Shown: positions 1-64,000 of the stretch, piece after piece | Layout of the letters: every line of letters begins with the position of its first letter | Position numbering within the stretch: the stretch's first letter is position 1 | From: Mycolicibacterium arabiense | GTDB lineage: Bacteria > Actinomycetota > Actinomycetes > Mycobacteriales > Mycobacteriaceae | Assembly (NCBI RefSeq): GCF_010731815.2 | Contig: NZ_AP022593.1 | Location: 4,464,001 to 4,528,000 of the forward strand | Direction: 5' to 3' | DNA length: 64,000 bases | Made by a program: the position numbers and the translations under genes | The notes under the pieces: generated by a model | Told to the model about the DNA's origin: nothing | What the model saw: only the letters and a program-made list of their open reading frames with translations | Database searches by the model: none

Positions 1-537
1 GACTGGAACCGCGCCGGATCGGCCAGGGCGTGGTGGGTGCTCACCGCCGCGGGCATTCCGGGGGTGTGCATCCTCGACGGTGGCCTCGCCGCCTGGCGGG
101 ACGCGGGTGGCGACCTCGAGACCGGCTCGGCCGCAACCCAACCCGGTGACGTGGTGGTGGTCCACTACGACCTGTACGCCGGGGCTCTGCCGACGCTGAC
201 CGCCGACGAGGCGGCGCATGCCGACCGGCTCGTCGATGCCCGCGCGCCGGAACGATTCCGCGGCGAGCACGAACCGGTCGATCCGGTCGCCGGCCACGTG
301 CCCGGTGCGGTCAACGTGCCGAGCACGTCGCTGCTGGGCGCCGACGGCACCTTCCTGTCCGGCGCCGAACTCGCCAAGGCGCTCGACGGCGCGACGGGCG
401 CGTATTGCGGCTCGGGGGTGACGGCATCGGTGGTGGTGGCGGCCTCGGTCGCCGCCGGAACGCCCGTTGCACTGTTCCCCGGGTCGTGGTCGCAATGGAG
501 TGCCGAGCCCGGGCGTCCGGTGGCGACGGGGGCCTGA
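1..537 (+). CDS. Rhodanese-family sulfurtransferase, 3' part (5' end outside window)
   Basis: Transfers a sulfane sulfur from thiosulfate or 3-mercaptopyruvate to a thiophilic acceptor; cytoplasmic. The open frame runs in from the left edge. The first ~40 residues are the end of a first rhodanese domain (SARAWWVLTAAG, then LDGGLAAWR). A second domain follows with LVDARAPERFRGE, GHVPGAVNVP and the active-site loop CGSGVTA, whose Cys is the persulfide-bearing residue. This is the usual two-domain SseA/TST layout with the catalytic loop in the C-terminal domain. It stops 45 nt before the metal-uptake operon. The family is certain from the motifs; the physiological donor cannot be told. Confidence 0.9.
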   Translation, partial: DWNRAGSARAWWVLTAAGIPGVCILDGGLAAWRDAGGDLETGSAATQPGDVVVVHYDLYAGALPTLTADEAAHADRLVDARAPERFRGEHEPVDPVAGHVPGAVNVPSTSLLGADGTFLSGAELAKALDGATGAYCGSGVTASVVVAASVAAGTPVALFPGSWSQWSAEPGRPVATGA

Positions 538-557
538 TCCACCCGATTCGGCCTTTC

Positions 558-583
558 TAATGAAAACGGTTATCGTTACATTA
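558..583. promoter_or_regulatory. Candidate Zur-type operator overlapping the start codon of the metal-binding lipoprotein
   Basis: An AT-rich imperfect palindrome, TAATGAAAAC at its left end and GTTACATTA at its right end (outer arms TAATGnAA / TTnCATTA), stands out in very GC-rich DNA. The actinobacterial Zur consensus resembles TGAAAAnGnTTTTCA. It sits immediately before, and touches, the ATG of a zinc/manganese-type binding protein. Assignment to Zur rather than another Fur-family repressor is inference from motif and context. Confidence 0.6.
571..576 (+). promoter_or_regulatory. -10 hexamer of a probable leaderless promoter (metal ABC operon)
   Basis: TATCGT fits the mycobacterial TAnnnT -10 and is followed by exactly 6 nt before ATG 583. 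No Shine-Dalgarno sequence is present. This geometry puts the transcript start on the A of the ATG. The hexamer lies inside the palindrome, so repressor binding would block RNA polymerase directly. Confidence 0.55.
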
Positions 584-1572
584 TGATCGTCTCGCGCCGT
601 CTCGCCGCCGCCTTGCTCGTGGTGCCGTTCGTACTGACGTCCTGCTCCAACAGTGGTGACGACTCGGCGTCCTCGTCCTCGTCCGCGCCGACCGACGCCG
701 CGCCGTGCCCCGTCGCGCCCGTCGACGTGGTCGTCAGCGTCGATCAGTGGGGCGACGTGGTCACCGAACTCGGGGGTGCGTGCGCGAACGTCACCACGCT
801 CCTGGCCAGCTCGTCGGTCGACCCACACGACTACGAACCCTCGCCCGCCGACGCGGCGAAGTTCGAGGGCGCCCGCCTCGTCGTGGTCAACGGGGGTCAT
901 TACGACGAGTGGGCGGGCAAGCTCGCGGCCGGTTCGGCACCCGACGCGCCCGTCGTCGATGCCGTCCGGATCAGCGAGGGGGAGGCAGGCCACGACGAAG
1001 CCGCCCACGAGGCCGGGCACGAGGGTCACGAGGACGGTGCGGCCAACCCACACGTCTGGTACAGCCCGACCGCCGTCAGCGGAGTCGCCGACGCCGTGAC
1101 CGCCGAGCTGTCCGAGATCGCCCCGGACGCCGCGGACTACTTCGCCGAGCGGCGCAGCGCGTTCGCGACGTCGCTGCAGCCCTACGACGACGCCATCGCC
1201 GCGATCAAGAAGTCCGCGTCGGGCAAGACCTACGCCGCGACCGAAGCGGTGTTCGACGAGATGGCCACTGCCGTCGGCCTGCAGAACAAGACCCCGGCCG
1301 GCTACCAGACCGCGTCCAACAACGAGGCCGACCCGTCGCCTGCGGACCTCGACGCCTTCCTCACCCTCCTGCAGGACAAGGGTGTCGACGTGCTGATCTA
1401 CAACACCCAGACCGAGGGATCGGTGCCTGAGCAGATCCGTGCCGCGGCCGAGTCGGCGAGCGTCCCGGTCGTCGAAGTCACCGAAACGGTGGCGCCCGGC
1501 ACGGATTCGTTCGAGGCTTGGCAGGTGGCTCAACTCACCTCCCTTGTCGAGGCGCTCGGTGTCTCCGTCTGA
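583..1572 (+). CDS. Metal (zinc/manganese-type) ABC transporter substrate-binding lipoprotein
   Basis: Extracellular metal-capturing subunit of a cluster 9 (ZnuA/TroA-type) ABC importer. The 329-residue protein starts with a lipoprotein signal whose lipobox is LTSC (Cys21), followed by a Ser-rich linker. The SBP fold shows SVDQWGDVVTELGG, VDPHDYEPSPAD with the first metal-ligand His, a His-rich loop (GHDEAAHEAGHEGHE, about residues 137-151), and NPHVWYSP. The His-rich loop favours zinc, as in ZnuA. The ATG is the only plausible start and appears leaderless. Its 3' end overlaps the ATPase gene by 14 nt, so the three genes form one operon. An alternative substrate would be Mn. Confidence 0.9.
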   Translation: MIVSRRLAAALLVVPFVLTSCSNSGDDSASSSSSAPTDAAPCPVAPVDVVVSVDQWGDVVTELGGACANVTTLLASSSVDPHDYEPSPADAAKFEGARLVVVNGGHYDEWAGKLAAGSAPDAPVVDAVRISEGEAGHDEAAHEAGHEGHEDGAANPHVWYSPTAVSGVADAVTAELSEIAPDAADYFAERRSAFATSLQPYDDAIAAIKKSASGKTYAATEAVFDEMATAVGLQNKTPAGYQTASNNEADPSPADLDAFLTLLQDKGVDVLIYNTQTEGSVPEQIRAAAESASVPVVEVTETVAPGTDSFEAWQVAQLTSLVEALGVSV

Positions 1573-2338
1573 CGGCAGCGAACCGGCGCTCGCCTTCGAC
1601 GACGTCAGCGTCGTCCGTGGCGGCCGGCTGGTCTGGTCCGAGGGCACGTTCGTGGTACCGGCGGGCGGGATCGTCGCCGTCATCGGAACCAGCGGCTCCG
1701 GCAAGACCACGCTGCTGCACGCGGTGCTCGGCATCATCCCGACCGCCTCGGGGGAGATCCGGGTGCTCGGGGAACGCCCCGGATCGGCCACCGGCCTGAT
1801 CGGCTACGTACCGCAGAACTACGCCGCCGCCGCGGGCACGGCGATACGCGCCTGCGACGCGGTACTGCTCGGATTGACCGGCAACCGCTGGGGTTTCGGA
1901 CGCGCGACTGCGGAACAACGCAGCCGGGTGGAGGAGATCATCGCGGCGGTCGACGCAACCGAGTTCGCAGGCCGTCGGCTCTCGCAGCTCTCCGGCGGGC
2001 AGCGCCAACGCATCGCGATCGCCGAAGCGCTCGTCAGCAGGCCCCGTCTGCTCATCCTCGATGAACCGCTCACCTCGCTCGACGTGCGCAACCAACGCAG
2101 CATCGTCAGCCTGCTCGCCCGGATCCGCGACGAGTTCGGCGTGACCATCGTCGTGGTCGCCCACGACCTGAACCCGCTGCTGGGCATCCTCGACGGCGCC
2201 ATCTACCTACTCGACGGGCACGCTCACTTCGACACCATGGACGAGGTGGTCGACGAGACGCTGCTGACTCACCTCTACGGCACGTCGATTCAGGTCGTGC
2301 ACACCCCGCAGGGCGAGCTCTACATGCGGAGCGTGTGA
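1559..2338 (+). CDS. Metal ABC transporter ATP-binding protein
   Basis: Cytoplasmic ATPase subunit driving the metal importer. I place the start at GTG 1559, inside the end of the lipoprotein gene; further upstream the frame is only a basic, Arg/Ser-rich shadow of that gene. The resulting 259 residues hold Walker A GTSGSGKTT (43-51), Q-loop region VPQN, signature LSGGQ (144-148), Walker B LLILDEP (164-170) and the switch His in VVVAHDLN. Length and motifs match ZnuC/TroB-type ATPases. The stop is fused to the permease start (TGATG), implying translational coupling. Confidence 0.9.
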   Translation: MSPSDGSEPALAFDDVSVVRGGRLVWSEGTFVVPAGGIVAVIGTSGSGKTTLLHAVLGIIPTASGEIRVLGERPGSATGLIGYVPQNYAAAAGTAIRACDAVLLGLTGNRWGFGRATAEQRSRVEEIIAAVDATEFAGRRLSQLSGGQRQRIAIAEALVSRPRLLILDEPLTSLDVRNQRSIVSLLARIRDEFGVTIVVVAHDLNPLLGILDGAIYLLDGHAHFDTMDEVVDETLLTHLYGTSIQVVHTPQGELYMRSV

Positions 2339-3213
2339 TGACGACGTCGCTGCTGGCCCTGGGCTACCAGGACAATTGGGTGCACATCCTGACGTCGGCG
2401 TTCATGCGCAACGCGCTGATCGGCGGCACCCTGGTCGCTCTCGCCGCGGGCCTGATCGGATACTTCATCATCGTGCGCAACAGTGCGTTCGCCGCACACG
2501 CGTTGGCGCACATCGGCTTTCCCGGCGCTACCGGCGCAGTTCTGATCGGTCTGCCGGTCACCGTCGGGCTCGCGGTGTTCTGCGTGGGCGGCGCACTCGT
2601 CATCGGTGCGCTCGGCAAGCGGGCCGACGAGCGCGAGGTGGCAACCGGAACCGTGCTGGCGGCGGCGACGGGTCTTGGGCTGTTCTTCAGCTCGCTGGCC
2701 ACCAAGAGCAGCAGTACGGTGACGAACGTGCTGTTCGGCAATCTGCTGGCCGTCAGCCATCAGCAGCTCGTCACCTTCGCAGTCGTCCTCGCCGTGATCG
2801 CTGCCGTCATCGCATTCATCTATCGCCCACTGCTGTTCGCGTCGGTCAACGCCGACGTCGCCGAGGCGCGGGGCGTGCCGGTGCGCGCACTGTCGGTGGT
2901 GTTCATGGCGCTGCTCGGGCTGTCGATCACGATGGCCGTGCAGGCCGTTGGCACGCTGCTGCTGTTCGCGCTCGTGGTCACCCCTGCGGCGACCGCGATC
3001 ATGCTGACGGCCCGGCCTGGCGCTGCGATGGCCGTGGCGACCGTGCTGGCCGTCGTGTCGGTGTGGTGCGGGCTCGCGGCGTCGGCGATGTTCGACGTGC
3101 CGCCGAGCTTCGTCATCACCACCATCGTCAGCTTGATCTGGCTGGCGGTGTGGCTCTCGGCGCGCCGCGGCGCGTCACAGCCCACCGCGCCGTCGCACGG
3201 CGCCCAGGCATAG
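2338..3213 (+). CDS. Metal ABC transporter permease (ABC-3 family)
   Basis: Membrane channel subunit of the same importer. The 291 residues form about eight hydrophobic segments, with the family motifs HALAHIGFPGATGAVLIG near residue 58, NVLFGNLLAVS, and the late stretch SITMAVQAVGTLLLFALVV followed by PAATA. Length is typical of ZnuB/MntB. Translation can begin at ATG 2338, which overlaps the ATPase stop, or one codon earlier at GTG 2335. It is the last gene of the operon; a 233-nt spacer with no recognisable gene follows. Confidence 0.88.
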   Translation: MTTSLLALGYQDNWVHILTSAFMRNALIGGTLVALAAGLIGYFIIVRNSAFAAHALAHIGFPGATGAVLIGLPVTVGLAVFCVGGALVIGALGKRADEREVATGTVLAAATGLGLFFSSLATKSSSTVTNVLFGNLLAVSHQQLVTFAVVLAVIAAVIAFIYRPLLFASVNADVAEARGVPVRALSVVFMALLGLSITMAVQAVGTLLLFALVVTPAATAIMLTARPGAAMAVATVLAVVSVWCGLAASAMFDVPPSFVITTIVSLIWLAVWLSARRGASQPTAPSHGAQA

Positions 3214-3446
3214 GGTTTTCCCCGATTCCTCGCGCGTGCGTGGCTGGAAGCATCTACGGCGGCGGACGTTCAGGGCCGTCATCGTAGGGAGTGGGCCGGG
3301 CTCGTCGATCGGAGGACGACGCGCCTCGCCCGCATGTTCGGCGACGACGGCGTTTGAGGGGTCGGCGTGGTCGACGGACGGTGGCCAGCGCGTGAATGGG
3401 ACCTGACGGCGACGCGCCCTGAGCGAACCCGCTAGCGTCATGGAGC

Positions 3447-4544
3447 ATGTCCCGAGGTCAAGCGCCACGGCGCCGCGCGACCCTGGCATCCTTGGCCGCC
3501 GAACTCAAGGTCTCGCGCACCACGATCTCCAATGCCTACAACCGTCCTGACCAGTTGTCGGCCGATCTGCGGGAGCGCGTGCTCGCCACCGCCAAGCAGC
3601 TGGGCTACCCGGGTCCCGACCCCGTCGCCCGGTCACTGCGCACCCGCCGCGCGGGTGCGGTGGGCCTGATGATCACCGAACCGCTCAACTATTCGTTCAG
3701 TGACCCGGCGGCCCTCGACTTCGTTGCGGGCCTTGCCGAATCGTGCGAGGAGGTCGGACAGGGGCTGCTGCTGGTCGCCGTCGGACCCAACCGCAGCGTG
3801 AGCGACGGTACCGCCGCGGTGCTGGCCGCCGGAGTCGACGGGTTCGTCGTCTACTCGGCCTCCGACGACGACCCGTATCTTCCGGTCGTGCAACAGCGGG
3901 CCCTGCCGTTGGTCGTCGTCGATCAGCCCAAGCACGTCGCCGGGGCGTCGCACGTCGGCATCGACGACCGGGCCGCGATGCGCGCGATGGCCGAGCACGT
4001 CCTGGAACTCGGGCACCGCGAGATCGGCCTGCTCACCATGCGTCTCGGCCGCGAACGGCCGGATGCCGGTGTGGTGGCCGTCGCCGACCCCGACCGGGCC
4101 GGGACGCCGCACTTCGACGTGCAGGGCGACCGGATCCAGGGCGTACGCGACGCGATGACCGCCCACGGGGTCGACCCGCAGAAGCTGGTGATCGTCGAGA
4201 GCTTCGAGCACCAGCCCACGTCCGGTGGTCTGGCCGCCGAGGTGGCGCTGGAGGCGAATCCGCGCATCACCGCGCTGATGTGCACGGCCGACGTGCTGGC
4301 GCTCTCCGCGATGGACTACCTGCGGGCACGCGGCATCTACGTACCGGGCCAGCTGACCGTCACCGGGTTCGACGGGATCCCCGACGCCATCTCCCGAGGG
4401 TTGACGACGGTGCGCCAGCCGAGCATCGAGAAGGGGCGCCGCGCGGGCCGCCTGCTGCACCAGCCATCGCGCTCGGGTCTGCCGGAGATCGAGGTGCTCG
4501 ACACCGAGTTGATCCGCGGCAGGACGTCGGGACCACCGGCTTAG
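3447..4544 (+). CDS. LacI-family transcriptional regulator (Rv3575c-like)
   Basis: DNA-binding repressor of unknown ligand. The N-terminal LacI helix-turn-helix (TLASLAAELKVSRTTISNAY, then NRPDQLSADLRERVL) is followed by the hinge (YPGPDPVARSLRTRRAGAVG) and a periplasmic-binding-protein-like sensor domain (VGIDDRAAMRAMAEHVLELG, TGFDGIPDAIS, TTVRQP). Length is 365 residues, normal for the family. Its position beside kstR matches the M. tuberculosis order, where Rv3575c adjoins kstR. ATG 3447 has a GGAG too close to act well and a TAGCGT 8 nt upstream, so it may be near-leaderless. Its 3' end overlaps the convergent gene by 4 nt. Confidence 0.88.
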   Translation: MSRGQAPRRRATLASLAAELKVSRTTISNAYNRPDQLSADLRERVLATAKQLGYPGPDPVARSLRTRRAGAVGLMITEPLNYSFSDPAALDFVAGLAESCEEVGQGLLLVAVGPNRSVSDGTAAVLAAGVDGFVVYSASDDDPYLPVVQQRALPLVVVDQPKHVAGASHVGIDDRAAMRAMAEHVLELGHREIGLLTMRLGRERPDAGVVAVADPDRAGTPHFDVQGDRIQGVRDAMTAHGVDPQKLVIVESFEHQPTSGGLAAEVALEANPRITALMCTADVLALSAMDYLRARGIYVPGQLTVTGFDGIPDAISRGLTTVRQPSIEKGRRAGRLLHQPSRSGLPEIEVLDTELIRGRTSGPPA

Positions 4545-5482
4545 AGCGCGGTCACCGGTTCGGTGGCCCGCCACTGGTCGACCATCGGCGCGATGGCATC
4601 GACGAGCATCGGTAGTTCGGGAGCCATCGCCAGCGCGGCGATCATGGCAAGGCGCGCCGCAGCTTCCGTCAGACGCAACACCCGCTCGTCGACGGCGCGC
4701 AAGCCCAGTGCTACGGCCGCTTCGTCGTAGATGGCGAGCGCCTCGGGGCCCACCATCGCGAGGTCGGACTCGACGGCGCCGGTGGTGACGAGTTCGAAGT
4801 CCGACCACAGATCGCCGTCCGGCGTGCTGATCATGTTGTGGTACGGCGCATCCCCGTGGATGGTCTGTAGGTCGACGCCGGCGAAGGCCTCCGTGAACGC
4901 CGCCCGTGAGGTGAGTACCGGCCCGATCGCGTCCCACTCCCGTTGCGCGCGGCGGAGATCGGCGGCGTCGATCAGGTGGGGGAGCCGCGCCAGCTCGGAC
5001 AGCCCCTCGGGCACGTAGCTGCCGAACGGCGCCCAGAAGCCGAGCTGGCCGCCGTCGTAATCGCGCAGCGCAGCGTGCAAGCGCGCGGTCTGCCGCATGC
5101 GTTGCGTCATGTCCGGCTCCACGTCGGGCAACTGCTCGACGAATTGCCAGAACGTCATCGAGAACCCATCCCGGCGTACGGGTTCGCGCGGAACCAGGGG
5201 GCTCGGTCGCACCACGGGATGGCCGCGGTCGGCGAGCCAGCCCGCCACCGCGAGTTCCGAACGCTGTTGATTGGGCTGCGTTTCCGGCGCCCGGGAGTAC
5301 GACGGTGGCAGCACCGTGGGTACGCGCACGACGACGGGCTCCGGGGCGAGGTGTACCACGACCGAGAACACGTCGTAGAGCACCCGCGGTTCCTCCACCG
5401 CGAGACCGAGATCGCGGCCCGCAGCGGTCGCGGCGGCCACCGCGCGCGAAGTGCGGGCGGCCATCTCCTCCGGCGTCATCAT
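4541..5482 (-). CDS. Phosphotransferase family protein (APH/choline-kinase fold)
   Basis: Probable small-molecule kinase; the substrate cannot be inferred. The 313-residue product has the catalytic Brenner-type motif HGDAPYHNM (general-base Asp plus metal-binding Asn) and, downstream, WSDFELVTTGAVESDLA, the metal-binding DFE equivalent of the aminoglycoside-phosphotransferase fold. The start codon ATG 5482 overlaps the otsB stop (ATGA), so the longer frame upstream is rejected. Being third in a kstR-otsB-APH operon, it is probably co-transcribed with kstR. It need not have anything to do with antibiotic resistance; many mycobacterial members are housekeeping kinases. Confidence 0.8.
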   Translation of the reverse strand: MMTPEEMAARTSRAVAAATAAGRDLGLAVEEPRVLYDVFSVVVHLAPEPVVVRVPTVLPPSYSRAPETQPNQQRSELAVAGWLADRGHPVVRPSPLVPREPVRRDGFSMTFWQFVEQLPDVEPDMTQRMRQTARLHAALRDYDGGQLGFWAPFGSYVPEGLSELARLPHLIDAADLRRAQREWDAIGPVLTSRAAFTEAFAGVDLQTIHGDAPYHNMISTPDGDLWSDFELVTTGAVESDLAMVGPEALAIYDEAAVALGLRAVDERVLRLTEAAARLAMIAALAMAPELPMLVDAIAPMVDQWRATEPVTAL

Positions 5483-6228
5483 TCCCGGACGCTGCGCACG
5501 GCCAGCACGTATGCCAGCGCCTCGGCCACGTCGTCGGGAGCCTCGACGCGGAACGCCGCTGCCGTGTCGCCGGGTCCGACCTTGACCCCGACGTCGCCGT
5601 TGCGCATGCGGCGGAAGGCCTTCTCGTCGGTCACGTCGTCGCCGAGGAACAGCACGGCCGTCGCGCCGATCTGGTCGCGCAGGACGTCGACCGCGTGACC
5701 CTTGTCGGTCGACACGACGGCGAACTCCAGCACGGCCTTGCCGGCGGTGGCGTGGACGTCCCACGCGGTGGCCGCCCGACGTGCCGCCTCCAGCGCGGCC
5801 TCGGCGTCGGCGGGGCTGGCATTGCGTACGTGCAGGGCCGCGCTGGCCGGCTTGGTCTCGACGGTGACGCCGGGACGGCCCACCGCGATCTCGTTCAGCT
5901 CGCCGACGACCCGCTGCAGCAGCGCCTCGTCGACGTCCTGGGTGAACCCGGCTTCGAACTCGGCGCCGTGGCTGCCCACGAGGTGCACCGTCGGGGGCAT
6001 CGCGGACAACTCCCGCAACACGCCGAGGGCACGGCCGGAGACCAGTGCGGCGGAGGTGTCGGGCAGGTCGGCGAGCCCCGTGAGCGCCTGCGCTGCTGCG
6101 GGCAGCGCGCGGGCGGCCAGGGGATCGTTGACGATCGGGGCGAGCGTGCCGTCGAAGTCGGAGACGACGAGCAGGTTCGGTGTAGTGGCGAGGTCGTCGA
6201 GCGCGCGGGTCAGATCGGCAGGAAGCAC
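5479..6228 (-). CDS. otsB: Trehalose-6-phosphate phosphatase (OtsB-type)
   Basis: Dephosphorylates trehalose 6-phosphate to trehalose in the cytoplasm. HAD-superfamily motif I is DFDGTLA (24-30) with the nucleophilic Asp24. Motif II is LVSGR, a GSHGAEFE cap motif follows, and motif IV is FLGDDVTDEKAF. The IIB cap Lys-containing strand is KPASAALHVR. At 249 residues it is the short single-domain form, unlike the much longer mycobacterial OtsB1. It lies 21 nt after kstR and overlaps the kinase-like gene by 4 nt. Confidence 0.87.
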   Translation of the reverse strand: MLPADLTRALDDLATTPNLLVVSDFDGTLAPIVNDPLAARALPAAAQALTGLADLPDTSAALVSGRALGVLRELSAMPPTVHLVGSHGAEFEAGFTQDVDEALLQRVVGELNEIAVGRPGVTVETKPASAALHVRNASPADAEAALEAARRAATAWDVHATAGKAVLEFAVVSTDKGHAVDVLRDQIGATAVLFLGDDVTDEKAFRRMRNGDVGVKVGPGDTAAAFRVEAPDDVAEALAYVLAVRSVRE

Positions 6229-6249
6229 TAGATCATTCTCCCCGGTCGA

Positions 6250-6948
6250 CTAGATCTTCGGGTGCTCCCCGTCGCCGATCAGCAGACGCACCGCAAGATC
6301 TAGACGCTTGCTGACGTCGGTGGCCGAAGCCCGGCGGGTCAGCCAGGCCAGCAGGTTCGACAGCCACACGTCGGAGATGACGCGCGCGATGTGGTACTGG
6401 TCTTCGGTCGGCTCGCCGTCGCTCATCGCCCTGGCGAACATCGAGTCCATCAGCTTGCCGACGTGATCAACCTCACCGGCCGCGGAGGCGTCGGCGAACA
6501 CGAAGGCGCGCGTCATGGCCTCGGTCAGCAGCGGGTTGCGCTGCATGGAGCGGTTCAGCTTGCCGACCATGATGTTGAGCCGCTGGTACGGCGTGCCGCC
6601 GGTGAGCGAGGCGCGATCGGTCTTGGCGTCGATGCGCTCGAACTCGCGACCCAGCGCGGACACCAGCAGGTGGACCTTCGACGGGAAGTACCGGTAGAGC
6701 GTTCCGACGGCGACGTCGGCGCGTTCCGCGACTGCACGCATCTGAACGGCCTCGTAACCGCCCTTGGAGGCGATCGCGAGGGTGGCGTCAAGGATGCGCT
6801 TGCGGCGCTCGCGCTGAGCTTCGGACCCGAGTTCGGATTCGGCGAGGACGGCCACGTTCATCACCTGGCGTGGGGCCGAGGCCCCGTCGGACCCGGAACC
6901 GGAATTGGTCGCTGCTGGCATGCCAGCCGACCCAGTAGACCCGGACAT
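6250..6948 (-). CDS. kstR: Cholesterol-catabolism repressor KstR (TetR family)
   Basis: Represses the upper cholesterol pathway (side chain, rings A/B) and is released by 3-oxo-sterol-CoA thioesters. The core is nearly identical to M. tuberculosis KstR: EAQRERRKRILDATLAIASK, the HTH MRAVAERADVAVGTLYRYFPSK, then MQRNPLLTEAMTRAFVFADA and QYHIARVISDVWLSNLLAWL. I choose ATG 6948 (232 aa) because AAGGAG lies 11 nt upstream and the known protein carries a similar Ser/Ala-rich tail before MxVAVLAESELG; the internal ATG 6861 is the alternative. A KstR operator lies in the divergent region to fadE34, supporting autoregulation. Confidence 0.96.
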   Translation of the reverse strand: MSGSTGSAGMPAATNSGSGSDGASAPRQVMNVAVLAESELGSEAQRERRKRILDATLAIASKGGYEAVQMRAVAERADVAVGTLYRYFPSKVHLLVSALGREFERIDAKTDRASLTGGTPYQRLNIMVGKLNRSMQRNPLLTEAMTRAFVFADASAAGEVDHVGKLMDSMFARAMSDGEPTEDQYHIARVISDVWLSNLLAWLTRRASATDVSKRLDLAVRLLIGDGEHPKI

Positions 6949-7089
6949 GCGGCGGTCAGCTCCTTCTCCTCGAACACTGGGAGAAAACGATACGCACGAC
7001 GGTCGTAGATTTCTCACCTCCGTGCCCCCGAGACACACACGTGTCCTGCTGTGATGGCGGTCTACTTGACGTTCGAACGCTGTCACCAT

Positions 7090-7103
7090 TAGAACACGTT
7101 CTA
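7090..7103. promoter_or_regulatory. KstR operator between kstR and fadE34
   Basis: TAGAACACGTTCTA is a perfect match and full palindrome for the KstR consensus TnnAACnnGTTnnA. It lies 42 nt before the fadE34 start and 141 nt before the kstR start, so one site could control both divergent genes. Confidence 0.93.
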
Positions 7104-7145
7104 GTGAGAAGCATCGCGTTCTCGCCCTAGGCTAGGAGGCCTTGA

Positions 7146-9272
7146 ATGGCTCAGTCCACAGCGCTGGCACCCGCCACCATCACCGACGAACAGTTTGCTG
7201 CGCGGGACCTGGTCCGGAGTTGGGCACCCTCATCGGGCGCCGTCGCCGCGGTGCGTGCCGTCGAGCAGGGCGACCCCGATGCATGGCGCGCGCCGTACCG
7301 CGCGCTGGCCGAACTCGGCTTCTTCGGCGTCGCGGTGCCCGAGGAACTCGGGGGCGCGGGCAGCAGTGTCGAGGACCTCTGCGCGATGGTCGACGAGGCA
7401 GCTGCCGCACTGGTGCCCGGACCGGTCGCGACCACTGCGGTGGCCACGCTCATGATCACCGACGAGGGTCTGCTCGAGGCGCTGATGTCCGGCGCGCGCA
7501 CCGCGGGTTTGGCGTTGGACGCCGACGTCGCCTTCGACGGATCGACGGCCACCGGAACGGCACCGTTAGTGCTCGGCGCCGAGGCCGGCGGGGTGTTCCT
7601 CGTCCCGTCCGGTGACCAGTGGCTGCTGGTCGACGGCTCCGCCGACGGCGTGACCGTCGAGCCGCTCGGCGCCACCGACTTCTCCCGTCCGCTGGCACGC
7701 GTGGAGCTGGCGTCCGCACCGGCCACCCGGCTCGAGGTGGGCGGTGAACGTCTGCGGGAGATCGCTGCGACGGTGCTCGCCGCCGAGGCCGCGGGTCTGG
7801 CGCGCTGGATGCTGCAGACCGCCACCGAGTACGCGAAGGTGCGTGAGCAGTTCGGCAAGCCCATCGGCAGCTTCCAGGCCGTCAAGCACATGTGCGCCGA
7901 GATGCTGCTGCGGTCCCAGCAGATCTCCGTCGCCGCCGCCGACGCCGCGGGCGCGGTGTCGGATCCCAATCCCGAGCAGCTGTCGATCGCCGTGGCCGTC
8001 GCAGGCGCCGTCGGCATCGACGCGTCGAAGGTCAACGCGCGGGACTGCATTCAGGTCCTCGGCGGCATCGGCATCACCTGGGAGCACGACGCGCACCTGT
8101 ACATGCGCCGCGCCTATGCCAACGCCCAGTTCCTCGGCGGACGCTCGCGCTGGCTGCGCCGCTGCGCGGACCTGACCCGTGCCGGGGTGCGCAGGCAGCT
8201 GCACGTCGACGTCACCGATGGCGAGGACATCCGGCCCGAGATCGCGAGCATCGTCGCCGACATCGCCGCGCTGCCGGACGAGAAGCGTCAGGTGGCGCTG
8301 GCCGAGACCGGGCTGATGGCGCCGCACTGGCCCAAGCCGTACGGTCGCGCCGCCTCGCCGGCCGAACAGCTGGTGATCGATCAGGAACTCGACGCCGCGG
8401 GCGTGGTGCGGCCCGACATCTCGATCGGGTGGTGGGCAGCGCCCACGATCCTGGCCAGCGGGACCCCAGAGCAGATCGAGAAGTTCATCCCGGGCACGCT
8501 CAGCGGCGACGTGTACTGGTGCCAGCTCTTCAGCGAGCCCGGCGCCGGATCCGATCTGGCGGCGTTGCGCACCAAAGCCGTTCGCGCCGAGGGTGGGTGG
8601 AAGCTCACCGGCCAGAAGGTGTGGACGTCGAACGCGCACCGCGCCGACTGGGGCATCTGCCTGGCCCGCACCAATCCCGATGCGCCGAAGCACAAGGGCA
8701 TCACGTACTTCCTCGTCGACATGAAGTCGCCGGGCATCGACATCCGTCCGCTCCGGGAGATCACCGGCGAGGCGTTGTTCAACGAGGTGTTCTTCGACGA
8801 CCTGTTCGTGCCCGACGAGATGGTGGTCGGCCCGGTGGACGGCGGATGGCCGCTGGCTCGCACCACGCTGGCCAACGAGCGCGTGGCGATCGCGACGGGC
8901 GGCGCCCTGGACAAGGGCATGGTGCACCTGCTGGAGGTGCTCGGCGAGACGGAGATCGACGCGGCCGAGACCGACCGCCTCGGCGCCCTGATCGTGGCGG
9001 CTCAGGTGGGCGCGCTGCTCGACCAGTTGATCGCGAAGATGGCCGTGGGCGGCCATGATCCGGGTGCGCCGTCGAGCGTCCGGAAGCTGATCGGCGTGCG
9101 GTACCGGCAGACGCTGGCCGAGACGATCATGGAGTCGCACGCGGGAGCGGGCATCGTGGATTCACCCGACGTGCGCTACTTCCTGAACACCCGCTGCCTG
9201 TCCATCGCGGGCGGCACCGAGCAGATCCTGCTGACGCTGGCGGGGGAGCGGCTGCTCGGCCTGCCCCGGTAG
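7146..9272 (+). CDS. fadE34: Fused acyl-CoA dehydrogenase FadE34
   Basis: Flavin-dependent acyl-CoA dehydrogenase of sterol side-chain beta-oxidation; the M. tuberculosis counterpart acts on the C24 (cholyl-type) CoA thioester. The 708 residues hold two ACAD units in tandem. The first (to about 335) has YAKVREQFGKPIGSFQAVKH and VLGGIGITWEHD. The second has EPGAGSDLAALRTKAV, GWKLTGQKVWTSNAH and TEQILLTLAGERLLG at the C-terminus. This replaces the usual alpha2beta2 heterotetramer of FadE pairs by one chain. AGGAGG 6 nt upstream fixes the start at ATG 7146. KstR-controlled. Confidence 0.93.
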   Translation: MAQSTALAPATITDEQFAARDLVRSWAPSSGAVAAVRAVEQGDPDAWRAPYRALAELGFFGVAVPEELGGAGSSVEDLCAMVDEAAAALVPGPVATTAVATLMITDEGLLEALMSGARTAGLALDADVAFDGSTATGTAPLVLGAEAGGVFLVPSGDQWLLVDGSADGVTVEPLGATDFSRPLARVELASAPATRLEVGGERLREIAATVLAAEAAGLARWMLQTATEYAKVREQFGKPIGSFQAVKHMCAEMLLRSQQISVAAADAAGAVSDPNPEQLSIAVAVAGAVGIDASKVNARDCIQVLGGIGITWEHDAHLYMRRAYANAQFLGGRSRWLRRCADLTRAGVRRQLHVDVTDGEDIRPEIASIVADIAALPDEKRQVALAETGLMAPHWPKPYGRAASPAEQLVIDQELDAAGVVRPDISIGWWAAPTILASGTPEQIEKFIPGTLSGDVYWCQLFSEPGAGSDLAALRTKAVRAEGGWKLTGQKVWTSNAHRADWGICLARTNPDAPKHKGITYFLVDMKSPGIDIRPLREITGEALFNEVFFDDLFVPDEMVVGPVDGGWPLARTTLANERVAIATGGALDKGMVHLLEVLGETEIDAAETDRLGALIVAAQVGALLDQLIAKMAVGGHDPGAPSSVRKLIGVRYRQTLAETIMESHAGAGIVDSPDVRYFLNTRCLSIAGGTEQILLTLAGERLLGLPR

Positions 9273-9282
9273 CTCGGGGCGG

Positions 9283-9825
9283 TCAGTACCTGGTCTGGGC
9301 GCAGGCGTCCGGCGAGGTGAGGTTCACCCCGGCGTAGACCACCTGGATGTGCGAGCACACGATGTAGTCGGCGTCGGTCTTCGGGCGGCCCGTCGCCCAG
9401 TCGGTCGTGCGGGAGCTGCCGTTCAGCATGAACTTCTCCGGCGGACCGCTGCCGAAGTACACCGTCGAGTACTCGGTGTCGGTGATCGACTTGAACATCC
9501 GCGTGTTGGGGGCGTTGAAGTCGGAGTCCATGTAGACCATCCGGTCCATCGACCGCACCGTCGTCGTCTGCCTGCCGTAGAAGTCGCCGGGGAACGGGAT
9601 GGGTCCGCCGGGTCCGAGCAGGCTCGCGGCGGTCGTGAAGTAGCACTGGTTGTCGGCGAGCACGCAGTTCGCCGTCACCTTCATCTCCAGCGTGTCGTAC
9701 GGGTTCGTCGGGATCGTCGACGTGTCGACGTCCTGCGCGGCCCACGATGCCGACATCGGGGTGACGAGGGTCAGCGCGAGCCAGACCGCCGAGAACACGG
9801 CGGCGATCGCAGCAAACCGTCTCAT
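9283..9825 (-). CDS. Exported protein of unknown function (Rv3572-like)
   Basis: No enzymatic function can be assigned. The 180-residue product begins with a Sec signal peptide (MRRFAAIAAVFSAVWLALTL, cleavage probably after ASWA). The mature part has paired cysteines (NCVLADNQCYF and, later, VCSHI and DAC) suggesting disulfides, and a YDTLEMKVTANC strand. An upstream in-frame start exists, but AGGAG 4 nt before ATG 9825 and the signal peptide decide the start. The position between fadE34 and kshB is that of M. tuberculosis Rv3572. It is convergent with fadE34 and 58 nt downstream of kshB, so it could ride on the kshB transcript. Confidence 0.8.
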   Translation of the reverse strand: MRRFAAIAAVFSAVWLALTLVTPMSASWAAQDVDTSTIPTNPYDTLEMKVTANCVLADNQCYFTTAASLLGPGGPIPFPGDFYGRQTTTVRSMDRMVYMDSDFNAPNTRMFKSITDTEYSTVYFGSGPPEKFMLNGSSRTTDWATGRPKTDADYIVCSHIQVVYAGVNLTSPDACAQTRY

Positions 9826-9883
9826 GATGCTCCTGTCCGCCGGACTGGTCCGGCCCATGCTCGGGCTCACCGTAGCCTCCGGC

Positions 9884-10960
9884 TCACTCGTCGTAGGTGA
9901 CTTCGACCGAATCCGACATCGGGGTGGCCTGGCAACCGAGGATCAGGCCCTCGTCGAGGTCCGACGGCTCTAGAACGTCGTTGATCGCCATGTCCACGGC
10001 ACCACTCTTCATCAGCACCGCACACGCACCACAGTGACCCTCCCGGCAGGAGAACGGGGCGTCCAGCCCCTTGTCGAGCAGGACGTCGAGCAACTTCGCG
10101 CTCCGCGGCCACCTGATCTCGTGGGTCTCACCATCGAGCGTGACGACCGCGGTGGCGGGGCCTTGCTCGGAGTCGTCGTCCTCGGTGATCACGACCGCGG
10201 CGAACGGATCGGAGTCCAGTGACTTGAACACCTCGACGTGAATCCGCTCGGGCGCGGTGCCCGCCGTCTTGAGCGCCTCCTCGGCGGCGGCCATGAAGGG
10301 GCCGGGGCCGCAGATGAATGCGTCGTGGGCGGCATATGGCGCTACCAGCGTGCCGAGCGCGGTCGACGACGGCAGCCCCTGCACGCTCTCGAGCCAGTGC
10401 ACCACCGTGAGCCGGTCCGGGTACTTGGCGGCGAGTTCGCGCAGCGCGCTGGCGAAGATGACCGACTTCTCGTCGCGGTTGGCGTAGACGAGCACGACGT
10501 TGCCGTTGCCCTCCGACAGCGCGGACTTGCAGATCGCCATCATCGGCGTCACGCCGCTGCCCGCGGCCAGCAGCAGGAAGTCGGCGTCGAGCGTCTTGGG
10601 CACGAAGGTGCCGGACGGCGGCAGCGCGTGCACCCGCATCCCGGGTTCGGCGTTGTCGCACAGCCAGTGCGAGGCGTACCCGCCGTCGGTGCGCTTGACC
10701 GTGACGGTCAGGGCGCCGTCGGTGAACGGCGAACTGCTCAGCGAGTAGCACCGCGCCACCGAACCGGTGCGGTCACTGGGCACGCGAAGGGTGAGGAACT
10801 GCCCGGGCGCGTACTTCAGTTTGTCCGCGGGCACGTCGTGTCCGTCGGGCACCTTGAACACCAGGGAACGTGCGTCGGCGGTCTCGATGACCACGTCGGC
10901 CAACTCGAGTTCGAGTACGTGGCTGCCGAGTGGCTCGTCGGTCACGCTGGCGTCTCCCAT
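9884..10960 (-). CDS. kshB: 3-Ketosteroid-9alpha-hydroxylase reductase KshB
   Basis: Electron-transfer partner of the Rieske oxygenase KshA, which hydroxylates C9 of androstadienedione so that ring B opens. The 358-residue chain has an FAD domain (RCYSLSS, 70-76), an NAD domain (GSGVTP 134-139, CGPGPFM 217-223) and a C-terminal plant-type [2Fe-2S] ferredoxin with Cys305, Cys310, Cys313 and Cys343 (CREGHCGAC). It ends in DSVEVTYDE as in the M. tuberculosis enzyme. Start ATG 10960 has a weak GAGAG upstream. It is divergent from hsaA, with a KstR operator in front. Confidence 0.95.
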   Translation of the reverse strand: MGDASVTDEPLGSHVLELELADVVIETADARSLVFKVPDGHDVPADKLKYAPGQFLTLRVPSDRTGSVARCYSLSSSPFTDGALTVTVKRTDGGYASHWLCDNAEPGMRVHALPPSGTFVPKTLDADFLLLAAGSGVTPMMAICKSALSEGNGNVVLVYANRDEKSVIFASALRELAAKYPDRLTVVHWLESVQGLPSSTALGTLVAPYAAHDAFICGPGPFMAAAEEALKTAGTAPERIHVEVFKSLDSDPFAAVVITEDDDSEQGPATAVVTLDGETHEIRWPRSAKLLDVLLDKGLDAPFSCREGHCGACAVLMKSGAVDMAINDVLEPSDLDEGLILGCQATPMSDSVEVTYDE

Positions 10961-10994
10961 TCTCTCGTCGTCCGCCGCGGTGAGCGCCCAGAAC

Positions 10995-11008
10995 TAGAAC
11001 ATGTTACA
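10995..11008. promoter_or_regulatory. KstR operator proximal to kshB
   Basis: TAGAACATGTTACA fits TnnAACnnGTTnnA. It lies 34 nt upstream of the kshB start codon on the minus strand, with TAGTTC just downstream in that orientation as a possible -10. Confidence 0.9.
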
Positions 11009-11062
11009 AAAACCTGCTTCCGCAGGTCCAGCCATCAAAGGAAAGCCTTACTCGACACGAAT

Positions 11063-11076
11063 CGTAACGTGTTCTA
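11063..11076. promoter_or_regulatory. KstR operator proximal to hsaA (one mismatch)
   Basis: CGTAACGTGTTCTA matches the KstR consensus except for the first T. It overlaps a TAATCT -10 candidate (11075-11080) for the rightward hsaA operon. Together with the kshB-side site it gives the 164-nt divergent region two operators 68 nt apart, so the two promoters may be repressed separately. Confidence 0.8.
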
Positions 11077-11124
11077 ATCTTGCGACTAGATCGAGTACGG
11101 GCCCGCGATGCTGGAGGCAATGCA

Positions 11125-14145
<3,021 letters not shown>

Positions 14146-14180
14146 TCCCCGATGAGCGCTTGCGCGAAGAGCAGTCGAAG

Positions 14181-14759
14181 ATGAGCGACCCGGGTATCGA
14201 CCCACGCACCTTCCGACACGTGCTGGGGCAGTTCTGCACCGGCATCACGATCATCACGACTATGTCCGAGGGTGACACGGGCACTGAGCCCGTCGGCTTC
14301 GCCTGCCAGTCGTTCGCGGCGCTGTCGCTCGACCCGCCGCTGGTGCTGTTCTGCCCGACCAAGCAGTCGCGGTCATGGCAGGCGATCGAAGCCAGCGGCA
14401 AGTTCTGCGTGAACGTGTTGCACGAGAAGCAGCAGCACGTGTCTGCGCGGTTCGGGTCCAGGGAGCCGGACAAGTTCGCCGGGATCGACTGGAGTCCCTC
14501 GGAATTGGGGTCGCCGGTGATCGCCGACACCTTGGCGCACATCGACTGCACGGTGCACTCGGTGCACGACGGCGGCGATCACTTCGTGGTCTTCGGTGCG
14601 GTGCACTCGCTGTCCGAGGTTCCGAAGCGGAAACCTCGGCCGCTGTTGTTCTACCGGGGCGAGTACACGGGTATCGAGCCCGACAAGAACACGCCCGCGC
14701 ACTGGCGTGACGATCTCGAGGCCTTCCTCACCACCACGACGTCGGACACCTGGCTCTAG
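14181..14759 (+). CDS. hsaB: Flavin reductase HsaB
   Basis: NADH:flavin reductase supplying FMNH2 to HsaA. The 192-residue protein has the DIM6/NTAB split-barrel motifs FRHVLGQFCTGITIITT, GFACQSFAALSLDPPLVLFC, SGKFCVNVLHEKQQ and the conserved C-terminal PAHWRDDLEAFL. Starts further left in the frame overlap hsaC and are rejected; ATG 14181 follows a purine-rich GAAGAGC stretch. In M. tuberculosis nat follows hsaB, but no arylamine N-acetyltransferase is present here and the operon appears to end. Confidence 0.94.
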   Translation: MSDPGIDPRTFRHVLGQFCTGITIITTMSEGDTGTEPVGFACQSFAALSLDPPLVLFCPTKQSRSWQAIEASGKFCVNVLHEKQQHVSARFGSREPDKFAGIDWSPSELGSPVIADTLAHIDCTVHSVHDGGDHFVVFGAVHSLSEVPKRKPRPLLFYRGEYTGIEPDKNTPAHWRDDLEAFLTTTTSDTWL

Positions 14760-14777
14760 ACGCGGTCGTCGGGCGGC

Positions 14778-15551
14778 TCAGTGCCCGACGTGTTCGGTCA
14801 CGAAGTCCGCGACCGCGGCGGCGACCTGCCGGTGCGCCGAGTCGTTGAGGATGTCGTGTCTACCGCCGGGGATCTCGTAGAGCGACAGCGGTTCGATCTG
14901 GTCGGCGTAGGCGCGCACCGCGCCGACGTCTGCGATGGGATCGTCCTCGCCGTGCACCGCGAGCGTGGGTATCGACAGGGTCGGCAGGTCCTTACCGAAC
15001 CGGTCCCACGCGCGGTCGAGTTCGCGGGTCAGCGAGCCGCTGTCGGCGTCGACGAAGGCCAAGGGATCGTTCTCCATCGCGTCGAGGTAGAACTCGTCGG
15101 CCGACAGCCAGGCCGGCTCGAGCGCCAATGACGTGTCGACGTCGAGCAGGCCGGCCACGGGAACCAGCGGCGCGCCGGAGACGACGGCCGCGCGGTAGCG
15201 ATCCGGTGTGCCGAGCACCCGGAACAGCGTCACGATCGCACCGAAGGAGTGGCCTGCCGCGACGAGCGGCAACCCGGGCGTGGTCTCTTCGACGATCTCG
15301 GTGAGTCGATCGGCGAGCGCCGAGGAGGCTTCGATGGTGCCGAAGTCGCCTCGGTCGCCGGGGCTGAGCCCGTGGCCCAGTTGGTCGACGGCCCAGACGT
15401 CGATGCTGCGGGCGTTGAGCGCGAACGCATAGCGGTGGTAGAGCCCGGTGTGCTCGCCGAAGCCATGCAGGAACACCACTGCGGCGACCGGGTCCTCGGC
15501 AGCCCAGTGCCGGTAGTAGGCGCGGGCGCCTTCGGTATCGAGGAACGGCAT
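14778..15551 (-). CDS. Alpha/beta hydrolase, monoacylglycerol-lipase-like
   Basis: Serine hydrolase of the lysophospholipase/monoglyceride lipase group, likely hydrolysing acylglycerols or related esters. In 257 residues it shows the oxyanion motif FLHGFGEHTGLYHRYA, VDQLGHGLSPGDRG, nucleophile elbow AAGHSFGA, acid VHGEDDPIAD and catalytic His in PGGRHDILND. No signal peptide or membrane segment is seen. It is convergent with hsaB (18 nt apart) and first of the genes that separate the hsa operon from the KstR2 block. The exact substrate is unknown. Confidence 0.82.
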   Translation of the reverse strand: MPFLDTEGARAYYRHWAAEDPVAAVVFLHGFGEHTGLYHRYAFALNARSIDVWAVDQLGHGLSPGDRGDFGTIEASSALADRLTEIVEETTPGLPLVAAGHSFGAIVTLFRVLGTPDRYRAAVVSGAPLVPVAGLLDVDTSLALEPAWLSADEFYLDAMENDPLAFVDADSGSLTRELDRAWDRFGKDLPTLSIPTLAVHGEDDPIADVGAVRAYADQIEPLSLYEIPGGRHDILNDSAHRQVAAAVADFVTEHVGH

Positions 15552-15592
15552 GGTTCGACGCTAGGGCACCGGGGGGCGTCGGCGCTCGCGCT

Positions 15593-16369
15593 TCACCCGG
15601 ACGTGGCGTCGAGGATCAGACGCACCGTCTGCTCGGGCTGGTCCCAGTGCGGGAAGTGTCCGCAGTCGGTGAACCAGTGCATCGCGGCGTTCGGGTAGAG
15701 CTGCTTGGCGCGTTTCGCCTGGCCGGGGAGCGTGACCCGATCGTTGCGACCCCATCCGATGGTCACCGCCGCTCGGGTCGAACCGTTCTCGGCGCCTTGC
15801 TGTTTGGGTCCGTGGATCAGCTCGTGCACCGCGTCGTCGATGCTGGCGGACTTCGCGAAACCGCGGAGTTCCCGTAGCACCAGGTCGGCCGGCAGCCGCC
15901 ACGGCTTCGCCGAGAACTGTAGGAGCAACGCAGTCCGGCCGACGCTGCTGCGGGTCAGCGCGGGCAACACGGGCTGGATCCGCTTGACCAGTGCGATCGA
16001 GGGGACCACCGTCGCGCCGAAGTACCGCACCTGGCCGTCGGTCCAGAACCCGCCGGGGTCGAGGGCCACGACATTGCCGCGGTGGCCTCGACGGGCCATC
16101 TCCAGGACCATGCGCGCGCCCATCGAACTGCCCACGACGTCCACGTCGTCGAGGCCCTGTTGGGCGATGAACTCCTCCACTGCGTCGGTGAGCGTTGCGA
16201 CACTCACCTCGCCGGCGAGCGGCGGGCTGTCGCCGAAGCCGGGCAGGTCGACGGCGTACACGGTCCGCTCGCGGGCGAGCAGCGGAACCACGAGATCCCA
16301 GTTGTGCAGGTTGGAGATGCCGTGTACGAGCAGGAGCGGCCTGCCGGTGCCGGTGGTCACGAAGTGCAT
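15593..16369 (-). CDS. Alpha/beta hydrolase
   Basis: Probable esterase or C-C/epoxide-type hydrolase; substrate unknown. The 258-residue product has LLLVHGISNLHNWD, AVDLPGFGDSPP, nucleophile elbow VVGSSMGARM, acid IGWGRNDRVTLPGQ and the catalytic His in FTDCGHFPHWDQPEQT. I start it at ATG 16369; the much longer frame upstream is a shadow of the LysR gene. It lies 31 nt downstream of the LysR-type regulator on the same strand, so the two are probably one transcript and may belong with the divergent transporter/SDR pair. Confidence 0.8.
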   Translation of the reverse strand: MHFVTTGTGRPLLLVHGISNLHNWDLVVPLLARERTVYAVDLPGFGDSPPLAGEVSVATLTDAVEEFIAQQGLDDVDVVGSSMGARMVLEMARRGHRGNVVALDPGGFWTDGQVRYFGATVVPSIALVKRIQPVLPALTRSSVGRTALLLQFSAKPWRLPADLVLRELRGFAKSASIDDAVHELIHGPKQQGAENGSTRAAVTIGWGRNDRVTLPGQAKRAKQLYPNAAMHWFTDCGHFPHWDQPEQTVRLILDATSG

Positions 16370-16400
16370 GCGGGTGGTTACCCGAGGGTGCCGGGGCGAA

Positions 16401-17306
16401 TCAGTGCCGGTCCGTACCGAGGAGAACGTCTCGTAGCTCCCGCATGCGGTGTTCGATCGCGTCGACGACGGCGGCGACCTCGGGCCTGCGCAAGGTCTCG
16501 GATCGTGTGACGAGCCAGTAGGTGAGTCGCAGCGCGACGGCATCGGGCAGCACCCGGACCAGGTCGTCGTGCCGGTCGGCCATGAAGCAGGGCAGCAGGC
16601 CGAGGCCCGCTGAGGCCCGGGTCGCCTCGACGTGGACGAAGACGTTGGTGGACGTGACGGACTCCCGCATTCCGGGTGCCACGGCGCGGGCGAGGTCCAG
16701 GTCGTCGACCTGCAGCATGGAGTCGATGAAGTACACCAGGGGATGGCCGGTGAGGTCGGCGCGCGCCGCAGGCGTGCCGTGCCTGGCGAGGTAGTCCCGC
16801 GAGCCGTAGAGGCCGAGGCAGTAGTCGCCGAGGCGGATGGCCTTGGCCCGGTGCACCTGCGGTTCGCCGACCACCACCTCGACGTCGAGGCCGGAACGCT
16901 GCTGGGTCGCGCGGCGCGTGGTGGCGACGAGTTCCACCGATACGTCCGGATGGTTGCGCTGCACGTCGGCCGCCGCAGGCGCGGCGATGTAGGCACTGAA
17001 GCCGTCGGTGGCCGACATCCGCACCACGCCGCTGAGCGGTCGTCCGCCGTCGGGATCGCTCGACAGGCCACGCACCGCGGACTCGACGGCCTCGGCCGCA
17101 GACAGTGCGCTGCGCCCCATGTCGGTCAGTTCCCAACCGCCCGCCACGCGGACCAGCAGCCGGCCGCCGAGCGACTGCTCGAGCGTGGCGATGCGCCGCG
17201 AGATCGTCGTGTGGTTGATGCCCAGTTCGTCGGCTGCGGTGACGTACCGGCCGGAACGTGCGACGGCCAGCAGGACGAGTAGGTCGTCCGCGCTCGGCGT
17301 CGTCAT
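16401..17306 (-). CDS. LysR-family transcriptional regulator
   Basis: A 301-residue LTTR. The N-terminal HTH (LLVLLAVARSGRYVTAADEL, then GINHTTISRRIATLEQSLGG) is followed by a substrate-binding domain (LSGVVRMSATDGFSAYIAAP, VVVGEPQVHRAKAIRLGDY, GLGLLPCFMADR). ATG 17306 is preferred over an upstream start because it begins directly before the HTH. It is divergent from the MFS transporter gene across a 108-nt gap, the classic arrangement for an LTTR controlling its neighbour. The inducer is unknown; from context it may be a ketone-body-type acid. Confidence 0.87.
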   Translation of the reverse strand: MTTPSADDLLVLLAVARSGRYVTAADELGINHTTISRRIATLEQSLGGRLLVRVAGGWELTDMGRSALSAAEAVESAVRGLSSDPDGGRPLSGVVRMSATDGFSAYIAAPAAADVQRNHPDVSVELVATTRRATQQRSGLDVEVVVGEPQVHRAKAIRLGDYCLGLYGSRDYLARHGTPAARADLTGHPLVYFIDSMLQVDDLDLARAVAPGMRESVTSTNVFVHVEATRASAGLGLLPCFMADRHDDLVRVLPDAVALRLTYWLVTRSETLRRPEVAAVVDAIEHRMRELRDVLLGTDRH

Positions 17307-17414
17307 GTCTGCATTTTCGCAGACGCGTGCTGCGATTCTGCCCATTGCACTGCATCAGTTCCTGCAGGAATACTCATGATCGATGTGTGCCGCGTCACAA
17401 CGGAAGGTGGTCTC

Positions 17415-18764
17415 ATGAGCAGCCCCATAACGACCGGTCTCAAGCGGGTGGTCGTGGCCTCCATGGCCGGCACCGTCGTGGAGTGGTACGAGTTCTTCCT
17501 CTACGGCACCGCGGCCACGCTGGTGTTCAACAAGATCTTCTTCTCGGAGACGACCAGCGAACTCAACGCGATCTTCCTGGCCTTCGCCACCTATGCCGTC
17601 GGCTTCGTCGCGCGTCCCGTCGGCGGTGTGGTGTTCGGCCACTACGGCGACAAGTTCGGCCGCAAGAAGCTCCTGCAGTTCAGCCTGCTGCTGGTGGGTG
17701 CCGCAACGTTCCTGATGGGCTGCCTGCCGACGTTCGGGCAGATCGGGTACTGGGCACCGGGGCTGCTGGTCACGCTGCGGTTCATCCAGGGCTTCGCGGT
17801 CGGAGGGGAGTGGGGCGGCGCGGTTCTGCTGGTCGCCGAACACAGCCCCGACCGCCAGCGCGGGTTCTGGGCCAGCTGGCCGCAGGCCGGCGTCCCGGTC
17901 GGCAACCTGCTCGCGACCGTCGTGCTCCTCGCGCTCACCGGCACGCTGTCCGACGAGGCGTTCCTGTCCTGGGGCTGGCGTGTCGCCTTCTGGCTGTCCG
18001 CGGTGGTCGTCCTGGTCGGCTACTACATCCGCACGAAGGTCACCGATGCCCCGATCTTCGTTGCGGCGCAGGAGGAAGCGGAGCGGATCAAGGCCACGTC
18101 GTTCAGCGTCGTCGAGGTGCTCAAGCGCTACCCGCGTGGCGTCTTCACCGCGATGGGCCTGCGGTTCGGCGAGAACATCATGTACTACCTCGTGGTCACG
18201 TTCTCGATCACGTATCTGAAGGTCCAGGTGGGTGCCGACACCAGCTCCATCCTCTGGTACCTGCTCGTCGCGCACGCAGTGCACTTCGCCGTCGTGCCCC
18301 TGGTCGGACACCTGGCCGACCGGTTCGGCCGCAAGCCCGTCTACACATTCGGTGCGGTCCTCGGCGCGACGTGGGGCTTCTTCGCCTTCCCGATGATGAA
18401 CAGCGGCAACTACGCCGTCGTGACGGCCGCGGTCACCATCGGACTGATGATCCACGCGTTCATGTACGCGCCTCAGCCCGCGATCATGGCGGAGATGTTC
18501 CCCACCCGGATGCGCTATTCCGGTGTGTCGCTGGGCTATCAGGTGACGTCGATCGTGGCGGGCTCGCTGGCGCCGCTGATCGCGGTCAAGCTGCTGGACG
18601 TCTTCGACTCCTCGGTGCCGATCGCGATCTACCTCGCGCTGGCGTGTGGCATCACCTTGATCGCGGTGTTCTTCACCCGTGAGACCAACGGCATCGACCT
18701 GGAGTCGCTCGACGTCGCCGACGCCGAGGACCTGGCGGCGGAGCGTCGCAGGGCTGCCGTCTGA
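17415..18764 (+). CDS. MFS transporter, metabolite:H+ symporter (MHS/ShiA-like) family
   Basis: Inner-membrane proton symporter for a small organic acid. The 449 residues form about twelve membrane segments. Family motifs are GTVVEWYEFFLYG at the N-terminus, RPVGGVVFGHYGDKFGRKK (loop 2-3), GFAVGGEWGGAVLLVAEH, and LVGHLADRFGRKPVYTFGAV (loop 8-9). ATG 17415, preceded by GGAAGG, is preferred over ATG 17376. The stop overlaps the SDR start by one base, so uptake and dehydrogenase are coupled. 3-Hydroxybutyrate is a reasonable but unproven substrate. Confidence 0.86.
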   Translation: MSSPITTGLKRVVVASMAGTVVEWYEFFLYGTAATLVFNKIFFSETTSELNAIFLAFATYAVGFVARPVGGVVFGHYGDKFGRKKLLQFSLLLVGAATFLMGCLPTFGQIGYWAPGLLVTLRFIQGFAVGGEWGGAVLLVAEHSPDRQRGFWASWPQAGVPVGNLLATVVLLALTGTLSDEAFLSWGWRVAFWLSAVVVLVGYYIRTKVTDAPIFVAAQEEAERIKATSFSVVEVLKRYPRGVFTAMGLRFGENIMYYLVVTFSITYLKVQVGADTSSILWYLLVAHAVHFAVVPLVGHLADRFGRKPVYTFGAVLGATWGFFAFPMMNSGNYAVVTAAVTIGLMIHAFMYAPQPAIMAEMFPTRMRYSGVSLGYQVTSIVAGSLAPLIAVKLLDVFDSSVPIAIYLALACGITLIAVFFTRETNGIDLESLDVADAEDLAAERRRAAV

Positions 18765-19510
18765 TGCCGGACCTGGACGGCCGTTCCGCACTGGTGACCG
18801 GAGGCGCGAGCGGCATCGGTGCGGCGTGCGCGCGGGAGCTCGCCAACCGCGGCGCAACGGTCACGGTGGCCGACGTCGACGAGGAGGCGGCGGGCAAGGT
18901 CGCTGCCGAGATCGGTGGAACTGCCTGGGGCGTCGACCTTCTCGACGTGGGAGCGCTCGAATCCCTGCGGCTCGAGGTCGACGTGCTGGTGAACAACGCC
19001 GGCGTGCAGACCGTCGCGCCGATCACCGAGTTCGACCCGGCACGCTTCCGCAGCATGCAGGCGCTGATGGTCGAGGCGCCGTTCCTACTGATCCGCGCGG
19101 CGCTCCCGCACATGTACGAGCGTGGTTTCGGCCGGATCGTCAACGTCTCCTCGGTGCACGGATTGCGGGCGTCGCAGTTCAAGGTCGCCTACGTCACCGC
19201 CAAGCACGCGCTCGAGGGGCTGTCGAAGGTGACCGCGCTCGAGGGCGGGGCCCACGGCGTGACGAGCAACTGCGTCAACCCCGGTTACGTGCGAACACCG
19301 CTGGTGTCCAAGCAGATCGCGGACCAGGCCCGCACCCACGGAATCACCGAGGACGAGGTACTCGATCAAGTGCTCCTCACCGAGAGCGCGATCAAGCGCC
19401 TCGTCGAGCCGGAGGAGGTTGCGTCGTTGGTCGCGTGGCTGAGTTCGCCGGCCGCCGGAATGGTGACCGGTGCCTCCTACTCCATGGACGGCGGGTGGAG
19501 CGCCAGCTAG
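18764..19510 (+). CDS. SDR oxidoreductase, 3-hydroxybutyrate dehydrogenase-like
   Basis: Probable NAD-dependent oxidation of D-3-hydroxybutyrate to acetoacetate. The 248-residue classical SDR has GGASGIG (cofactor loop), VNNAGVQTVAPI, catalytic Ser in NVSSVHGL and YVTAKHALEGL (Tyr/Lys). The feature most typical of BdhA is NPGYVRTPLVSKQIADQA after strand beta-6, followed by VASLVAWLSSPAAGMVTGAS. Coupled to the MHS transporter gene. Function beyond SDR is inferred from these motifs and the operon. Confidence 0.75.
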   Translation: MPDLDGRSALVTGGASGIGAACARELANRGATVTVADVDEEAAGKVAAEIGGTAWGVDLLDVGALESLRLEVDVLVNNAGVQTVAPITEFDPARFRSMQALMVEAPFLLIRAALPHMYERGFGRIVNVSSVHGLRASQFKVAYVTAKHALEGLSKVTALEGGAHGVTSNCVNPGYVRTPLVSKQIADQARTHGITEDEVLDQVLLTESAIKRLVEPEEVASLVAWLSSPAAGMVTGASYSMDGGWSAS

Positions 19511-19727
19511 CGCTGGTGATCACAGCGAATCGCAGGGGCCGAGGCGTTGGTGGCCCGCCATTGGCGTAGTGGCTCGATTGTGACGGTTCACACGATCGCG
19601 AGTGCCTGCGACTACTCGGCAACTTTGCGTGCGATCATGATGCTGGCAAACTCGACGCAGTCTCGGCCCCGGATCCCACCGGGTGTCCGACTTCGACCAG
19701 TTCAGAAGCGAGCTGAGGTGAGCGCGG

Positions 19728-22034
19728 ATGCAGGCATACCCATCGGCGTCGATGCCTCGTAGCGCCCGCCTCGTCCTGGCCGCTTTGCTGCTCGGCGTCG
19801 TCGGCTACGGCGCCACGACCCTGCCGGGCAGTGCCGGCTCCGCTTCCTCGGCCCTCGGTCACTGGCTCTACCCGTCACTGATGCTCACCGCAGCGGGCAT
19901 GGTCGCCACCCGCGCCTGGTCTCGGCGCGAGGAACGATGGGCGTGGGCGCTGATCGCCGCCGGAATGCTCATCCCAGCGGTCCGCAACTTCCTGTATCCG
20001 GCGTTCGGGACGCTGAACGAACTCCGCCCGCTGTGGCTGTGCTTCTATCCGCTGCTGTTCGCCGGACTCCTGTTGCTGCTGCGGGCCAGACTGACACGGT
20101 TGCCCGTCGCACTCTGGCTGGACGCGTTGATCGCGGGGTCCGCCGTGGGCGCAGTTGCAGCGGTCGCCTTCGGCCCCTATGGCGCAGCCACCAGTGCAGC
20201 ACCGCTGACCGTGATGTTGGCGCTGGCCTTCCCGGTGGGTGACGTCTTGCTCCTCTCGGTGGCCTCGTGCGCGCTGTCCGCACTGGGGTGGCGCACCGAC
20301 CGCCGATGGGCCCTGCTGCTCGCAGGCTTCGTCCTGTACGCCGTCGCCGACGTCCTGTTCATGTTCGCCGTAGCCGACGGCTCGTACTCACGGGGCACGT
20401 GGTTCGACGCGCTGCGTCCCGCGGCCGCGCTGCTCCTGGCCGTGGCGAGCTGGTCGGGATCCGGGCGGAGCCTGCCGCACCGGTCGAGCGGGCTGCGCAC
20501 CAACGGCGTGCCTCAGCTCGTCGGAACCGCCACTCTCGTCGGGCTGCTGGTGCTCGGCAACGGAGCGGCCCTGCCTCGGTTCGCCGTGGCGTTGGCCGTG
20601 CTGGGGCTCATCGCGGTCACAGCCCGCTTCGCGCTGTCGTTCCGGGAGGTCAGCCGGCTCGCCGACAGCCACGTGCACGCCACGACCGACGACCTCACGC
20701 TGCTGCCCAATCGTCGGGCCATGTCCGCGGCGCTGACCGCGGCGTCCTTCGAATACGCGGACAACGCGCGAACGAACGGCCCACCCGCCGGGCCCGGGCT
20801 ACTGCTGCTCGATCTCGATCGGTTCAAGGGGATCAACGACTTCCTCGGGCATCACGTCGGGGACGAACTGCTCTGCCAGGTCGCCGAGCGGCTGGCACGG
20901 TCGGTGGCGCCCGAGCACCTACTGGCTCGAGTCGGCGGCGACGAGTTCGCAGTGCTGCTGGCGCCGGGCATCGATCCGCCCACCGCCGAGGCGGTCGCCG
21001 CACGGATCGTCGAGGCGCTCGGTGAGCCCTACGACCTGAAGGGCATCACCGTCAACGTCGAGGCGAGCGTGGGCATCGCGCTGTGCCCGCAACACTGCCG
21101 CCAGCCCGACGACCTCCTGCAGTGCGCCGACATCGCCATGTACCTCGCCAAGGGGTCACCGGTCCGGATCGCCATGTACGACAGCGTCCAGGACTCCCAC
21201 CTCGTAGACGAACGTCAGGCCGTCGAGGAGCTACGGACCGCGATGGCCACCGGCCAGTTGGTGTGTCACTACCAGCCCAAGATCCGTGCCGACGACGGTC
21301 GACTGCACAGCGTCGAGGCGCTGGTGCGCTGGCAGCATCCCGCCCGTGGACTGCTGATGCCCAGCTACTTCCTGCACCACGCCGAACGCGGCGGTCTGAT
21401 GCGTCCGCTGGCGACCACCGTGCTCAACGTCGCGCTTCGGCAGGCTCGTACGTGGCGCGAGCACGGTCTCGACATGACCGTCGCCGTGAACCTGTCGGTC
21501 ACCAATCTGCTCGACGTCGACCTCGTCGACCACATCGGCGACCTGCTGCGCACCCACGACGTGCCGGCCGCCTCGTTGATCCTCGAGATCACCGAGGGCG
21601 TCCTGACGTCCGACGGCACGCGCTCGCGCAGCGTGGTCCGGGCGTTGCAGGACCTCGGGATCAAGCTGTCGATCGACGACTTCGGCACCGGGTGGTCGTC
21701 ACTGGCGCGGCTGCAGGAGATGACGGTGGACGAACTCAAGCTCGACGGCGTCTTCGTCGCCCAGGTCACCGAGGACTCCCGATCCATCGCCATCGTGCGC
21801 TCGACCGTGGCGCTCGCCCACAGTCTCGGCGCGGCACTGGTCGCCGAGGGCGTAGAGGACCTCGAGACGCTGAACGCGTTGCGCGCCTACGGCTGCGACG
21901 TCACGCAGGGTTTCGTGCATTGCCCGCCGCTTCCGGCTGACGAGTTCGACCGCTGGCTCAGCGCGTCCGAGTCGGCGCGCGAGGTCCAGAATCTGCGGCC
22001 GGTCGAGTCCGCACTCGAGTCGAATCCCGGCTAG
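19728..22034 (+). CDS. Membrane-bound GGDEF-EAL protein (c-di-GMP synthase/phosphodiesterase)
   Basis: The 768-residue protein has a membrane input region (about residues 10-305, eight or nine hydrophobic helices), a diguanylate-cyclase domain with intact GGDEF (403-407) and a phosphodiesterase domain with intact EAL (530-532) plus NLSVTNL, EITEG, DDFGTGWSSL, KLDGVFV and EGVED. No RxxD inhibitory site precedes GGDEF. Unlike the known mycobacterial bifunctional enzyme there is no GAF domain before GGDEF; the membrane part is the sensor. ATG 19728 follows GAGGTGAGCG. Convergent 4-nt overlap with the aminotransferase gene. Which activity dominates cannot be told. Confidence 0.85.
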   Translation: MQAYPSASMPRSARLVLAALLLGVVGYGATTLPGSAGSASSALGHWLYPSLMLTAAGMVATRAWSRREERWAWALIAAGMLIPAVRNFLYPAFGTLNELRPLWLCFYPLLFAGLLLLLRARLTRLPVALWLDALIAGSAVGAVAAVAFGPYGAATSAAPLTVMLALAFPVGDVLLLSVASCALSALGWRTDRRWALLLAGFVLYAVADVLFMFAVADGSYSRGTWFDALRPAAALLLAVASWSGSGRSLPHRSSGLRTNGVPQLVGTATLVGLLVLGNGAALPRFAVALAVLGLIAVTARFALSFREVSRLADSHVHATTDDLTLLPNRRAMSAALTAASFEYADNARTNGPPAGPGLLLLDLDRFKGINDFLGHHVGDELLCQVAERLARSVAPEHLLARVGGDEFAVLLAPGIDPPTAEAVAARIVEALGEPYDLKGITVNVEASVGIALCPQHCRQPDDLLQCADIAMYLAKGSPVRIAMYDSVQDSHLVDERQAVEELRTAMATGQLVCHYQPKIRADDGRLHSVEALVRWQHPARGLLMPSYFLHHAERGGLMRPLATTVLNVALRQARTWREHGLDMTVAVNLSVTNLLDVDLVDHIGDLLRTHDVPAASLILEITEGVLTSDGTRSRSVVRALQDLGIKLSIDDFGTGWSSLARLQEMTVDELKLDGVFVAQVTEDSRSIAIVRSTVALAHSLGAALVAEGVEDLETLNALRAYGCDVTQGFVHCPPLPADEFDRWLSASESAREVQNLRPVESALESNPG

Positions 22035-23200
22035 CGCGCGTTCGCGAGCCAGGGTTCCATGCGGCGCAGCGCCTCGGACATGTCCTCGGCCGCGCCGGCG
22101 AACGACAACCTGACGTAGGCGCCGCCGTGCACGGTGTCGAAGTCGATGCCCGGAGCGATCGCAACGCCGGTGTCCGCCAACAGCTTCGCGCAAAATGAGA
22201 GCGAGTCCGTCGAGTAGTCGGAGACGTCGGCGTACACGTAGAACGCCCCGTCGGCGGGCGCGAGGCGGGGCAGCCCGATCTCGGGCAGCCCGCGCAGCAG
22301 CAGGTCCCGGTTGACGGTGTAGTCGTCAACGAGCGCGTCGGCCTCGGTGATGGAGGCGGCGTCGAATGCGGCGACGGCGGCTTGCTGCGGCAGCGTCGGC
22401 GGACAGATCGAGAAGTTGCCGGTGAGGCGGTCGACGGCCCGCAGCAGCGGCCGCGGTACCAGCAGCCAGCCGAGCCGCCATCCCGTCATCGCGAAGTACT
22501 TGGAGAAGCTGTTCACCACGACCGCGTCGCGGGAGGTCTCCCACGCGCAACTCGTCTGCGGCGCACCGGGATACACCAGGCCGTGGTAGATCTCGTCGCT
22601 GACCAGCCGCACCCCGGACTGCTCGCACCACGACGCGATCGCGGCCAGCTCCTCCGGGGGCAGCACGGTGCCGGTGGGGTTCGCCGGGCTGGCGATGATG
22701 ACGCCCTTGACCGGCGGGGTGATCGCCTCGAGCATCTCGACGGTTGGCTGAAAGCGGGTGTCGGGGCCGCACGGCACCTCGACGACCTCGCAGCCCAACG
22801 CGGAGAGGATGTTGCGGTAGCACGGGTAGCCCGGGCTGGTCACCGCCACCCTGTCGCCGACGTCGAAGCAGGCCAGGAACGCCAGCAGGAAGCCGCCCGT
22901 CGAACCGGTGGTGACCACGACCTCGTCGGGCCCGACGTCGACGCCGTACTTGGTGGCGTACGACGCGGCGATGCCTTCGCGCAGTTCGGGTATGCCCATC
23001 GCCACGGTGTAGCCGAGGTTGTCCTCGGCCAGGGCGCGGGCGGCCGCGGCACGGATGGGTGCGGGCGCCTTGGCGCTCGGCTGACCGGCCGACAGGTTCA
23101 CCAGGTCGCCGTGGGACCGCTGTCGTTCGGCGGCGGCCAGCCACACGTCCATCACGTAGAACGGCGGGATGCCGGCGCGTAGCGCGACGTGGGGGTTCAC
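22031..23200 (-). CDS. PLP-dependent aminotransferase (AspB/Rv3565-like)
   Basis: Class I/II aminotransferase of the fold-type I group. The 389-residue product has NLSAGQPSAKAP, GYTVAMGIPELREGI, TTGSTGGFLLAF, SPANPTGT, DEIYHGLVY and the PLP-lysine motif NSFSKYFAMTGWRLGW. The start is GTG 23200 (GTG AAC CCC CAC), 10 nt after the fadE33 stop; the longer upstream extension is a shadow. It holds the Rv3565 position in the KstR2 block and closes the leftward fadD3-fadE31-32-33 operon. Its role in sterol breakdown is unknown. Confidence 0.86.
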   Translation of the reverse strand: MNPHVALRAGIPPFYVMDVWLAAAERQRSHGDLVNLSAGQPSAKAPAPIRAAAARALAEDNLGYTVAMGIPELREGIAASYATKYGVDVGPDEVVVTTGSTGGFLLAFLACFDVGDRVAVTSPGYPCYRNILSALGCEVVEVPCGPDTRFQPTVEMLEAITPPVKGVIIASPANPTGTVLPPEELAAIASWCEQSGVRLVSDEIYHGLVYPGAPQTSCAWETSRDAVVVNSFSKYFAMTGWRLGWLLVPRPLLRAVDRLTGNFSICPPTLPQQAAVAAFDAASITEADALVDDYTVNRDLLLRGLPEIGLPRLAPADGAFYVYADVSDYSTDSLSFCAKLLADTGVAIAPGIDFDTVHGGAYVRLSFAGAAEDMSEALRRMEPWLANAR

Positions 23201-23210
23201 CCCGTTCAGG

Positions 23211-24152
23211 CTAGAGCACCTCGGCTTCGAGGCGGCGCAGATGCTCTCGCGGTGGTCCGAGCAGCTGGGCGCTGCCGTGTGCGCGCTTGAAGTACAGCTG
23301 GATGTCGTGTTCCCACGTGATCGCGATGCCACCGTGCATCTGCACGGCCTCGGCCGCGACCGCGTCGAACGCCTCGGTGGCGCAGAAGCGGGCCAGCGCC
23401 GCGGACGTCGGGGTCGGGTTGGCGATCGCGTCGTGGATCACCGCGTGGGCCGACTGCACCAACACGTACATGTCGGCCATCCGGTGCTTGAGCGCCTGGA
23501 AGCTGCCGATCGGCCTGCCGAACTGAACGCGGTCCTTCGTGTAGGCGACTGTCAGGTCGAGACAGCGGCTCGCCGCGCCGATCTGCTCGGCGGCGAGCAG
23601 GATCGCGGCCAGATCGGCGATACCGGGGTCGGGGCCGATCGGCTGGGTGTCGCGCACCTCGACGCGGGCCAGCCGTCGGGTCGGGTCCATCGTCGTCAGC
23701 GCGTGCGACTCGAATGACGTCGCGCGGGCCAGCTGGTCCCCGTCGACGACGATGATGACGTCGGCAACGTCGCCGCCCAGCACGTAGTCGGCATCGAATG
23801 CGATGGTGCCGATGGAGGTGCCCTCGGCGAGCGCACAGATGGTCTCCTCGTCCGGGTCGGCGGCCGACAGCAGGGCCAGTTCGGCGAGCGTGGTCGCCAG
23901 CAGCGGCGTCGGCACCAGGTTGCGGCCCAGCGCCTCGATCACCGCGGCGGCATCACCGAACTCGCCGCCCGCACCTCCGAGTTCCTCGGGCACGACGAGT
24001 GCGGCGGCTCCCACCTGCTCGCACAGCAGGGTCCACAGGTTCTCGTCGTAGCCGCGCTCGGACTCCATCGCCGCGCGGACCGCTTCCGGCCCGGCGTGCT
24101 TCTCGACCAGCGCGGTCACGGTGTCGCGCAGCAGATCACGTTCTTCGCTCAC
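23211..24152 (-). CDS. fadE33: Acyl-CoA dehydrogenase FadE33
   Basis: ACAD subunit of the lower cholesterol pathway (ring C/D acyl-CoA intermediates). The 313-residue product has VPEELGGAGGEFGDAA, YTKDRVQFGRPIGSFQALKH and MHGGIAITWEHDIQLYFKRA. Start GTG 24152 overlaps the fadE32 stop (GTGA). Members of this short type work as alpha2beta2 heterotetramers with one active site per pair; FadE32 and FadE33, both short, are adjacent and coupled, as expected for partners. Order and lengths match Rv3564/Rv3563. Confidence 0.9.
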   Translation of the reverse strand: MSEERDLLRDTVTALVEKHAGPEAVRAAMESERGYDENLWTLLCEQVGAAALVVPEELGGAGGEFGDAAAVIEALGRNLVPTPLLATTLAELALLSAADPDEETICALAEGTSIGTIAFDADYVLGGDVADVIIVVDGDQLARATSFESHALTTMDPTRRLARVEVRDTQPIGPDPGIADLAAILLAAEQIGAASRCLDLTVAYTKDRVQFGRPIGSFQALKHRMADMYVLVQSAHAVIHDAIANPTPTSAALARFCATEAFDAVAAEAVQMHGGIAITWEHDIQLYFKRAHGSAQLLGPPREHLRRLEAEVL

Positions 24153-25111
24153 AAGCGGGTCAACTCCCTCAGTACGCGGTTGCGGTGCCATGTCGCGTCG
24201 CCCCATGCCGACCGCAGCGCCTGCACCCGCAGCAGCAGCAGCGACAGGTCGTGTTCCTGGGTGAAGCCGATCGCGCCGTGTGTCTGCAGCGAGGTGCGCG
24301 CAGCCAGCAGCGCCGCATCGGATGCCGCGGCCTTGGCGGCGCTCACGTCACGCGCCGTGTCCGGAGAGCCGTCGGCCAGTGCCAGAGCCGCGCCGTAGAC
24401 GAGCGGTCGAGCCATCTCGACGGCGATGTGGACGTCGGCGAGCTTGTGCTTGATGGCCTGGTAGGAGCCGATCACGCGACCGAACTGGGTGCGCTGCTTG
24501 GCATATGCGACCGAACCGTCGAGCATCGCCTGACCCGCGCCGACGAGTTGGGCCGCGGTGACCAGTGCGCCGAACTCGAATGCCCGGGCCGTGTCGGCCT
24601 GCCACGGTGCACCGTCGGCCGCCACGTCGAACAGGATGCGGGAGGGATCGACGGAGGCATGCGCCTCGCCCGCCGTGCCGTCACGGACCTCGCCGTCGCC
24701 CGCCACCAGGATCAGGCCGGAGCTGTCGGCGTCGACGGCCCGCGGTGCGTGCGGCGGCAGCGCCACGGTGACGACCAGTTCGCCCGCGGCCAAGGCCGCC
24801 GAGCGGTCGTCGTCGGCCAGCAATACCGGTGCGACGGCTACGGATTCGGCCACCGGACCGGGCACGCCCCAGTACCCGAGGCGTTCGGCGGCGACCACCA
24901 GGTCCACCGGATGCGCCTCGATGCCGTCGAACTTCTCGGGGACGGCCAGCGCCGTCACGCCGAGTTCGGCCAGTGTCGACCACACCTTGCGACCGGGATC
25001 GTGGTCACCCGCCGACCAGGAGCGCACGGCCGCGGGCACGTTGGCCGCGCCCAGCGCGGCGTTGATGCTCGCCGCGAAGTCGCGCTGCTGATCGTCGATC
25101 TCGAAGTTCAC
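24149..25111 (-). CDS. fadE32: Acyl-CoA dehydrogenase FadE32
   Basis: Partner ACAD subunit in HIP catabolism. The 320 residues begin MNFEIDDQQRDFAASINAAL, as in the M. tuberculosis protein, and contain VPEKFDGIEAHPVDLVVAAE, YAKQRTQFGRVIGSYQAIKH and THGAIGFTQEHDLSLLLLR. GTG 25111 is chosen because the frame upstream reads through a spacer of short repeated motifs. This spacer (25112-25184) separates it from fadE31, unlike the tight junctions elsewhere in the operon. Confidence 0.9.
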   Translation of the reverse strand: MNFEIDDQQRDFAASINAALGAANVPAAVRSWSAGDHDPGRKVWSTLAELGVTALAVPEKFDGIEAHPVDLVVAAERLGYWGVPGPVAESVAVAPVLLADDDRSAALAAGELVVTVALPPHAPRAVDADSSGLILVAGDGEVRDGTAGEAHASVDPSRILFDVAADGAPWQADTARAFEFGALVTAAQLVGAGQAMLDGSVAYAKQRTQFGRVIGSYQAIKHKLADVHIAVEMARPLVYGAALALADGSPDTARDVSAAKAAASDAALLAARTSLQTHGAIGFTQEHDLSLLLLRVQALRSAWGDATWHRNRVLRELTRL

Positions 25112-25184
25112 TTCTCGACTCCCGCTCGTTCCGGTCCTCGCTCGTGCCTCGCTGCGATCCTCGCTCGCGATCGTCTTCGGATGT

Positions 25185-26318
25185 TCACTTCTTCGGCTCC
25201 CTGGGCAGGCCCAGCAGGCGCTCGGCGATGATGTTGCGCTGAATCTCGTTGGTGCCGGCGTAGATCGGTCCGCCGAGCGCGAACAGCAGTCCCTCGGTCC
25301 ACTCGTCGGCCAGTTCGGCGTCGGCGCCACGCAGGTCGAGCGCGGTCTGGTGCAGTTCCACGTCGAGGTCGGACCAGAACACCTTCGTCACCGACGACTC
25401 GGCGCCGAGTTCGCCGCCGGCCTGCAGGCGCGTGACCGTCCCGAACGTGTGCAGGCGGTAGGCCTGCGCCTTGATCCAGGCGTCGGCAACGCGTTCGGCG
25501 TACGCCGGGTCGGCGTCCTCCTTCCACAGCCCGACCAGCCGTTCGGCGGGGGCGAAGAACCGCGCCGGGCTGCGCAGGGACATGCCGCGCTCGTTGCTCG
25601 ACGTGCTCATCGCGGCGCGCCACCCGTCGTTGGGCTCGCCGATGACGTCCTCGTCGGGCACGAAGACGTCGTCGAGGAAGACCTCGCCGAAACCGGTGTC
25701 GCCACCGAGCTGCGCGATGGGGCGGACGGTGACGCCGTCGGCCTTCAGGTCGAACATGAAGTAGGTCAGGCCCTTGTGCCGCTGCGCCTCCGGGTCCGAG
25801 CGGAACAGGCCGAACGCGCGGTCGCCGAACGGTGCGCGCGAACTCCAGATCTTCTGGCCGTTGAGCTTCCAGCCGCCGTCGGTGCGGGTCGCGGTCGACC
25901 GCAGCGAGGCGAGATCGCTGCCGGACTCCGGCTCTGACCAGGCTTGCGCCCAGATCTCCTCGCCGCTGGCCATCTTCGGCAGGATGCGGGCGCGTTGCTC
26001 CTCGGTCCCGTGGGCGAACAGCGTCGGGGCGAGCATGCCGGTGCCGTTGGCGCTGGCCCGGCCGGGCGCACCGGCGCGGAAGTACTCCTCCTCGAACACC
26101 ACCCACTGCAGCAGGGTGGCGTCGCGCCCGCCGTACTCCTTGGGCCATGCGATCACCGACAGCCCGGCGTCGAAGAGCACCTTGTCCCACGCGCGGTGCT
26201 GTTCGAAGCCCTCGGCGGTGTCGTAGGACTTGGTGGGGAAGTGCGACCGGTTGGCCGCGAGGAAGTCCCGGACCTCCGCGCGAAAGGCCTCGGTCTCGTC
26301 GTCGAGATGCAGGTCCAT
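25185..26318 (-). CDS. fadE31: Acyl-CoA dehydrogenase FadE31
   Basis: Full-length ACAD subunit (377 residues) of the KstR2 regulon. Motifs are WPKEYGGRDATLLQ, AQAWSEPESGSDLASLRSTA, WKLNGQKIWSSRAPFGDRAF, YFMFDLKADGVTVRPIAQLG and the C-terminal TNEIQRNIIAERLLGLPREP. ATG 26318 starts 7 nt after the fadD3 stop. Order fadD3-fadE31-fadE32-fadE33 equals Rv3561-Rv3564. The exact acyl-CoA substrate is not established from sequence. Confidence 0.91.
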   Translation of the reverse strand: MDLHLDDETEAFRAEVRDFLAANRSHFPTKSYDTAEGFEQHRAWDKVLFDAGLSVIAWPKEYGGRDATLLQWVVFEEEYFRAGAPGRASANGTGMLAPTLFAHGTEEQRARILPKMASGEEIWAQAWSEPESGSDLASLRSTATRTDGGWKLNGQKIWSSRAPFGDRAFGLFRSDPEAQRHKGLTYFMFDLKADGVTVRPIAQLGGDTGFGEVFLDDVFVPDEDVIGEPNDGWRAAMSTSSNERGMSLRSPARFFAPAERLVGLWKEDADPAYAERVADAWIKAQAYRLHTFGTVTRLQAGGELGAESSVTKVFWSDLDVELHQTALDLRGADAELADEWTEGLLFALGGPIYAGTNEIQRNIIAERLLGLPREPKK

Positions 26319-26325
26319 GTCGGTT

Positions 26326-27873
26326 CTATCCAGCCGTCTCTCGCAGTTGGGGTTTGACCACCTTGCCGCCGGGGTTGCGCGGCAGGGCGTCGAGGAAGGT
26401 GACCGTGCGCGGCGCCTTGAAGTTGGCGAGATGCGCACGGGCGTGGGCGATCACGTCGGCCTCGGTGAGGTCGAAGCCGGGCTTGGCGACGACGAAGGCC
26501 TTGCCGACCTCGCCGAGGCGTTCGTCGGGTACGCCGATCACGGCCGACTCGGCGACGCCGTCGAGGCGGGCCAGCACCTGCTCGATCTCGGCGGGGTAGG
26601 CGTTGAAGCCGCCGCAGATGTACATGTCCTTGAGACGGTCGGTGATCCGCAGGTTGCCTGCCGCGTCGACGCTGCCGATGTCACCGGTGTGCAGCCAGCC
26701 GTCGGCGTCGATGGCCTCGGCGGTGGCCTCGGGGTCGTCGAGGTACCCGAGCATCACGTTGGGTCCGCGCAGCAGCACCTCGCCGGTGTCGGCGTCGCCG
26801 TCGATGCGCAGTTCGAAGTCCGCGATCGGGCGGCCGCTGGTGGTGGCCACGGTGACGGCGTCGTCGTCGGCACAGCACATGGTGCCGAAACCGCTTGCCT
26901 CCGTTAGCCCGTACGCGGTGAGGACGACGTCGATGTCGAGTTCGGTTTGCATCCGCTCGATGAGCACCACGGGGATGGTGGCCGCGCCCGTCACGGCGAA
27001 CCGCAGTGACGACAGGTCGTACTGGTCGCGACGGGGGTGGTCGAGCAGCGTCTGGTAGATCGTCGGCGGGCCGGGCAGGACGGTGATGCCGTGGTCGGCG
27101 ACCGCCTGCATCGCTCGCTCCGGGTCGAAGACGAGCTGGGGGATCAGCGTGGCCCCGGTCTGCAGGCAGGTCAGGATGCCTGCCTTGTACCCGAAGTTGT
27201 GGAAGAACGGGTTGATGCAGAGGTAGCGGTCGGCGCTGGTGAGCTGCCCGCACGCGGCCCACGCCGCGGGTGCCTCGAGGGACTGCCGGTGCGCGCACAG
27301 CACGCCCTTGCTGCGGCCGGTGGTGCCGGAGGTGAACAGGATGTCGGCGACGTCGTCGGGGGCGACGGCGGCGGCCCTGGCGTCGGCGGCCTCCAGATCG
27401 GTACCGCGGGCGACGAACTCGTCCCAGGAGCCGTCCTCGCCGTTCTCGATGGGCACGCGCACGACGTGACGCAGCGCGGGCAGAGCCGCGCGGTCGAGGT
27501 CGCCGACCCGGTCGGCGCCGAGGAACCGGCCCATGCCGATCAGGAGGGGGGCCTGCGTGCGGGCGAGGATGTCGGTGGCCTCGCTGGCCGTGTACCGGGT
27601 GTTGAGCGGTACGACGATGGCGCCCGCATAGGTCGTGGCGAGGCTGGCGACGACCCAGTGCCAGGTGTTCGGCGACCAGATGCCGACCCGGTCGCCGGCC
27701 CCGACGCCGAGGTCGATCATTGCTGCCGCGGCCTGTCTGACCTCGGTCCGGAGCTGGGCGTAGGTGATCCGACGGTCCTCGGTGACGAGCGCGTCGTGGT
27801 CGGCGAATTCCGCGGCGGCCCAATCGAGCATCGCGGGGATGGTCCTCGGCCGCTCGCTCTGGGGCGTCTTCAT
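26326..27873 (-). CDS. fadD3: HIP-CoA synthetase FadD3
   Basis: ATP-dependent acyl-CoA synthetase activating HIP (3aalpha-H-4alpha(3'-propanoate)-7abeta-methylhexahydro-1,5-indanedione), the bicyclic remnant released by HsaD; HIP-CoA is also the KstR2 inducer. The 515 residues have the P-loop TSGTTGRSKG (181-190), AYGLTEASGFG, the hinge DRLKDMYICGGFNAYPAEIE and catalytic Lys in PRNPGGKVVK. ATG 27873 has GAGGAG upstream. First gene of the leftward KstR2 operon, divergent from fadE30 with a shared operator. Confidence 0.94.
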   Translation of the reverse strand: MKTPQSERPRTIPAMLDWAAAEFADHDALVTEDRRITYAQLRTEVRQAAAAMIDLGVGAGDRVGIWSPNTWHWVVASLATTYAGAIVVPLNTRYTASEATDILARTQAPLLIGMGRFLGADRVGDLDRAALPALRHVVRVPIENGEDGSWDEFVARGTDLEAADARAAAVAPDDVADILFTSGTTGRSKGVLCAHRQSLEAPAAWAACGQLTSADRYLCINPFFHNFGYKAGILTCLQTGATLIPQLVFDPERAMQAVADHGITVLPGPPTIYQTLLDHPRRDQYDLSSLRFAVTGAATIPVVLIERMQTELDIDVVLTAYGLTEASGFGTMCCADDDAVTVATTSGRPIADFELRIDGDADTGEVLLRGPNVMLGYLDDPEATAEAIDADGWLHTGDIGSVDAAGNLRITDRLKDMYICGGFNAYPAEIEQVLARLDGVAESAVIGVPDERLGEVGKAFVVAKPGFDLTEADVIAHARAHLANFKAPRTVTFLDALPRNPGGKVVKPQLRETAG

Positions 27874-27890
27874 TGATGCTCCTCTAACAA

Positions 27891-27904
27891 AGCAAGTGCT
27901 TGGT
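27891..27904. promoter_or_regulatory. KstR2 operator between fadD3 and fadE30
   Basis: AGCAAGTGCTTGGT matches the 14-bp KstR2 palindrome AnCAAGnnCTTGnT without mismatch. It serves both the leftward fadD3 and rightward fadE30 promoters. Confidence 0.95.
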
Positions 27905-27908
27905 AGGT

Positions 27909-27914
27909 TAGCCT
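27909..27914 (+). promoter_or_regulatory. -10 hexamer of leaderless fadE30 promoter
   Basis: TAGCCT lies 4 nt after the KstR2 operator and exactly 6 nt before ATG 27921. No Shine-Dalgarno sequence precedes that ATG, so the mRNA probably begins at the start codon. Confidence 0.6.
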
Positions 27915-27920
27915 ACAAGC

Positions 27921-29069
27921 ATGTTGGAAGTCGAGGCGTTCAGGACCGAGGTCCGGGAGTGGCTCGCCGACAACCTGGTCGGCGAATACGCAGCTCTCAA
28001 GGGTCTCGGTGGACCGGGTCGCGAGCACGAGGCATTCGAGGAACGGCTGGCCTGGAACCAGCATCTCGCCAAGGCAGGCCTGACCTGTTTGGGCTGGCCG
28101 GAGGAGCACGGCGGGCGGGGGTTGACGGTCGCCCACCGCGTCGCGTTCTACGAGGAGTACGCCAAGGCCGACGCCCCCGACAAGGTGAACCACCTCGGCG
28201 AGGAACTCGTCGGCCCGACGCTGATCGCGTACGGCACGCCCGAGCAGCAGCAGCGCTTCCTGCCCAAGATCCTCGACGTCACGGAGCTGTGGTCGCAGGG
28301 GTACTCGGAGCCCGGTGCGGGTAGCGATCTGGCGAACGTGTCCACCTCGGCCGAACTGCGCGGCGACTCGTGGATCATCAACGGCCAGAAGGTGTGGACG
28401 TCGCTGGCGCACTGGGCGCAGTGGTGCTTCGTCGTCGCCCGGTCGGAGAAGGGGTCCAAGCGGCACGCGGGGCTCGCCTACCTGCTGGTGCCGCTGGATC
28501 AGCCCGGCGTGCAGATCCGCCCGATAATCCAGCTCACCGGCGACTCGGAGTTCAACGAGGTCTTCTTCGACGACGCCCGCACCGACGCCGACCTGGTCGT
28601 GGGGGAGCCCGGCGACGGTTGGCGGGTCGCGATGGGCACGCTCACCTTCGAGCGTGGGGTCTCGACGCTCGGACAGCAGATCCGCTACAAGCGTGAGCAC
28701 GCAGGCATCGTCGAGATGGCCAAGCGGACCGGCGCGATCGACGATCCGGTGATCCGCGAGCGGCTGACCCGGTCGTGGGCCGGCCTGCAGACGATGCGGT
28801 CGTACGCGCTCAAGACGATGGACGTAGAGCAGGCGGGGCAAGATTCCGTGTCGAAGTTGTTGTGGGCCAACTGGCATCGCGAGCTGGGCGAGATCGCCAT
28901 GGACGTGCAGGGCATGGCGGGCCTCACGCTCGACGACGGCGAATTCGACGAGTGGCAGCGACTGTTCCTGTTCTCCCGCTCGGACACCATCTACGGCGGG
29001 TCCAACGAGATCCAACGCAACATCATCGCCGAGCGGGTGCTCGGCCTACCGCGAGAGGCCAAGGGATGA
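27921..29069 (+). CDS. fadE30: Acyl-CoA dehydrogenase FadE30
   Basis: ACAD acting early in beta-oxidation of the propionyl side chain of HIP-CoA. The 382-residue protein has GWPEEHGGRGLTVAHRVAFY, SQGYSEPGAGSDLANVSTSA, WIINGQKVWTSLAHWAQWCF, FNEVFFDDARTDADLVVGEP and C-terminal GSNEIQRNIIAERVLGLPRE. Its stop overlaps the next SDR start (ATGA). KstR2-controlled, and apparently translated from a leaderless message. Confidence 0.93.
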   Translation: MLEVEAFRTEVREWLADNLVGEYAALKGLGGPGREHEAFEERLAWNQHLAKAGLTCLGWPEEHGGRGLTVAHRVAFYEEYAKADAPDKVNHLGEELVGPTLIAYGTPEQQQRFLPKILDVTELWSQGYSEPGAGSDLANVSTSAELRGDSWIINGQKVWTSLAHWAQWCFVVARSEKGSKRHAGLAYLLVPLDQPGVQIRPIIQLTGDSEFNEVFFDDARTDADLVVGEPGDGWRVAMGTLTFERGVSTLGQQIRYKREHAGIVEMAKRTGAIDDPVIRERLTRSWAGLQTMRSYALKTMDVEQAGQDSVSKLLWANWHRELGEIAMDVQGMAGLTLDDGEFDEWQRLFLFSRSDTIYGGSNEIQRNIIAERVLGLPREAKG

Positions 29070-29854
29070 ACCTGTCAGCCGCACCGAAGGAGATCGACGG
29101 GCACGGCCTGCTGGCAGGCAAGATCGTCCTGGTCACCGCTGCCGCGGGTACCGGCATCGGATCGACGACGGCGCGTCGCGCGCTGCTCGAAGGCGCCGAC
29201 GTCGTCGTGTCGGACTACCACGAACGTCGACTGGGCGAGACCCGCGACGAACTGGCGGCGCTGGGGTTGGGTCGCGTCGAGTCCGTCGTGTGCGACGTGA
29301 CGTCCACCGAAGCCGTCGACGCCTTGATCGTCAGCGCAGTCGAGAAGCTCGGGCGCCTGGACGTGCTGGTGAACAACGCCGGATTGGGCGGGCAGACACC
29401 CGTCATCGACATGACCGACGACGAGTGGGACCGCGTTCTCAACGTCACGCTCACGTCGGTGATGCGCGCGACGCGGGCCGCGCTGCGGTACTTCCGGGAT
29501 GTCGACCACGGCGGCGTGATCGTCAACAACGCAAGCGTATTGGGTTGGCGTGCACAGCATTCGCAGTCGCACTACGCCGCCGCAAAGGCCGGGGTCATGG
29601 CGCTGACGCGCTGCAGCGCGATCGAGGCCGTCGAGCACGGCGTGCGCATCAACGCGGTCTCGCCGAGCATCGCGCGGCACAAATTCCTCGAGAAGACCAG
29701 TTCGTCGGAGCTGCTCGACCAGCTGTCGTCCGACGAGGCGTTCGGCAGGGCCGCCGAGCCGTGGGAGATCGCCACCACCATCGCGTTCCTGGCCAGCGAC
29801 TACTCCAGCTACCTGACGGGCGAGGTCATCTCGGTGTCCAGCCAGCACGCCTGA
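29066..29854 (+). CDS. ipdF: SDR oxidoreductase IpdF (Rv3559c-like)
   Basis: Short-chain dehydrogenase of HIP catabolism, proposed to act on the hydroxylated/keto indane ring or side-chain CoA thioester. The 262-residue product has TAAAGTGIGS (cofactor loop), VNNAGLGGQTPVIDM, NNASVLGW (Ser), HYAAAKAGVMALTRC (Tyr/Lys) and C-terminal YLTGEVISVSSQHA. ATG 29066 overlaps fadE30 by 4 nt. The length equals that of Rv3559c and the position between fadE30 and kstR2 is the same, so orthology is strong; the exact step is from literature, not sequence. Confidence 0.87.
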   Translation: MNLSAAPKEIDGHGLLAGKIVLVTAAAGTGIGSTTARRALLEGADVVVSDYHERRLGETRDELAALGLGRVESVVCDVTSTEAVDALIVSAVEKLGRLDVLVNNAGLGGQTPVIDMTDDEWDRVLNVTLTSVMRATRAALRYFRDVDHGGVIVNNASVLGWRAQHSQSHYAAAKAGVMALTRCSAIEAVEHGVRINAVSPSIARHKFLEKTSSSELLDQLSSDEAFGRAAEPWEIATTIAFLASDYSSYLTGEVISVSSQHA

Positions 29855-29868
29855 CTACGCTGGGCCGA

Positions 29869-30132
29869 GTGAAGCGAACGGCGGCGGCTGCAGCGTGCCT
29901 CGTCGCGCTCGTCGCGGGGTGCTCCGGCGCCAGCAACTCCGGCGGCAAGACCACCTGCGAGGACTTCCTCGCGCTGCGCACCAGCGATCAGGATGCCACC
30001 GTCGCCAAGCTCCTCAAGGAGCGCAACGGCAGGAACTCGGCGACCGGCGAGATCGTCGACAAACGCGAGTCCATCGTCGCATCGTGCGGTGCCGACGACC
30101 GTGCGGACGCGGAGATCGGCGACCTCGGCTGA
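29869..30132 (+). CDS. Small HdeA-like lipoprotein
   Basis: An 87-residue predicted lipoprotein: basic N-terminus, hydrophobic stretch and lipobox VAGC with Cys18. The mature part begins SGASNSGGKTTCEDFLALR; TCEDFLA is the start of the HdeA acid-chaperone family, and a second Cys (73) would close the single disulfide of that fold. Start GTG 29869 lies 14 nt after the SDR stop, so it is probably the third gene of the fadE30 operon. M. tuberculosis has PPE64 at this position instead. Function as a periplasmic chaperone is inference from one motif and size. Confidence 0.65.
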   Translation: MKRTAAAAACLVALVAGCSGASNSGGKTTCEDFLALRTSDQDATVAKLLKERNGRNSATGEIVDKRESIVASCGADDRADAEIGDLG

Positions 30133-30156
30133 CCCGGATCAACCCACGCCTTACCT

Positions 30157-30170
30157 AGCAAGCGCTTGGT
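30157..30170. promoter_or_regulatory. KstR2 operator upstream of kstR2
   Basis: AGCAAGCGCTTGGT matches AnCAAGnnCTTGnT exactly. It ends 15 nt before the kstR2 start, so KstR2 represses its own gene and the co-transcribed fadA6. Confidence 0.95.
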
Positions 30171-30173
30171 TGA

Positions 30174-30179
30174 TACCCT
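30174..30179 (+). promoter_or_regulatory. -10 hexamer of leaderless kstR2 promoter
   Basis: TACCCT lies 3 nt after the operator and exactly 6 nt before GTG 30186, with no Shine-Dalgarno between them. Confidence 0.6.
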
Positions 30180-30185
30180 GGGTGC

Positions 30186-30809
30186 GTGGACAAGGCGCCG
30201 CTCAGCCGCCGTGACGAGTTGCTCGACCTCGCCGCGACGATGTTCGCCGACCGCGGACTGCGCGCCACCACCGTGCGCGACATCGCTGACTCCGCCGGAA
30301 TCCTGTCGGGGAGTTTGTACCACCACTTCAAGTCCAAGGAGCAGATGGTCGAAGAGGTCCTGCGAGACTTCCTCGACTGGCTGTTCGGCCGCTACCAGGA
30401 GATCGTCGAAGCCGAGACCGATCCGCTGGAGCGGGTCAAGGGACTGTTCATGGCGTCGTTCGAGGCCATCGAGCACCGTCACGCGCAGGTCGTGATCTAC
30501 CAGGACGAGGCCAAGCGACTGTCCCCGCTGCCGCAGTTCTCATTCGTCGACGAACGCAATCGCGAACAGCGCAGGATGTGGGTGGACATCCTCACCCAAG
30601 GCGTCGCCGAAGGTCGCTTCCGGCCGGATCTCGACGTCGACCTGGTCTACCGGTTCATCCGCGACACGACCTGGGTCTCGGTCCGCTGGTATCAACCCGG
30701 CGGACCTCTCACGGCCGAACAGGTCGGTAGGCAGTATTTGGCCATCGTGCTGGGTGGGATCACGACAGCGCGTGGCATCACAACAGCAGAAGGAGAAACT
30801 AATGGCTGA
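30186..30809 (+). CDS. kstR2: TetR-family repressor KstR2
   Basis: Represses HIP-catabolism genes and is released by HIP-CoA. The 207 residues show the N-terminal HTH (ELLDLAATMFADRGLRATTV, RDIADSAGILSGSLYHHFKS) and a ligand domain almost identical to M. tuberculosis KstR2: LFMASFEAIEHRHAQVVIYQ, RPDLDVDLVYRFIRDTTWVS, VRWYQPGGPLTAEQVG, QYLAIVLGGIT. GTG 30186 is set by the leaderless promoter geometry. The stop lies inside the fadA6 start region (8-nt overlap), so the two genes are one transcript. Confidence 0.96.
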   Translation: MDKAPLSRRDELLDLAATMFADRGLRATTVRDIADSAGILSGSLYHHFKSKEQMVEEVLRDFLDWLFGRYQEIVEAETDPLERVKGLFMASFEAIEHRHAQVVIYQDEAKRLSPLPQFSFVDERNREQRRMWVDILTQGVAEGRFRPDLDVDLVYRFIRDTTWVSVRWYQPGGPLTAEQVGRQYLAIVLGGITTARGITTAEGETNG

Positions 30810-31950
30810 GGCGTACGTCATCGATGCCGTCCGGACCGCCGTCGGCAAGCGCAACGGGTCATTGGCGGGGATCCACCCCGTCGATCTCGGCGCGGCAGCC
30901 TGGCGCGGTCTGCTCGGCCGGACCGACCTCGACCCCGGCGCCGTCACGGACGTCATCGCCGGCTGCGTGGACGCCGTCGGAGCCCAGGCAGGCAACATCG
31001 CGCGCCTGTCCTGGCTGGCCGCCGGCTTCCCGGAGGAAGTGCCCGGCGTGACCGTCGACCGGCAGTGCGGGTCGAGTCAGCAGGCGATCTCCTTTGGCGC
31101 ACAGGCGATCATGGCAGGCACGGCCGACGTCATCGTCGCCGGTGGCGTGCAGAACATGAGCCAGATCCCGATCAGCTCGGCCATGATCGTCGGCGAGCAG
31201 TTCGGCTACACCTCGCCGACCAACGAGTCGAAGAGCTGGCTGCACCGCTATGGCGACCAGGAGATCTCGCAGTTCCGCGGGTCGGAGATGATCGCCGAGA
31301 AGTGGGGGCTGTCGCGCGAGGAGATGGAGCAGTTCTCGCTGACCAGCCATCAGCGGGCGCAGGAGGCGATCCGGGCCGGGCACTTCGAGAACGAAATCAT
31401 CGAGATCGACGGGTTCGCGATCGACGAGGGCCCGCGCGACACGTCGCTGGAGAAGATGGCCGGGCTCAAGACGCTCGTCGACGGCGGCCGCCTGACCGCG
31501 GCGATGGCCAGCCAGATCTCCGACGGTGCCAGCGCGGTGCTGCTCGCATCGGAGCAAGCCGTCGCCGACCACGGGCTCAAGCCGCGTGCCCGCATCCACC
31601 ACATCAGCGCCCGCGGAGCCGATCCCGTCTACATGCTTACCGGCCCCATCCCCGCGACCGAGTACGCGCTGGACAAGACCGGCCTGACGATCGACGACAT
31701 CGACACCGTCGAAATCAACGAGGCGTTCGCGCCCGTGGTCATGGCGTGGCTGAAGGAGACCGGGGCCGATCCGGCCAAGGTCAACCCCAACGGCGGCGCG
31801 ATCGCACTGGGTCACCCGCTCGGTGCGACCGGCGCCAAGCTGTTCGCGACGATGCTGAACACGTTGGAGCGCACCGGCGGTCGCTACGGCCTGCAGACGA
31901 TGTGCGAGGGCGGCGGCACCGCCAACGTGACGATCATCGAGCGCCTCTAG
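30802..31950 (+). CDS. fadA6: Thiolase FadA6
   Basis: Acetyl-CoA acyltransferase performing thiolysis at the end of HIP ring degradation. The 382-residue product has nucleophile Cys89 (DRQCGSSQQA), [24 protein letters not shown] with the catalytic His, and MCEGGG with the second Cys. AAGGAG (30790-30795) sits inside the end of kstR2, 6 nt before ATG 30802, which explains efficient re-initiation despite the overlap. Confidence 0.94.
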   Translation: MAEAYVIDAVRTAVGKRNGSLAGIHPVDLGAAAWRGLLGRTDLDPGAVTDVIAGCVDAVGAQAGNIARLSWLAAGFPEEVPGVTVDRQCGSSQQAISFGAQAIMAGTADVIVAGGVQNMSQIPISSAMIVGEQFGYTSPTNESKSWLHRYGDQEISQFRGSEMIAEKWGLSREEMEQFSLTSHQRAQEAIRAGHFENEIIEIDGFAIDEGPRDTSLEKMAGLKTLVDGGRLTAAMASQISDGASAVLLASEQAVADHGLKPRARIHHISARGADPVYMLTGPIPATEYALDKTGLTIDDIDTVEINEAFAPVVMAWLKETGADPAKVNPNGGAIALGHPLGATGAKLFATMLNTLERTGGRYGLQTMCEGGGTANVTIIERL

Positions 31951-31962
31951 CTGTTGGTCGCG

Positions 31963-32023
31963 CCGAGTGTGGGGCTTTTGAATGCGAAACGCGAGTAGCG
32001 GTGTCGAGAACCCCCACACTCGG
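31963..32023. terminator. 12-bp perfect inverted repeat between convergent fadA6 and DUF559 genes
   Basis: CCGAGTGTGGGG (31963-31974) and CCCCACACTCGG (32012-32023) are exact reverse complements separated by 37 nt. The repeat lies just after the fadA6 stop and just after the stop of the opposing gene, so it could act as a bidirectional transcription barrier; there is no U-tract. Its right arm is shared with the direct repeat at 31979-32023. Confidence 0.5.
31979..32023 (+). repeat. Left 45-bp imperfect direct repeat flanking the DUF559 module
   Basis: Starts TGAATGCGAA and ends AACCCCCACACTCGG. 35 of 45 positions match the copy at 32944-32988. The two copies bracket exactly the two-gene DUF559 unit, lying between fadA6 and ipdC. 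Confidence 0.65.
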
Positions 32024-32028
32024 TGTGC

Positions 32029-32490
32029 TCACACGGGACATCCGGCAGCGCGGAGCTTCTCGCGTACACGGCGGAGGATCACGTCGGGACGGGTGAGCAT
32101 CTCCGCGCTCACCCGCACCACGACCCACTTCGCCGACTCGAGCATGGCGATTCGATCGATGTCCCATGACCGCTGTCGTCGGTCTGACCAGTGCTGGACG
32201 CCGTCGTACTCGACCGCGACCTTCCACTCGCGCCAGCCCATGTCGACTCGAACTCGGACGACGCCGTACCGATCCCGGAACTCGATCTGCGTCTCGGGGA
32301 TGGGTAGTCCGCCGTCGACCAGAAGCAGGCGTACGCGAGTCTCCTGCGGTGATTCCGAACCGCCGTCCATGCGTGCGACGGCTTCACGGAGTCGACGAAC
32401 TCCGCGACCACCCGCGTGTGAATCGGCGACTGCGAGGACGTCGGACGGCTGGAGCCGCGTCGCCCTGGACAACGCGTCGAGGTGGATCAC
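32029..32490 (-). CDS. DUF559 (restriction-endonuclease-like) C-terminal protein, second half of split gene
   Basis: The 153-residue frame is the C-terminal half of the Rv3555c-type protein. It has ESPQETRVRLLLVDGGLPIP, QIEFRDRYGVVRVRVDMGW, KVAVEYDGVQHW and WVVVRVSAEML. The E...D-x...(V)EYDG spacing is the nuclease signature of DUF559, related to Vsr/very-short-patch endonucleases. It starts at GTG 32490, overlapping the stop of the upstream half (GTGA). It may be translated by coupling or represent a frameshifted pseudogene piece. Biological target unknown. Confidence 0.68.
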   Translation of the reverse strand: MIHLDALSRATRLQPSDVLAVADSHAGGRGVRRLREAVARMDGGSESPQETRVRLLLVDGGLPIPETQIEFRDRYGVVRVRVDMGWREWKVAVEYDGVQHWSDRRQRSWDIDRIAMLESAKWVVVRVSAEMLTRPDVILRRVREKLRAAGCPV

Positions 32491-32891
32491 CGCAGGTAGC
32501 GTCGCGCGGGTTCGCCGATGTCGAATGCGGTGCGGGCGGGCGTAGTCAGCCGCATTCCGTCGATGGTGCACACCTCGTCCGGTCGAAGTGCGTAGGCGTG
32601 CACCGATATGTCGTTCGGCGAGTGGCGATCCGCGCGCACCATCTCGGCGGGCAGACCACCGTCGATCCACTTCGCGCCGTACAGCGCTGCAGCGGAGAGT
32701 CCGGTCAGCGTGCAGTCGCCACCAGCCCACAGCCATGCGGCTTTGGCTCGGGTAGCCGCATCGACGTCGAACCGCTTCGGCACGTACACGTTGCGGTAGA
32801 CCGCGCGGAAGTCCTTCTGCAGGCGACGCGCAGTCACCTCGCCGGCTCGTACCGCCTGTTGTCCGAGGAAGGGTGTGTCCAGTCGCTCCAT
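32487..32891 (-). CDS. AbiEi-like N-terminal protein, first half of split DUF559 gene
   Basis: The 134-residue frame matches the N-terminal half of mycobacterial DUF559 proteins: FLGQQAVRAGEVTARRLQKD, FRAVYRNVYVPKRFD, LTGLSAAALYGAKWID and MRLTTPARTAFDIG. This is the winged-helix/AbiEi-like antitoxin-type region. In intact homologs the chain continues from TAFDIG into HLDAL; here it stops at RRYLR and the rest is in the -1 frame. No slippery heptamer is evident at the junction. Convergent with fadA6 and on the same strand as ipdC, 115 nt downstream of it. Confidence 0.68.
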   Translation of the reverse strand: MERLDTPFLGQQAVRAGEVTARRLQKDFRAVYRNVYVPKRFDVDAATRAKAAWLWAGGDCTLTGLSAAALYGAKWIDGGLPAEMVRADRHSPNDISVHAYALRPDEVCTIDGMRLTTPARTAFDIGEPARRYLR

Positions 32892-32943
32892 GACGGCGAC
32901 GATCGCGGTCGAGTCAGACGCCGATCAGCGACTGTGCGCCTAC

Positions 32944-32988
32944 TGAATGCGAATCGCGGGTGTGCCTGTGGACAACCCCCACACTGGG
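32944..32988 (+). repeat. Right 45-bp imperfect direct repeat flanking the DUF559 module
   Basis: Starts TGAATGCGAA and ends AACCCCCACACTGGG; counterpart of 31979-32023 in the same orientation. It lies in the 115-nt spacer between the DUF559 pair and ipdC. Confidence 0.65.
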
Positions 32989-33006
32989 GATAACTCGGCG
33001 GCAAAC

Positions 33007-34080
33007 CTAGTCGGCGATGAAGCTCGTCGCCGAGCGGAGGTGCCCGATGGCCTCGGCCACGATCGCGGGGACCAGCTCGGCGCACGACGGCAGATCCTCG
33101 AGGATGCCCGCGACCTGACCCGACGCCAGCACGCCGGCATCGGTGTTGCCCTCGACCAGCCCGGCCTTGAGCAGCATCGGCGTGTTCGCCGCCATCACGA
33201 CCTGCGACCAGCTGAGTTCCTTGCCGCGCCGCATGGCCAAGCCGTCGGTGACCAGCGACTTCCACGACATGCCAGTCATCTTCTTGAACTTCTGCGCGTT
33301 GCCAACCGCAGCGGTCAAACCCCGCACCGGCGAACCGCTTTCGAGCTTCTCGACCAGACCGGTGCGCAGGACGCGGTGCGGCATGCCGTCGACGCGCGTC
33401 GAGACGACCGTGCCGTCGAGACCCGCGCCGAGGTAGCGCTGCTTGACCGCGTCGGGCACCGTGGAGTCCGATGTCAGCAGGAACCGCGTGCCCATCGCCA
33501 CGCCCGCCGCACCGTAGGACAGTGCGGCGGCCAGACCGCGGCCGTCGAAGAACCCACCCGCCGCGATGACGGGCATGCCGGTGTCGGCGACGGCGTCCAG
33601 CACCGACGGCAGCAGCAGCGTCGTCGCGATCGGGCCGGTGTGACCACCGCCCTCGCCGCCCTGCACGATGACGGCGTCGGCGCCCCAGCCGGCCACCTTC
33701 TTGGCATGCTTGGCCAGGCCGACCGACGGGATGACCACGACGCCCGCGTCCTTCAGCTTGGCGATCAGGTCGGGCTTTGGAGCTAAGGCGAAGGAGGCGA
33801 CTCTGACTCCTTCGCGGATCAGGAGGTCGACGCGCTCGTTGGCGTCGCCGGCGTCGGCGCGGATGTTGATGCCGAACGGTTTGTCGGTGGCGGCCTTGAC
33901 CTTCGACACCGCGGTGCGCAATTCATCGAGCGTCATCGTCGCCGATGCCAGGATGCCGAGCCCACCGGCGTTCGACGTCGCCGCTACCAGGCGGGCTCCG
34001 GCGACCCAGCCCATGCCGGTCTGGACGACGGGGTGCTCGATGCCGACCAACTCGGTCAGCGGGGTCTTGAGATGAGTCAT
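33007..34080 (-). CDS. ipdC: IpdC, flavin-dependent hydroxy-indane-CoA reductase (NMO/2-nitropropane-dioxygenase fold)
   Basis: FMN-dependent enzyme of the nitronate-monooxygenase superfamily, required to remove the ring hydroxyl during HIP degradation. The 357-residue TIM barrel has HPVVQTGMGWVAGARLVAAT, SNAGGLGILASATM, INIRADAGDANERV, the FMN phosphate motif VQGGEGGGHTG, VIAAGGFFDGRGLAAALSYG and AMGTRFLLTSDS. ATG 34080 overlaps the ipdB stop (ATGA). The long frame further upstream is a shadow of ipdB. Order ipdA-ipdB-ipdC equals Rv3551-Rv3553. Confidence 0.92.
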   Translation of the reverse strand: MTHLKTPLTELVGIEHPVVQTGMGWVAGARLVAATSNAGGLGILASATMTLDELRTAVSKVKAATDKPFGINIRADAGDANERVDLLIREGVRVASFALAPKPDLIAKLKDAGVVVIPSVGLAKHAKKVAGWGADAVIVQGGEGGGHTGPIATTLLLPSVLDAVADTGMPVIAAGGFFDGRGLAAALSYGAAGVAMGTRFLLTSDSTVPDAVKQRYLGAGLDGTVVSTRVDGMPHRVLRTGLVEKLESGSPVRGLTAAVGNAQKFKKMTGMSWKSLVTDGLAMRRGKELSWSQVVMAANTPMLLKAGLVEGNTDAGVLASGQVAGILEDLPSCAELVPAIVAEAIGHLRSATSFIAD

Positions 34081-34826
34081 GCCCGAATCTCGCGATCTCG
34101 CAGCGACTTCGGATCGATGACCTCGCGGATCAGCCGCTGCTCGTCCTCGGACGGCAGTCGCGTGACCTCGGCGTCGTTCAGTCCGTGCACCTCGAAGGAT
34201 GTGTTTTCCGCGACCTGGTCGGCCTCGACGCCCGGGTGCAGCGACAGGGCGCGCATCTGATGGTCGGGGCCGTTGAAGTCGAAGACGCCCAGGTTGCTCA
34301 CCACGCGGTAGACGTTGGCGAAGCGGAACGCCGGGTTCTCGGGATCCACCTTGTCCCAGCCGATTCCCGATACGATGTCGACCGACTCGCCGAAGACGCG
34401 CGTCGAGTGGGCACCCACCCAGTAGCTGGTGGCGTGGTTGATCGAGTTGCCCGGTGCGCCGCGCACGCCGAACATCTGGCGCTTGGGGTGTTGGATCGGG
34501 CCGAACGCCGAGAGGTTCTGGTTGCCGTAGCGGTCGATCTGGTTGGCGCCCATCACCACGTGGCGCCGGCCCCAGGTGAGGGTCTCGAACACGCGGCCGA
34601 ACGGCATCCAGCCCTCGATGGCGCCGGTCGCGCCGAGCGCAGGGGTGTCGGCCAGGATGCGGGCCTCGCCGTCGGTCAGCACGATGTCGGGGGAGAACGT
34701 CAGCCGCGCCAGGCGCGCGCCGATCGACACCATGTTGGCCATCGGGCTGACCATGATCTCGCCTGCGTCGCGGAACAATTCGGCGCACGCGACCGCGCAC
34801 ACCTCGGCTCGGGTCACGGAGATCAC
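34077..34826 (-). CDS. ipdB: COCHEA-CoA hydrolase beta subunit IpdB
   Basis: Forms IpdAB, a class I CoA-transferase-like complex that opens the last steroid ring by hydrolysing the cyclic beta-diketone COCHEA-CoA. The 249-residue product has GEIMVSPMANMVSIGARLAR, TDGEARILADTPALG, GRRHVVMGANQIDRYGNQNL and APGNSINHATSYWVGAHSTR. GTG 34826 overlaps the ipdA stop (GTGA), consistent with a 1:1 heteromer made by coupled translation. Confidence 0.92.
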   Translation of the reverse strand: MISVTRAEVCAVACAELFRDAGEIMVSPMANMVSIGARLARLTFSPDIVLTDGEARILADTPALGATGAIEGWMPFGRVFETLTWGRRHVVMGANQIDRYGNQNLSAFGPIQHPKRQMFGVRGAPGNSINHATSYWVGAHSTRVFGESVDIVSGIGWDKVDPENPAFRFANVYRVVSNLGVFDFNGPDHQMRALSLHPGVEADQVAENTSFEVHGLNDAEVTRLPSEDEQRLIREVIDPKSLRDREIRA

Positions 34827-35722
34827 TTGGATGCCTCCTTCGCTGCGGCCTGCTCGTTGGCGAACGTGCGGACGGCGGCCTGGTAGTCGGCCTCGCTGCC
34901 CGACAGGTAGGTGCCGACGAACTCCGCCCACGTCTCGTCGGAGGCGGCAGCCTCGGCGTAGTGCCGCTGGAACTTCTCGTCGCGACGGTAGTCCGGCTCG
35001 GCAGTGGTGAAGTGCGCGCCGTTGGGTGCCTCGACGACGGTGTCGACCATCATCCGGTTGACCAGGAGTGCCTGCGGTGGAACCGACTTCACCAGTTCCT
35101 CGGTGGACACGACCCGATCGACGCTCATCAGGCGCTGCCGGGCCGACATGAGGAACAGGTCGTCGAAGTACGGGTCGATGCCGGTGTAGGCCGCATTGCC
35201 CTTCTCGTCGCCGACGTTCAGGTGCACGAACGCGGCGTCGAGGTTCAGCGCGGGCATGGCGATCAACTCTTCGAAGGCGTCACCCGTCGGGTACGGCGAG
35301 CGCACCGTCTTGAGTTCGTCACCCCAGAACCTGCGGACGTCGCTGCCGAGCCCGGCGCGGATGGGGAGGAACGGAAGTCGTTGTGCGGCAGCTTGCAAGC
35401 CGCAGCGCAGCATGCCCTCGTCCATCTCGCGCGCCTCGATGGCGCCGGTGGTGCGCGCCTTGGCGAACCAGGGGTCGTAGAACGGCGGCGAGTCCAGCGA
35501 GACGAAACCGTAGTAGACGCGCTTGACCTTGCCGGCGGAGCACAGCAGGCCGAGGTCGGGTCCGCCGTAGGTCACCACGGTCAGGTCGGTGACGTCGGTG
35601 CGCAGCAGTGCCCGGATGAACGCCATGGGCTTGCGGCGCGATCCCCAACCGCCGATGCCGATGGTCATGCCGCTCTCGATCGACGAGACGGCCTCGTCGA
35701 GCGTCGTCCGCTTGTCTGCCAT
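34823..35722 (-). CDS. ipdA: COCHEA-CoA hydrolase alpha subunit IpdA
   Basis: Alpha subunit of IpdAB. The 299 residues start MADKRTTLDEAVSSIESGMT, continue with IGIGGWGSRRKPMAFIRALL, TVVTYGGPDLGLLCSAGKV, YYGFVSLDSPPFYDP, FLPIRAGLGSDVRRFWGDE, AFVHLNVGDEKGNAAY, and end in a helical tail. ATG 35722 has GGGGA a few nt upstream; the upstream extension runs through a short GC-rich repeat (about 35727-35745) that separates it from echA20. Confidence 0.92.
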   Translation of the reverse strand: MADKRTTLDEAVSSIESGMTIGIGGWGSRRKPMAFIRALLRTDVTDLTVVTYGGPDLGLLCSAGKVKRVYYGFVSLDSPPFYDPWFAKARTTGAIEAREMDEGMLRCGLQAAAQRLPFLPIRAGLGSDVRRFWGDELKTVRSPYPTGDAFEELIAMPALNLDAAFVHLNVGDEKGNAAYTGIDPYFDDLFLMSARQRLMSVDRVVSTEELVKSVPPQALLVNRMMVDTVVEAPNGAHFTTAEPDYRRDEKFQRHYAEAAASDETWAEFVGTYLSGSEADYQAAVRTFANEQAAAKEASK

Positions 35723-35756
35723 TATTTCCCCGCTCGCTTCGCTCGTGCCCGCCGGA

Positions 35757-36515
35757 TCACTTGGAGGCCCCCTTGTCGGTCCCCGCGAAGGCATCGCGAT
35801 GCTCGTCCGCGACGCCTGCCAGGTTGAGTTCGAAGGTGAAGCCCTGCTCCATGCGGTAACTGGCGTTGACCCGCTGTACGTCGATGAGGTTCAGCGCCTC
35901 CTTGGCCGCGCGGATCACCCTGGTGTCCTTGACGGCGATGTCGCGGGCCACCCGCAGAGCGGACTCGTCGAGTTCGGCGCGGGGCACCACCTCGTGCACC
36001 GAGCCGAAGTGGTGCAGCGTGGCGGCGTCGACGGTCGCGGCCGTGAAGAACAGCCTGCGCATCATGTGCTGCGGCACCAGCCGCGAGAGGTGGGTGGCAG
36101 CACCGAGTGCGCCTCGCTCCACCTCCGGCAGACCGAACTTGGCGTCATCGGACGCGACGATGACGTCGGCGTTGCCGACCAGTCCGATGCCGCCGCCGAC
36201 GCAGAAGCCGTTGACGGCTGCGACGACCGGCACCTCGCACTCGTACACCGCGCGGAAGGCGTGGAAGCAGCCACGATTGGCGTCGATGAGCGCAGTGAAC
36301 CCGTCGGTCTTCTGCATCTCCTTGATGTCGACACCGGCGTTGAAGCCGCGACCCTCGGCGCGCAGGATCACCACGTGCGTGCTGGTGTCGCGGCCGGCCG
36401 CGGTGATGGCGTCGCCGAGTTCGAACCAGCCACGCGACGGGATCGCGTTGACGGGTGGGTAGTCGACGGTAACCGAGACGATGCCCGGTTCCACGGTTTT
36501 CGAGGTGATGGTCAT
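35757..36515 (-). CDS. echA20: Ring-opening enoyl-CoA hydratase-family enzyme EchA20
   Basis: Crotonase-fold hydrolase that opens ring D of the indanone-CoA intermediate. The 252-residue protein has LRAEGRGFNAGVDIKEMQK, VNGFCVGGGIGLVGNADV (oxyanion/CoA loop), KFGLPEVERGALGAATHLS and FFTAATVDAATLHHFGSVHE. ATG 36515 has CAGGAG 6 nt upstream, so this leftward transcript has a leader, unlike the rightward one across the shared operator. First gene of echA20-ipdA-ipdB-ipdC. Confidence 0.93.
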   Translation of the reverse strand: MTITSKTVEPGIVSVTVDYPPVNAIPSRGWFELGDAITAAGRDTSTHVVILRAEGRGFNAGVDIKEMQKTDGFTALIDANRGCFHAFRAVYECEVPVVAAVNGFCVGGGIGLVGNADVIVASDDAKFGLPEVERGALGAATHLSRLVPQHMMRRLFFTAATVDAATLHHFGSVHEVVPRAELDESALRVARDIAVKDTRVIRAAKEALNLIDVQRVNASYRMEQGFTFELNLAGVADEHRDAFAGTDKGASK

Positions 36516-36539
36516 GCGGACTCCTGAGCTGACTACCTA

Positions 36540-36553
36540 AGCAAGCACTTGCT
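36540..36553. promoter_or_regulatory. KstR2 operator between echA20 and the divergent SDR
   Basis: AGCAAGCACTTGCT is an exact AnCAAGnnCTTGnT palindrome and serves the leftward echA20-ipdABC operon and the rightward SDR pair. Confidence 0.95.
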
Positions 36554-36556
36554 TGG

Positions 36557-36562
36557 TACGCT
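36557..36562 (+). promoter_or_regulatory. -10 hexamer of leaderless SDR promoter
   Basis: TACGCT lies 3 nt after the KstR2 operator and exactly 6 nt before GTG 36569, the same geometry as at kstR2. Confidence 0.6.
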
Positions 36563-36568
36563 AGCACA

Positions 36569-37342
36569 GTGAGTGACGCCACTGGAATCAATCTGCGACT
36601 CGATGGCCGGGTGGTCCTCGTGACCGGTGGCGTGCGTGGTGTCGGGGCCGGAATCAGCGCGGTCTTCGCCGACCAGGGCGCCACGGTCATCACCTGCGCG
36701 CGGAGGCCGGTCGAGGGCAGCCCCTACGAGTTCCACTCCTGCGACATCCGCGACGACGAGGCCGTGAAGGCGCTCGTGGACGCGATCGTCGAGAAGCACG
36801 GACGTCTCGACGTCGTCGTCAACAACGCCGGCGGATCGCCCTACGTGGCCGCCTCGGACGCGTCGGCGCGGTTCAGCACGAAGATCGTCGAACTCAACTT
36901 GCTAGCCGTGCTGTCGGTGTCGACGCATGCCAACGCCGCCATGCAGCAACAGGATTCGGGCGGGTCGATCGTCAACATCACCAGCGTCAGTGGGCGTCGA
37001 CCGACCCCGGGGACGGTCGCCTACGGTGCCGCGAAGGCGGGCGTGGAGAACATGACCACCACGCTGGCCGTCGAATGGGCGCCGAAGGTGCGGGTCAACT
37101 CGGTGGTCGTCGGCATGGTCGAGACCGAACAGTCGGAACTGTTCTACGGTGACGCCGACTCGATCGCCGCCATCTCGCGCAACGTGCCGCTCGGCAGGCT
37201 CGCCAAACCAGCCGACATCGGCTGGGCCACGGCATTTCTCGCATCCGAGGCAGCGTCGTACATCAGCGGTGCGTCACTCGAGGTGCACGGTGGCGGCGAA
37301 CCGCCGCACTACCTGTCCACCACCACCGCCGACATCAAGTAG
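36569..37342 (+). CDS. SDR oxidoreductase (Rv3549c-like)
   Basis: NAD(P)-dependent short-chain dehydrogenase of the KstR2 regulon. The 257-residue product has TGGVRGVGAGISAVFADQGA (cofactor loop GGVRGVG), VVNNAGGSPYVAASD, NITSVSGRRPTPGT (Ser), VAYGAAKAGVENMTTTLAVE (Tyr/Lys) and a C-terminal YISGASLEVHGGGEPPH. GTG 36569 is the first codon after a leaderless promoter. The substrate is presumably an indane-ring CoA intermediate; not assignable from sequence. Confidence 0.85.
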   Translation: MSDATGINLRLDGRVVLVTGGVRGVGAGISAVFADQGATVITCARRPVEGSPYEFHSCDIRDDEAVKALVDAIVEKHGRLDVVVNNAGGSPYVAASDASARFSTKIVELNLLAVLSVSTHANAAMQQQDSGGSIVNITSVSGRRPTPGTVAYGAAKAGVENMTTTLAVEWAPKVRVNSVVVGMVETEQSELFYGDADSIAAISRNVPLGRLAKPADIGWATAFLASEAASYISGASLEVHGGGEPPHYLSTTTADIK

Positions 37343-37355
37343 AAGGAGACACGAC

Positions 37356-38261
37356 ATGGGACTGCTCGACGGCCGCGTGGTCATCGTCACGGGCGCAGGC
37401 GGCGGCATCGGCCGCGCACACGCGCTGGCATTCGCCGCGGAGGGCGCCCGCGTGGTGGTCAACGACATCGGCGTGGGCCTCGACGGCTCGCCCGCCGGTG
37501 GCGGTAGCGCAGCGCAGGGCGTCGTCGACGAGATCGTCGCTGCCGGAGGCGAAGCGGTCACCAGCGGTGCGAACGTCGCAGACTGGGCGCAGGCCGAGGG
37601 CCTCATCCAGACCGCAGTCGACTCGTTCGGCGGTCTCGACGTTCTGGTCAACAACGCGGGCATCGTCCGTGACCGGATGTTCGCCAACACCAGCGAAGAA
37701 GAGTTCGACGCCGTCACCGCGGTCCACCTCAAGGGACACTTCGCCACGATGAAGCACGCAGCGGCGTACTGGCGTGCGGAGTCCAAGGCAGGCAACCCGC
37801 GCGACGCCCGCATCATCAACACCAGCTCCGGCGCCGGCCTGCAAGGCAGTGTGGGACAGGCGAACTACAGCGCCGCCAAGGCAGGCATCGCCGCGCTGAC
37901 CCTGGTGGCGTCGGCGGAGATGGGTCGCTACGGCGTCACCGTCAACGCCATCGCCCCGTCCGCCCGTACCCGCATGACCGAGACGGTGTTCGCCGACATG
38001 ATGTCGACCCAAGACGCCTCCTTCGATGCGATGGCACCCGAGAACGTCTCACCCCTGGTCGTGTGGCTGGGCAGCGTCGAGTCGCGTGACGTCACCGGCC
38101 GCATGTTCGAGGTCGAGGGCGGCATCGTTCGCGTCGCCGAGGGATGGGCGCACGGACCGCAGATCGACAAGGGCGCCCGGTGGGATCCGGCTGAACTGGG
38201 TCCCGTCGTCCGCGACCTGCTGGAGAAGTCCCGTCCACCGGTTCCGGTCTATGGCGCCTAA
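37356..38261 (+). CDS. SDR oxidoreductase (Rv3548c-like, 17beta-HSD4/hydroxyacyl-CoA dehydrogenase type)
   Basis: Probable (3R)-hydroxyacyl-CoA dehydrogenase related to the SDR domain of peroxisomal multifunctional enzyme 2. The 301 residues have GAGGGIGRAHALAFAAEGAR, VVNDIGVGLDG, VNNAGIVRDRMFANTSEEEF, TSSGAGLQGSVGQANYSAAK (Ser, Tyr, Lys) and NAIAPSARTRMTETVF, characteristic of that subgroup. AAGGAG (37343-37348) fixes ATG 37356. It is 13 nt after the preceding SDR, hence one operon, and its stop overlaps the convergent Ddn-like gene by 4 nt. Confidence 0.86.
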   Translation: MGLLDGRVVIVTGAGGGIGRAHALAFAAEGARVVVNDIGVGLDGSPAGGGSAAQGVVDEIVAAGGEAVTSGANVADWAQAEGLIQTAVDSFGGLDVLVNNAGIVRDRMFANTSEEEFDAVTAVHLKGHFATMKHAAAYWRAESKAGNPRDARIINTSSGAGLQGSVGQANYSAAKAGIAALTLVASAEMGRYGVTVNAIAPSARTRMTETVFADMMSTQDASFDAMAPENVSPLVVWLGSVESRDVTGRMFEVEGGIVRVAEGWAHGPQIDKGARWDPAELGPVVRDLLEKSRPPVPVYGA

Positions 38262-38713
38262 GCTGGTTCGCAGATCACCAGGGGGATGACGCGGTCGGCC
38301 GCCTCGCGGTAGCCACGGTACGGCGGGTACATCCGAGTGAGCCTCGGCCAGTACTCATTTCGTTCGGCCGCCGTCGCGTCGCGGGCCACCATGGCCATCT
38401 TGTTGGAGCCGTATTGCACGTGCACCCTCGGATCGGATTCGATGTTGAGGTACCACGCGGGGTCGTGGTCGCGACCGCCGAACGACGCGGGCAGAACCAC
38501 CCGCTCACCGTCGCGCAGGCACAGGGTGGCGGTCACCCTGGGCCGGCCCGAGCGCCGGCCGGTCGTGGTGATGAGTGCGGACGGCAACCACAGCAACCGG
38601 GATCCGACGAGCCCGCCGGTGTGCTGGTAGGCCCACACGTGGGCCTTGGCGAAGTTCTTCATCGACCACGCGAGCAGCCCTGAATTGCGGATCCGGTGCG
38701 AGACGTCCGTCAT
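38258..38713 (-). CDS. Deazaflavin (F420)-dependent nitroreductase-family protein
   Basis: A 151-residue DDN-family split-barrel protein that would bind F420H2 and reduce quinones or nitro compounds. It has TTTGRRSGRPRVTATLCLRD, LPASFGGRDHDPAWYLNIES, ATAAERNEYWPRLTRMYPPY and C-terminal DRVIPLVICEP. ATG 38713 or GTG 38719 could start it. It has the position of M. tuberculosis ddn next to the Rv3548c-like SDR, but the second paralogue at 40760-41239 looks closer in sequence to Ddn. Confidence 0.82.
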   Translation of the reverse strand: MTDVSHRIRNSGLLAWSMKNFAKAHVWAYQHTGGLVGSRLLWLPSALITTTGRRSGRPRVTATLCLRDGERVVLPASFGGRDHDPAWYLNIESDPRVHVQYGSNKMAMVARDATAAERNEYWPRLTRMYPPYRGYREAADRVIPLVICEPA

Positions 38714-38749
38714 GCCCACCGCATTCCCGCGGCACCGCCGGGCAAACGC

Positions 38750-39490
38750 TCACTTCTTGGTGCGTCGGCTGCCGCCGTGCCAATCCTCTTGTGCGCCGAT
38801 GGCTCCCGGATCGACACCGAAGCTGGCGAGCTGCGGGCGCTCCCGCAGCGACCGCTTGAACTCGGCGAAGCCCGGGAAGGACGCCAGGCCGACGACGTGA
38901 TCCCACAGCGCCACCGCTTGCTCCGGATCGGGCAGCCTGCTGATCACCGGCCCGAAGAACGCCGCTCCCGTCGGTGGCTGGAAGTGCAGGATCGGCGTCC
39001 CGACGTCGCGGCCCGTGAGCGCGAGCGCCTCCTCGGTCTCCGCCCGGATCTCGTCGTCCCACGCGGGGTCGTCGAGTGCGTCGGCGACGTCGCCAGGCAG
39101 GCCGACGGCCTCGAGCAGCGGCGCTACGACGTGGCGCGCGCCCTGGTCGGCCGCCGACAACGGATCGACCGCACGCGAGGTGTCGAAGATGCGAGTCCCG
39201 ACCGCGTCGTAGAACGGGCCGACGGCCTCCCGGCCGTGCTCGGCGCGCACGCGCGCTGCCACCCGCAGCAGGTGCAGGCCGGCCGTGTGCCCCGCCTCGT
39301 ACTCCGGCGGGAAGTGACTGGCGTAGTCGACGTCGGCGTTCAGCAACCGCAGCGAGATGAAGCGCCAGTCCACCTCGAAGTCGCGCTGGGTGGCGACCAT
39401 GCGCACCCACTTGCTGGTCAGCCAGGCGAACGGACACACGGGATCGAAGTAGAAGTGCAGGTGCGCAGAGGGTTCGTCGTCGGCAGCCAC
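38750..39490 (-). CDS. DsbA-like oxidoreductase related to Rv2466c, with CPFA active site
   Basis: Thioredoxin-fold protein with a helical insert, cytoplasmic (no signal peptide). It resembles the mycothiol-dependent nitroreductase Rv2466c: FYFDPVCPFAWLTSKWV near the N-terminus, DVGTPILHFQPPTGAAFFGP with the cis-Pro loop, and VGLASFPGFAEFKRSL. The active site reads Cys19-Pro-Phe-Ala22, so the resolving cysteine of CxxC is missing and chemistry would have to be monothiol. 246 residues. It lies 36 nt upstream of the Ddn-like gene on the same strand, probably one operon. Confidence 0.75.
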   Translation of the reverse strand: MAADDEPSAHLHFYFDPVCPFAWLTSKWVRMVATQRDFEVDWRFISLRLLNADVDYASHFPPEYEAGHTAGLHLLRVAARVRAEHGREAVGPFYDAVGTRIFDTSRAVDPLSAADQGARHVVAPLLEAVGLPGDVADALDDPAWDDEIRAETEEALALTGRDVGTPILHFQPPTGAAFFGPVISRLPDPEQAVALWDHVVGLASFPGFAEFKRSLRERPQLASFGVDPGAIGAQEDWHGGSRRTKK

Positions 39491-39560
39491 GTCCTCAGGC
39501 TAGCTCCGCGGCCGGCTTGCCTAAGCTGAACGAGAGCCCGCCCAATCCGAAGGACCATCA

Positions 39561-41260
<1,700 letters not shown>

Positions 41261-41695
41261 TCACTTGATGAACGGCCGGAGGTCGGCGCGGATGTGCTGG
41301 ATCAGCCCGTCGGGCGAGAACGTGAACGTCTCGTCGACGTGCGCGCACACCCGCCTGCCCGCCAGCGACGGCTTGGTGACGACGTCGAATCTCGCACGCA
41401 CCGCGTTGCCGTCGACGGTGACGTCGGGCGTCGTCGTCTGCTCGATGACCTTGTACTGCAGGCCCTTGTTCAGGCTGCGCCGCAGGTGATCTCCCGAGAA
41501 GCCCGTCTTGACCCCCAGCTCGACGCGGGTGCAGTCCGGGGCGAACGGGACGTCGTCGGCTCGGTGGTCGGCCAGCGCCCGGATGTAGGCCTTCGCCGCC
41601 TCGATCCGCTGAGCCTCCCCGATCACATCCCGGGTCGCTTCGCTCCTGCCCTCCCCGATCACATCCCGGGTCGCTTCGCTCCTGCCCTCCGTCAC
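41261..41695 (-). CDS. NTF2-like (SnoaL/DUF8021-type) protein with N-terminal 12-residue tandem duplication
   Basis: A 144-residue alpha+beta protein of the NTF2-like superfamily: AKAYIRALADHRADDVPFAP, LQYKVIEQTTTPDVTVDG, VDETFTFSPDGLIQHIRADL. No catalytic residues can be named. GTG 41695 begins two codons after the fadA5 stop, so it is probably co-transcribed with fadA5 under KstR control. Its N-terminus contains GRSEATRDVIGE twice in a row, encoded by a perfect 36-bp tandem repeat; the fold proper starts after it. A later start would remove the repeat, but no better start codon is seen. Confidence 0.7.
   Translation of the reverse strand: MTEGRSEATRDVIGEGRSEATRDVIGEAQRIEAAKAYIRALADHRADDVPFAPDCTRVELGVKTGFSGDHLRRSLNKGLQYKVIEQTTTPDVTVDGNAVRARFDVVTKPSLAGRRVCAHVDETFTFSPDGLIQHIRADLRPFIK
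41614..41690. repeat. 36-bp perfect tandem repeat (2.1 copies)
   Basis: Units 41614-41649 and 41650-41685 are identical, and 41686-41690 begins a third copy. 36 is a multiple of three, so the reading frame of the overlapping NTF2-like gene is kept. Each unit contains CGGGTCGCTTCGCTCCTGCC, related to the short GC repeat found in the echA20/ipdA spacer. Confidence 0.92.
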
Positions 41696-41697
41696 GT

Positions 41698-42871
<1,174 letters not shown>

Positions 42872-42873
<2 letters not shown>

Positions 42874-42885
42874 GAACACGTTTCA
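42872..42885. promoter_or_regulatory. KstR operator proximal to fadA5
   Basis: TAGAACACGTTTCA matches TnnAACnnGTTnnA and lies 10 nt upstream of the fadA5 start. Confidence 0.9.
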
Positions 42886-42950
42886 TATACCTGACAAGCG
42901 GTGATACGCCCGTGCCTTTGATCTGCGGTGAAGCCATGTTTTACTGGCAC

Positions 42951-42964
42951 TAGAACACGTTGCA
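42951..42964. promoter_or_regulatory. KstR operator proximal to cyp125
   Basis: TAGAACACGTTGCA matches TnnAACnnGTTnnA and lies 39 nt upstream of the cyp125 start. With the fadA5-side site it makes a second two-operator divergent region, 79 nt apart. Confidence 0.9.
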
Positions 42965-43003
42965 ATTGCGCTCAGGCAGCGACACCTCTGAGGAGATTCC
43001 CGC

Positions 43004-44245
43004 ATGGCACCCCCCACCATCCCAGCCGACTTCGACTTCCTCGACCCCGACGTCAACCAGGAGGGCCTGCCGGTCAAGGAATTGGCCGAGCTGCGCAAGA
43101 CCGAGCCCATCCACTGGGTGGACGTCCCCGGCGGAACCGGCGGCTTCGGCGACAAGGGCTACTGGCTCGTCACCAAGCACGCCGACGTCAAGGAGGTGTC
43201 CCGGCGCAGCGACGTCTTCTCCAGTTGGCAGAACGGCGCCATTCCGGTCTGGCCGAAGGAGATGCAGTTCGAGCAGATCGAACTGCAGCGCAACGTCATG
43301 CTGAACATGGACGCACCGCACCACACCCGGTTGCGCAAGATCATCTCCCGCGGCTTCACCCCGCGCGCCATCGGCCGGCTCGAGGAAGAGTTGGCCCAGC
43401 GCGCACAGAACATCGCCAAGACGGCCGCCGCGGAGGGCGTCGGTGACTTCGTCGAACAGGTGAGTTGCGAGCTTCCGCTGCAGGCGATCGCCGGGCTGCT
43501 CGGCGTCCCGCAGGACGACCGCGACAAGCTGTTCCGCTGGTCGAACGAGATGACCGGCGGCGAGGATCCCGAGTTCGCCGACGTCGACCCTGCGCAGTCG
43601 TCGATGGAACTGATCATGTACGCGATGGCGATGGCCGACGAGCGGGGCAAGAACCCGACCGACGACATCGTCACGACCCTCATCCAGGCCGACATCGACG
43701 GCGAGAAGCTGTCCGACGACGAGTTCGGCTTCTTCGTGATCATGCTCGCGGTGGCAGGCAACGAGACCACCCGCAACTCGATCACGCACGGCATGGTCGC
43801 GCTCGCGGACAACCCCGATCAGTGGGAGCTGTTCAAGAAGGAGCGCCCGAGCACGACGGCTGACGAGATCATCCGTTGGGCCACACCGGTGTCCGCCTTC
43901 CAGCGCACCGCCAACGCCGACACCGAGCTGGCCGGCGTGAAGATCAAGAAGGGCGACCGGCTGGTGATGTCCTACCGCTCGGCGAACTTCGACGAGGAGG
44001 TCTTCGACGACCCGCACAGCTTCAACATCCTGCGCGACCCCAACCCGCACGTCGGGTTCGGCGGCACCGGGGCGCACTTCTGCATCGGCGCCAACCTCGC
44101 GCGCATGACGATCAATCTGATCTTCAACGCCGTGGCCGATCACATGCCCGATCTCAAGCCCATCGGCGAGCCCGAGCGGCTACGGTCGGGATGGCTCAAC
44201 GGAATCAAGCACTGGCAGGTCGACTACACGGGCGCACGCGCCTAG
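43004..44245 (+). CDS. cyp125: Steroid C26 monooxygenase CYP125
   Basis: Cytochrome P450 that oxidises the terminal C26/C27 methyl of cholesterol or cholestenone to the acid, starting side-chain degradation. The 413 residues have the I-helix AGNETT (251-256), ExxR as EIIR (288-291) and the heme loop FGGTGAHFC with Cys360. The N-terminal PADFDFLDPDVNQEGLPVKE is typical of CYP125. AGGAG lies about 8 nt before ATG 43004. It heads the igr operon cyp125-fadE28-fadE29-chsH2-chsH1-ltp2. Confidence 0.96.
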   Translation: MAPPTIPADFDFLDPDVNQEGLPVKELAELRKTEPIHWVDVPGGTGGFGDKGYWLVTKHADVKEVSRRSDVFSSWQNGAIPVWPKEMQFEQIELQRNVMLNMDAPHHTRLRKIISRGFTPRAIGRLEEELAQRAQNIAKTAAAEGVGDFVEQVSCELPLQAIAGLLGVPQDDRDKLFRWSNEMTGGEDPEFADVDPAQSSMELIMYAMAMADERGKNPTDDIVTTLIQADIDGEKLSDDEFGFFVIMLAVAGNETTRNSITHGMVALADNPDQWELFKKERPSTTADEIIRWATPVSAFQRTANADTELAGVKIKKGDRLVMSYRSANFDEEVFDDPHSFNILRDPNPHVGFGGTGAHFCIGANLARMTINLIFNAVADHMPDLKPIGEPERLRSGWLNGIKHWQVDYTGARA

Positions 44246-44293
44246 TCCGGCGGTCGGATTCCGTACCGCGCAATCGAATCAAGGAGGATTCGG

Positions 44294-45301
44294 GTGGACT
44301 TCAGTCCTGGTGAAGGACAGCAGGCCGTCGCCGATGTGGTGACGTCTGCACTCGGACGGGACAACACGTGGGAGGCGCTGGTCGACGGCGGCGTCATCGC
44401 GTTCGGCGTCCCGGAGCGCCTCGGCGGTGACGGGCTGGGCCTCCCCGAGATCACGACCGCGCTCACCGAGATCGGCAGGCACGGGGCCGTGGGCCCGGCG
44501 CTGGCGACGCTCGGGCTGGGCCTGATCCCGCTGCTGGACCTGGCGTCGCAGGAGCAGCAGGACAGGTTCCTCGCCGGTGTGGCCAACGGTGGTGTGCTGT
44601 CGGCGGCGCTCAACGAGCCGGGCAACTCGCTTCCCGAGCACCCGAGAACGGCGCTGGCGGGCGGCAAGCTCTCCGGCACCAAGGTCGGCGTCCCCTACGC
44701 CGAGCAGGCGCAGTGGCTGGTCGTGAGCACCGACAGTGCCGTGGTGGTGGTGTCGCCCACGGCCGACGGCGTGACGCTGACCAAGACGCCGACGGCCAAC
44801 GGGTCCGACGAGTACGCGGTCACGTTCGCCGACGTCGCGGTGCAAGACGCCGACATCCTCGGCGGGACCGAGGCAGTCCACCGCGTGAACCAGTTGGCGC
44901 TGGCCGCCACCGGCGCCTTCGCCGCCGGTCTGGTCGCCGGGGCACTGCGGTTGACCGCCGACTACGTGGCCAACCGCGAACAGTTCGGCAGGCCGCTGTC
45001 GACGTTCCAGACCGTGGCGGCACAGCTCGCCGAGGTCTACATCGCCTCGCGGACACTGTCGTTGGCGTCGACGTCGGTGATCTGGCGCTTGGCGGAGGGC
45101 CGCGACGCCGACGGCGACCTCGCGGTGCTCGGCTACTGGCTGACGTCGCAGGCACCGCCGAACATGCAGACGTGCCATCACCTACACGGCGGAATGGGCA
45201 TGGACATCACCTACCCGATGAACCGCTTCTATTCATCCGTCAAGGACGTCGCCCGGCTCCTGGGCGGTCCCTCGCATCGTCTCGATCTGGTGGGAGCCTG
45301 A
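44294..45301 (+). CDS. fadE28: Acyl-CoA dehydrogenase subunit FadE28
   Basis: One half of the FadE28-FadE29 (ChsE1/ChsE2) alpha2beta2 dehydrogenase that desaturates the three-carbon side chain of the C22 sterol-CoA. The 335-residue short subunit has VPERLGGDGLGLPEITTALT, YVANREQFGRPLSTFQTVAA and CHHLHGGMGMDITYPMNRFY. GTG 44294 follows AAGGAGGA at about -12. The stop and the fadE29 start share one base, fitting stoichiometric synthesis. Confidence 0.93.
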   Translation: MDFSPGEGQQAVADVVTSALGRDNTWEALVDGGVIAFGVPERLGGDGLGLPEITTALTEIGRHGAVGPALATLGLGLIPLLDLASQEQQDRFLAGVANGGVLSAALNEPGNSLPEHPRTALAGGKLSGTKVGVPYAEQAQWLVVSTDSAVVVVSPTADGVTLTKTPTANGSDEYAVTFADVAVQDADILGGTEAVHRVNQLALAATGAFAAGLVAGALRLTADYVANREQFGRPLSTFQTVAAQLAEVYIASRTLSLASTSVIWRLAEGRDADGDLAVLGYWLTSQAPPNMQTCHHLHGGMGMDITYPMNRFYSSVKDVARLLGGPSHRLDLVGA

Positions 45302-46464
45302 TGTTCATCGAACTGACGCCCGAGCAGCGGCAGCTGCAAGCCGAGATGCGGGAGTACTTCTCGAATCTCATCTCGCCCGAAGAGGCCGCCGAGATGGAGG
45401 TCGACCGGCACGGCAAGGCCTACCGGGCGATCATCAAGCGGATGGGCTCGGACGGCAAGCTCGGCGTGGGCTGGCCCAAGGAGTTCGGCGGCTTGGGCTT
45501 CGGCCCGATCGAGCAGCAGATCTTCGTCAACGAGGCCGCCCGCGCGGACGTGCCGTTGCCCGCGGTGACGTTGCAGACGGTCGGCCCCACGCTGCAGGTG
45601 TACGGCACCGATCTGCAGAAGAAGAAGTTCCTGCCCGGCATCCTCGCCGGTGAGATCCACTTCGCCATCGGCTATTCGGAGCCCGAGGCGGGCACCGACC
45701 TCGCATCGCTGCGCACCTCCGCGGTGCGCCAGGGCGACGAGTACATCGTCAACGGCCAGAAGATCTGGACCACCGGCGGTCACGATGCCGACTATCTGTG
45801 GCTGGCGGTGAGGACCGACCCGGAAGCCGTGAAGCACAAGGGCATCTCGATCCTGATCGTCGACACGTCCGATCCCGGCTACTCGTGGACGCCGATCATC
45901 CTGTCCGACGGCGCGCACCACACCAACGCCACCTACTTCAATGACGTCCGGGTGCCAGTGGACATGCTCGTCGGCGAGGAGAACGCCGGCTGGCGATTGA
46001 TCACCACGCAGCTCAACCACGAGCGCGTGATGCTCGGACCCGCAGGCAAGGTCGCCAGTGTCTACGACCGCGTGCACACCTGGGCCTCCAAGCCCGGTGG
46101 TGACGGTGTCACGCCGATCGATCACGACGACGTGAAGCGGTTGCTCGGTGAGGTGAAGGCCATCTGGCGCATCAACGAACTGCTCAACTGGCAGGTCGCT
46201 GCAGGCGGCGAGGAGATCAACGTCGCCGATGCCGCGGCCACCAAGGTGTTCGGCACCGAACGCATCCAGCGGGTGGGCCGCATCGCCGAGGAGATCGTCG
46301 GAAAGTACGGCAACCCCGCCGAACCCGAGACGGCAGAGCTGCTGGAGTGGCTCGACTCGCAGACGAAGCGCAACCTCGTCATCACCTTCGGCGGTGGTGT
46401 CAACGAGGTGATGCGGGAGATGATCGCGGCGTCGGGGCTGAAGGTGCCGAGGGTTCCAAGGTGA
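45301..46464 (+). CDS. fadE29: Acyl-CoA dehydrogenase subunit FadE29
   Basis: Partner of FadE28 in the alpha2beta2 side-chain dehydrogenase. The 387-residue full-length ACAD has GWPKEFGGLGFGPIEQQIFV, AIGYSEPEAGTDLASLRTSA, YIVNGQKIWTTGGHDADYLW, NDVRVPVDMLVGEENAGW and ITFGGGVNEVMREMIAASGL. ATG 45301 is preferred; in-frame sequence further left is an Arg-rich shadow of fadE28. It overlaps chsH2 by 4 nt. Confidence 0.94.
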   Translation: MFIELTPEQRQLQAEMREYFSNLISPEEAAEMEVDRHGKAYRAIIKRMGSDGKLGVGWPKEFGGLGFGPIEQQIFVNEAARADVPLPAVTLQTVGPTLQVYGTDLQKKKFLPGILAGEIHFAIGYSEPEAGTDLASLRTSAVRQGDEYIVNGQKIWTTGGHDADYLWLAVRTDPEAVKHKGISILIVDTSDPGYSWTPIILSDGAHHTNATYFNDVRVPVDMLVGEENAGWRLITTQLNHERVMLGPAGKVASVYDRVHTWASKPGGDGVTPIDHDDVKRLLGEVKAIWRINELLNWQVAAGGEEINVADAAATKVFGTERIQRVGRIAEEIVGKYGNPAEPETAELLEWLDSQTKRNLVITFGGGVNEVMREMIAASGLKVPRVPR

Positions 46465-47444
46465 GCGCGGACATCGCCTCGGCGGTCGAGCAGATCAAGG
46501 CCGCGGGTCGCAGCGAGCCCCGCGTCGGTCCGGATCCGGTCAACCAGCCGATGATTCGGCACTGGGTCGAAGCCATTGGCGACGACAACCCGATCTACGT
46601 CGACGACGAGGCAGCCCGTGCGGCCGGCCACCCGGGTGTCGTCGCGCCTCCCGCGATGATCCAGGTGTGGACAATGGCGGGCTTGCGTGGCCGGCGCTCC
46701 GACGACGACCCCCTGTCGAAGATGATGCAGCTGTTCGACGATGCCGGCTACGTCGGCGTCGTCGCGACCAACTGCGAACAGACCTACCACCGCTATCTGC
46801 GGCCGGGCGAAGAAGTCAGCATCAGCGCCGAACTGACCGACGTGATCGGCCCGAAGAACACCGCTCTGGGCGAGGGCTACTTCATCAACCAGAAGATGAC
46901 GTGGTCGACGGTCGTCGACGGGCACGAAGACGTAGTCGCCGAGATGGACTGGCGCATCATGAAGTTCAAGCCCAAGGAGTCCGAGGGGTCCTCGACGGAG
47001 ACCTTGGCGTCGGCGGTGCCCGACGACCTCGACGCGGACAACATGATGCGGCCGTCGTCGTCGAAGGACACCAAGTTCTTCTGGGACGGCGTCAACGCCC
47101 ACGAGCTGCGCATCCAGAAGCGTCCCGACGGCACCCTGGTGCACCCGCCGGTGCCCGCGCTGTGGCAGGACAAGGAACTACCCACCGACTACGTGGTGGC
47201 CTCGGGCAAGGGCACGGTGTTCAGCTTCGTCGTGCACCATGCGCCGAAGGTGCCCGGCCGCAAGCCGCCGTTCGTCATCGCCCTCGTCGAACTCGACGAA
47301 GGCGTTCGGATGCTCGGCGAACTCCGCAACGTAGACCCCGCCAGCGTCGAGATCGGAATGCCCGTGCGCGCAACGTACGTCGACTTCCCCGAGGGTGAGG
47401 TCGGCCCCGCCTGGACCCTGTATGCATGGGAGCCCGACGCGTGA
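46461..47444 (+). CDS. chsH2: ChsH2: MaoC-like hydratase subunit with C-terminal DUF35 domain
   Basis: With ChsH1 hydrates the C17-propenoyl sterol-CoA; its C-terminal DUF35 domain binds the aldolase Ltp2. The 327-residue protein has an N-terminal hot-dog domain (about 1-170: NQPMIRHWVEAIGDDNPIYV, HPGVVAPPAMIQVWTMAGL, EQTYHRYLRPGEEVSISAEL) and a DUF35 domain (about 190-327: FFWDGVNAHELRIQKRPDGT, GTVFSFVVHHAPKVPG, VGPAWTLYAWEP). The DUF35 part has no cysteines, so it lacks the usual zinc ribbon. GTG 46461 overlaps fadE29 (GTGA). Confidence 0.93.
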   Translation: MSADIASAVEQIKAAGRSEPRVGPDPVNQPMIRHWVEAIGDDNPIYVDDEAARAAGHPGVVAPPAMIQVWTMAGLRGRRSDDDPLSKMMQLFDDAGYVGVVATNCEQTYHRYLRPGEEVSISAELTDVIGPKNTALGEGYFINQKMTWSTVVDGHEDVVAEMDWRIMKFKPKESEGSSTETLASAVPDDLDADNMMRPSSSKDTKFFWDGVNAHELRIQKRPDGTLVHPPVPALWQDKELPTDYVVASGKGTVFSFVVHHAPKVPGRKPPFVIALVELDEGVRMLGELRNVDPASVEIGMPVRATYVDFPEGEVGPAWTLYAWEPDA

Positions 47445-47848
47445 CCGCCGTCAGTGATGTCGAGGTCGGCACCAAGCTTCCCGAGCTGAAGTTGTACGGC
47501 GACCCGACGTTCATCGTGTCGACCGCGATCGCGACGCGCGACTACCAGGACGTGCACCACGACCGCGACCTGGCGCAGGCGAAGGGGTCCAAGGACATCT
47601 TCGTCAACATCCTGACCGACACCGGTCTGGTGCAGCGCTTCATCACCGATTGGGCCGGTCCCAACGCGATCGTGAAGTCGATCGGCCTGCGTCTCGGCGT
47701 GCCCTGGTACGCCTACGACACGGTGACGTTCACCGGTGAGGTGACCGCGGTCGACGGCAGTCTGGTCACTCTGAAGATCAAGGGCAGCAACAGTCTTGGC
47801 GACCACGTGATCGCCAACGCCACACTCGAACTGGGGGAGAACGCCTGA
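47441..47848 (+). CDS. chsH1: ChsH1: MaoC-like hydratase catalytic subunit
   Basis: Catalytic hot-dog subunit of the ChsH1-ChsH2 side-chain enoyl-CoA hydratase. The 135-residue product has the hydratase motif RDYQDVHHDRDLAQ (Asp/His pair about residues 34-39), IFVNILTDTGLVQRFITDWA and VTLKIKGSNSLGDHVIANAT. GTG 47441 overlaps chsH2 by 4 nt and the stop overlaps ltp2 by one base, so all three are translationally chained. Confidence 0.93.
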   Translation: MTAVSDVEVGTKLPELKLYGDPTFIVSTAIATRDYQDVHHDRDLAQAKGSKDIFVNILTDTGLVQRFITDWAGPNAIVKSIGLRLGVPWYAYDTVTFTGEVTAVDGSLVTLKIKGSNSLGDHVIANATLELGENA

Positions 47849-49017
47849 TGCCGGGGCCACTGTCGGGCAAGGCCGCGATCGCGGGCATCGGTGCGACGGA
47901 CTTCTCGAAGGACTCCGGCCGTAGCGAGCTGCGCCTGGCCGCCGAGGCCGTGCTCGCCGCGCTGGACGACGCCGGGCTGACGCCCGCCGACGTCGACGGC
48001 ATGACGACGTTCACGATGGACTCCAACACCGAGGTGGCCGTCGCGCGTGCGACGGGCATCGGCGACCTCAAGTTCTTCTCGAAGATCCACCACGGTGGCG
48101 GCGCGGCGTGCGCGACGGTCCAGCAGGCCGCGATCGCGGTCGCCACCGGCGTGGCCGACTGCGTCGTGGCCTACCGCGCCTTCAACGAGCGGTCCGGGAT
48201 GCGGTTCGGCCAGGTGCAGATGCGGCTGGTCGAGAACGCCGACTCCACCGGAGTGGACAACTCGTTCTCCTACCCGCACGGCCTGTCGACGCCGGCTGCG
48301 CAGGTGGCGATGATCGCCAAGCGCTACATGCACCTGTCGGGCGCCACCAGCCGCGACTTCGGCGCCGTCTCGGTCGCCGATCGCAAGCACGCGGCGAACA
48401 ATCCGAAGGCGTACTTCTACGGCAAGCCCATCACCATCGAGGATCATCAGAACTCGCGGTGGATCGCCGAACCCCTGCGGTTGCTGGACTGCTGCCAGGA
48501 GACCGACGGTGGCGTCGCGCTGGTGATCGTGTCGGCGGAGCGCGCCAAAGACCTGAAGCAGCGGCCGGCCGTCATCGAAGCGGCCGCTCAGGGCGCCAGC
48601 CCGAATCAGTACTCGATGGTGAGCTACTACCGCCCCGAACTCGACGGCCTGCCCGAGATGGGCCTGGTCGGCAAGCAGTTGTGGTCGCAGTCCGGGCTGA
48701 AGCCGACCGACATCCAGACCGCGGTCCTCTACGACCACTTCACGCCGTTCACCCTGATCCAGTTGGAGGAACTTGGGTTCTGCGGCTGGGGTGAGGCCAA
48801 GGACTTCATCGCCGACGGCGCCATCGAGATCGGTGGGCGGCTGCCCATCAACACCCATGGCGGCCAGCTCGGCGAGGCCTACATCCACGGCATGAACGGC
48901 ATCGCCGAGGGCGTCCGCCAGCTGCGCGGCACCTCGGTCAACCCGGTACCCGACGTCGAGCACGTCCTGGTCACCGCGGGCACCGGTGTGCCCACCTCCG
49001 GCCTCATCCTCGGGTAA
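47848..49017 (+). CDS. ltp2: Side-chain aldolase Ltp2
   Basis: Thiolase-fold retro-aldolase that splits the hydroxylated C17 side-chain CoA into androstenedione-type ketone plus propionyl-CoA, in complex with the DUF35 domain of ChsH2. The 389-residue product has AIAGIGATDFSKDSGRSELR, MTTFTMDSNTEVAVARATGI, FSKIHHGGGAACATVQQAAI, YDHFTPFTLIQLEELGFCGW and NTHGGQLGEAYIHGMNG. It lacks the reactive-Cys motif of true thiolases, as expected for this family. Last gene of the igr operon; a strong hairpin follows. Confidence 0.95.
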   Translation: MPGPLSGKAAIAGIGATDFSKDSGRSELRLAAEAVLAALDDAGLTPADVDGMTTFTMDSNTEVAVARATGIGDLKFFSKIHHGGGAACATVQQAAIAVATGVADCVVAYRAFNERSGMRFGQVQMRLVENADSTGVDNSFSYPHGLSTPAAQVAMIAKRYMHLSGATSRDFGAVSVADRKHAANNPKAYFYGKPITIEDHQNSRWIAEPLRLLDCCQETDGGVALVIVSAERAKDLKQRPAVIEAAAQGASPNQYSMVSYYRPELDGLPEMGLVGKQLWSQSGLKPTDIQTAVLYDHFTPFTLIQLEELGFCGWGEAKDFIADGAIEIGGRLPINTHGGQLGEAYIHGMNGIAEGVRQLRGTSVNPVPDVEHVLVTAGTGVPTSGLILG

Positions 49018-49406
49018 ACCCCGCACGCACTTCCTTCCGCGAGCAGACGCGGGATCGCACTGAACCGACCTCGGTCGTGCGATTCCGCGTCTGCTCGTCG
49101 TCGTTGACGGGCTGACACGCGAGGCCAGGTGCGGCCGCAACGTACCCAGACGTACTTCGTGGTTTGCCTGACGCAGTCGTCAGCACGCGCTCGCGACGCC
49201 GCGAACTGCGCGAATCCATCCGTCGACGTACTGGTTGAGTCGTAGGTCACACTTCTTCGGATTCGCTACGCCAACACTAGCAACGTTTTGGCAATCACGT
49301 GTACGGTGACCAAGCCGGACCAGTTCTGCATGTCGACCCTGGTGAAAATGTATTTTGGCCCGGTGCAGCTAAGTAAATGTGCAACAGATTGCGAATTGAG
49401 CGAAGT
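49018..49406. other. 389-nt spacer between igr operon and polysaccharide locus
   Basis: No credible gene. The left part holds the 20-bp-stem hairpin (49041-49096). The right part (about 49260-49406) is clearly more AT-rich than its surroundings, with runs such as GTGAAAATGTATTTTGG, and presumably contains the promoter of the rightward polysaccharide operon. No specific operator was recognised. Confidence 0.6.
49041..49096. terminator. Strong hairpin downstream of ltp2 (20-bp stem, 16-nt loop)
   Basis: GAGCAGACGCGGGATCGCAC (49041-49060) pairs with GTGCGATTCCGCGTCTGCTC (49077-49096); 19 of 20 pairs are Watson-Crick and the exception is G-U. It starts 24 nt after the ltp2 stop. There is no U-tract, as usual for mycobacterial terminators. 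It may alternatively be a member of a dispersed palindromic repeat family. Confidence 0.7.
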
Positions 49407-50972
49407 ATGTCGGATGTGCCGTCGAGCCCCTCGGGGGAGTACGCAGCGGTACGTGCCGACGGCGACGGCTCTTCATCCGGGGAATCCGAGGGTTCGCTGC
49501 GCCGCAAGATCGGCCTCGTCGCGTCGGCATCTGCGCTGGCACTGGTCGTTGGCGAACTGGTCACGCTCGCGCAGGTCGTGGCGCTGGCCCGGCTGCTGAC
49601 ACCCGCCGAGGTGGGGATCTTCACGGCAGGCACCGTGCTGACGACGGCGCTGTTCGACTTCGTCGAAGGCGGGCTGCGCGCAGCGCTGGTACAGCGCGGA
49701 GGGCGCATCGACGACGCCGCGGAGACGGTGTTCCGCGCGACGCTGCTCAGCGGTGCAGTGCTGTGCGTCGGCGTACTCGCCATCGCCCCGGTGGTCAGCA
49801 TGGTGTTCGACGATCAGACCGTCGGCCTGGTCGCCGCCGCCACGTCCGGCACCCTGCTGCTCTTCGCCCTCACCAACGTGCCCGAGGCGATGCTGCAGCG
49901 GGACTTCAACGTCCGCAGGCGCATCATCGTCGGCCCGGCCGTATCGCTCACGTTCGCGACCGTGGCGGTCACGCTGGCCGCCTGCGGCTGGGGCGTGTGG
50001 AGCATGGTCGTCGGGTCCTACGCGTCGACGCTCGTCTGGGTCGTCGGCGTGTGGTGGATCAGTGGCTGGCGACCAGGTCGTGGCCGCTTCGACTTCACGC
50101 TGTGGCGCGAACTCGCCAAGTTCGGTTCACCGCTGGTGGCCTCGCAGGTGGGGTTCCGGGTCAAGGGCATCGCCGAAGCCGTCATCGTCGGCCGTTCCCT
50201 CGGCGCCGCCGAACTCGGCCAGTACCGCTATGCCCAGCGCATCGCCCAGATCCCGGAACGGATCATCGTCGACGTCGGCGCGGTGGCGCTGTTCCCCGCG
50301 TTCTCGCGGATCGCCCACGACGCCACCCGCATGCGATCGGGCTACCTGCGCGCACTGCAGTGGGCCATGATCGGCGGCGCGCCGCTGACCGCGATGATGA
50401 TCGTCCTCGGCGAACCCGCAGTGGTGGTCATCCTGGGCGAGCCGTGGCGGCATGCGGGCCACGCGGTGGCCGCGATGGCCGGACTGGGCATCGGCCGGGC
50501 CCTCGGCATCGTCGGCGAGGAGGCGATCAAGGGCGCGGGTCGCACCTCCCTGCTCAACTGGTGCACGGCAACCGAAGTCGGCGTCGGCATCGCGCTGGCC
50601 CTGGCGCTAGTGGGTCCGCTCGGACTCACCGGCGTCGCACTGGCCATCTCGATCACCACCATCCTGGTCGCGCTGATCGTCGCCAAGCTCGCCAAGCAGG
50701 TCGTCGACGTGCCCTACCGTTCCGTGGCCCGGGCCCTGCTGCCCTCGCTGCTCGCCGCCACGGCCGCCGCGCTCGTCACGGCCTATCTCGAACACGCCGT
50801 CGTACATGCCAATTCGACGACCGGTGCAGCAGCCATCGGGCTGCTCGCGCTCGACGTCCTGATCTTCTCGTCGGCCTACGTCGGAGCCCTGTGCCTGGTG
50901 GCGCCCAGCACGATGCGGCAGCTCGCCGGCGTCGGCATCGCCAAGGTCAAGCAGACGGTGGGACGCCCATGA
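49407..50972 (+). CDS. Polysaccharide flippase, Wzx/MOP superfamily
   Basis: Lipid-linked oligosaccharide flippase of the polysaccharide-transporter family. The 521 residues form about 12-14 hydrophobic segments after a 30-residue cytoplasmic, Ser/Gly/acidic N-terminus. Family traits are LAQVVALARLLTPAEVGIFT, NVPEAMLQRDFNVRRRIIVG, FGSPLVASQVGFRVKGIAEA and LGQYRYAQRIAQIPERIIVD. ATG 49407 is preferred over ATG 49377, though neither has a strong Shine-Dalgarno. First gene of the rightward operon; it would move the repeat unit to the outer face of the plasma membrane for the Wzy-like polymerase. Confidence 0.83.
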   Translation: MSDVPSSPSGEYAAVRADGDGSSSGESEGSLRRKIGLVASASALALVVGELVTLAQVVALARLLTPAEVGIFTAGTVLTTALFDFVEGGLRAALVQRGGRIDDAAETVFRATLLSGAVLCVGVLAIAPVVSMVFDDQTVGLVAAATSGTLLLFALTNVPEAMLQRDFNVRRRIIVGPAVSLTFATVAVTLAACGWGVWSMVVGSYASTLVWVVGVWWISGWRPGRGRFDFTLWRELAKFGSPLVASQVGFRVKGIAEAVIVGRSLGAAELGQYRYAQRIAQIPERIIVDVGAVALFPAFSRIAHDATRMRSGYLRALQWAMIGGAPLTAMMIVLGEPAVVVILGEPWRHAGHAVAAMAGLGIGRALGIVGEEAIKGAGRTSLLNWCTATEVGVGIALALALVGPLGLTGVALAISITTILVALIVAKLAKQVVDVPYRSVARALLPSLLAATAAALVTAYLEHAVVHANSTTGAAAIGLLALDVLIFSSAYVGALCLVAPSTMRQLAGVGIAKVKQTVGRP

Positions 50973-51012
50973 CCGCATCTCGAACCCCCGAACTTCAGCA
51001 CATGGAGGCGCA

Positions 51013-52440
51013 GTGAACCACGCTTGGAATCTCTACACCGACCGGATCCGTAGGCACCTCTGGCCGGTGCTCGCGCTCGGCCTGGCCGCCGCGATCGCGG
51101 GTTACGCGTTCGGCCTGTCCCAGCCCACGCACTACACCGGCTGGGCGACGCTCAGTACCGCGACGACCGATCGGGCCCCCGAGCAGGACGGCGTGCTGGC
51201 GTCGGGCTACGTCGACTACTTCAACAGCAGCGGCTACCAGAACAAGCTCAAGCGCACCGGCACCGTGCCCGCCGACGTGACGATGCACGCGCGGACGGCT
51301 GCGGCCAGCCCGATCATCTACGTGGAGGCGACGTCCGAGTCGCGCCCCTCGGCCGAGATCGCCGCTCCCGCAGCCGCGCAGATGTTCCGCGACGACATCA
51401 ACGCACAGCTGCAGGTGGCCAGGGACGAGACGATCGCCGCGGTCCGGAAGCCCTTCGACGACGCCCGTCAGGCCAACGGCGTGGCCTCGGGTGTGTCACT
51501 CGACCAGCTCCAGCAGCAGGTCAATCAGATCAACGCAGACAGCACCAACACCTTGAAGAGCATGCAGCTCGAGTCGGGGATGAGCGAGAGTTCGCCCAAC
51601 GCCTGGCCGGGTGCGCTGCTCGCGCTGATCGGCGGACTGCTGCTGGGCTGCCTCGTAGCCGTCGCGGCGGGCGCCGTCTCGCGTCGCACCCCCACGGCCG
51701 CCGAACTCGCGGCCAAGACCGGACTCGCCCCGATCGTCGAAGTGCCCGCGGCCAAGTCGGCGCGCAGCCGCGCCCTGCGGACCCACCGCGTCCAGCAGCT
51801 GGTCAACGCCGTCGGTCTGGCCGGACTACCCCAGCGTGCCGTCGTGACGTTGACGTCCACGGTCGCCACGGCCGAAATCGGGGACATGGCCCGCGAACTC
51901 GCCAGGGGTCGTGCCGCGCAGGGGCTGCGCACGGTGCTGGTGAACGCGGACCTGCACGCACCAGATGCGTTCGGGTTTGGCGAGGCGCTGCTGGACGAGA
52001 CGCTCGACCTCGACGCGATCCTGCGCACCACCGACACCCAGCTGAGCGAGATGTCGTCGGGGCGGGTGTCGGGTACGCCCTTCACCACCGTCACCGCGCC
52101 ACGCGTGGCCGCGCTACTGGCGCGGTTGACCGAGGAATTCGACTTCGTGGTCGTCGCGGCACCGCCCATCACCGATGCCGCGGAGTCCCAAATCCTCTGT
52201 GCGGCAGGCGACGGCGTATTGCTGGTCGTCGACGCGTCGAAGTCGCGTACGACCGACATCGCGGAAGCCTCGGCGCTGCTCACGTCGTTCGGCGCGCGAC
52301 TGATCGGATCGGTGCTCTCGGGAACGTCGCGGGCACGCGGCTTCACCGCCCGCGCAGGCAAGCCCGCTACCGCAGCGCCACGGGTGGACCAGCCGGTCGC
52401 GGGCCGCACCCCGGTGTACGCGGACGCCGCGGGCCAGTGA
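51013..52440 (+). CDS. Wzz-like chain-length determinant with degenerate BY-kinase-like domain
   Basis: Polysaccharide co-polymerase. The 475 residues have TM1 (about 15-35), a periplasmic part with a short coiled coil (SLDQLQQQVNQINADS), TM2 (about 195-220) and a cytoplasmic domain shaped like CpsD/Wzc-C. Nucleotide motifs are missing: the Walker A position reads TLTSTVATAEIGDMA with no GK(S/T), Walker A' reads VLVNADL (Asp to Asn) and Walker B VVVAAPP (Asp to Ala). No Tyr cluster ends the protein. GTG 51013 lies 40 nt after the flippase gene. Confidence 0.8.
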   Translation: MNHAWNLYTDRIRRHLWPVLALGLAAAIAGYAFGLSQPTHYTGWATLSTATTDRAPEQDGVLASGYVDYFNSSGYQNKLKRTGTVPADVTMHARTAAASPIIYVEATSESRPSAEIAAPAAAQMFRDDINAQLQVARDETIAAVRKPFDDARQANGVASGVSLDQLQQQVNQINADSTNTLKSMQLESGMSESSPNAWPGALLALIGGLLLGCLVAVAAGAVSRRTPTAAELAAKTGLAPIVEVPAAKSARSRALRTHRVQQLVNAVGLAGLPQRAVVTLTSTVATAEIGDMARELARGRAAQGLRTVLVNADLHAPDAFGFGEALLDETLDLDAILRTTDTQLSEMSSGRVSGTPFTTVTAPRVAALLARLTEEFDFVVVAAPPITDAAESQILCAAGDGVLLVVDASKSRTTDIAEASALLTSFGARLIGSVLSGTSRARGFTARAGKPATAAPRVDQPVAGRTPVYADAAGQ

Positions 52441-53507
52441 CGGTCCCCACGGCGCTGTGGGTGTCGACCAGCACCGAGACCAAGGGCGGTGTGTCGACGT
52501 TCGTCCGCAGCATGTTGACGACGCCGCTGCGTGAGCAGTGGGGGATCTCCCACGTCGCGAGCCACCGCGACGGCAGCGCAGCCGCCAAGGTCGTGCAGTT
52601 CCTCCTGGCACTGGTCCGATTCACCCACCGGATGGCGTGGCGCCGGCCGACGGTGGTGCACCTGCACGTGGCGTCACGGGGGAGCTTCTTCCGCAAGGCG
52701 ACGTTCGCGGGGATCGCGAGGGCCTTCGGCGTCCCGGTCGTGTCCCACGTGCACGGCGCGATGTTCGACGTGTTCTACGCAGGCTCACCGGCCGTGGTGC
52801 AATGGTTGGTCCGCGACATGCTCGCCCACTCCGCGGCCGTGGTCGCGTTGGGCGAGACGTGGGCGCAGCGGCTGCGTTCGATCGAACCGCGGGCGCGAGT
52901 CAGCGTCGTGCCCAACCCGATCCGCCCCGTCGGGGCTGCGGTGCAACCGGCTGCGGGCGAACCCGTGCGCGTGCTGTTCCTCGGCCGCATCGAGGACGAC
53001 AAGGGCGTGTTCACCCTCATCGAGGCATGGCGGACCATGACGGCGCGACTCGACGGTCGGACGTCGGCGCACCTCACCCTCGCCGGTGACGGCGAGGTGT
53101 CGCGGGCCCGCGATCTGGTCGCCGATCTCGGTCTGGAACCGTCGGTCGACGTCACCGGGTGGGTCGATCCGCGCCGGGTACCCGAGATGCTGCGGTCGTC
53201 ACAGGTGCTGGTCTTGGCCTCGCACTACGAGGGCCAACCGATGGCGGTGCTCGAGGCCATGGCCAACGGGTTGTGCGTCATCTCCAGCCCGGTGGGTGGC
53301 ATACCGGAGATGGTCGGTGACGACGCGGGCATCCTGGTGCCGCCCGGTGATGCCCGTCGCCTCGCCGAAGAGTTGTGCGACGTGGTCGAGAACCACCAGC
53401 GCAGAGCCGATCTCGGCAATGCGGCCTTGCGCCGGGTGCGTGACCGGTTCGACGTCGACGTGGCGTGGCGCGAGTTCGACGGCATCTACCGCGGTGCGCT
53501 CCGATGA
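52437..53507 (+). CDS. Glycosyltransferase, GT4 family
   Basis: Retaining, nucleotide-sugar-dependent glycosyltransferase of GT-B fold; sugar unknown. The 356-residue product has GGVSTFVRSM near the N-terminus, HLHVASRGSFFRKATF, VPNPIRPVG, FLGRIEDDKGVFTLIEAW and the donor-binding motif SHYEGQPMAVLEAMANGLCV followed by PVGGIPEMVGDDAGILVPPG. GTG 52437 overlaps the Wzz-like gene (GTGA). Cytoplasmic, adding a sugar to the lipid-linked repeat unit. Confidence 0.85.
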   Translation: MTVPTALWVSTSTETKGGVSTFVRSMLTTPLREQWGISHVASHRDGSAAAKVVQFLLALVRFTHRMAWRRPTVVHLHVASRGSFFRKATFAGIARAFGVPVVSHVHGAMFDVFYAGSPAVVQWLVRDMLAHSAAVVALGETWAQRLRSIEPRARVSVVPNPIRPVGAAVQPAAGEPVRVLFLGRIEDDKGVFTLIEAWRTMTARLDGRTSAHLTLAGDGEVSRARDLVADLGLEPSVDVTGWVDPRRVPEMLRSSQVLVLASHYEGQPMAVLEAMANGLCVISSPVGGIPEMVGDDAGILVPPGDARRLAEELCDVVENHQRRADLGNAALRRVRDRFDVDVAWREFDGIYRGALR

Positions 53508-55768
53508 CCGGACGGCCCCTGCGCGTGATGTACGTGGTGCCCGACCTCGGCCTCGGCGGAGCGGAGCGCCACGTCACGACGCTGATGCCCAACCTGGACC
53601 GCGCGCGCTTCGAACCGGCCGTCGTCTGCATCGGGGTCGAAGGGGAACTGTTCGCCGACCTCGGTGACGTCAGAGCCGTTGCGTTGCAGCGCAGCAAGCG
53701 CCAGGCATTCGGCGCGCTGCGGGACCTGATCCGCGAGATGCGTGCGTTCCGGCCCGACGTGGTCCTGCTGCGCGGCTACAACGCCGAGCTACTCGGCAGG
53801 GTCGCCGCCCGGGTCGCGGGCGTCCCGCACTGCGTGGTGTGGGTGCACAACCACTCCGACACCGAACCGCGCGGGGCGGTGCGTCGCATCGCCGACCGCG
53901 TCCTCGACCGGGGCACCACGGCCTACTTCGGGGTGGCCGAGGCCCAGCACGAATACCTGACCGACGACCTCGGGCACCCGGCCGACAAGATCCGGGTCAT
54001 TCACAACGGCGTCGAGCCGGCGGCCTACCGGTGCGACGACGACCGCCGTGCCGTCGCGGATTTGGGCATCGGCGATGGTGACCCGGTCGTGGGAATCGTG
54101 GCCGCGCTGCGACCCGAGAAGGATCACGCCAACTTCATGCGCGCGGCACGAAGTGTCGTCGACCACCTGCCCGAGGCGAAGTTCCTGATCGTCGGCGACG
54201 GCCCCATGCGCCCCGAGATCGAGTCGCTGCGCGACGAACTCGGCCTGGGCGACAACGTCGTGATGGCCGGCGCCCGCCACGACGTGCCAGACCTGCTCCG
54301 AGCGATGAACGTCGTGGTGCTCAGCTCCTTCAGCATCGAATGCTTCCCCATGGCGCTGCTCGAGGCGATGGCCGCGGGGCGCCCCGCAGTCTGCACCGAC
54401 GTCGGGGGCGTACGCGAGATGATCGACGAGGGCGTCACCGGCTACCTCGTCGCCCCACACGACCCCGGCGCACTGGCCCGGCGACTGCTCGACGTGCTGA
54501 CCGATGACGCGCTGGCACGCAGGATGGGTCGCGCGGCGCGCGCACGGGTCGAGGCGTCGTTCAGCCTGCGGGCCAGTGTCGCCAAGACCGAGGCGGTCCT
54601 CGACGAGTTGACCGCGGTGCGGCCGCCGCGGCCGGTCCGGCTGGCCGTGGTCATGGACCTGACTCACGTGGGCGGCGCCGAAGTGCTGCTGCTCGAATTG
54701 TTCCGCCGCTTCGACCCGCGGGCAGTGGTGCCGCGGCTCATCTGCCTGCGGGAAGCGGGCCCACTGGCCGACGACTTCCGCGCGGCGGGGTTCGACGTGG
54801 AAGTGCTGCACCGCACGGGCCGATTCGACGTGCGCACGCTGCCACGCCTCGTCCGGTCGCTGCGCGCCGACGCGACGGACGTCGTGCTGGTGAACCACCA
54901 TCACCGCGCTGCGCTCGCGCTCGGGCGCCTCGCCGCGCGCCTCACCCGGACCGCGAATGTCGTTGCCGCCCACGACATGGACCTCGCATCGGTGGGTGGC
55001 CGGGTACTACCGAGGTGGACGGTCGACACGCTCGCCTTCGCCGACGCCCTGATCTTGCTGTCGGAGAGTCAGCGCGACTATCTCCATCGCCGCGAGGGTG
55101 TCGGACGGTCGCGGCTGGCCACGACGCGCGAGGTCGTGATCGGAAACGGCATCGCGATGCCCGGGGTGCCGGCCGCCGCCGACCGGGCGCGCGCCCGCCT
55201 CCTGATCGGTGCGGTCGACGACGACTTCGTCGTGGGGATCGTCGCGCGGCTCAGCCCGCAGAAGGCCCACGAGGTGCTGTTCGCCGCCGTGGCCAAGGCG
55301 GCCTGCGAGGTACCCCGCATTCGCCTCGTCGTCGTCGGCGGCGGCGACCGCGAGGCCGAACTTCGCGCGCTGGCAGACGAACTCGGCATTCACGAGCGGA
55401 CCCGATTCCTCGGCGTCCGGCGTGACGTCGCCGATCTGCTCCCGGGCCTCGACGTCGCCTGCCTCTCCTCGGTGCACGAGGGCGTCCCCATCACGCTCAT
55501 CGAGGCGATGGCCGCCGCGCTGCCCGTGGTCGCCACCGACTGCGGCGCGGTCCGCGACCTGGTCGTCGACGGCGAGACGGGTTTCGTCGTCCCGGTCGGC
55601 GACGCCGACCAGCTCGCCGAGCGGCTGGTGCGCCTCGCCTGCGACGACGCGGCGCGTGTTCGGCTGGGCGCGCACGGCAGACAGCGGGCCGAGCGGCACC
55701 ACGACATTGGTTGCACGGCAGCCGGTTACGAAGACCTACTCCAACGATTGATTCGAGGAACACGATGA
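53504..55768 (+). CDS. Tandem GT4-GT4 glycosyltransferase
   Basis: A 754-residue protein with two complete GT4 modules. The first (about 1-385) has MYVVPDLGLGGAERHVTTLM, VIHNGVEPAAYR, SSFSIECFPMALLEAMAAGR and GVREMIDEGVTGYLV. The second (about 395-754) restarts with VVMDLTHVGGAEVLLLELFR and has EVVIGNGIAM, SVHEGVPITLIEAMAAALPV and GAVRDLVVDGETGFVV. Both donor-site Glu motifs are intact, so it may add two consecutive sugars. ATG 53504 overlaps the preceding GT gene (ATGA). Such fusions are known but uncommon in mycobacteria. Confidence 0.84.
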   Translation: MTGRPLRVMYVVPDLGLGGAERHVTTLMPNLDRARFEPAVVCIGVEGELFADLGDVRAVALQRSKRQAFGALRDLIREMRAFRPDVVLLRGYNAELLGRVAARVAGVPHCVVWVHNHSDTEPRGAVRRIADRVLDRGTTAYFGVAEAQHEYLTDDLGHPADKIRVIHNGVEPAAYRCDDDRRAVADLGIGDGDPVVGIVAALRPEKDHANFMRAARSVVDHLPEAKFLIVGDGPMRPEIESLRDELGLGDNVVMAGARHDVPDLLRAMNVVVLSSFSIECFPMALLEAMAAGRPAVCTDVGGVREMIDEGVTGYLVAPHDPGALARRLLDVLTDDALARRMGRAARARVEASFSLRASVAKTEAVLDELTAVRPPRPVRLAVVMDLTHVGGAEVLLLELFRRFDPRAVVPRLICLREAGPLADDFRAAGFDVEVLHRTGRFDVRTLPRLVRSLRADATDVVLVNHHHRAALALGRLAARLTRTANVVAAHDMDLASVGGRVLPRWTVDTLAFADALILLSESQRDYLHRREGVGRSRLATTREVVIGNGIAMPGVPAAADRARARLLIGAVDDDFVVGIVARLSPQKAHEVLFAAVAKAACEVPRIRLVVVGGGDREAELRALADELGIHERTRFLGVRRDVADLLPGLDVACLSSVHEGVPITLIEAMAAALPVVATDCGAVRDLVVDGETGFVVPVGDADQLAERLVRLACDDAARVRLGAHGRQRAERHHDIGCTAAGYEDLLQRLIRGTR

Positions 55769-57114
55769 AGGGTCACGTCCTAATCCTGGTCGAGAATCTG
55801 TCCGTGCCGTTCGACCGACGGGTGTGGCAGGAGAGCCGGGCGTTGGTCGACGCCGGCCACCAGGTAACCGTCATCTGCCCGAAGGGCACCAAGCAGGACG
55901 TCGAGGCCGAGGCGGTGATCGACGGCGTGCGCATCCTGCGCTACCCCCTGCAGGCGGCCAGCGGTGGTCCGATCGGCTACGTCCGCGAGTACGGGCTCGC
56001 GCTGTTCCACACGATGCGGCTCGCCCTCAAGGTGCGGCGCAACGGTCCGATCGACGTCGTGCACGCATGCAACCCGCCCGACGTCTTCTTCATCGTGGCC
56101 TTGATGCTGAGGGTGCTCGGCGGTACCCGGTTCGTGTTCGACCAGCACGACCTGTGCCCCGAATTGTTCCAGTCCCGCTTCGCCACCGGCGGCAAGTGGC
56201 TGTACCGCATGACGCTGCTCGTCGAGCGCATCACGTTCGCCGCTGCCGACGCCGTGATCTCCACCAACGAGAGCTATCGGCAGGTTGCCATCGGCCGCGG
56301 CAAGATGACACCCGAACGGGTCGCGGTGGTCAGGAGTGCGCCGGACCTGTCTAGGTTCGTCCGGCGTCCGGCCGATGCGGACCTGCGCAAGGGCAAGCGC
56401 TACCTCGGTGCCTACCTCGGCGTCATGGGTCCCCAGGACGGAGTCGACTACGCACTGCGCTCGATCTCACACCTTCGGGACACGCTCGGGCGCAAGGACG
56501 TTCACTTCGTGTTCATGGGTGGCGGCGACATGCTCGACGACATGGTGCTGCTCGCCGCCGAACTCGGGATCTCCGAGATGGTGGAGTTCACCGGCCGGGT
56601 GCCGGACGAGTTCGTCCAGCGCTGCCTGTCCACCGCCGACGTCTGCCTGTCGCCGGACCCGAAGAACCCGCTGAACGACGTGTCCACGATGAACAAGGTC
56701 GTGGAGTACATGGCGATGTCCGCGCCGCTGGTGTCGTTCGACCTCGTCGAGGCCCGGGTGTCGGCAGGGGAGTCGGCGGTGTACGTTCCCGCCAACGACG
56801 AGGCGGCGTTCGCCGTGGCCATCGACGAGTTGCTCGACGATCCGGACAAGCGCGCCGCGATGGGCGCACTGGGTCGGGCCCGCGTCGAAACGGCGCTCTC
56901 CTGGGAGAACTCGCGCCGCAACCTGATCAAGTTCTACGACATGGTGTTCGCCGACGTGGTTCGTCCGCGCCAGGGCCTGACCCCGGTGTCAGAACCTCGC
57001 GCGCGGAATGCGGACGTACTGCTGCTCCGTCGTCCCGCGGCAGCGATCGATCACACCCACCGCCATGCCCACGAGGCCGAACGCGAGGGCGTTCGGGTAG
57101 TCAAGCAGGCGTAG
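55765..57114 (+). CDS. Glycosyltransferase, GT4 family
   Basis: GT-B glycosyltransferase, probably of the WbuB/pilin-type GT4 group. The 449-residue product has LSVPFDRRVWQESRALVDAG, HACNPPDVFFIVALMLRVLG, FVFDQHDLCPELFQSRF, NESYRQVAIGRG, FTGRVPDEFVQRCLSTADVC and SPDPKNPLNDVSTMNKVVEY, MAMSAPLVSFDL. ATG 55765 overlaps the previous gene by 4 nt. The last ~40 codons (56989-57114) run antisense into the opposing polymerase gene and look unlike GT sequence, so the native protein may carry a meaningless tail. Confidence 0.83.
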   Translation: MKGHVLILVENLSVPFDRRVWQESRALVDAGHQVTVICPKGTKQDVEAEAVIDGVRILRYPLQAASGGPIGYVREYGLALFHTMRLALKVRRNGPIDVVHACNPPDVFFIVALMLRVLGGTRFVFDQHDLCPELFQSRFATGGKWLYRMTLLVERITFAAADAVISTNESYRQVAIGRGKMTPERVAVVRSAPDLSRFVRRPADADLRKGKRYLGAYLGVMGPQDGVDYALRSISHLRDTLGRKDVHFVFMGGGDMLDDMVLLAAELGISEMVEFTGRVPDEFVQRCLSTADVCLSPDPKNPLNDVSTMNKVVEYMAMSAPLVSFDLVEARVSAGESAVYVPANDEAAFAVAIDELLDDPDKRAAMGALGRARVETALSWENSRRNLIKFYDMVFADVVRPRQGLTPVSEPRARNADVLLLRRPAAAIDHTHRHAHEAEREGVRVVKQA

Positions 57115-58488
57115 GTCGGCGAAGAGGCCGAGGATGGTCAGCGCGGTCAGGCCCATCAGCGCGGTGAGTACGAGGGGCCTGCCGAGCAGGCCCTCGGTGG
57201 GCATCGCGCGGATGCCCCGGAGCAGCGCACCGAAGATCAGACCGAGAACGGCCAACCACATCAGCAGACCGACGATGCCGAGTTCGGCCAGGATCCCCAG
57301 CTCGTTGAAGTGCGACGCCACCCCGAGTCCGCGGATCCACGGCACGTCTTCCGACGCGCGTTGGTGGTGGAACGTGTTGACCGCGAGGAAGCGGCCGAGA
57401 CCCCAGCCGAACCAGGGCTTCTCGGCGAACGCCCACAGGGCGGTCGCGTCGGCGTTGAGCCGGTCGAAGACCTCGTTGGTGGACGCGATGCCACCCTGCT
57501 CCCGGTCCGAACTCGAGAACGACTGCCAGTTGGCGGCAACCCCTGCCGCCAGCAGCCCCAGCGTCACCAGATAGGGCCTGCGGATGCCCTTGGCCATGGT
57601 TGCGCCGATCACGACGACCACCACGAAGCCGAAGTACACCGCCCGGGTGTGGGTGAGGTAGATGGCGTACGTGCACGCGGCCGCGATGGTCCACAGCAGC
57701 AGCCGGCGCCAGCGGGGATGGGGCAGTGTGCTGGCGAGCAGGACGGCGACGGCGTAGCCGATGATCAGCACGACGCCGTTGGCGCCAGGCTGATTCAGTA
57801 GTCCATTGGCGCGCTCGGTGTAATTCGGCGCATCGACGACGTAGCGCGGCCACACCAGCGCCCGGGGGCCGGTGAACTGCATGATGCTCACCGCGGCGGA
57901 GTACGACGCGAAGGCCAGCGACGCGACGAGCAGTGTCCGCACCGCGGCCAGCGTCGTGATCGCCGAACGGGCGACGAAGTAGACGACGAACGGAATCACC
58001 GTGCCGATGAGCAGGTAGCGCCACAGCGAGAGTTGGTCGGTGAGTTCGGGATCCACCAGCGCGGGCAGCTCGTGGCTACCCAGGATGGAGAACACGTTCC
58101 ACGCGACGTATAGCAGCATGGCGATCTCGATGCCGCCCAGCTTGAGACGATGCCGGCGATTCGCCGCCCACCACGCCCCGAAGGACACGACGAGCAATGC
58201 GAACGCGGCCAGGAACGGGTCGGCCCCGACACTGGGCAGCGCCAGACGCATCAGGAGCGTGACGAGCAACAGGATCACGGCCCACAGCGGGCTACGCAGA
58301 CCGACCACGACCAGCGGCACGGCTACGGCGACGGTGAGGGCAGTCCCGGCGAACCCGCCCGAGAGCCCGGCACCTGCAACGGTGGCGGCCGCGGCAACGC
58401 CGAGCAGCGCCGCGACTACGAGGCGAACCGTCCACTGCGACCGGCTGCAGGTCTCCGGTTCACCCGTGGGTAGCGCGGTGTCGACCAT
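56989..58488 (-). CDS. O-antigen ligase/polymerase (Wzy-like) membrane protein
   Basis: Probable repeat-unit polymerase or ligase. The 499 residues form 11-13 hydrophobic helices with a large external loop typical of the Wzy_C/O-ag_ligase family: the conserved EKPWFGWGLGRFLAVNTFHH region (with its Gly/His pattern), followed by ASHFNELGILAELGIVGLLM. The start ATG 58488 shares one base with the stop of the second Wzz-like gene. The C-terminal end overlaps the convergent glycosyltransferase gene by 126 nt. Confidence 0.8.
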   Translation of the reverse strand: MVDTALPTGEPETCSRSQWTVRLVVAALLGVAAAATVAGAGLSGGFAGTALTVAVAVPLVVVGLRSPLWAVILLLVTLLMRLALPSVGADPFLAAFALLVVSFGAWWAANRRHRLKLGGIEIAMLLYVAWNVFSILGSHELPALVDPELTDQLSLWRYLLIGTVIPFVVYFVARSAITTLAAVRTLLVASLAFASYSAAVSIMQFTGPRALVWPRYVVDAPNYTERANGLLNQPGANGVVLIIGYAVAVLLASTLPHPRWRRLLLWTIAAACTYAIYLTHTRAVYFGFVVVVVIGATMAKGIRRPYLVTLGLLAAGVAANWQSFSSSDREQGGIASTNEVFDRLNADATALWAFAEKPWFGWGLGRFLAVNTFHHQRASEDVPWIRGLGVASHFNELGILAELGIVGLLMWLAVLGLIFGALLRGIRAMPTEGLLGRPLVLTALMGLTALTILGLFADLRLLDYPNALAFGLVGMAVGVIDRCRGTTEQQYVRIPRARF

Positions 58489-59912
58489 CAGGACCGCCCC
58501 CGCGCGGTGCGCTCGACGAGCACGACGCCGACCAGTCGTCCGTCGACCTGCGCCACGGTGCGGATCGATTCCTGGACGTCGATCAGCGAGGTGCCCACCT
58601 CGACGACCAGCACCACGGAGTCACTCAGGTCACCGAGCACCTGGGCCTCCCCGGCTCGCGACATCGACGGCGTACTGACGACGATCAACCGGGCCCGTTC
58701 GCGAAGGCTGGTCAGCACGGCCTGCACGGCTGCCCTGTCGAACAACTCGTACGGATCGCCGTTCGTGGTGCCGGGCCGGACCACGTCGAGGTCGTCGGCC
58801 GTGTTCTCCACCATGAAGTCGACCTCGGAGGGCGCCCCGGACGCCAGTAGTTCGGCCAGACCCGGTCGCTTGTCGCCGCCGTCGCGCAGATCGGCCTGCA
58901 CCAGCACGGTCCGCTCGCCCTGTGCCGCGCGTTGTCTCGCGATGTCGTCGGCCAGGTCGTGTGCCGCACGGCCCGTGCCCGCGGGCGCCACGGAAACGGT
59001 CACGGGGCGGCCGTCGGCGTCGCGCACCAGGAGATTCAGCAGGTGTTGCACCCGAACGGCACGGGTTCCCGCGTGCGCGGCATCGCCAGGGGCGGGAAGC
59101 ACGTCGAGCGGTTCGATCCCTAGCTTGTCGACGAGGTCGTAGTCCGTGTCGATGCGCCGTGCCGCGTTCGCCGCGAACAGCGCAGCAGCACATCCCAATA
59201 CGAGACCCGCCGCGAGCGACATGGCAATCGTGGTGACCCGACCCGCGCCGATCTCGGTGACACCGCCCTCTGGTTCGAGCAGCGTGACCTGGTTGGACGT
59301 GTCGGCATTCAATTCGTTGATCTGCGTCTGCAGGGAATTCTGGGCGTCCACCGCCTCCGGATCGGTGCGGTCGCCGTACTCGGCACGCAACCGCTCGAGC
59401 ATCGCCGCCACGTTGTCGTCCCGTTGCGACACCATCGAGGCGTTGATCTCGGCGGCGAACGTCCGCGCCATCGCGGTCGCCGCGCTCTGTGCGGTCTCGG
59501 CCGACCCCGACGTCGCGGTGACGAAGAAGACCGGACCCAGTCCCGCGGTGCGAGCGCTGAATCCGCCGACGTCGCCGGTCACCTTCGCCCGGTCGGCCAG
59601 GCCGCTGGCGTAGTCGCCCTCGTTGAAGAACATCACGTAGCCCTGCGACAGCGCCGCGTCCTCCAGCGGGGCGCGGTTCACGCTCGCCGCCGACAGCACC
59701 GCCTGGCCGGTGTACTGGGTCGTCGACGCCGCGGCCGCGGCGATACCGCCGAGACCGGCGATCGCGACGATGGCCGCGACGAGCCACTTGCGTCGGCGGA
59801 TCCGATCGACCTGGATGGCCAGGCCGCCGGGGCGCCGGTCGGTCGGGGTCAGTGGATCCGAGTGCACCCGAGCCTCAGTGGCGTCCGGTGTCGGAGTATT
59901 CGTGCGGGTCAA
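58488..59912 (-). CDS. Second Wzz-like protein with degenerate BY-kinase-like domain
   Basis: A 474-residue paralogue of the protein at 51013-52440, with the same layout: TM1 (about 40-62), periplasmic region with RAPLEDAALSQGYVMFF paralleling RAPEQDGVLASGYVDYF in the other copy, TM2 (about 225-245) and a cytoplasmic domain. Its P-loop position reads SVAPAGTGRAAHDLAD (no Lys), Walker A' VLVQADL and Walker B VVSTPS. The start is TTG 59912 with GAAGGGGA 6-7 nt upstream, giving the same length as its paralogue; an ATG 42 nt further left is less likely. Coupled to the Wzy-like gene. Confidence 0.78.
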   Translation of the reverse strand: MTRTNTPTPDATEARVHSDPLTPTDRRPGGLAIQVDRIRRRKWLVAAIVAIAGLGGIAAAAASTTQYTGQAVLSAASVNRAPLEDAALSQGYVMFFNEGDYASGLADRAKVTGDVGGFSARTAGLGPVFFVTATSGSAETAQSAATAMARTFAAEINASMVSQRDDNVAAMLERLRAEYGDRTDPEAVDAQNSLQTQINELNADTSNQVTLLEPEGGVTEIGAGRVTTIAMSLAAGLVLGCAAALFAANAARRIDTDYDLVDKLGIEPLDVLPAPGDAAHAGTRAVRVQHLLNLLVRDADGRPVTVSVAPAGTGRAAHDLADDIARQRAAQGERTVLVQADLRDGGDKRPGLAELLASGAPSEVDFMVENTADDLDVVRPGTTNGDPYELFDRAAVQAVLTSLRERARLIVVSTPSMSRAGEAQVLGDLSDSVVLVVEVGTSLIDVQESIRTVAQVDGRLVGVVLVERTARGRS

Positions 59913-59972
59913 CGGTCGTCCCCTTCGAGAGATCGGGGATCGCGCGGATCCCATGGGTCGCTGCGAGCGACG

Positions 59973-61607
59973 TCAGTTCACGCGGCAGACGTCGGTCATG
60001 CCGAGAGATCGGATGTAGGACTCGTCGACGTCGTCGCCGCGATAGCGGAAGGACGTGGTGTCGGCGACGGGGACCGGCGAGCAGGACTCGCCGAGTCGCG
60101 CGATGAGGTCATTGCGCACGTAGAACCACGTACCGGAGGCCGTGATCGGCGAATACGCCGTCCGAAACTGCGTCAGCGCGTAGACGTCTGAGGCACTCGA
60201 CCAGACGGAGTGCGTGATGATCGCATCGGGTCGATGGCTCGCCAGGTACGGACCAAGCGCCCGGTAGCCGTTGCGGGCGAGTTCGCGGTTGGTCAGAAGT
60301 CCGGAGTCGAGGATCTCGAAGTTCTCGCAGCACAGGCTGGCTCCCCCGACGTCGGGGGTCAGCAGCGAGAACTGCTCGGCGCCGAGTGCGCGCCGCACGG
60401 TGTCGACCGCCTCGGCCGAATCACGGTAGGCCGCGGGGGTGATCGCGTCCGTGCGACCGGGTTCCAGTACCGCGTCGACGCGTTCGCCGTCGACGCCGTA
60501 GCAGGCCACCGCCAGCATGGCGACGACGACGCACGCCAGCCGCATCGGCGACTCGAGTGCTCGCATCGCGCGGGGGAGGCAGAACGCCACGTTCACGACG
60601 GCCAGTGCCACCAGCGACTGTTCCATCCGGCCGAGGTATCCCCAGTTCGGACCGAGCACCAGGTTGGCGCCCACCACTCCGGCGAGGTAGCCCACGGCGA
60701 ACGCGATTGCCGGTGACACCGTCCGTGCTCGCAGCCGGGCCAGCGGGTTCGGCAGAGCGGGGAACCGCCTGCCGAGCAGGGCTCCGGCGCCAACGATCAG
60801 TCCTGGGGTCACCACGAGCAGTAGCTCCTTGACCACGGTCTTGCTCATCGCGACGCGTTCTGCGAGCGAGGTGCCGTACGGGTATGGGGGAGACTGCTTG
60901 GCCAGCATGGTGTTTGGCAGCACCGAGTCGAACACGGCGTAGCGCAGTGCGGTCAACAGGAGCGCGGAGGCGAGCACGCCGAGGATCAGCGCACCACCGC
61001 GGCGACGACTGCGCGTGACCAATGCGATCAGCACGGCACCCGCGATGACGTAGCCCGACGCCTCGAGCCGGATCCAGGGGATGAGCGCTGCGAGCGCGAA
61101 CAGGACGGACGTGGGGCGCCGGGTCCGCAGCGCCCACAGGACGGCCAGGGTGACGGCGCTCAACGCCGTCATCTCCATGCCGTTGGCGGTCTCGTTCAGG
61201 AATGCGGTGGAGACGAACACCACGAAGGACACCACGACGGCGGACCGGCCAAGGAAGGGGCGGAGCAGTCGGTGCAGCAGTACGGCGCCGACTGCTGCGA
61301 ACAGACCCGCCCACAGCTGGCTGGCCAGCACCATGCCGTCGAAGCCCAGCGGCAGTACCCGGTAGGTCGCTGCGAGCAGCGCCATCCAGAATGGGCTCGA
61401 ATAGCCCTCCACCACTTCCGACAACGGTGTCAGCGCGATGCGCCCCGTGTCGGCGAACGTGCGCGCGAACGCGACGGTGATCGATCCGTCGTCCCAGCCC
61501 CGCATGCCCACCAGCAGTGCCACCGCGGCGTGGACCGCGATAACCGCGACGAACAGCATCGACGCCGTCGACGTGGTGACGGTACGGCGGGACTCAGTCA
61601 GCAACAT
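59973..61607 (-). CDS. GT-C-type polytopic membrane glycosyltransferase (candidate)
   Basis: A 544-residue membrane protein with about 11 helices and a soluble C-terminal part. The first external loop reads RGWDDGSITVAFARTFADTG, matching the acidic DD motif of GT-C polyprenyl-phosphate-sugar-dependent transferases such as the mycobacterial AftB group, and continues VVEGYSSPFWMALLAA. The C-terminal part (about 400-544) has LTPDVGGASLCCENFEILDS and AIITHSVWSSASDVYALT. It would act on the outer face of the membrane. ATG 61607 overlaps the upstream lipoprotein gene by 14 nt. Family by topology and motif; specificity unknown. Confidence 0.7.
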   Translation of the reverse strand: MLLTESRRTVTTSTASMLFVAVIAVHAAVALLVGMRGWDDGSITVAFARTFADTGRIALTPLSEVVEGYSSPFWMALLAATYRVLPLGFDGMVLASQLWAGLFAAVGAVLLHRLLRPFLGRSAVVVSFVVFVSTAFLNETANGMEMTALSAVTLAVLWALRTRRPTSVLFALAALIPWIRLEASGYVIAGAVLIALVTRSRRRGGALILGVLASALLLTALRYAVFDSVLPNTMLAKQSPPYPYGTSLAERVAMSKTVVKELLLVVTPGLIVGAGALLGRRFPALPNPLARLRARTVSPAIAFAVGYLAGVVGANLVLGPNWGYLGRMEQSLVALAVVNVAFCLPRAMRALESPMRLACVVVAMLAVACYGVDGERVDAVLEPGRTDAITPAAYRDSAEAVDTVRRALGAEQFSLLTPDVGGASLCCENFEILDSGLLTNRELARNGYRALGPYLASHRPDAIITHSVWSSASDVYALTQFRTAYSPITASGTWFYVRNDLIARLGESCSPVPVADTTSFRYRGDDVDESYIRSLGMTDVCRVN

Positions 61608-62208
61608 CGATGACGATCCGCGTCGGGTTGGTCAGCGCCGTGACGTCGAAGGCGGGCTGATTGCCGTTGACGGTGACGAACACCTGCGTGATGCCCGCGC
61701 CCTGAGCCGAGAACTGAACGGTGTTGATCTGTGGCGTGGCCTGGTCGAAGACGACCGGCGGTCCGGTGTAGCCGGCAGGGCTCGAGAAGGGGCTCGGCGT
61801 CTCGAGGACAAGGACCTCCAGGACGGACTGCCCCGGTAGCGCGAGCACCTGGCCGGTGCCGTTCTGCAGCGGTGTCGTCACGTACTGGGCGGTCCACCCG
61901 GGCACCGCGGTGCCGGTGAAGGTCAGCACCGCGCTGTCGTGATCGCCCTGGCGGGCGACGGCCATGCTCGTCATCGAGATCGCCAGCGCCTCGGCGTCGG
62001 GTCTACGGGTCTTGCGTCCGATTCCCGCCTGTCGCAACGGAACCGGCTGCGAGGCGGTGGTGGGCGCCGACGACGTCATGGGCGCCGTGCTCTCGCCGGC
62101 AGACACGGCGTTGCTGCATCCGGACGCGAGTATCGCCAGGCAGACGAGCGGCGCCAGGTAGGCGGCGGTGCGGCGGCTAGCTCTCATGGTGCATCGTGTC
62201 AGCTCCAT
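61594..62208 (-). CDS. AMIN-like lipoprotein
   Basis: A 204-residue secreted lipoprotein with signal segment TAAYLAPLVCLAILASGC (lipobox ASGC). After a Ser/Thr-rich linker comes a beta-rich domain with HDSAVLTFTGTAVPGW, VLEVLVLETPS and ending FDVTALTNPTRIVIDVAD, resembling AMIN-like domains that bind cell-wall polymers. ATG 62208 (GAGGTG upstream, 3 nt after the glycoside-hydrolase-like gene) is chosen over ATG 62187. Probably a periplasmic or envelope component of the polysaccharide machinery; not an enzyme by any visible motif. Confidence 0.68.
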   Translation of the reverse strand: MELTRCTMRASRRTAAYLAPLVCLAILASGCSNAVSAGESTAPMTSSAPTTASQPVPLRQAGIGRKTRRPDAEALAISMTSMAVARQGDHDSAVLTFTGTAVPGWTAQYVTTPLQNGTGQVLALPGQSVLEVLVLETPSPFSSPAGYTGPPVVFDQATPQINTVQFSAQGAGITQVFVTVNGNQPAFDVTALTNPTRIVIDVAD

Positions 62209-62211
62209 CGG

Positions 62212-63567
62212 TCACCTCACCAAGACGATTCCGTCGTGGCCGTCGATGGTGACGGAGGCGGCGCGTACGCCGTCGTTCGTCACCGGGTCTTGGGTGCCCT
62301 GCAATCTCGCGTAGGGCCGTTCGAGTTCGATGCTGACCCGGCTGGGCGTGGTGTTCAACAGCACTATCCCGTTCTCGAAGTCGCGTCGCAGCACCCCGCC
62401 CAAGGGCGAACCGGTGCCTGCCTCGCGTGGTCGGGTGAGTGCGTCGACCGTCGGGTCGGGCTGCAGCGGACGGCCGAGGTAGCCCGGGCCGCGCCCGGCG
62501 CCATCCATCTCGTCGTAGTACTCGAGGACGCCGTAGTCCTTGCCCATCGGGGCCCAGTAGCCGTCCTGCAGCAAGGTGGCCACGAACCGGAACCTGGCCT
62601 TGCGCAACGCCACCGGTGAGCCCGGCGCCTCGCGGTCGGTGTTGACGTTGATCGAGACCGACGGCTGGCGCTGTCCGCCGCTGGACGCGGCGTCGACATA
62701 GGAGTAGACGTCGTCGATCGGGTCGGGCCGCACGGCGGGATCGGCGAAGCTCTCGAACACCCGTCCGTTGAGCAGGCCGTCGCGCAGAGTGCGGTTGCCG
62801 TTGGCCACCAGGATCGCGGTGGGCAGCGCGCTGCGCAGCCTGCGCTCACCAATGGTGAGGCCCCGGTCCCACGGGCCCCCTGGCGCGTAGATCTCGGCGT
62901 CGGTCTCGTCGACGCCATCGCGGTCGACGTCCCAGCGGTCGGCATCGGCGGTCCAGATGCGGTCACCCCAGACGTCGAGGAAGACCCCGTCCCAGATGCC
63001 AGCCGTCCAGACGGTGTCGACGATCCAGTCGGCGGCGTACTCCACGAAGAGCCGTCCGTCGACCCGCGGTGCGCGATCGGTGAGGTTCGCCATCACGCGG
63101 TCCTCCCACTCGTGCACGGGTGCGCCGGCCGCCGTCTTGGCGAGCCACTGGTCGGGGAATCGAAAGGCCTTGTCGTCCTTGGTGATCTGCCACATCGCGT
63201 AGGCGTTGCGCCAATATTCGTGGGACCCGATCTCGTGTACCGAGTCCACGACGTTGACGTAGGCCAGCAGTTCGAGGCGCGGGTTGCGCGCGTGCAGCCG
63301 ATCGAAGAACGAACGCGGCATCCGGTGGGCCCACTCGTTGTCGATCACGACGACGTCGTAGCGGGCGAGTTCGTCGACCGGCGGCAGTTCGTCCTGGTCG
63401 AGGTAGTAGGCGGCGGTTCTGGGGAACGTCGGCCCGGTCTCTGCGGCGCGGATGGGTTCGGCGCGCGACGTCGCGGTGCCGACGTTCGCGGCGCTGCAGG
63501 ACGCGATGAGCGCGGCCACCATCGAGTAGACGACGGCTCTGGTCACGACGCGCACGAGATCAGCCAC
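62212..63567 (-). CDS. Putative glycoside hydrolase lipoprotein (GHL15-like)
   Basis: A 451-residue exported lipoprotein (lipobox region AALIASCSA) with a TIM-barrel-like domain: YYLDQDELPPVDELARYDVV, VVIDNEWAHRMPRSFFDRLH, LLAYVNVVDS, TAGIWDGVFLDVWGDRIW, ILVANGNRTLRDGLLNGRVF and FVATLLQDGYWAPMGKDYGV. The DGVFLDVWGD segment would supply acidic catalytic residues. A calcium-type loop DVDRDGVDETDAE follows it. The family resembles hypothetical glycosyl hydrolase 15 (GHL15) rather than a characterised GH. Start GTG 63567 overlaps the upstream ligase gene by 8 nt. It could trim or release the polysaccharide. Confidence 0.68.
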   Translation of the reverse strand: MADLVRVVTRAVVYSMVAALIASCSAANVGTATSRAEPIRAAETGPTFPRTAAYYLDQDELPPVDELARYDVVVIDNEWAHRMPRSFFDRLHARNPRLELLAYVNVVDSVHEIGSHEYWRNAYAMWQITKDDKAFRFPDQWLAKTAAGAPVHEWEDRVMANLTDRAPRVDGRLFVEYAADWIVDTVWTAGIWDGVFLDVWGDRIWTADADRWDVDRDGVDETDAEIYAPGGPWDRGLTIGERRLRSALPTAILVANGNRTLRDGLLNGRVFESFADPAVRPDPIDDVYSYVDAASSGGQRQPSVSINVNTDREAPGSPVALRKARFRFVATLLQDGYWAPMGKDYGVLEYYDEMDGAGRGPGYLGRPLQPDPTVDALTRPREAGTGSPLGGVLRRDFENGIVLLNTTPSRVSIELERPYARLQGTQDPVTNDGVRAASVTIDGHDGIVLVR

Positions 63568-64000
63568 CCTCGACCACGGCGGTCTTGAGCTTGCCGCTCT
63601 TGCCGCGCGGTATCTCGGTCATGACGCGCAGCGTCACGTTCTGCCCTGCTCCGATGTAGCGGTCGACGTTGCGTCGCACTGCCGCATCGACGATGGGTCG
63701 CTCGAAACCTCCCGCGGGGGTGACGCGCACCTCGAAGCGCCCGGCTCCGAGTTGCGCGATCTGCGCCTCGCGCACACCGGTCAGATCGTCGACGACGGTG
63801 CCGGGCAACGGGATCGGCCTACCGTCGGCGGCGGTGAACGAATCCTCGACGCGGCCGTAGACGGGGTGTAGTCGGGGGAACGAGCGCCCGCATGCGCACT
63901 GTTGTCCGGGTTCGGGGCCCACCTCGTCACCGGTCCGGTAGCGGAACAGCGGGAAGCCCCAGTTGTGCAGCGGTGTGCCGACGAGTTCCCACCGATCCGG
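63560..64000 (-). CDS. Phenylacetate-CoA-ligase/CapK-like adenylate-forming enzyme, C-terminal part
   Basis: Only the last 146 residues are inside the window; the frame is open to the right edge. NWGFPLFRYRTGDEVGPEPG contains the adenylation motif RYRTGD of the PaaK/CapK group, CACGRSFPRLHPVYGRVEDS is the cysteine-containing segment typical of PaaK-like proteins, and IPRGKSGKLK carries the C-terminal lysine. CapK-like members are frequent in capsule loci and may activate a carboxylate for transfer to the polymer. First visible gene of the leftward operon, overlapping the hydrolase gene by 8 nt. Confidence 0.75.
   Translation of the reverse strand, partial: PDRWELVGTPLHNWGFPLFRYRTGDEVGPEPGQQCACGRSFPRLHPVYGRVEDSFTAADGRPIPLPGTVVDDLTGVREAQIAQLGAGRFEVRVTPAGGFERPIVDAAVRRNVDRYIGAGQNVTLRVMTEIPRGKSGKLKTAVVEGG

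Follow-up and report, generated by a model that had tools for sequence, protein, structure and literature searches.

Polysaccharide co-polymerases of the PCP-2 class rely, in the current model, on cycles of tyrosine phosphorylation (PMC12004946). The window analysed here, a stretch of 64,000 nucleotides of the environmental mycobacterium Mycolicibacterium arabiense, encodes two predicted co-polymerases, PK_A and PK_B, belonging to a family that lacks most parts of this cycle and yet keeps both the kinase domain and the link to the polymerase Wzy. The family raises the question of what the domain does without the cycle.

Two fused proteins in opposite operons

PK_A (51013..52440, forward strand, 475 amino acids) and PK_B (58488..59954, reverse strand, 488 amino acids from its ATG) each combine a Wzz-type co-polymerase with a pseudokinase domain. 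An alternative TTG start of PK_B at 59912, preceded by AAGGGG, gives 474 amino acids; it is the start of database protein P0022 and the one adopted in a preliminary description of this DNA. The two proteins are paralogues, with 35% identity across 451 amino acids. In the AlphaFold2 models, both have two membrane helices that flank an extracytoplasmic domain, as in Wzc, with which they align nearly over their full length: residues 16-35 and 197-222 of PK_A (51058..51117 and 51601..51678), and residues 56-76 and 239-264 of PK_B (59727..59789 and 59163..59240). The extracytoplasmic domain of PK_A contains the family signature RAPEQDGVLASGYVDYFN (51172..51225). The cytoplasmic domains, delimited by the TIGR01007 profile and the predicted structures, cover residues 223-440 of PK_A (51679..52332) and 265-484 of PK_B (58503..59162); both are predicted to have the BY-kinase fold of CapB and of the C-terminal part of Wzc. 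The two-helix layout and the Wzc-C-like fold, proposed in the preliminary description, are found in both models. Profile matches are fainter: TIGR01007, a BY-kinase profile, matches both C-terminal domains under its curated cut-off (E = 7e-16 for PK_A and 1e-12 for PK_B), Pfam Wzz is sub-threshold on PK_B (E = 0.001) and not listed on PK_A, and AAA_31 on PK_A is non-significant (E = 0.18).

PK_A belongs to a forward-strand operon with a Wzx-type flippase (49377..50972; PF13440, E = 4.6e-55) and three genes of GT4 glycosyltransferases: GT4a (52437..53507), the tandem double GT4x2 (53465..55768), and GT4c (55765..57114, a start deduced from alignment, the reading frame opening at 55711). On the reverse strand, PK_B adjoins a Wzy-type polymerase (56989..58488; PF04932, E = 4.7e-9), and its other neighbours are a 544-residue protein without Pfam or NCBIfam match (59973..61607), also found beside PK_B in loci L084 and L085, an AMIN-like domain protein (61594..62208; PF24837), and a putative GHL15 glycosyl hydrolase (62212..63567; PF14885). 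Wzx and Wzy are co-encoded in the window, and a family gene adjoins Wzy in 40 of 40 loci, always as a full-length member. Together with the modelled layout, this co-encoding places PK_A and PK_B among the predicted PCP-2 co-polymerases of the Wzz/Wzc/CapA type.

Loss of the catalytic motifs

The sites of Walker A read TSTVATAEIGD in PK_A (51853..51885) and APAGTGRAAHD in PK_B (58956..58988), both devoid of GK[ST]; those of Walker B, DFVVVAAPPI (52141..52170) and RLIVVSTPSM (58662..58691), have lost their Asp; and in Walker A', TVLVNADLHAP (51931..51963) and TVLVQADLRDG (58878..58910), the first Asp of the DxD is gone and the second is kept. The tyrosine-rich tail of active BY-kinases is also missing, the C-terminal tail having one Tyr among its 40 residues in PK_A and none among 9 in PK_B. 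The preliminary description had noted the losses of the Walker A Lys, the first A' Asp, the Walker B Asp and the tyrosine cluster, and the motif alignment agrees with each; its statement that all ATP-binding motifs are lacking goes slightly too far, the second A' Asp being retained. Going by these residues, PK_A and PK_B have probably lost ATP binding and would undergo no tyrosine phosphorylation. The same genome encodes a canonical-looking BY-kinase, L003, with GKS and 4 tail Tyr, which could act in trans.

Sequencing or assembly errors are ruled out as the origin of the losses by matching ones in M. lacusdiani (L084), where both copies are affected, and in metagenome protein P0003. Between the window genome and M. 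lacusdiani, dN/dS is 0.10 for PK_A and 0.14 for PK_B, and 0.11-0.17 for the pseudokinase domains. Since M. lacusdiani shares the losses in both copies and dN/dS is low, this is not the case of a lone decayed gene.

We surveyed the motifs over the family. The motif table leaves out 15 loci as duplicate or own content (L005, L039, L040, L042-L046, L048, L050, L051, L056-L059), with the second Williamsia copies of L048, L050 and L051 restored; three weak matches (L118, L136 and the second ORF of L089) were left out of the tree and the counts. P0013, a piece of the L085 protein, was omitted, P0017, P0018 and P0022-P0024 lie outside the alignment, and P0014, identical to the L107 copy, is included in the counts. 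Both the Walker A Lys and the Walker B Asp occur in 0 of the 40 rows of the A+B set, and related soil actinobacteria show a largely similar decay. The description of a BY-pseudokinase, a BY-kinase fold whose orthologues have neither the Walker motifs nor a Tyr tail, fits with some exceptions: L121, a basal relative, has Walker A, the first A' Asp and Walker B, its Tyr tail being already missing, and three Actinomycetospora rows retain the Lys and the Walker B Asp. Uniform absence, for which a homolog alignment had been suggested as a check, holds in the A+B set for the Lys and the Walker B Asp; family-wide, it is ruled out by L121 and L123-L125. By the preliminary description, an intact P-loop in the orthologous group would refute the proposal: L121 has one, but stands outside the pair-bearing clade. 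Together with the rest of the family, this relative, with P-loop and no tyrosine tail, could help to reconstruct the sequence in which the parts of the cycle were lost.

One further motif, EX2RX2R of the ring, is absent from all 79 family rows, and PK_A has RTHRVQQLVNAV where it would sit (51778..51813); this absence was set aside as evidence, since the motif is complete in just 6 of 13 canonical-type rows. Canonical-type rows also include two without the Lys and two without tail Tyr.

The tree, built by a quick method with SH-aLRT support only, unites A and B in a single 78-row group, no member of which has a full Walker A. Two independent losses are ruled out by this placement, and the loss seen in both copies, correctly reported earlier, would on the tree be one ancestral event instead of two.

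Copy number and the role of the domain

The comparison of gene neighbourhoods covered 44 loci, L127 left out; 40 loci bear Wzy. Two copies are present in 14 of these, 9 of them with an A+B pair, so that the conserved pair of the preliminary description is a feature of a subset; in the other 26, the fetched sequence (10-kb flank) holds just one copy, a second copy farther off being possible. One copy was seen in Gordonia tangerina, for instance, and two in Antrihabitans. Because of these 26 loci, the family can apparently work alone. The four pairs of Williamsia, in a group of 8 rows with support 91, look like a separate duplication; since Williamsia seems to have made its own pair, pairs would have arisen more than once. 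The ordinary state is one copy beside wzy, and a duplication in the lineage of Nocardia, Antrihabitans and M. arabiense would have given two copies, A among wzx and the glycosyltransferase genes and B with wzy, a direction that we infer.

Fold, motif loss in the A+B set, the missing tyrosine cluster, low dN/dS and Wzy linkage, established by computation as is the phylogeny, support the earlier proposal of a conserved pseudokinase co-polymerase that acts without tyrosine phosphorylation. Our preferred reading, to which we give a probability of roughly 0.7, is that PK_A and PK_B are co-polymerases of the Wzx/Wzy pathway whose dead kinase is a scaffold, and that they set chain length without a cycle of ATP and phosphotyrosine. 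The predicted exopolysaccharide of the cluster would be assembled by this pathway. Each protein would be a CapA-CapB-like fusion, with a small extracytoplasmic Wzz domain between two helices, followed by a BY-kinase fold without the residues of nucleotide chemistry or the phospho-acceptor tail. The dead domain would probably keep the co-polymerase assembly together and dock on Wzy, perhaps on cytoplasmic glycosyltransferases too, and chain length would be set without assembly and disassembly driven by phosphorylation.

Several rival readings were weighed. The most plausible of them, though we would not bet on it, is that A and B form independent homo-oligomers with separate functions: B might govern chain length together with Wzy, for example, and A might serve export or the supply of repeat units together with Wzx and the glycosyltransferases. 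The layout agrees, A being encoded with Wzx and the glycosyltransferases and B with Wzy at each of the 10 A+B-clade loci fetched besides the window, as does the apparently old divergence that 35% identity shows. However, a single Wzx/Wzy set is seen in the window cluster, and A tracks Wzy as closely as B: beyond two glycosyltransferase controls, mirror-tree partial correlations are 0.73 for A-Wzy, 0.82 for B-Wzy and 0.75 for A-B. In the same comparison the Wzx values are low; Nocardia loci carry a second Wzx, so that the matched one may be wrong, and these values are given no weight.

This covariation, weak as it is, would also suit a single hetero-oligomer, tentatively raised in the preliminary description: a mixed ring in which the A:B ratio sets chain length. 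The constant pairing in the ten loci and the apparently repeated origin of pairs would suit it too. The correlations come from 11 non-independent genomes, and fast membrane proteins may correlate regardless; the 26 single-copy loci also speak against a mixed ring, which we consider unlikely. Its fuller version, an ATP-independent mixed ring on Wzy, with a duplication that followed the death of the kinase site and a basal member still having its P-loop without Tyr tail, is slightly less likely still.

More doubtful is a nucleotide still bound at a non-canonical site through the retained A' Asp, the proteins being slow ATPases or sensors. This Asp is the best-kept catalytic position (61 of 79 rows, rank 26 of 214), which may point to a weak or unusual site in the family, and the fold is intact in both models; but the Lys and the Walker B Asp are missing from all 40 A+B rows, and column conservation reveals no replacement residue for the lost positions. 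Finally, that the domains are non-functional and decaying toward loss, as the wide variation of the catalytic columns might suggest, is ruled out in its simple form by their dN/dS, and is very improbable given full-length members at 40 Wzy loci.

Comparison with known systems

Wzc of E. coli and Klebsiella, a PCP-2 protein with fused BY-kinase, shares with PK_A and PK_B the single chain, the two membrane helices and the C-terminal fold, the predicted model aligning over 382 residues. The window proteins are shorter, 475 and 488 amino acids against 720-738 for the PDB chains, and lack the Walker A Lys, first A' Asp, Walker B Asp and Tyr tail. The top domain match for PK_A is the bipartite CapA/CapB of S. 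aureus (222 residues at 2.0 A). That system splits co-polymerase and kinase between two polypeptides, the kinase CapB being active (PMC12004946), whereas PK_A and PK_B are one chain each, with catalytic residues gone. The structural match to PslE (PDB 9v6l, 9v75), a protein absent from the papers listed in the literature searches, covers about 70 residues only and was set aside.

In the wps clusters of Actinoplanes, proteins have been taken as Wzz (PMC13390465); the main text of that paper mentions neither "Walker" nor "tyrosine". Among the matches listed, as titles and abstract openings with few subscription papers, none describes a co-polymerase with a dead kinase from Actinobacteria or mycobacteria. 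Fused PCP-2/BY-pseudokinases are recorded, from an earlier review, in Sinorhizobium (SMc01795), Brucella, Mesorhizobium and Vibrio vulnificus (PMC12004946): these Gram-negative proteins, likened here by description only, are also one polypeptide with a dead kinase.

EcpK/EpsV of M. xanthus and HfsB/HfsA of C. crescentus are BY-pseudokinase systems of the Wzx/Wzy pathway for which a scaffold has been proposed (PMC12004946). EcpK and HfsB likewise combine a BY-kinase fold with the absence of Walker motifs and of a Tyr tail, but are separate Gram-negative proteins that bind a kinase-less PCP-2, with a number of helices and strands missing from EcpK (PMC12004946). In PK_A and PK_B, which are actinobacterial, the pseudokinase is part of the co-polymerase chain, and some lineages have a duplicated gene. 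By analogy, each may work like EcpK plus EpsV, outside the stand-alone kind, and the idea of a BY-pseudokinase, described in that paper for Gram-negatives, would extend to mycobacteria and their kin.

The two pseudokinases and their neighbours

Both open reading frames named in the preliminary description are present at their positions in the window: PK_A at 51013-52440 on the + strand (475 aa), and PK_B at 58488-59954 on the - strand (488 aa; the start taken earlier, a TTG at 59912, gives 474 aa). They share 35% identity over 451 aa, and both C-terminal domains match TIGR01007, below its cut-off. The Walker A position reads TSTVATAEIGD in PK_A and APAGTGRAAHD in PK_B, the Walker A' position VLVNADLH and VLVQADLR, and the Walker B position VVVAAPP and IVVSTPS. 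The claim that all ATP-binding motifs are lost holds for the Lys, the first A' Asp and the Walker B Asp, but the second A' Asp is kept; a C-terminal tyrosine cluster is indeed absent, with one tail Tyr in PK_A and none in PK_B. The EX2RX2R motif, which builds the octamer in BY-kinases, is complete in none of the 79 family rows; only 6 of the 13 canonical-type rows have it in full, so that its absence is weak evidence.

The window (G000:C2:4464001-4528000) belongs to a genome of 6.45 Mb, whose nearest named relative, among species genomes scanned with the double glycosyltransferase, is Mycolicibacterium lacusdiani, with 91-98% identity for the eight non-PK proteins of the cluster. The neighbours of the two PK genes encode a Wzx flippase, three GT4 ORFs, a Wzy polymerase, an AMIN-like protein, a GHL15 putative hydrolase and a 544-aa protein. 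The last (59973-61607) has no Pfam or NCBIfam match, adjoins PK_B in M. lacusdiani (L084) and at locus L085 too, and, judged by its hydrophobic sequence, may be a membrane protein. One GT4 ORF, at 53465-55768, is a tandem double with two units; in Nocardia loci (e.g. L105-L107) the matching ORFs have only 387-435 aa, as though the units were separate genes.

Distribution of the family and loss of its motifs

Protein searches, among nearly 8,000 candidates sharing most words, gave 19 matches for PK_A and 10 for PK_B. Relatives with E < 1e-30 occur in 14 of the 151 genomes searched in the same family-level group, and two relatives in 9 of those 14, among at most 10 candidates per genome. A family profile searched against 298 genomes of the order matched 190 at the threshold of E 1e-20 or better; beyond G000 (the window's genome) and G065, only G281, G287, G370 and G380 have nearly full-length matches (E about 1e-110) among those listed, most others spanning only positions about 200 to 460, as expected of other BY-kinases.

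With the adjoining double glycosyltransferase as query, a scan of species genomes yielded 63 loci, and 44 loci (L084-L126 and L128) were examined for linkage: 40 contain both a family member and a Wzy match, always within 600 bases of each other on the same strand, three (L109, L118, L122) hold no family member, and L121 holds one with no Wzy match at the locus. Record titles name Nocardia, Antrihabitans, Aldersonia, Gordonia, Williamsia, Rhodococcus, Mycobacterium, Pseudonocardia, Actinomycetospora, Geodermatophilus, Blastococcus, Modestobacter, Trujillonella, Trebonia and Desertimonas. Williamsia members (L048:6995-10384, L050:6875-10216, L051:6615-9821) carry a Glu/Val/Pro-rich C-terminal extension of 630-676 aa with a long, charged end; Actinomycetospora members (L123-L125) have tails of 394-396 aa.

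We aligned 95 proteins and, leaving out three weak matches, built a tree of 92 by a quick method with SH-aLRT support; the outgroup as named was not separated from the rest by a single branch, since L053, which the naming had left out, was placed within it. The family is a single clade of 79 rows (support 100), apart from the 13 canonical-type rows. Its first branch is L121 (member at L121:4745-8452), from an Actinomycetota MAG. This protein still has Walker A (DEGKT), the first A' Asp (IDAN) and Walker B (LDTP), with the second A' Asp changed, and a tail of 5 residues without Tyr: a possible intermediate in the loss of the phosphorylation cycle. The remaining 78 rows group together (support 97); three from Actinomycetospora keep SKT and the Walker B Asp, and the Lys is absent from the other 75. 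Over the 79 rows, which are non-independent and include one identical pair, the Lys is found in 4, the first A' Asp in 15, the second in 61, the Walker B Asp in 10, and full Walker A plus B in one; within the A+B set (40 rows), the counts are 0 for Lys, 0 for Walker B Asp and 8 for first A' Asp.

Absence of the motifs across homologs is common, with 57 of the 79 rows lacking Lys, first A' Asp and Walker B Asp together, but not uniform, as L121 and Actinomycetospora keep parts; the preliminary description took a homolog with an intact P-loop in the same orthologous group as counting against its proposal, and one was seen, the basal L121, outside the pair-bearing clade. Judged from the tree, motif loss is graded and ancestral, and one basal MAG is suggestive of an order: tail, then P-loop, then Walker B.

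History of the pair

Of the 40 loci with a family member and Wzy, 11 show two copies, and in three more, from Williamsia, the second copy lies beyond the flank that was fetched (it is seen in L048, L050 and L051), so that at least 14 of 40 have two. The tree makes 9 of these 14 A+B pairs: a PK_A-type copy in the wzx-glycosyltransferase operon and a PK_B-type copy with wzy. The four Williamsia pairs look like a separate duplication, since they cluster together (8 rows, support 91); for Antrihabitans stalactiti (L098), the placement of both copies is not firm. The proposal of a conserved pair therefore survives in part: only 9 of the 40 Wzy-linked loci are A+B pairs, but all ten A+B-clade loci fetched besides the window (L084, L085, L105-L108, L111, L112, L115 and, mirrored, L041) have Wzx, PK_A, GT4a, GT4x2 and GT4c facing Wzy and PK_B.

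Nocardia, Antrihabitans and window-type rows occur in the A clade, which has 24 rows and support 91, as well as in the B clade, with 16 rows and support 99; hence the duplication predates the split of these three. The window pair clusters with these clades (Antrihabitans/Nocardia), apart from the single-copy mycobacterial versions (L086, L113, L116, L119, L120, L126); transfer or differential loss may account for this. Given this grouping, and given no full-length PK match in other same-genus genomes among the matches listed (5-10 candidates scored per genome), horizontal transfer of the cluster at 49377-63567 would fit.

Over 11 genomes, distances of A, B and Wzy correlate beyond what two glycosyltransferases, used as control, explain (partial r: A-B 0.75, A-Wzy 0.73, B-Wzy 0.82); because the genomes are related, this lends weak support to contact among the three.

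Constraint, role and comparison with known systems

Catalytic positions now belong to the less conserved columns: of 214, the Lys ranks 135th, the first A' Asp 149th, the Walker B Asp 175th and the Ser/Thr 207th; higher up stand the second A' Asp (26th) and the Pro that follows Walker B (44th). Comparison of the window with M. lacusdiani gives PK_A a dN/dS of 0.097 (0.109 for residues 226-440) and PK_B one of 0.140 (0.171 for 268-end), the N-terminal parts being more constrained than the domains (0.028 and 0.115); neighbours give 0.069 (Wzy), 0.088 (Wzx), 0.112 (GT4c), 0.125 (544-aa protein) and 0.129 (GHL15). From low dN/dS and poorly conserved catalytic columns, we infer that the pseudokinase domain is retained for some role other than catalysis.

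A kinase could act in trans, since the genome holds other Wzz-type proteins, including one, L003, with GKS and four tail Tyr. Another Wzz/BY-kinase-like protein, L001 (G000:C2, about 2.091 Mb), reads GRS at the Walker A position, has Glu in place of the first A' Asp and lacks tail Tyr; it may represent another degenerate case, distinct from this family. By analogy, the dead kinase domain would most likely be the scaffold of a PCP-2 assembly working with Wzy, without phosphorylation, a model that rests on EcpK/EpsV and HfsB/HfsA (PMC12004946).

The original observation is thus confirmed with small corrections, and its interpretation is partly supported. The family is of a known kind, a BY pseudokinase in a Wzx/Wzy-type pathway, in variant form. 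In contrast to EcpK/EpsV and HfsB/HfsA, it is fused and actinobacterial, shows one copy in most cases and a duplication in some lineages, and includes a basal member whose P-loop is intact.
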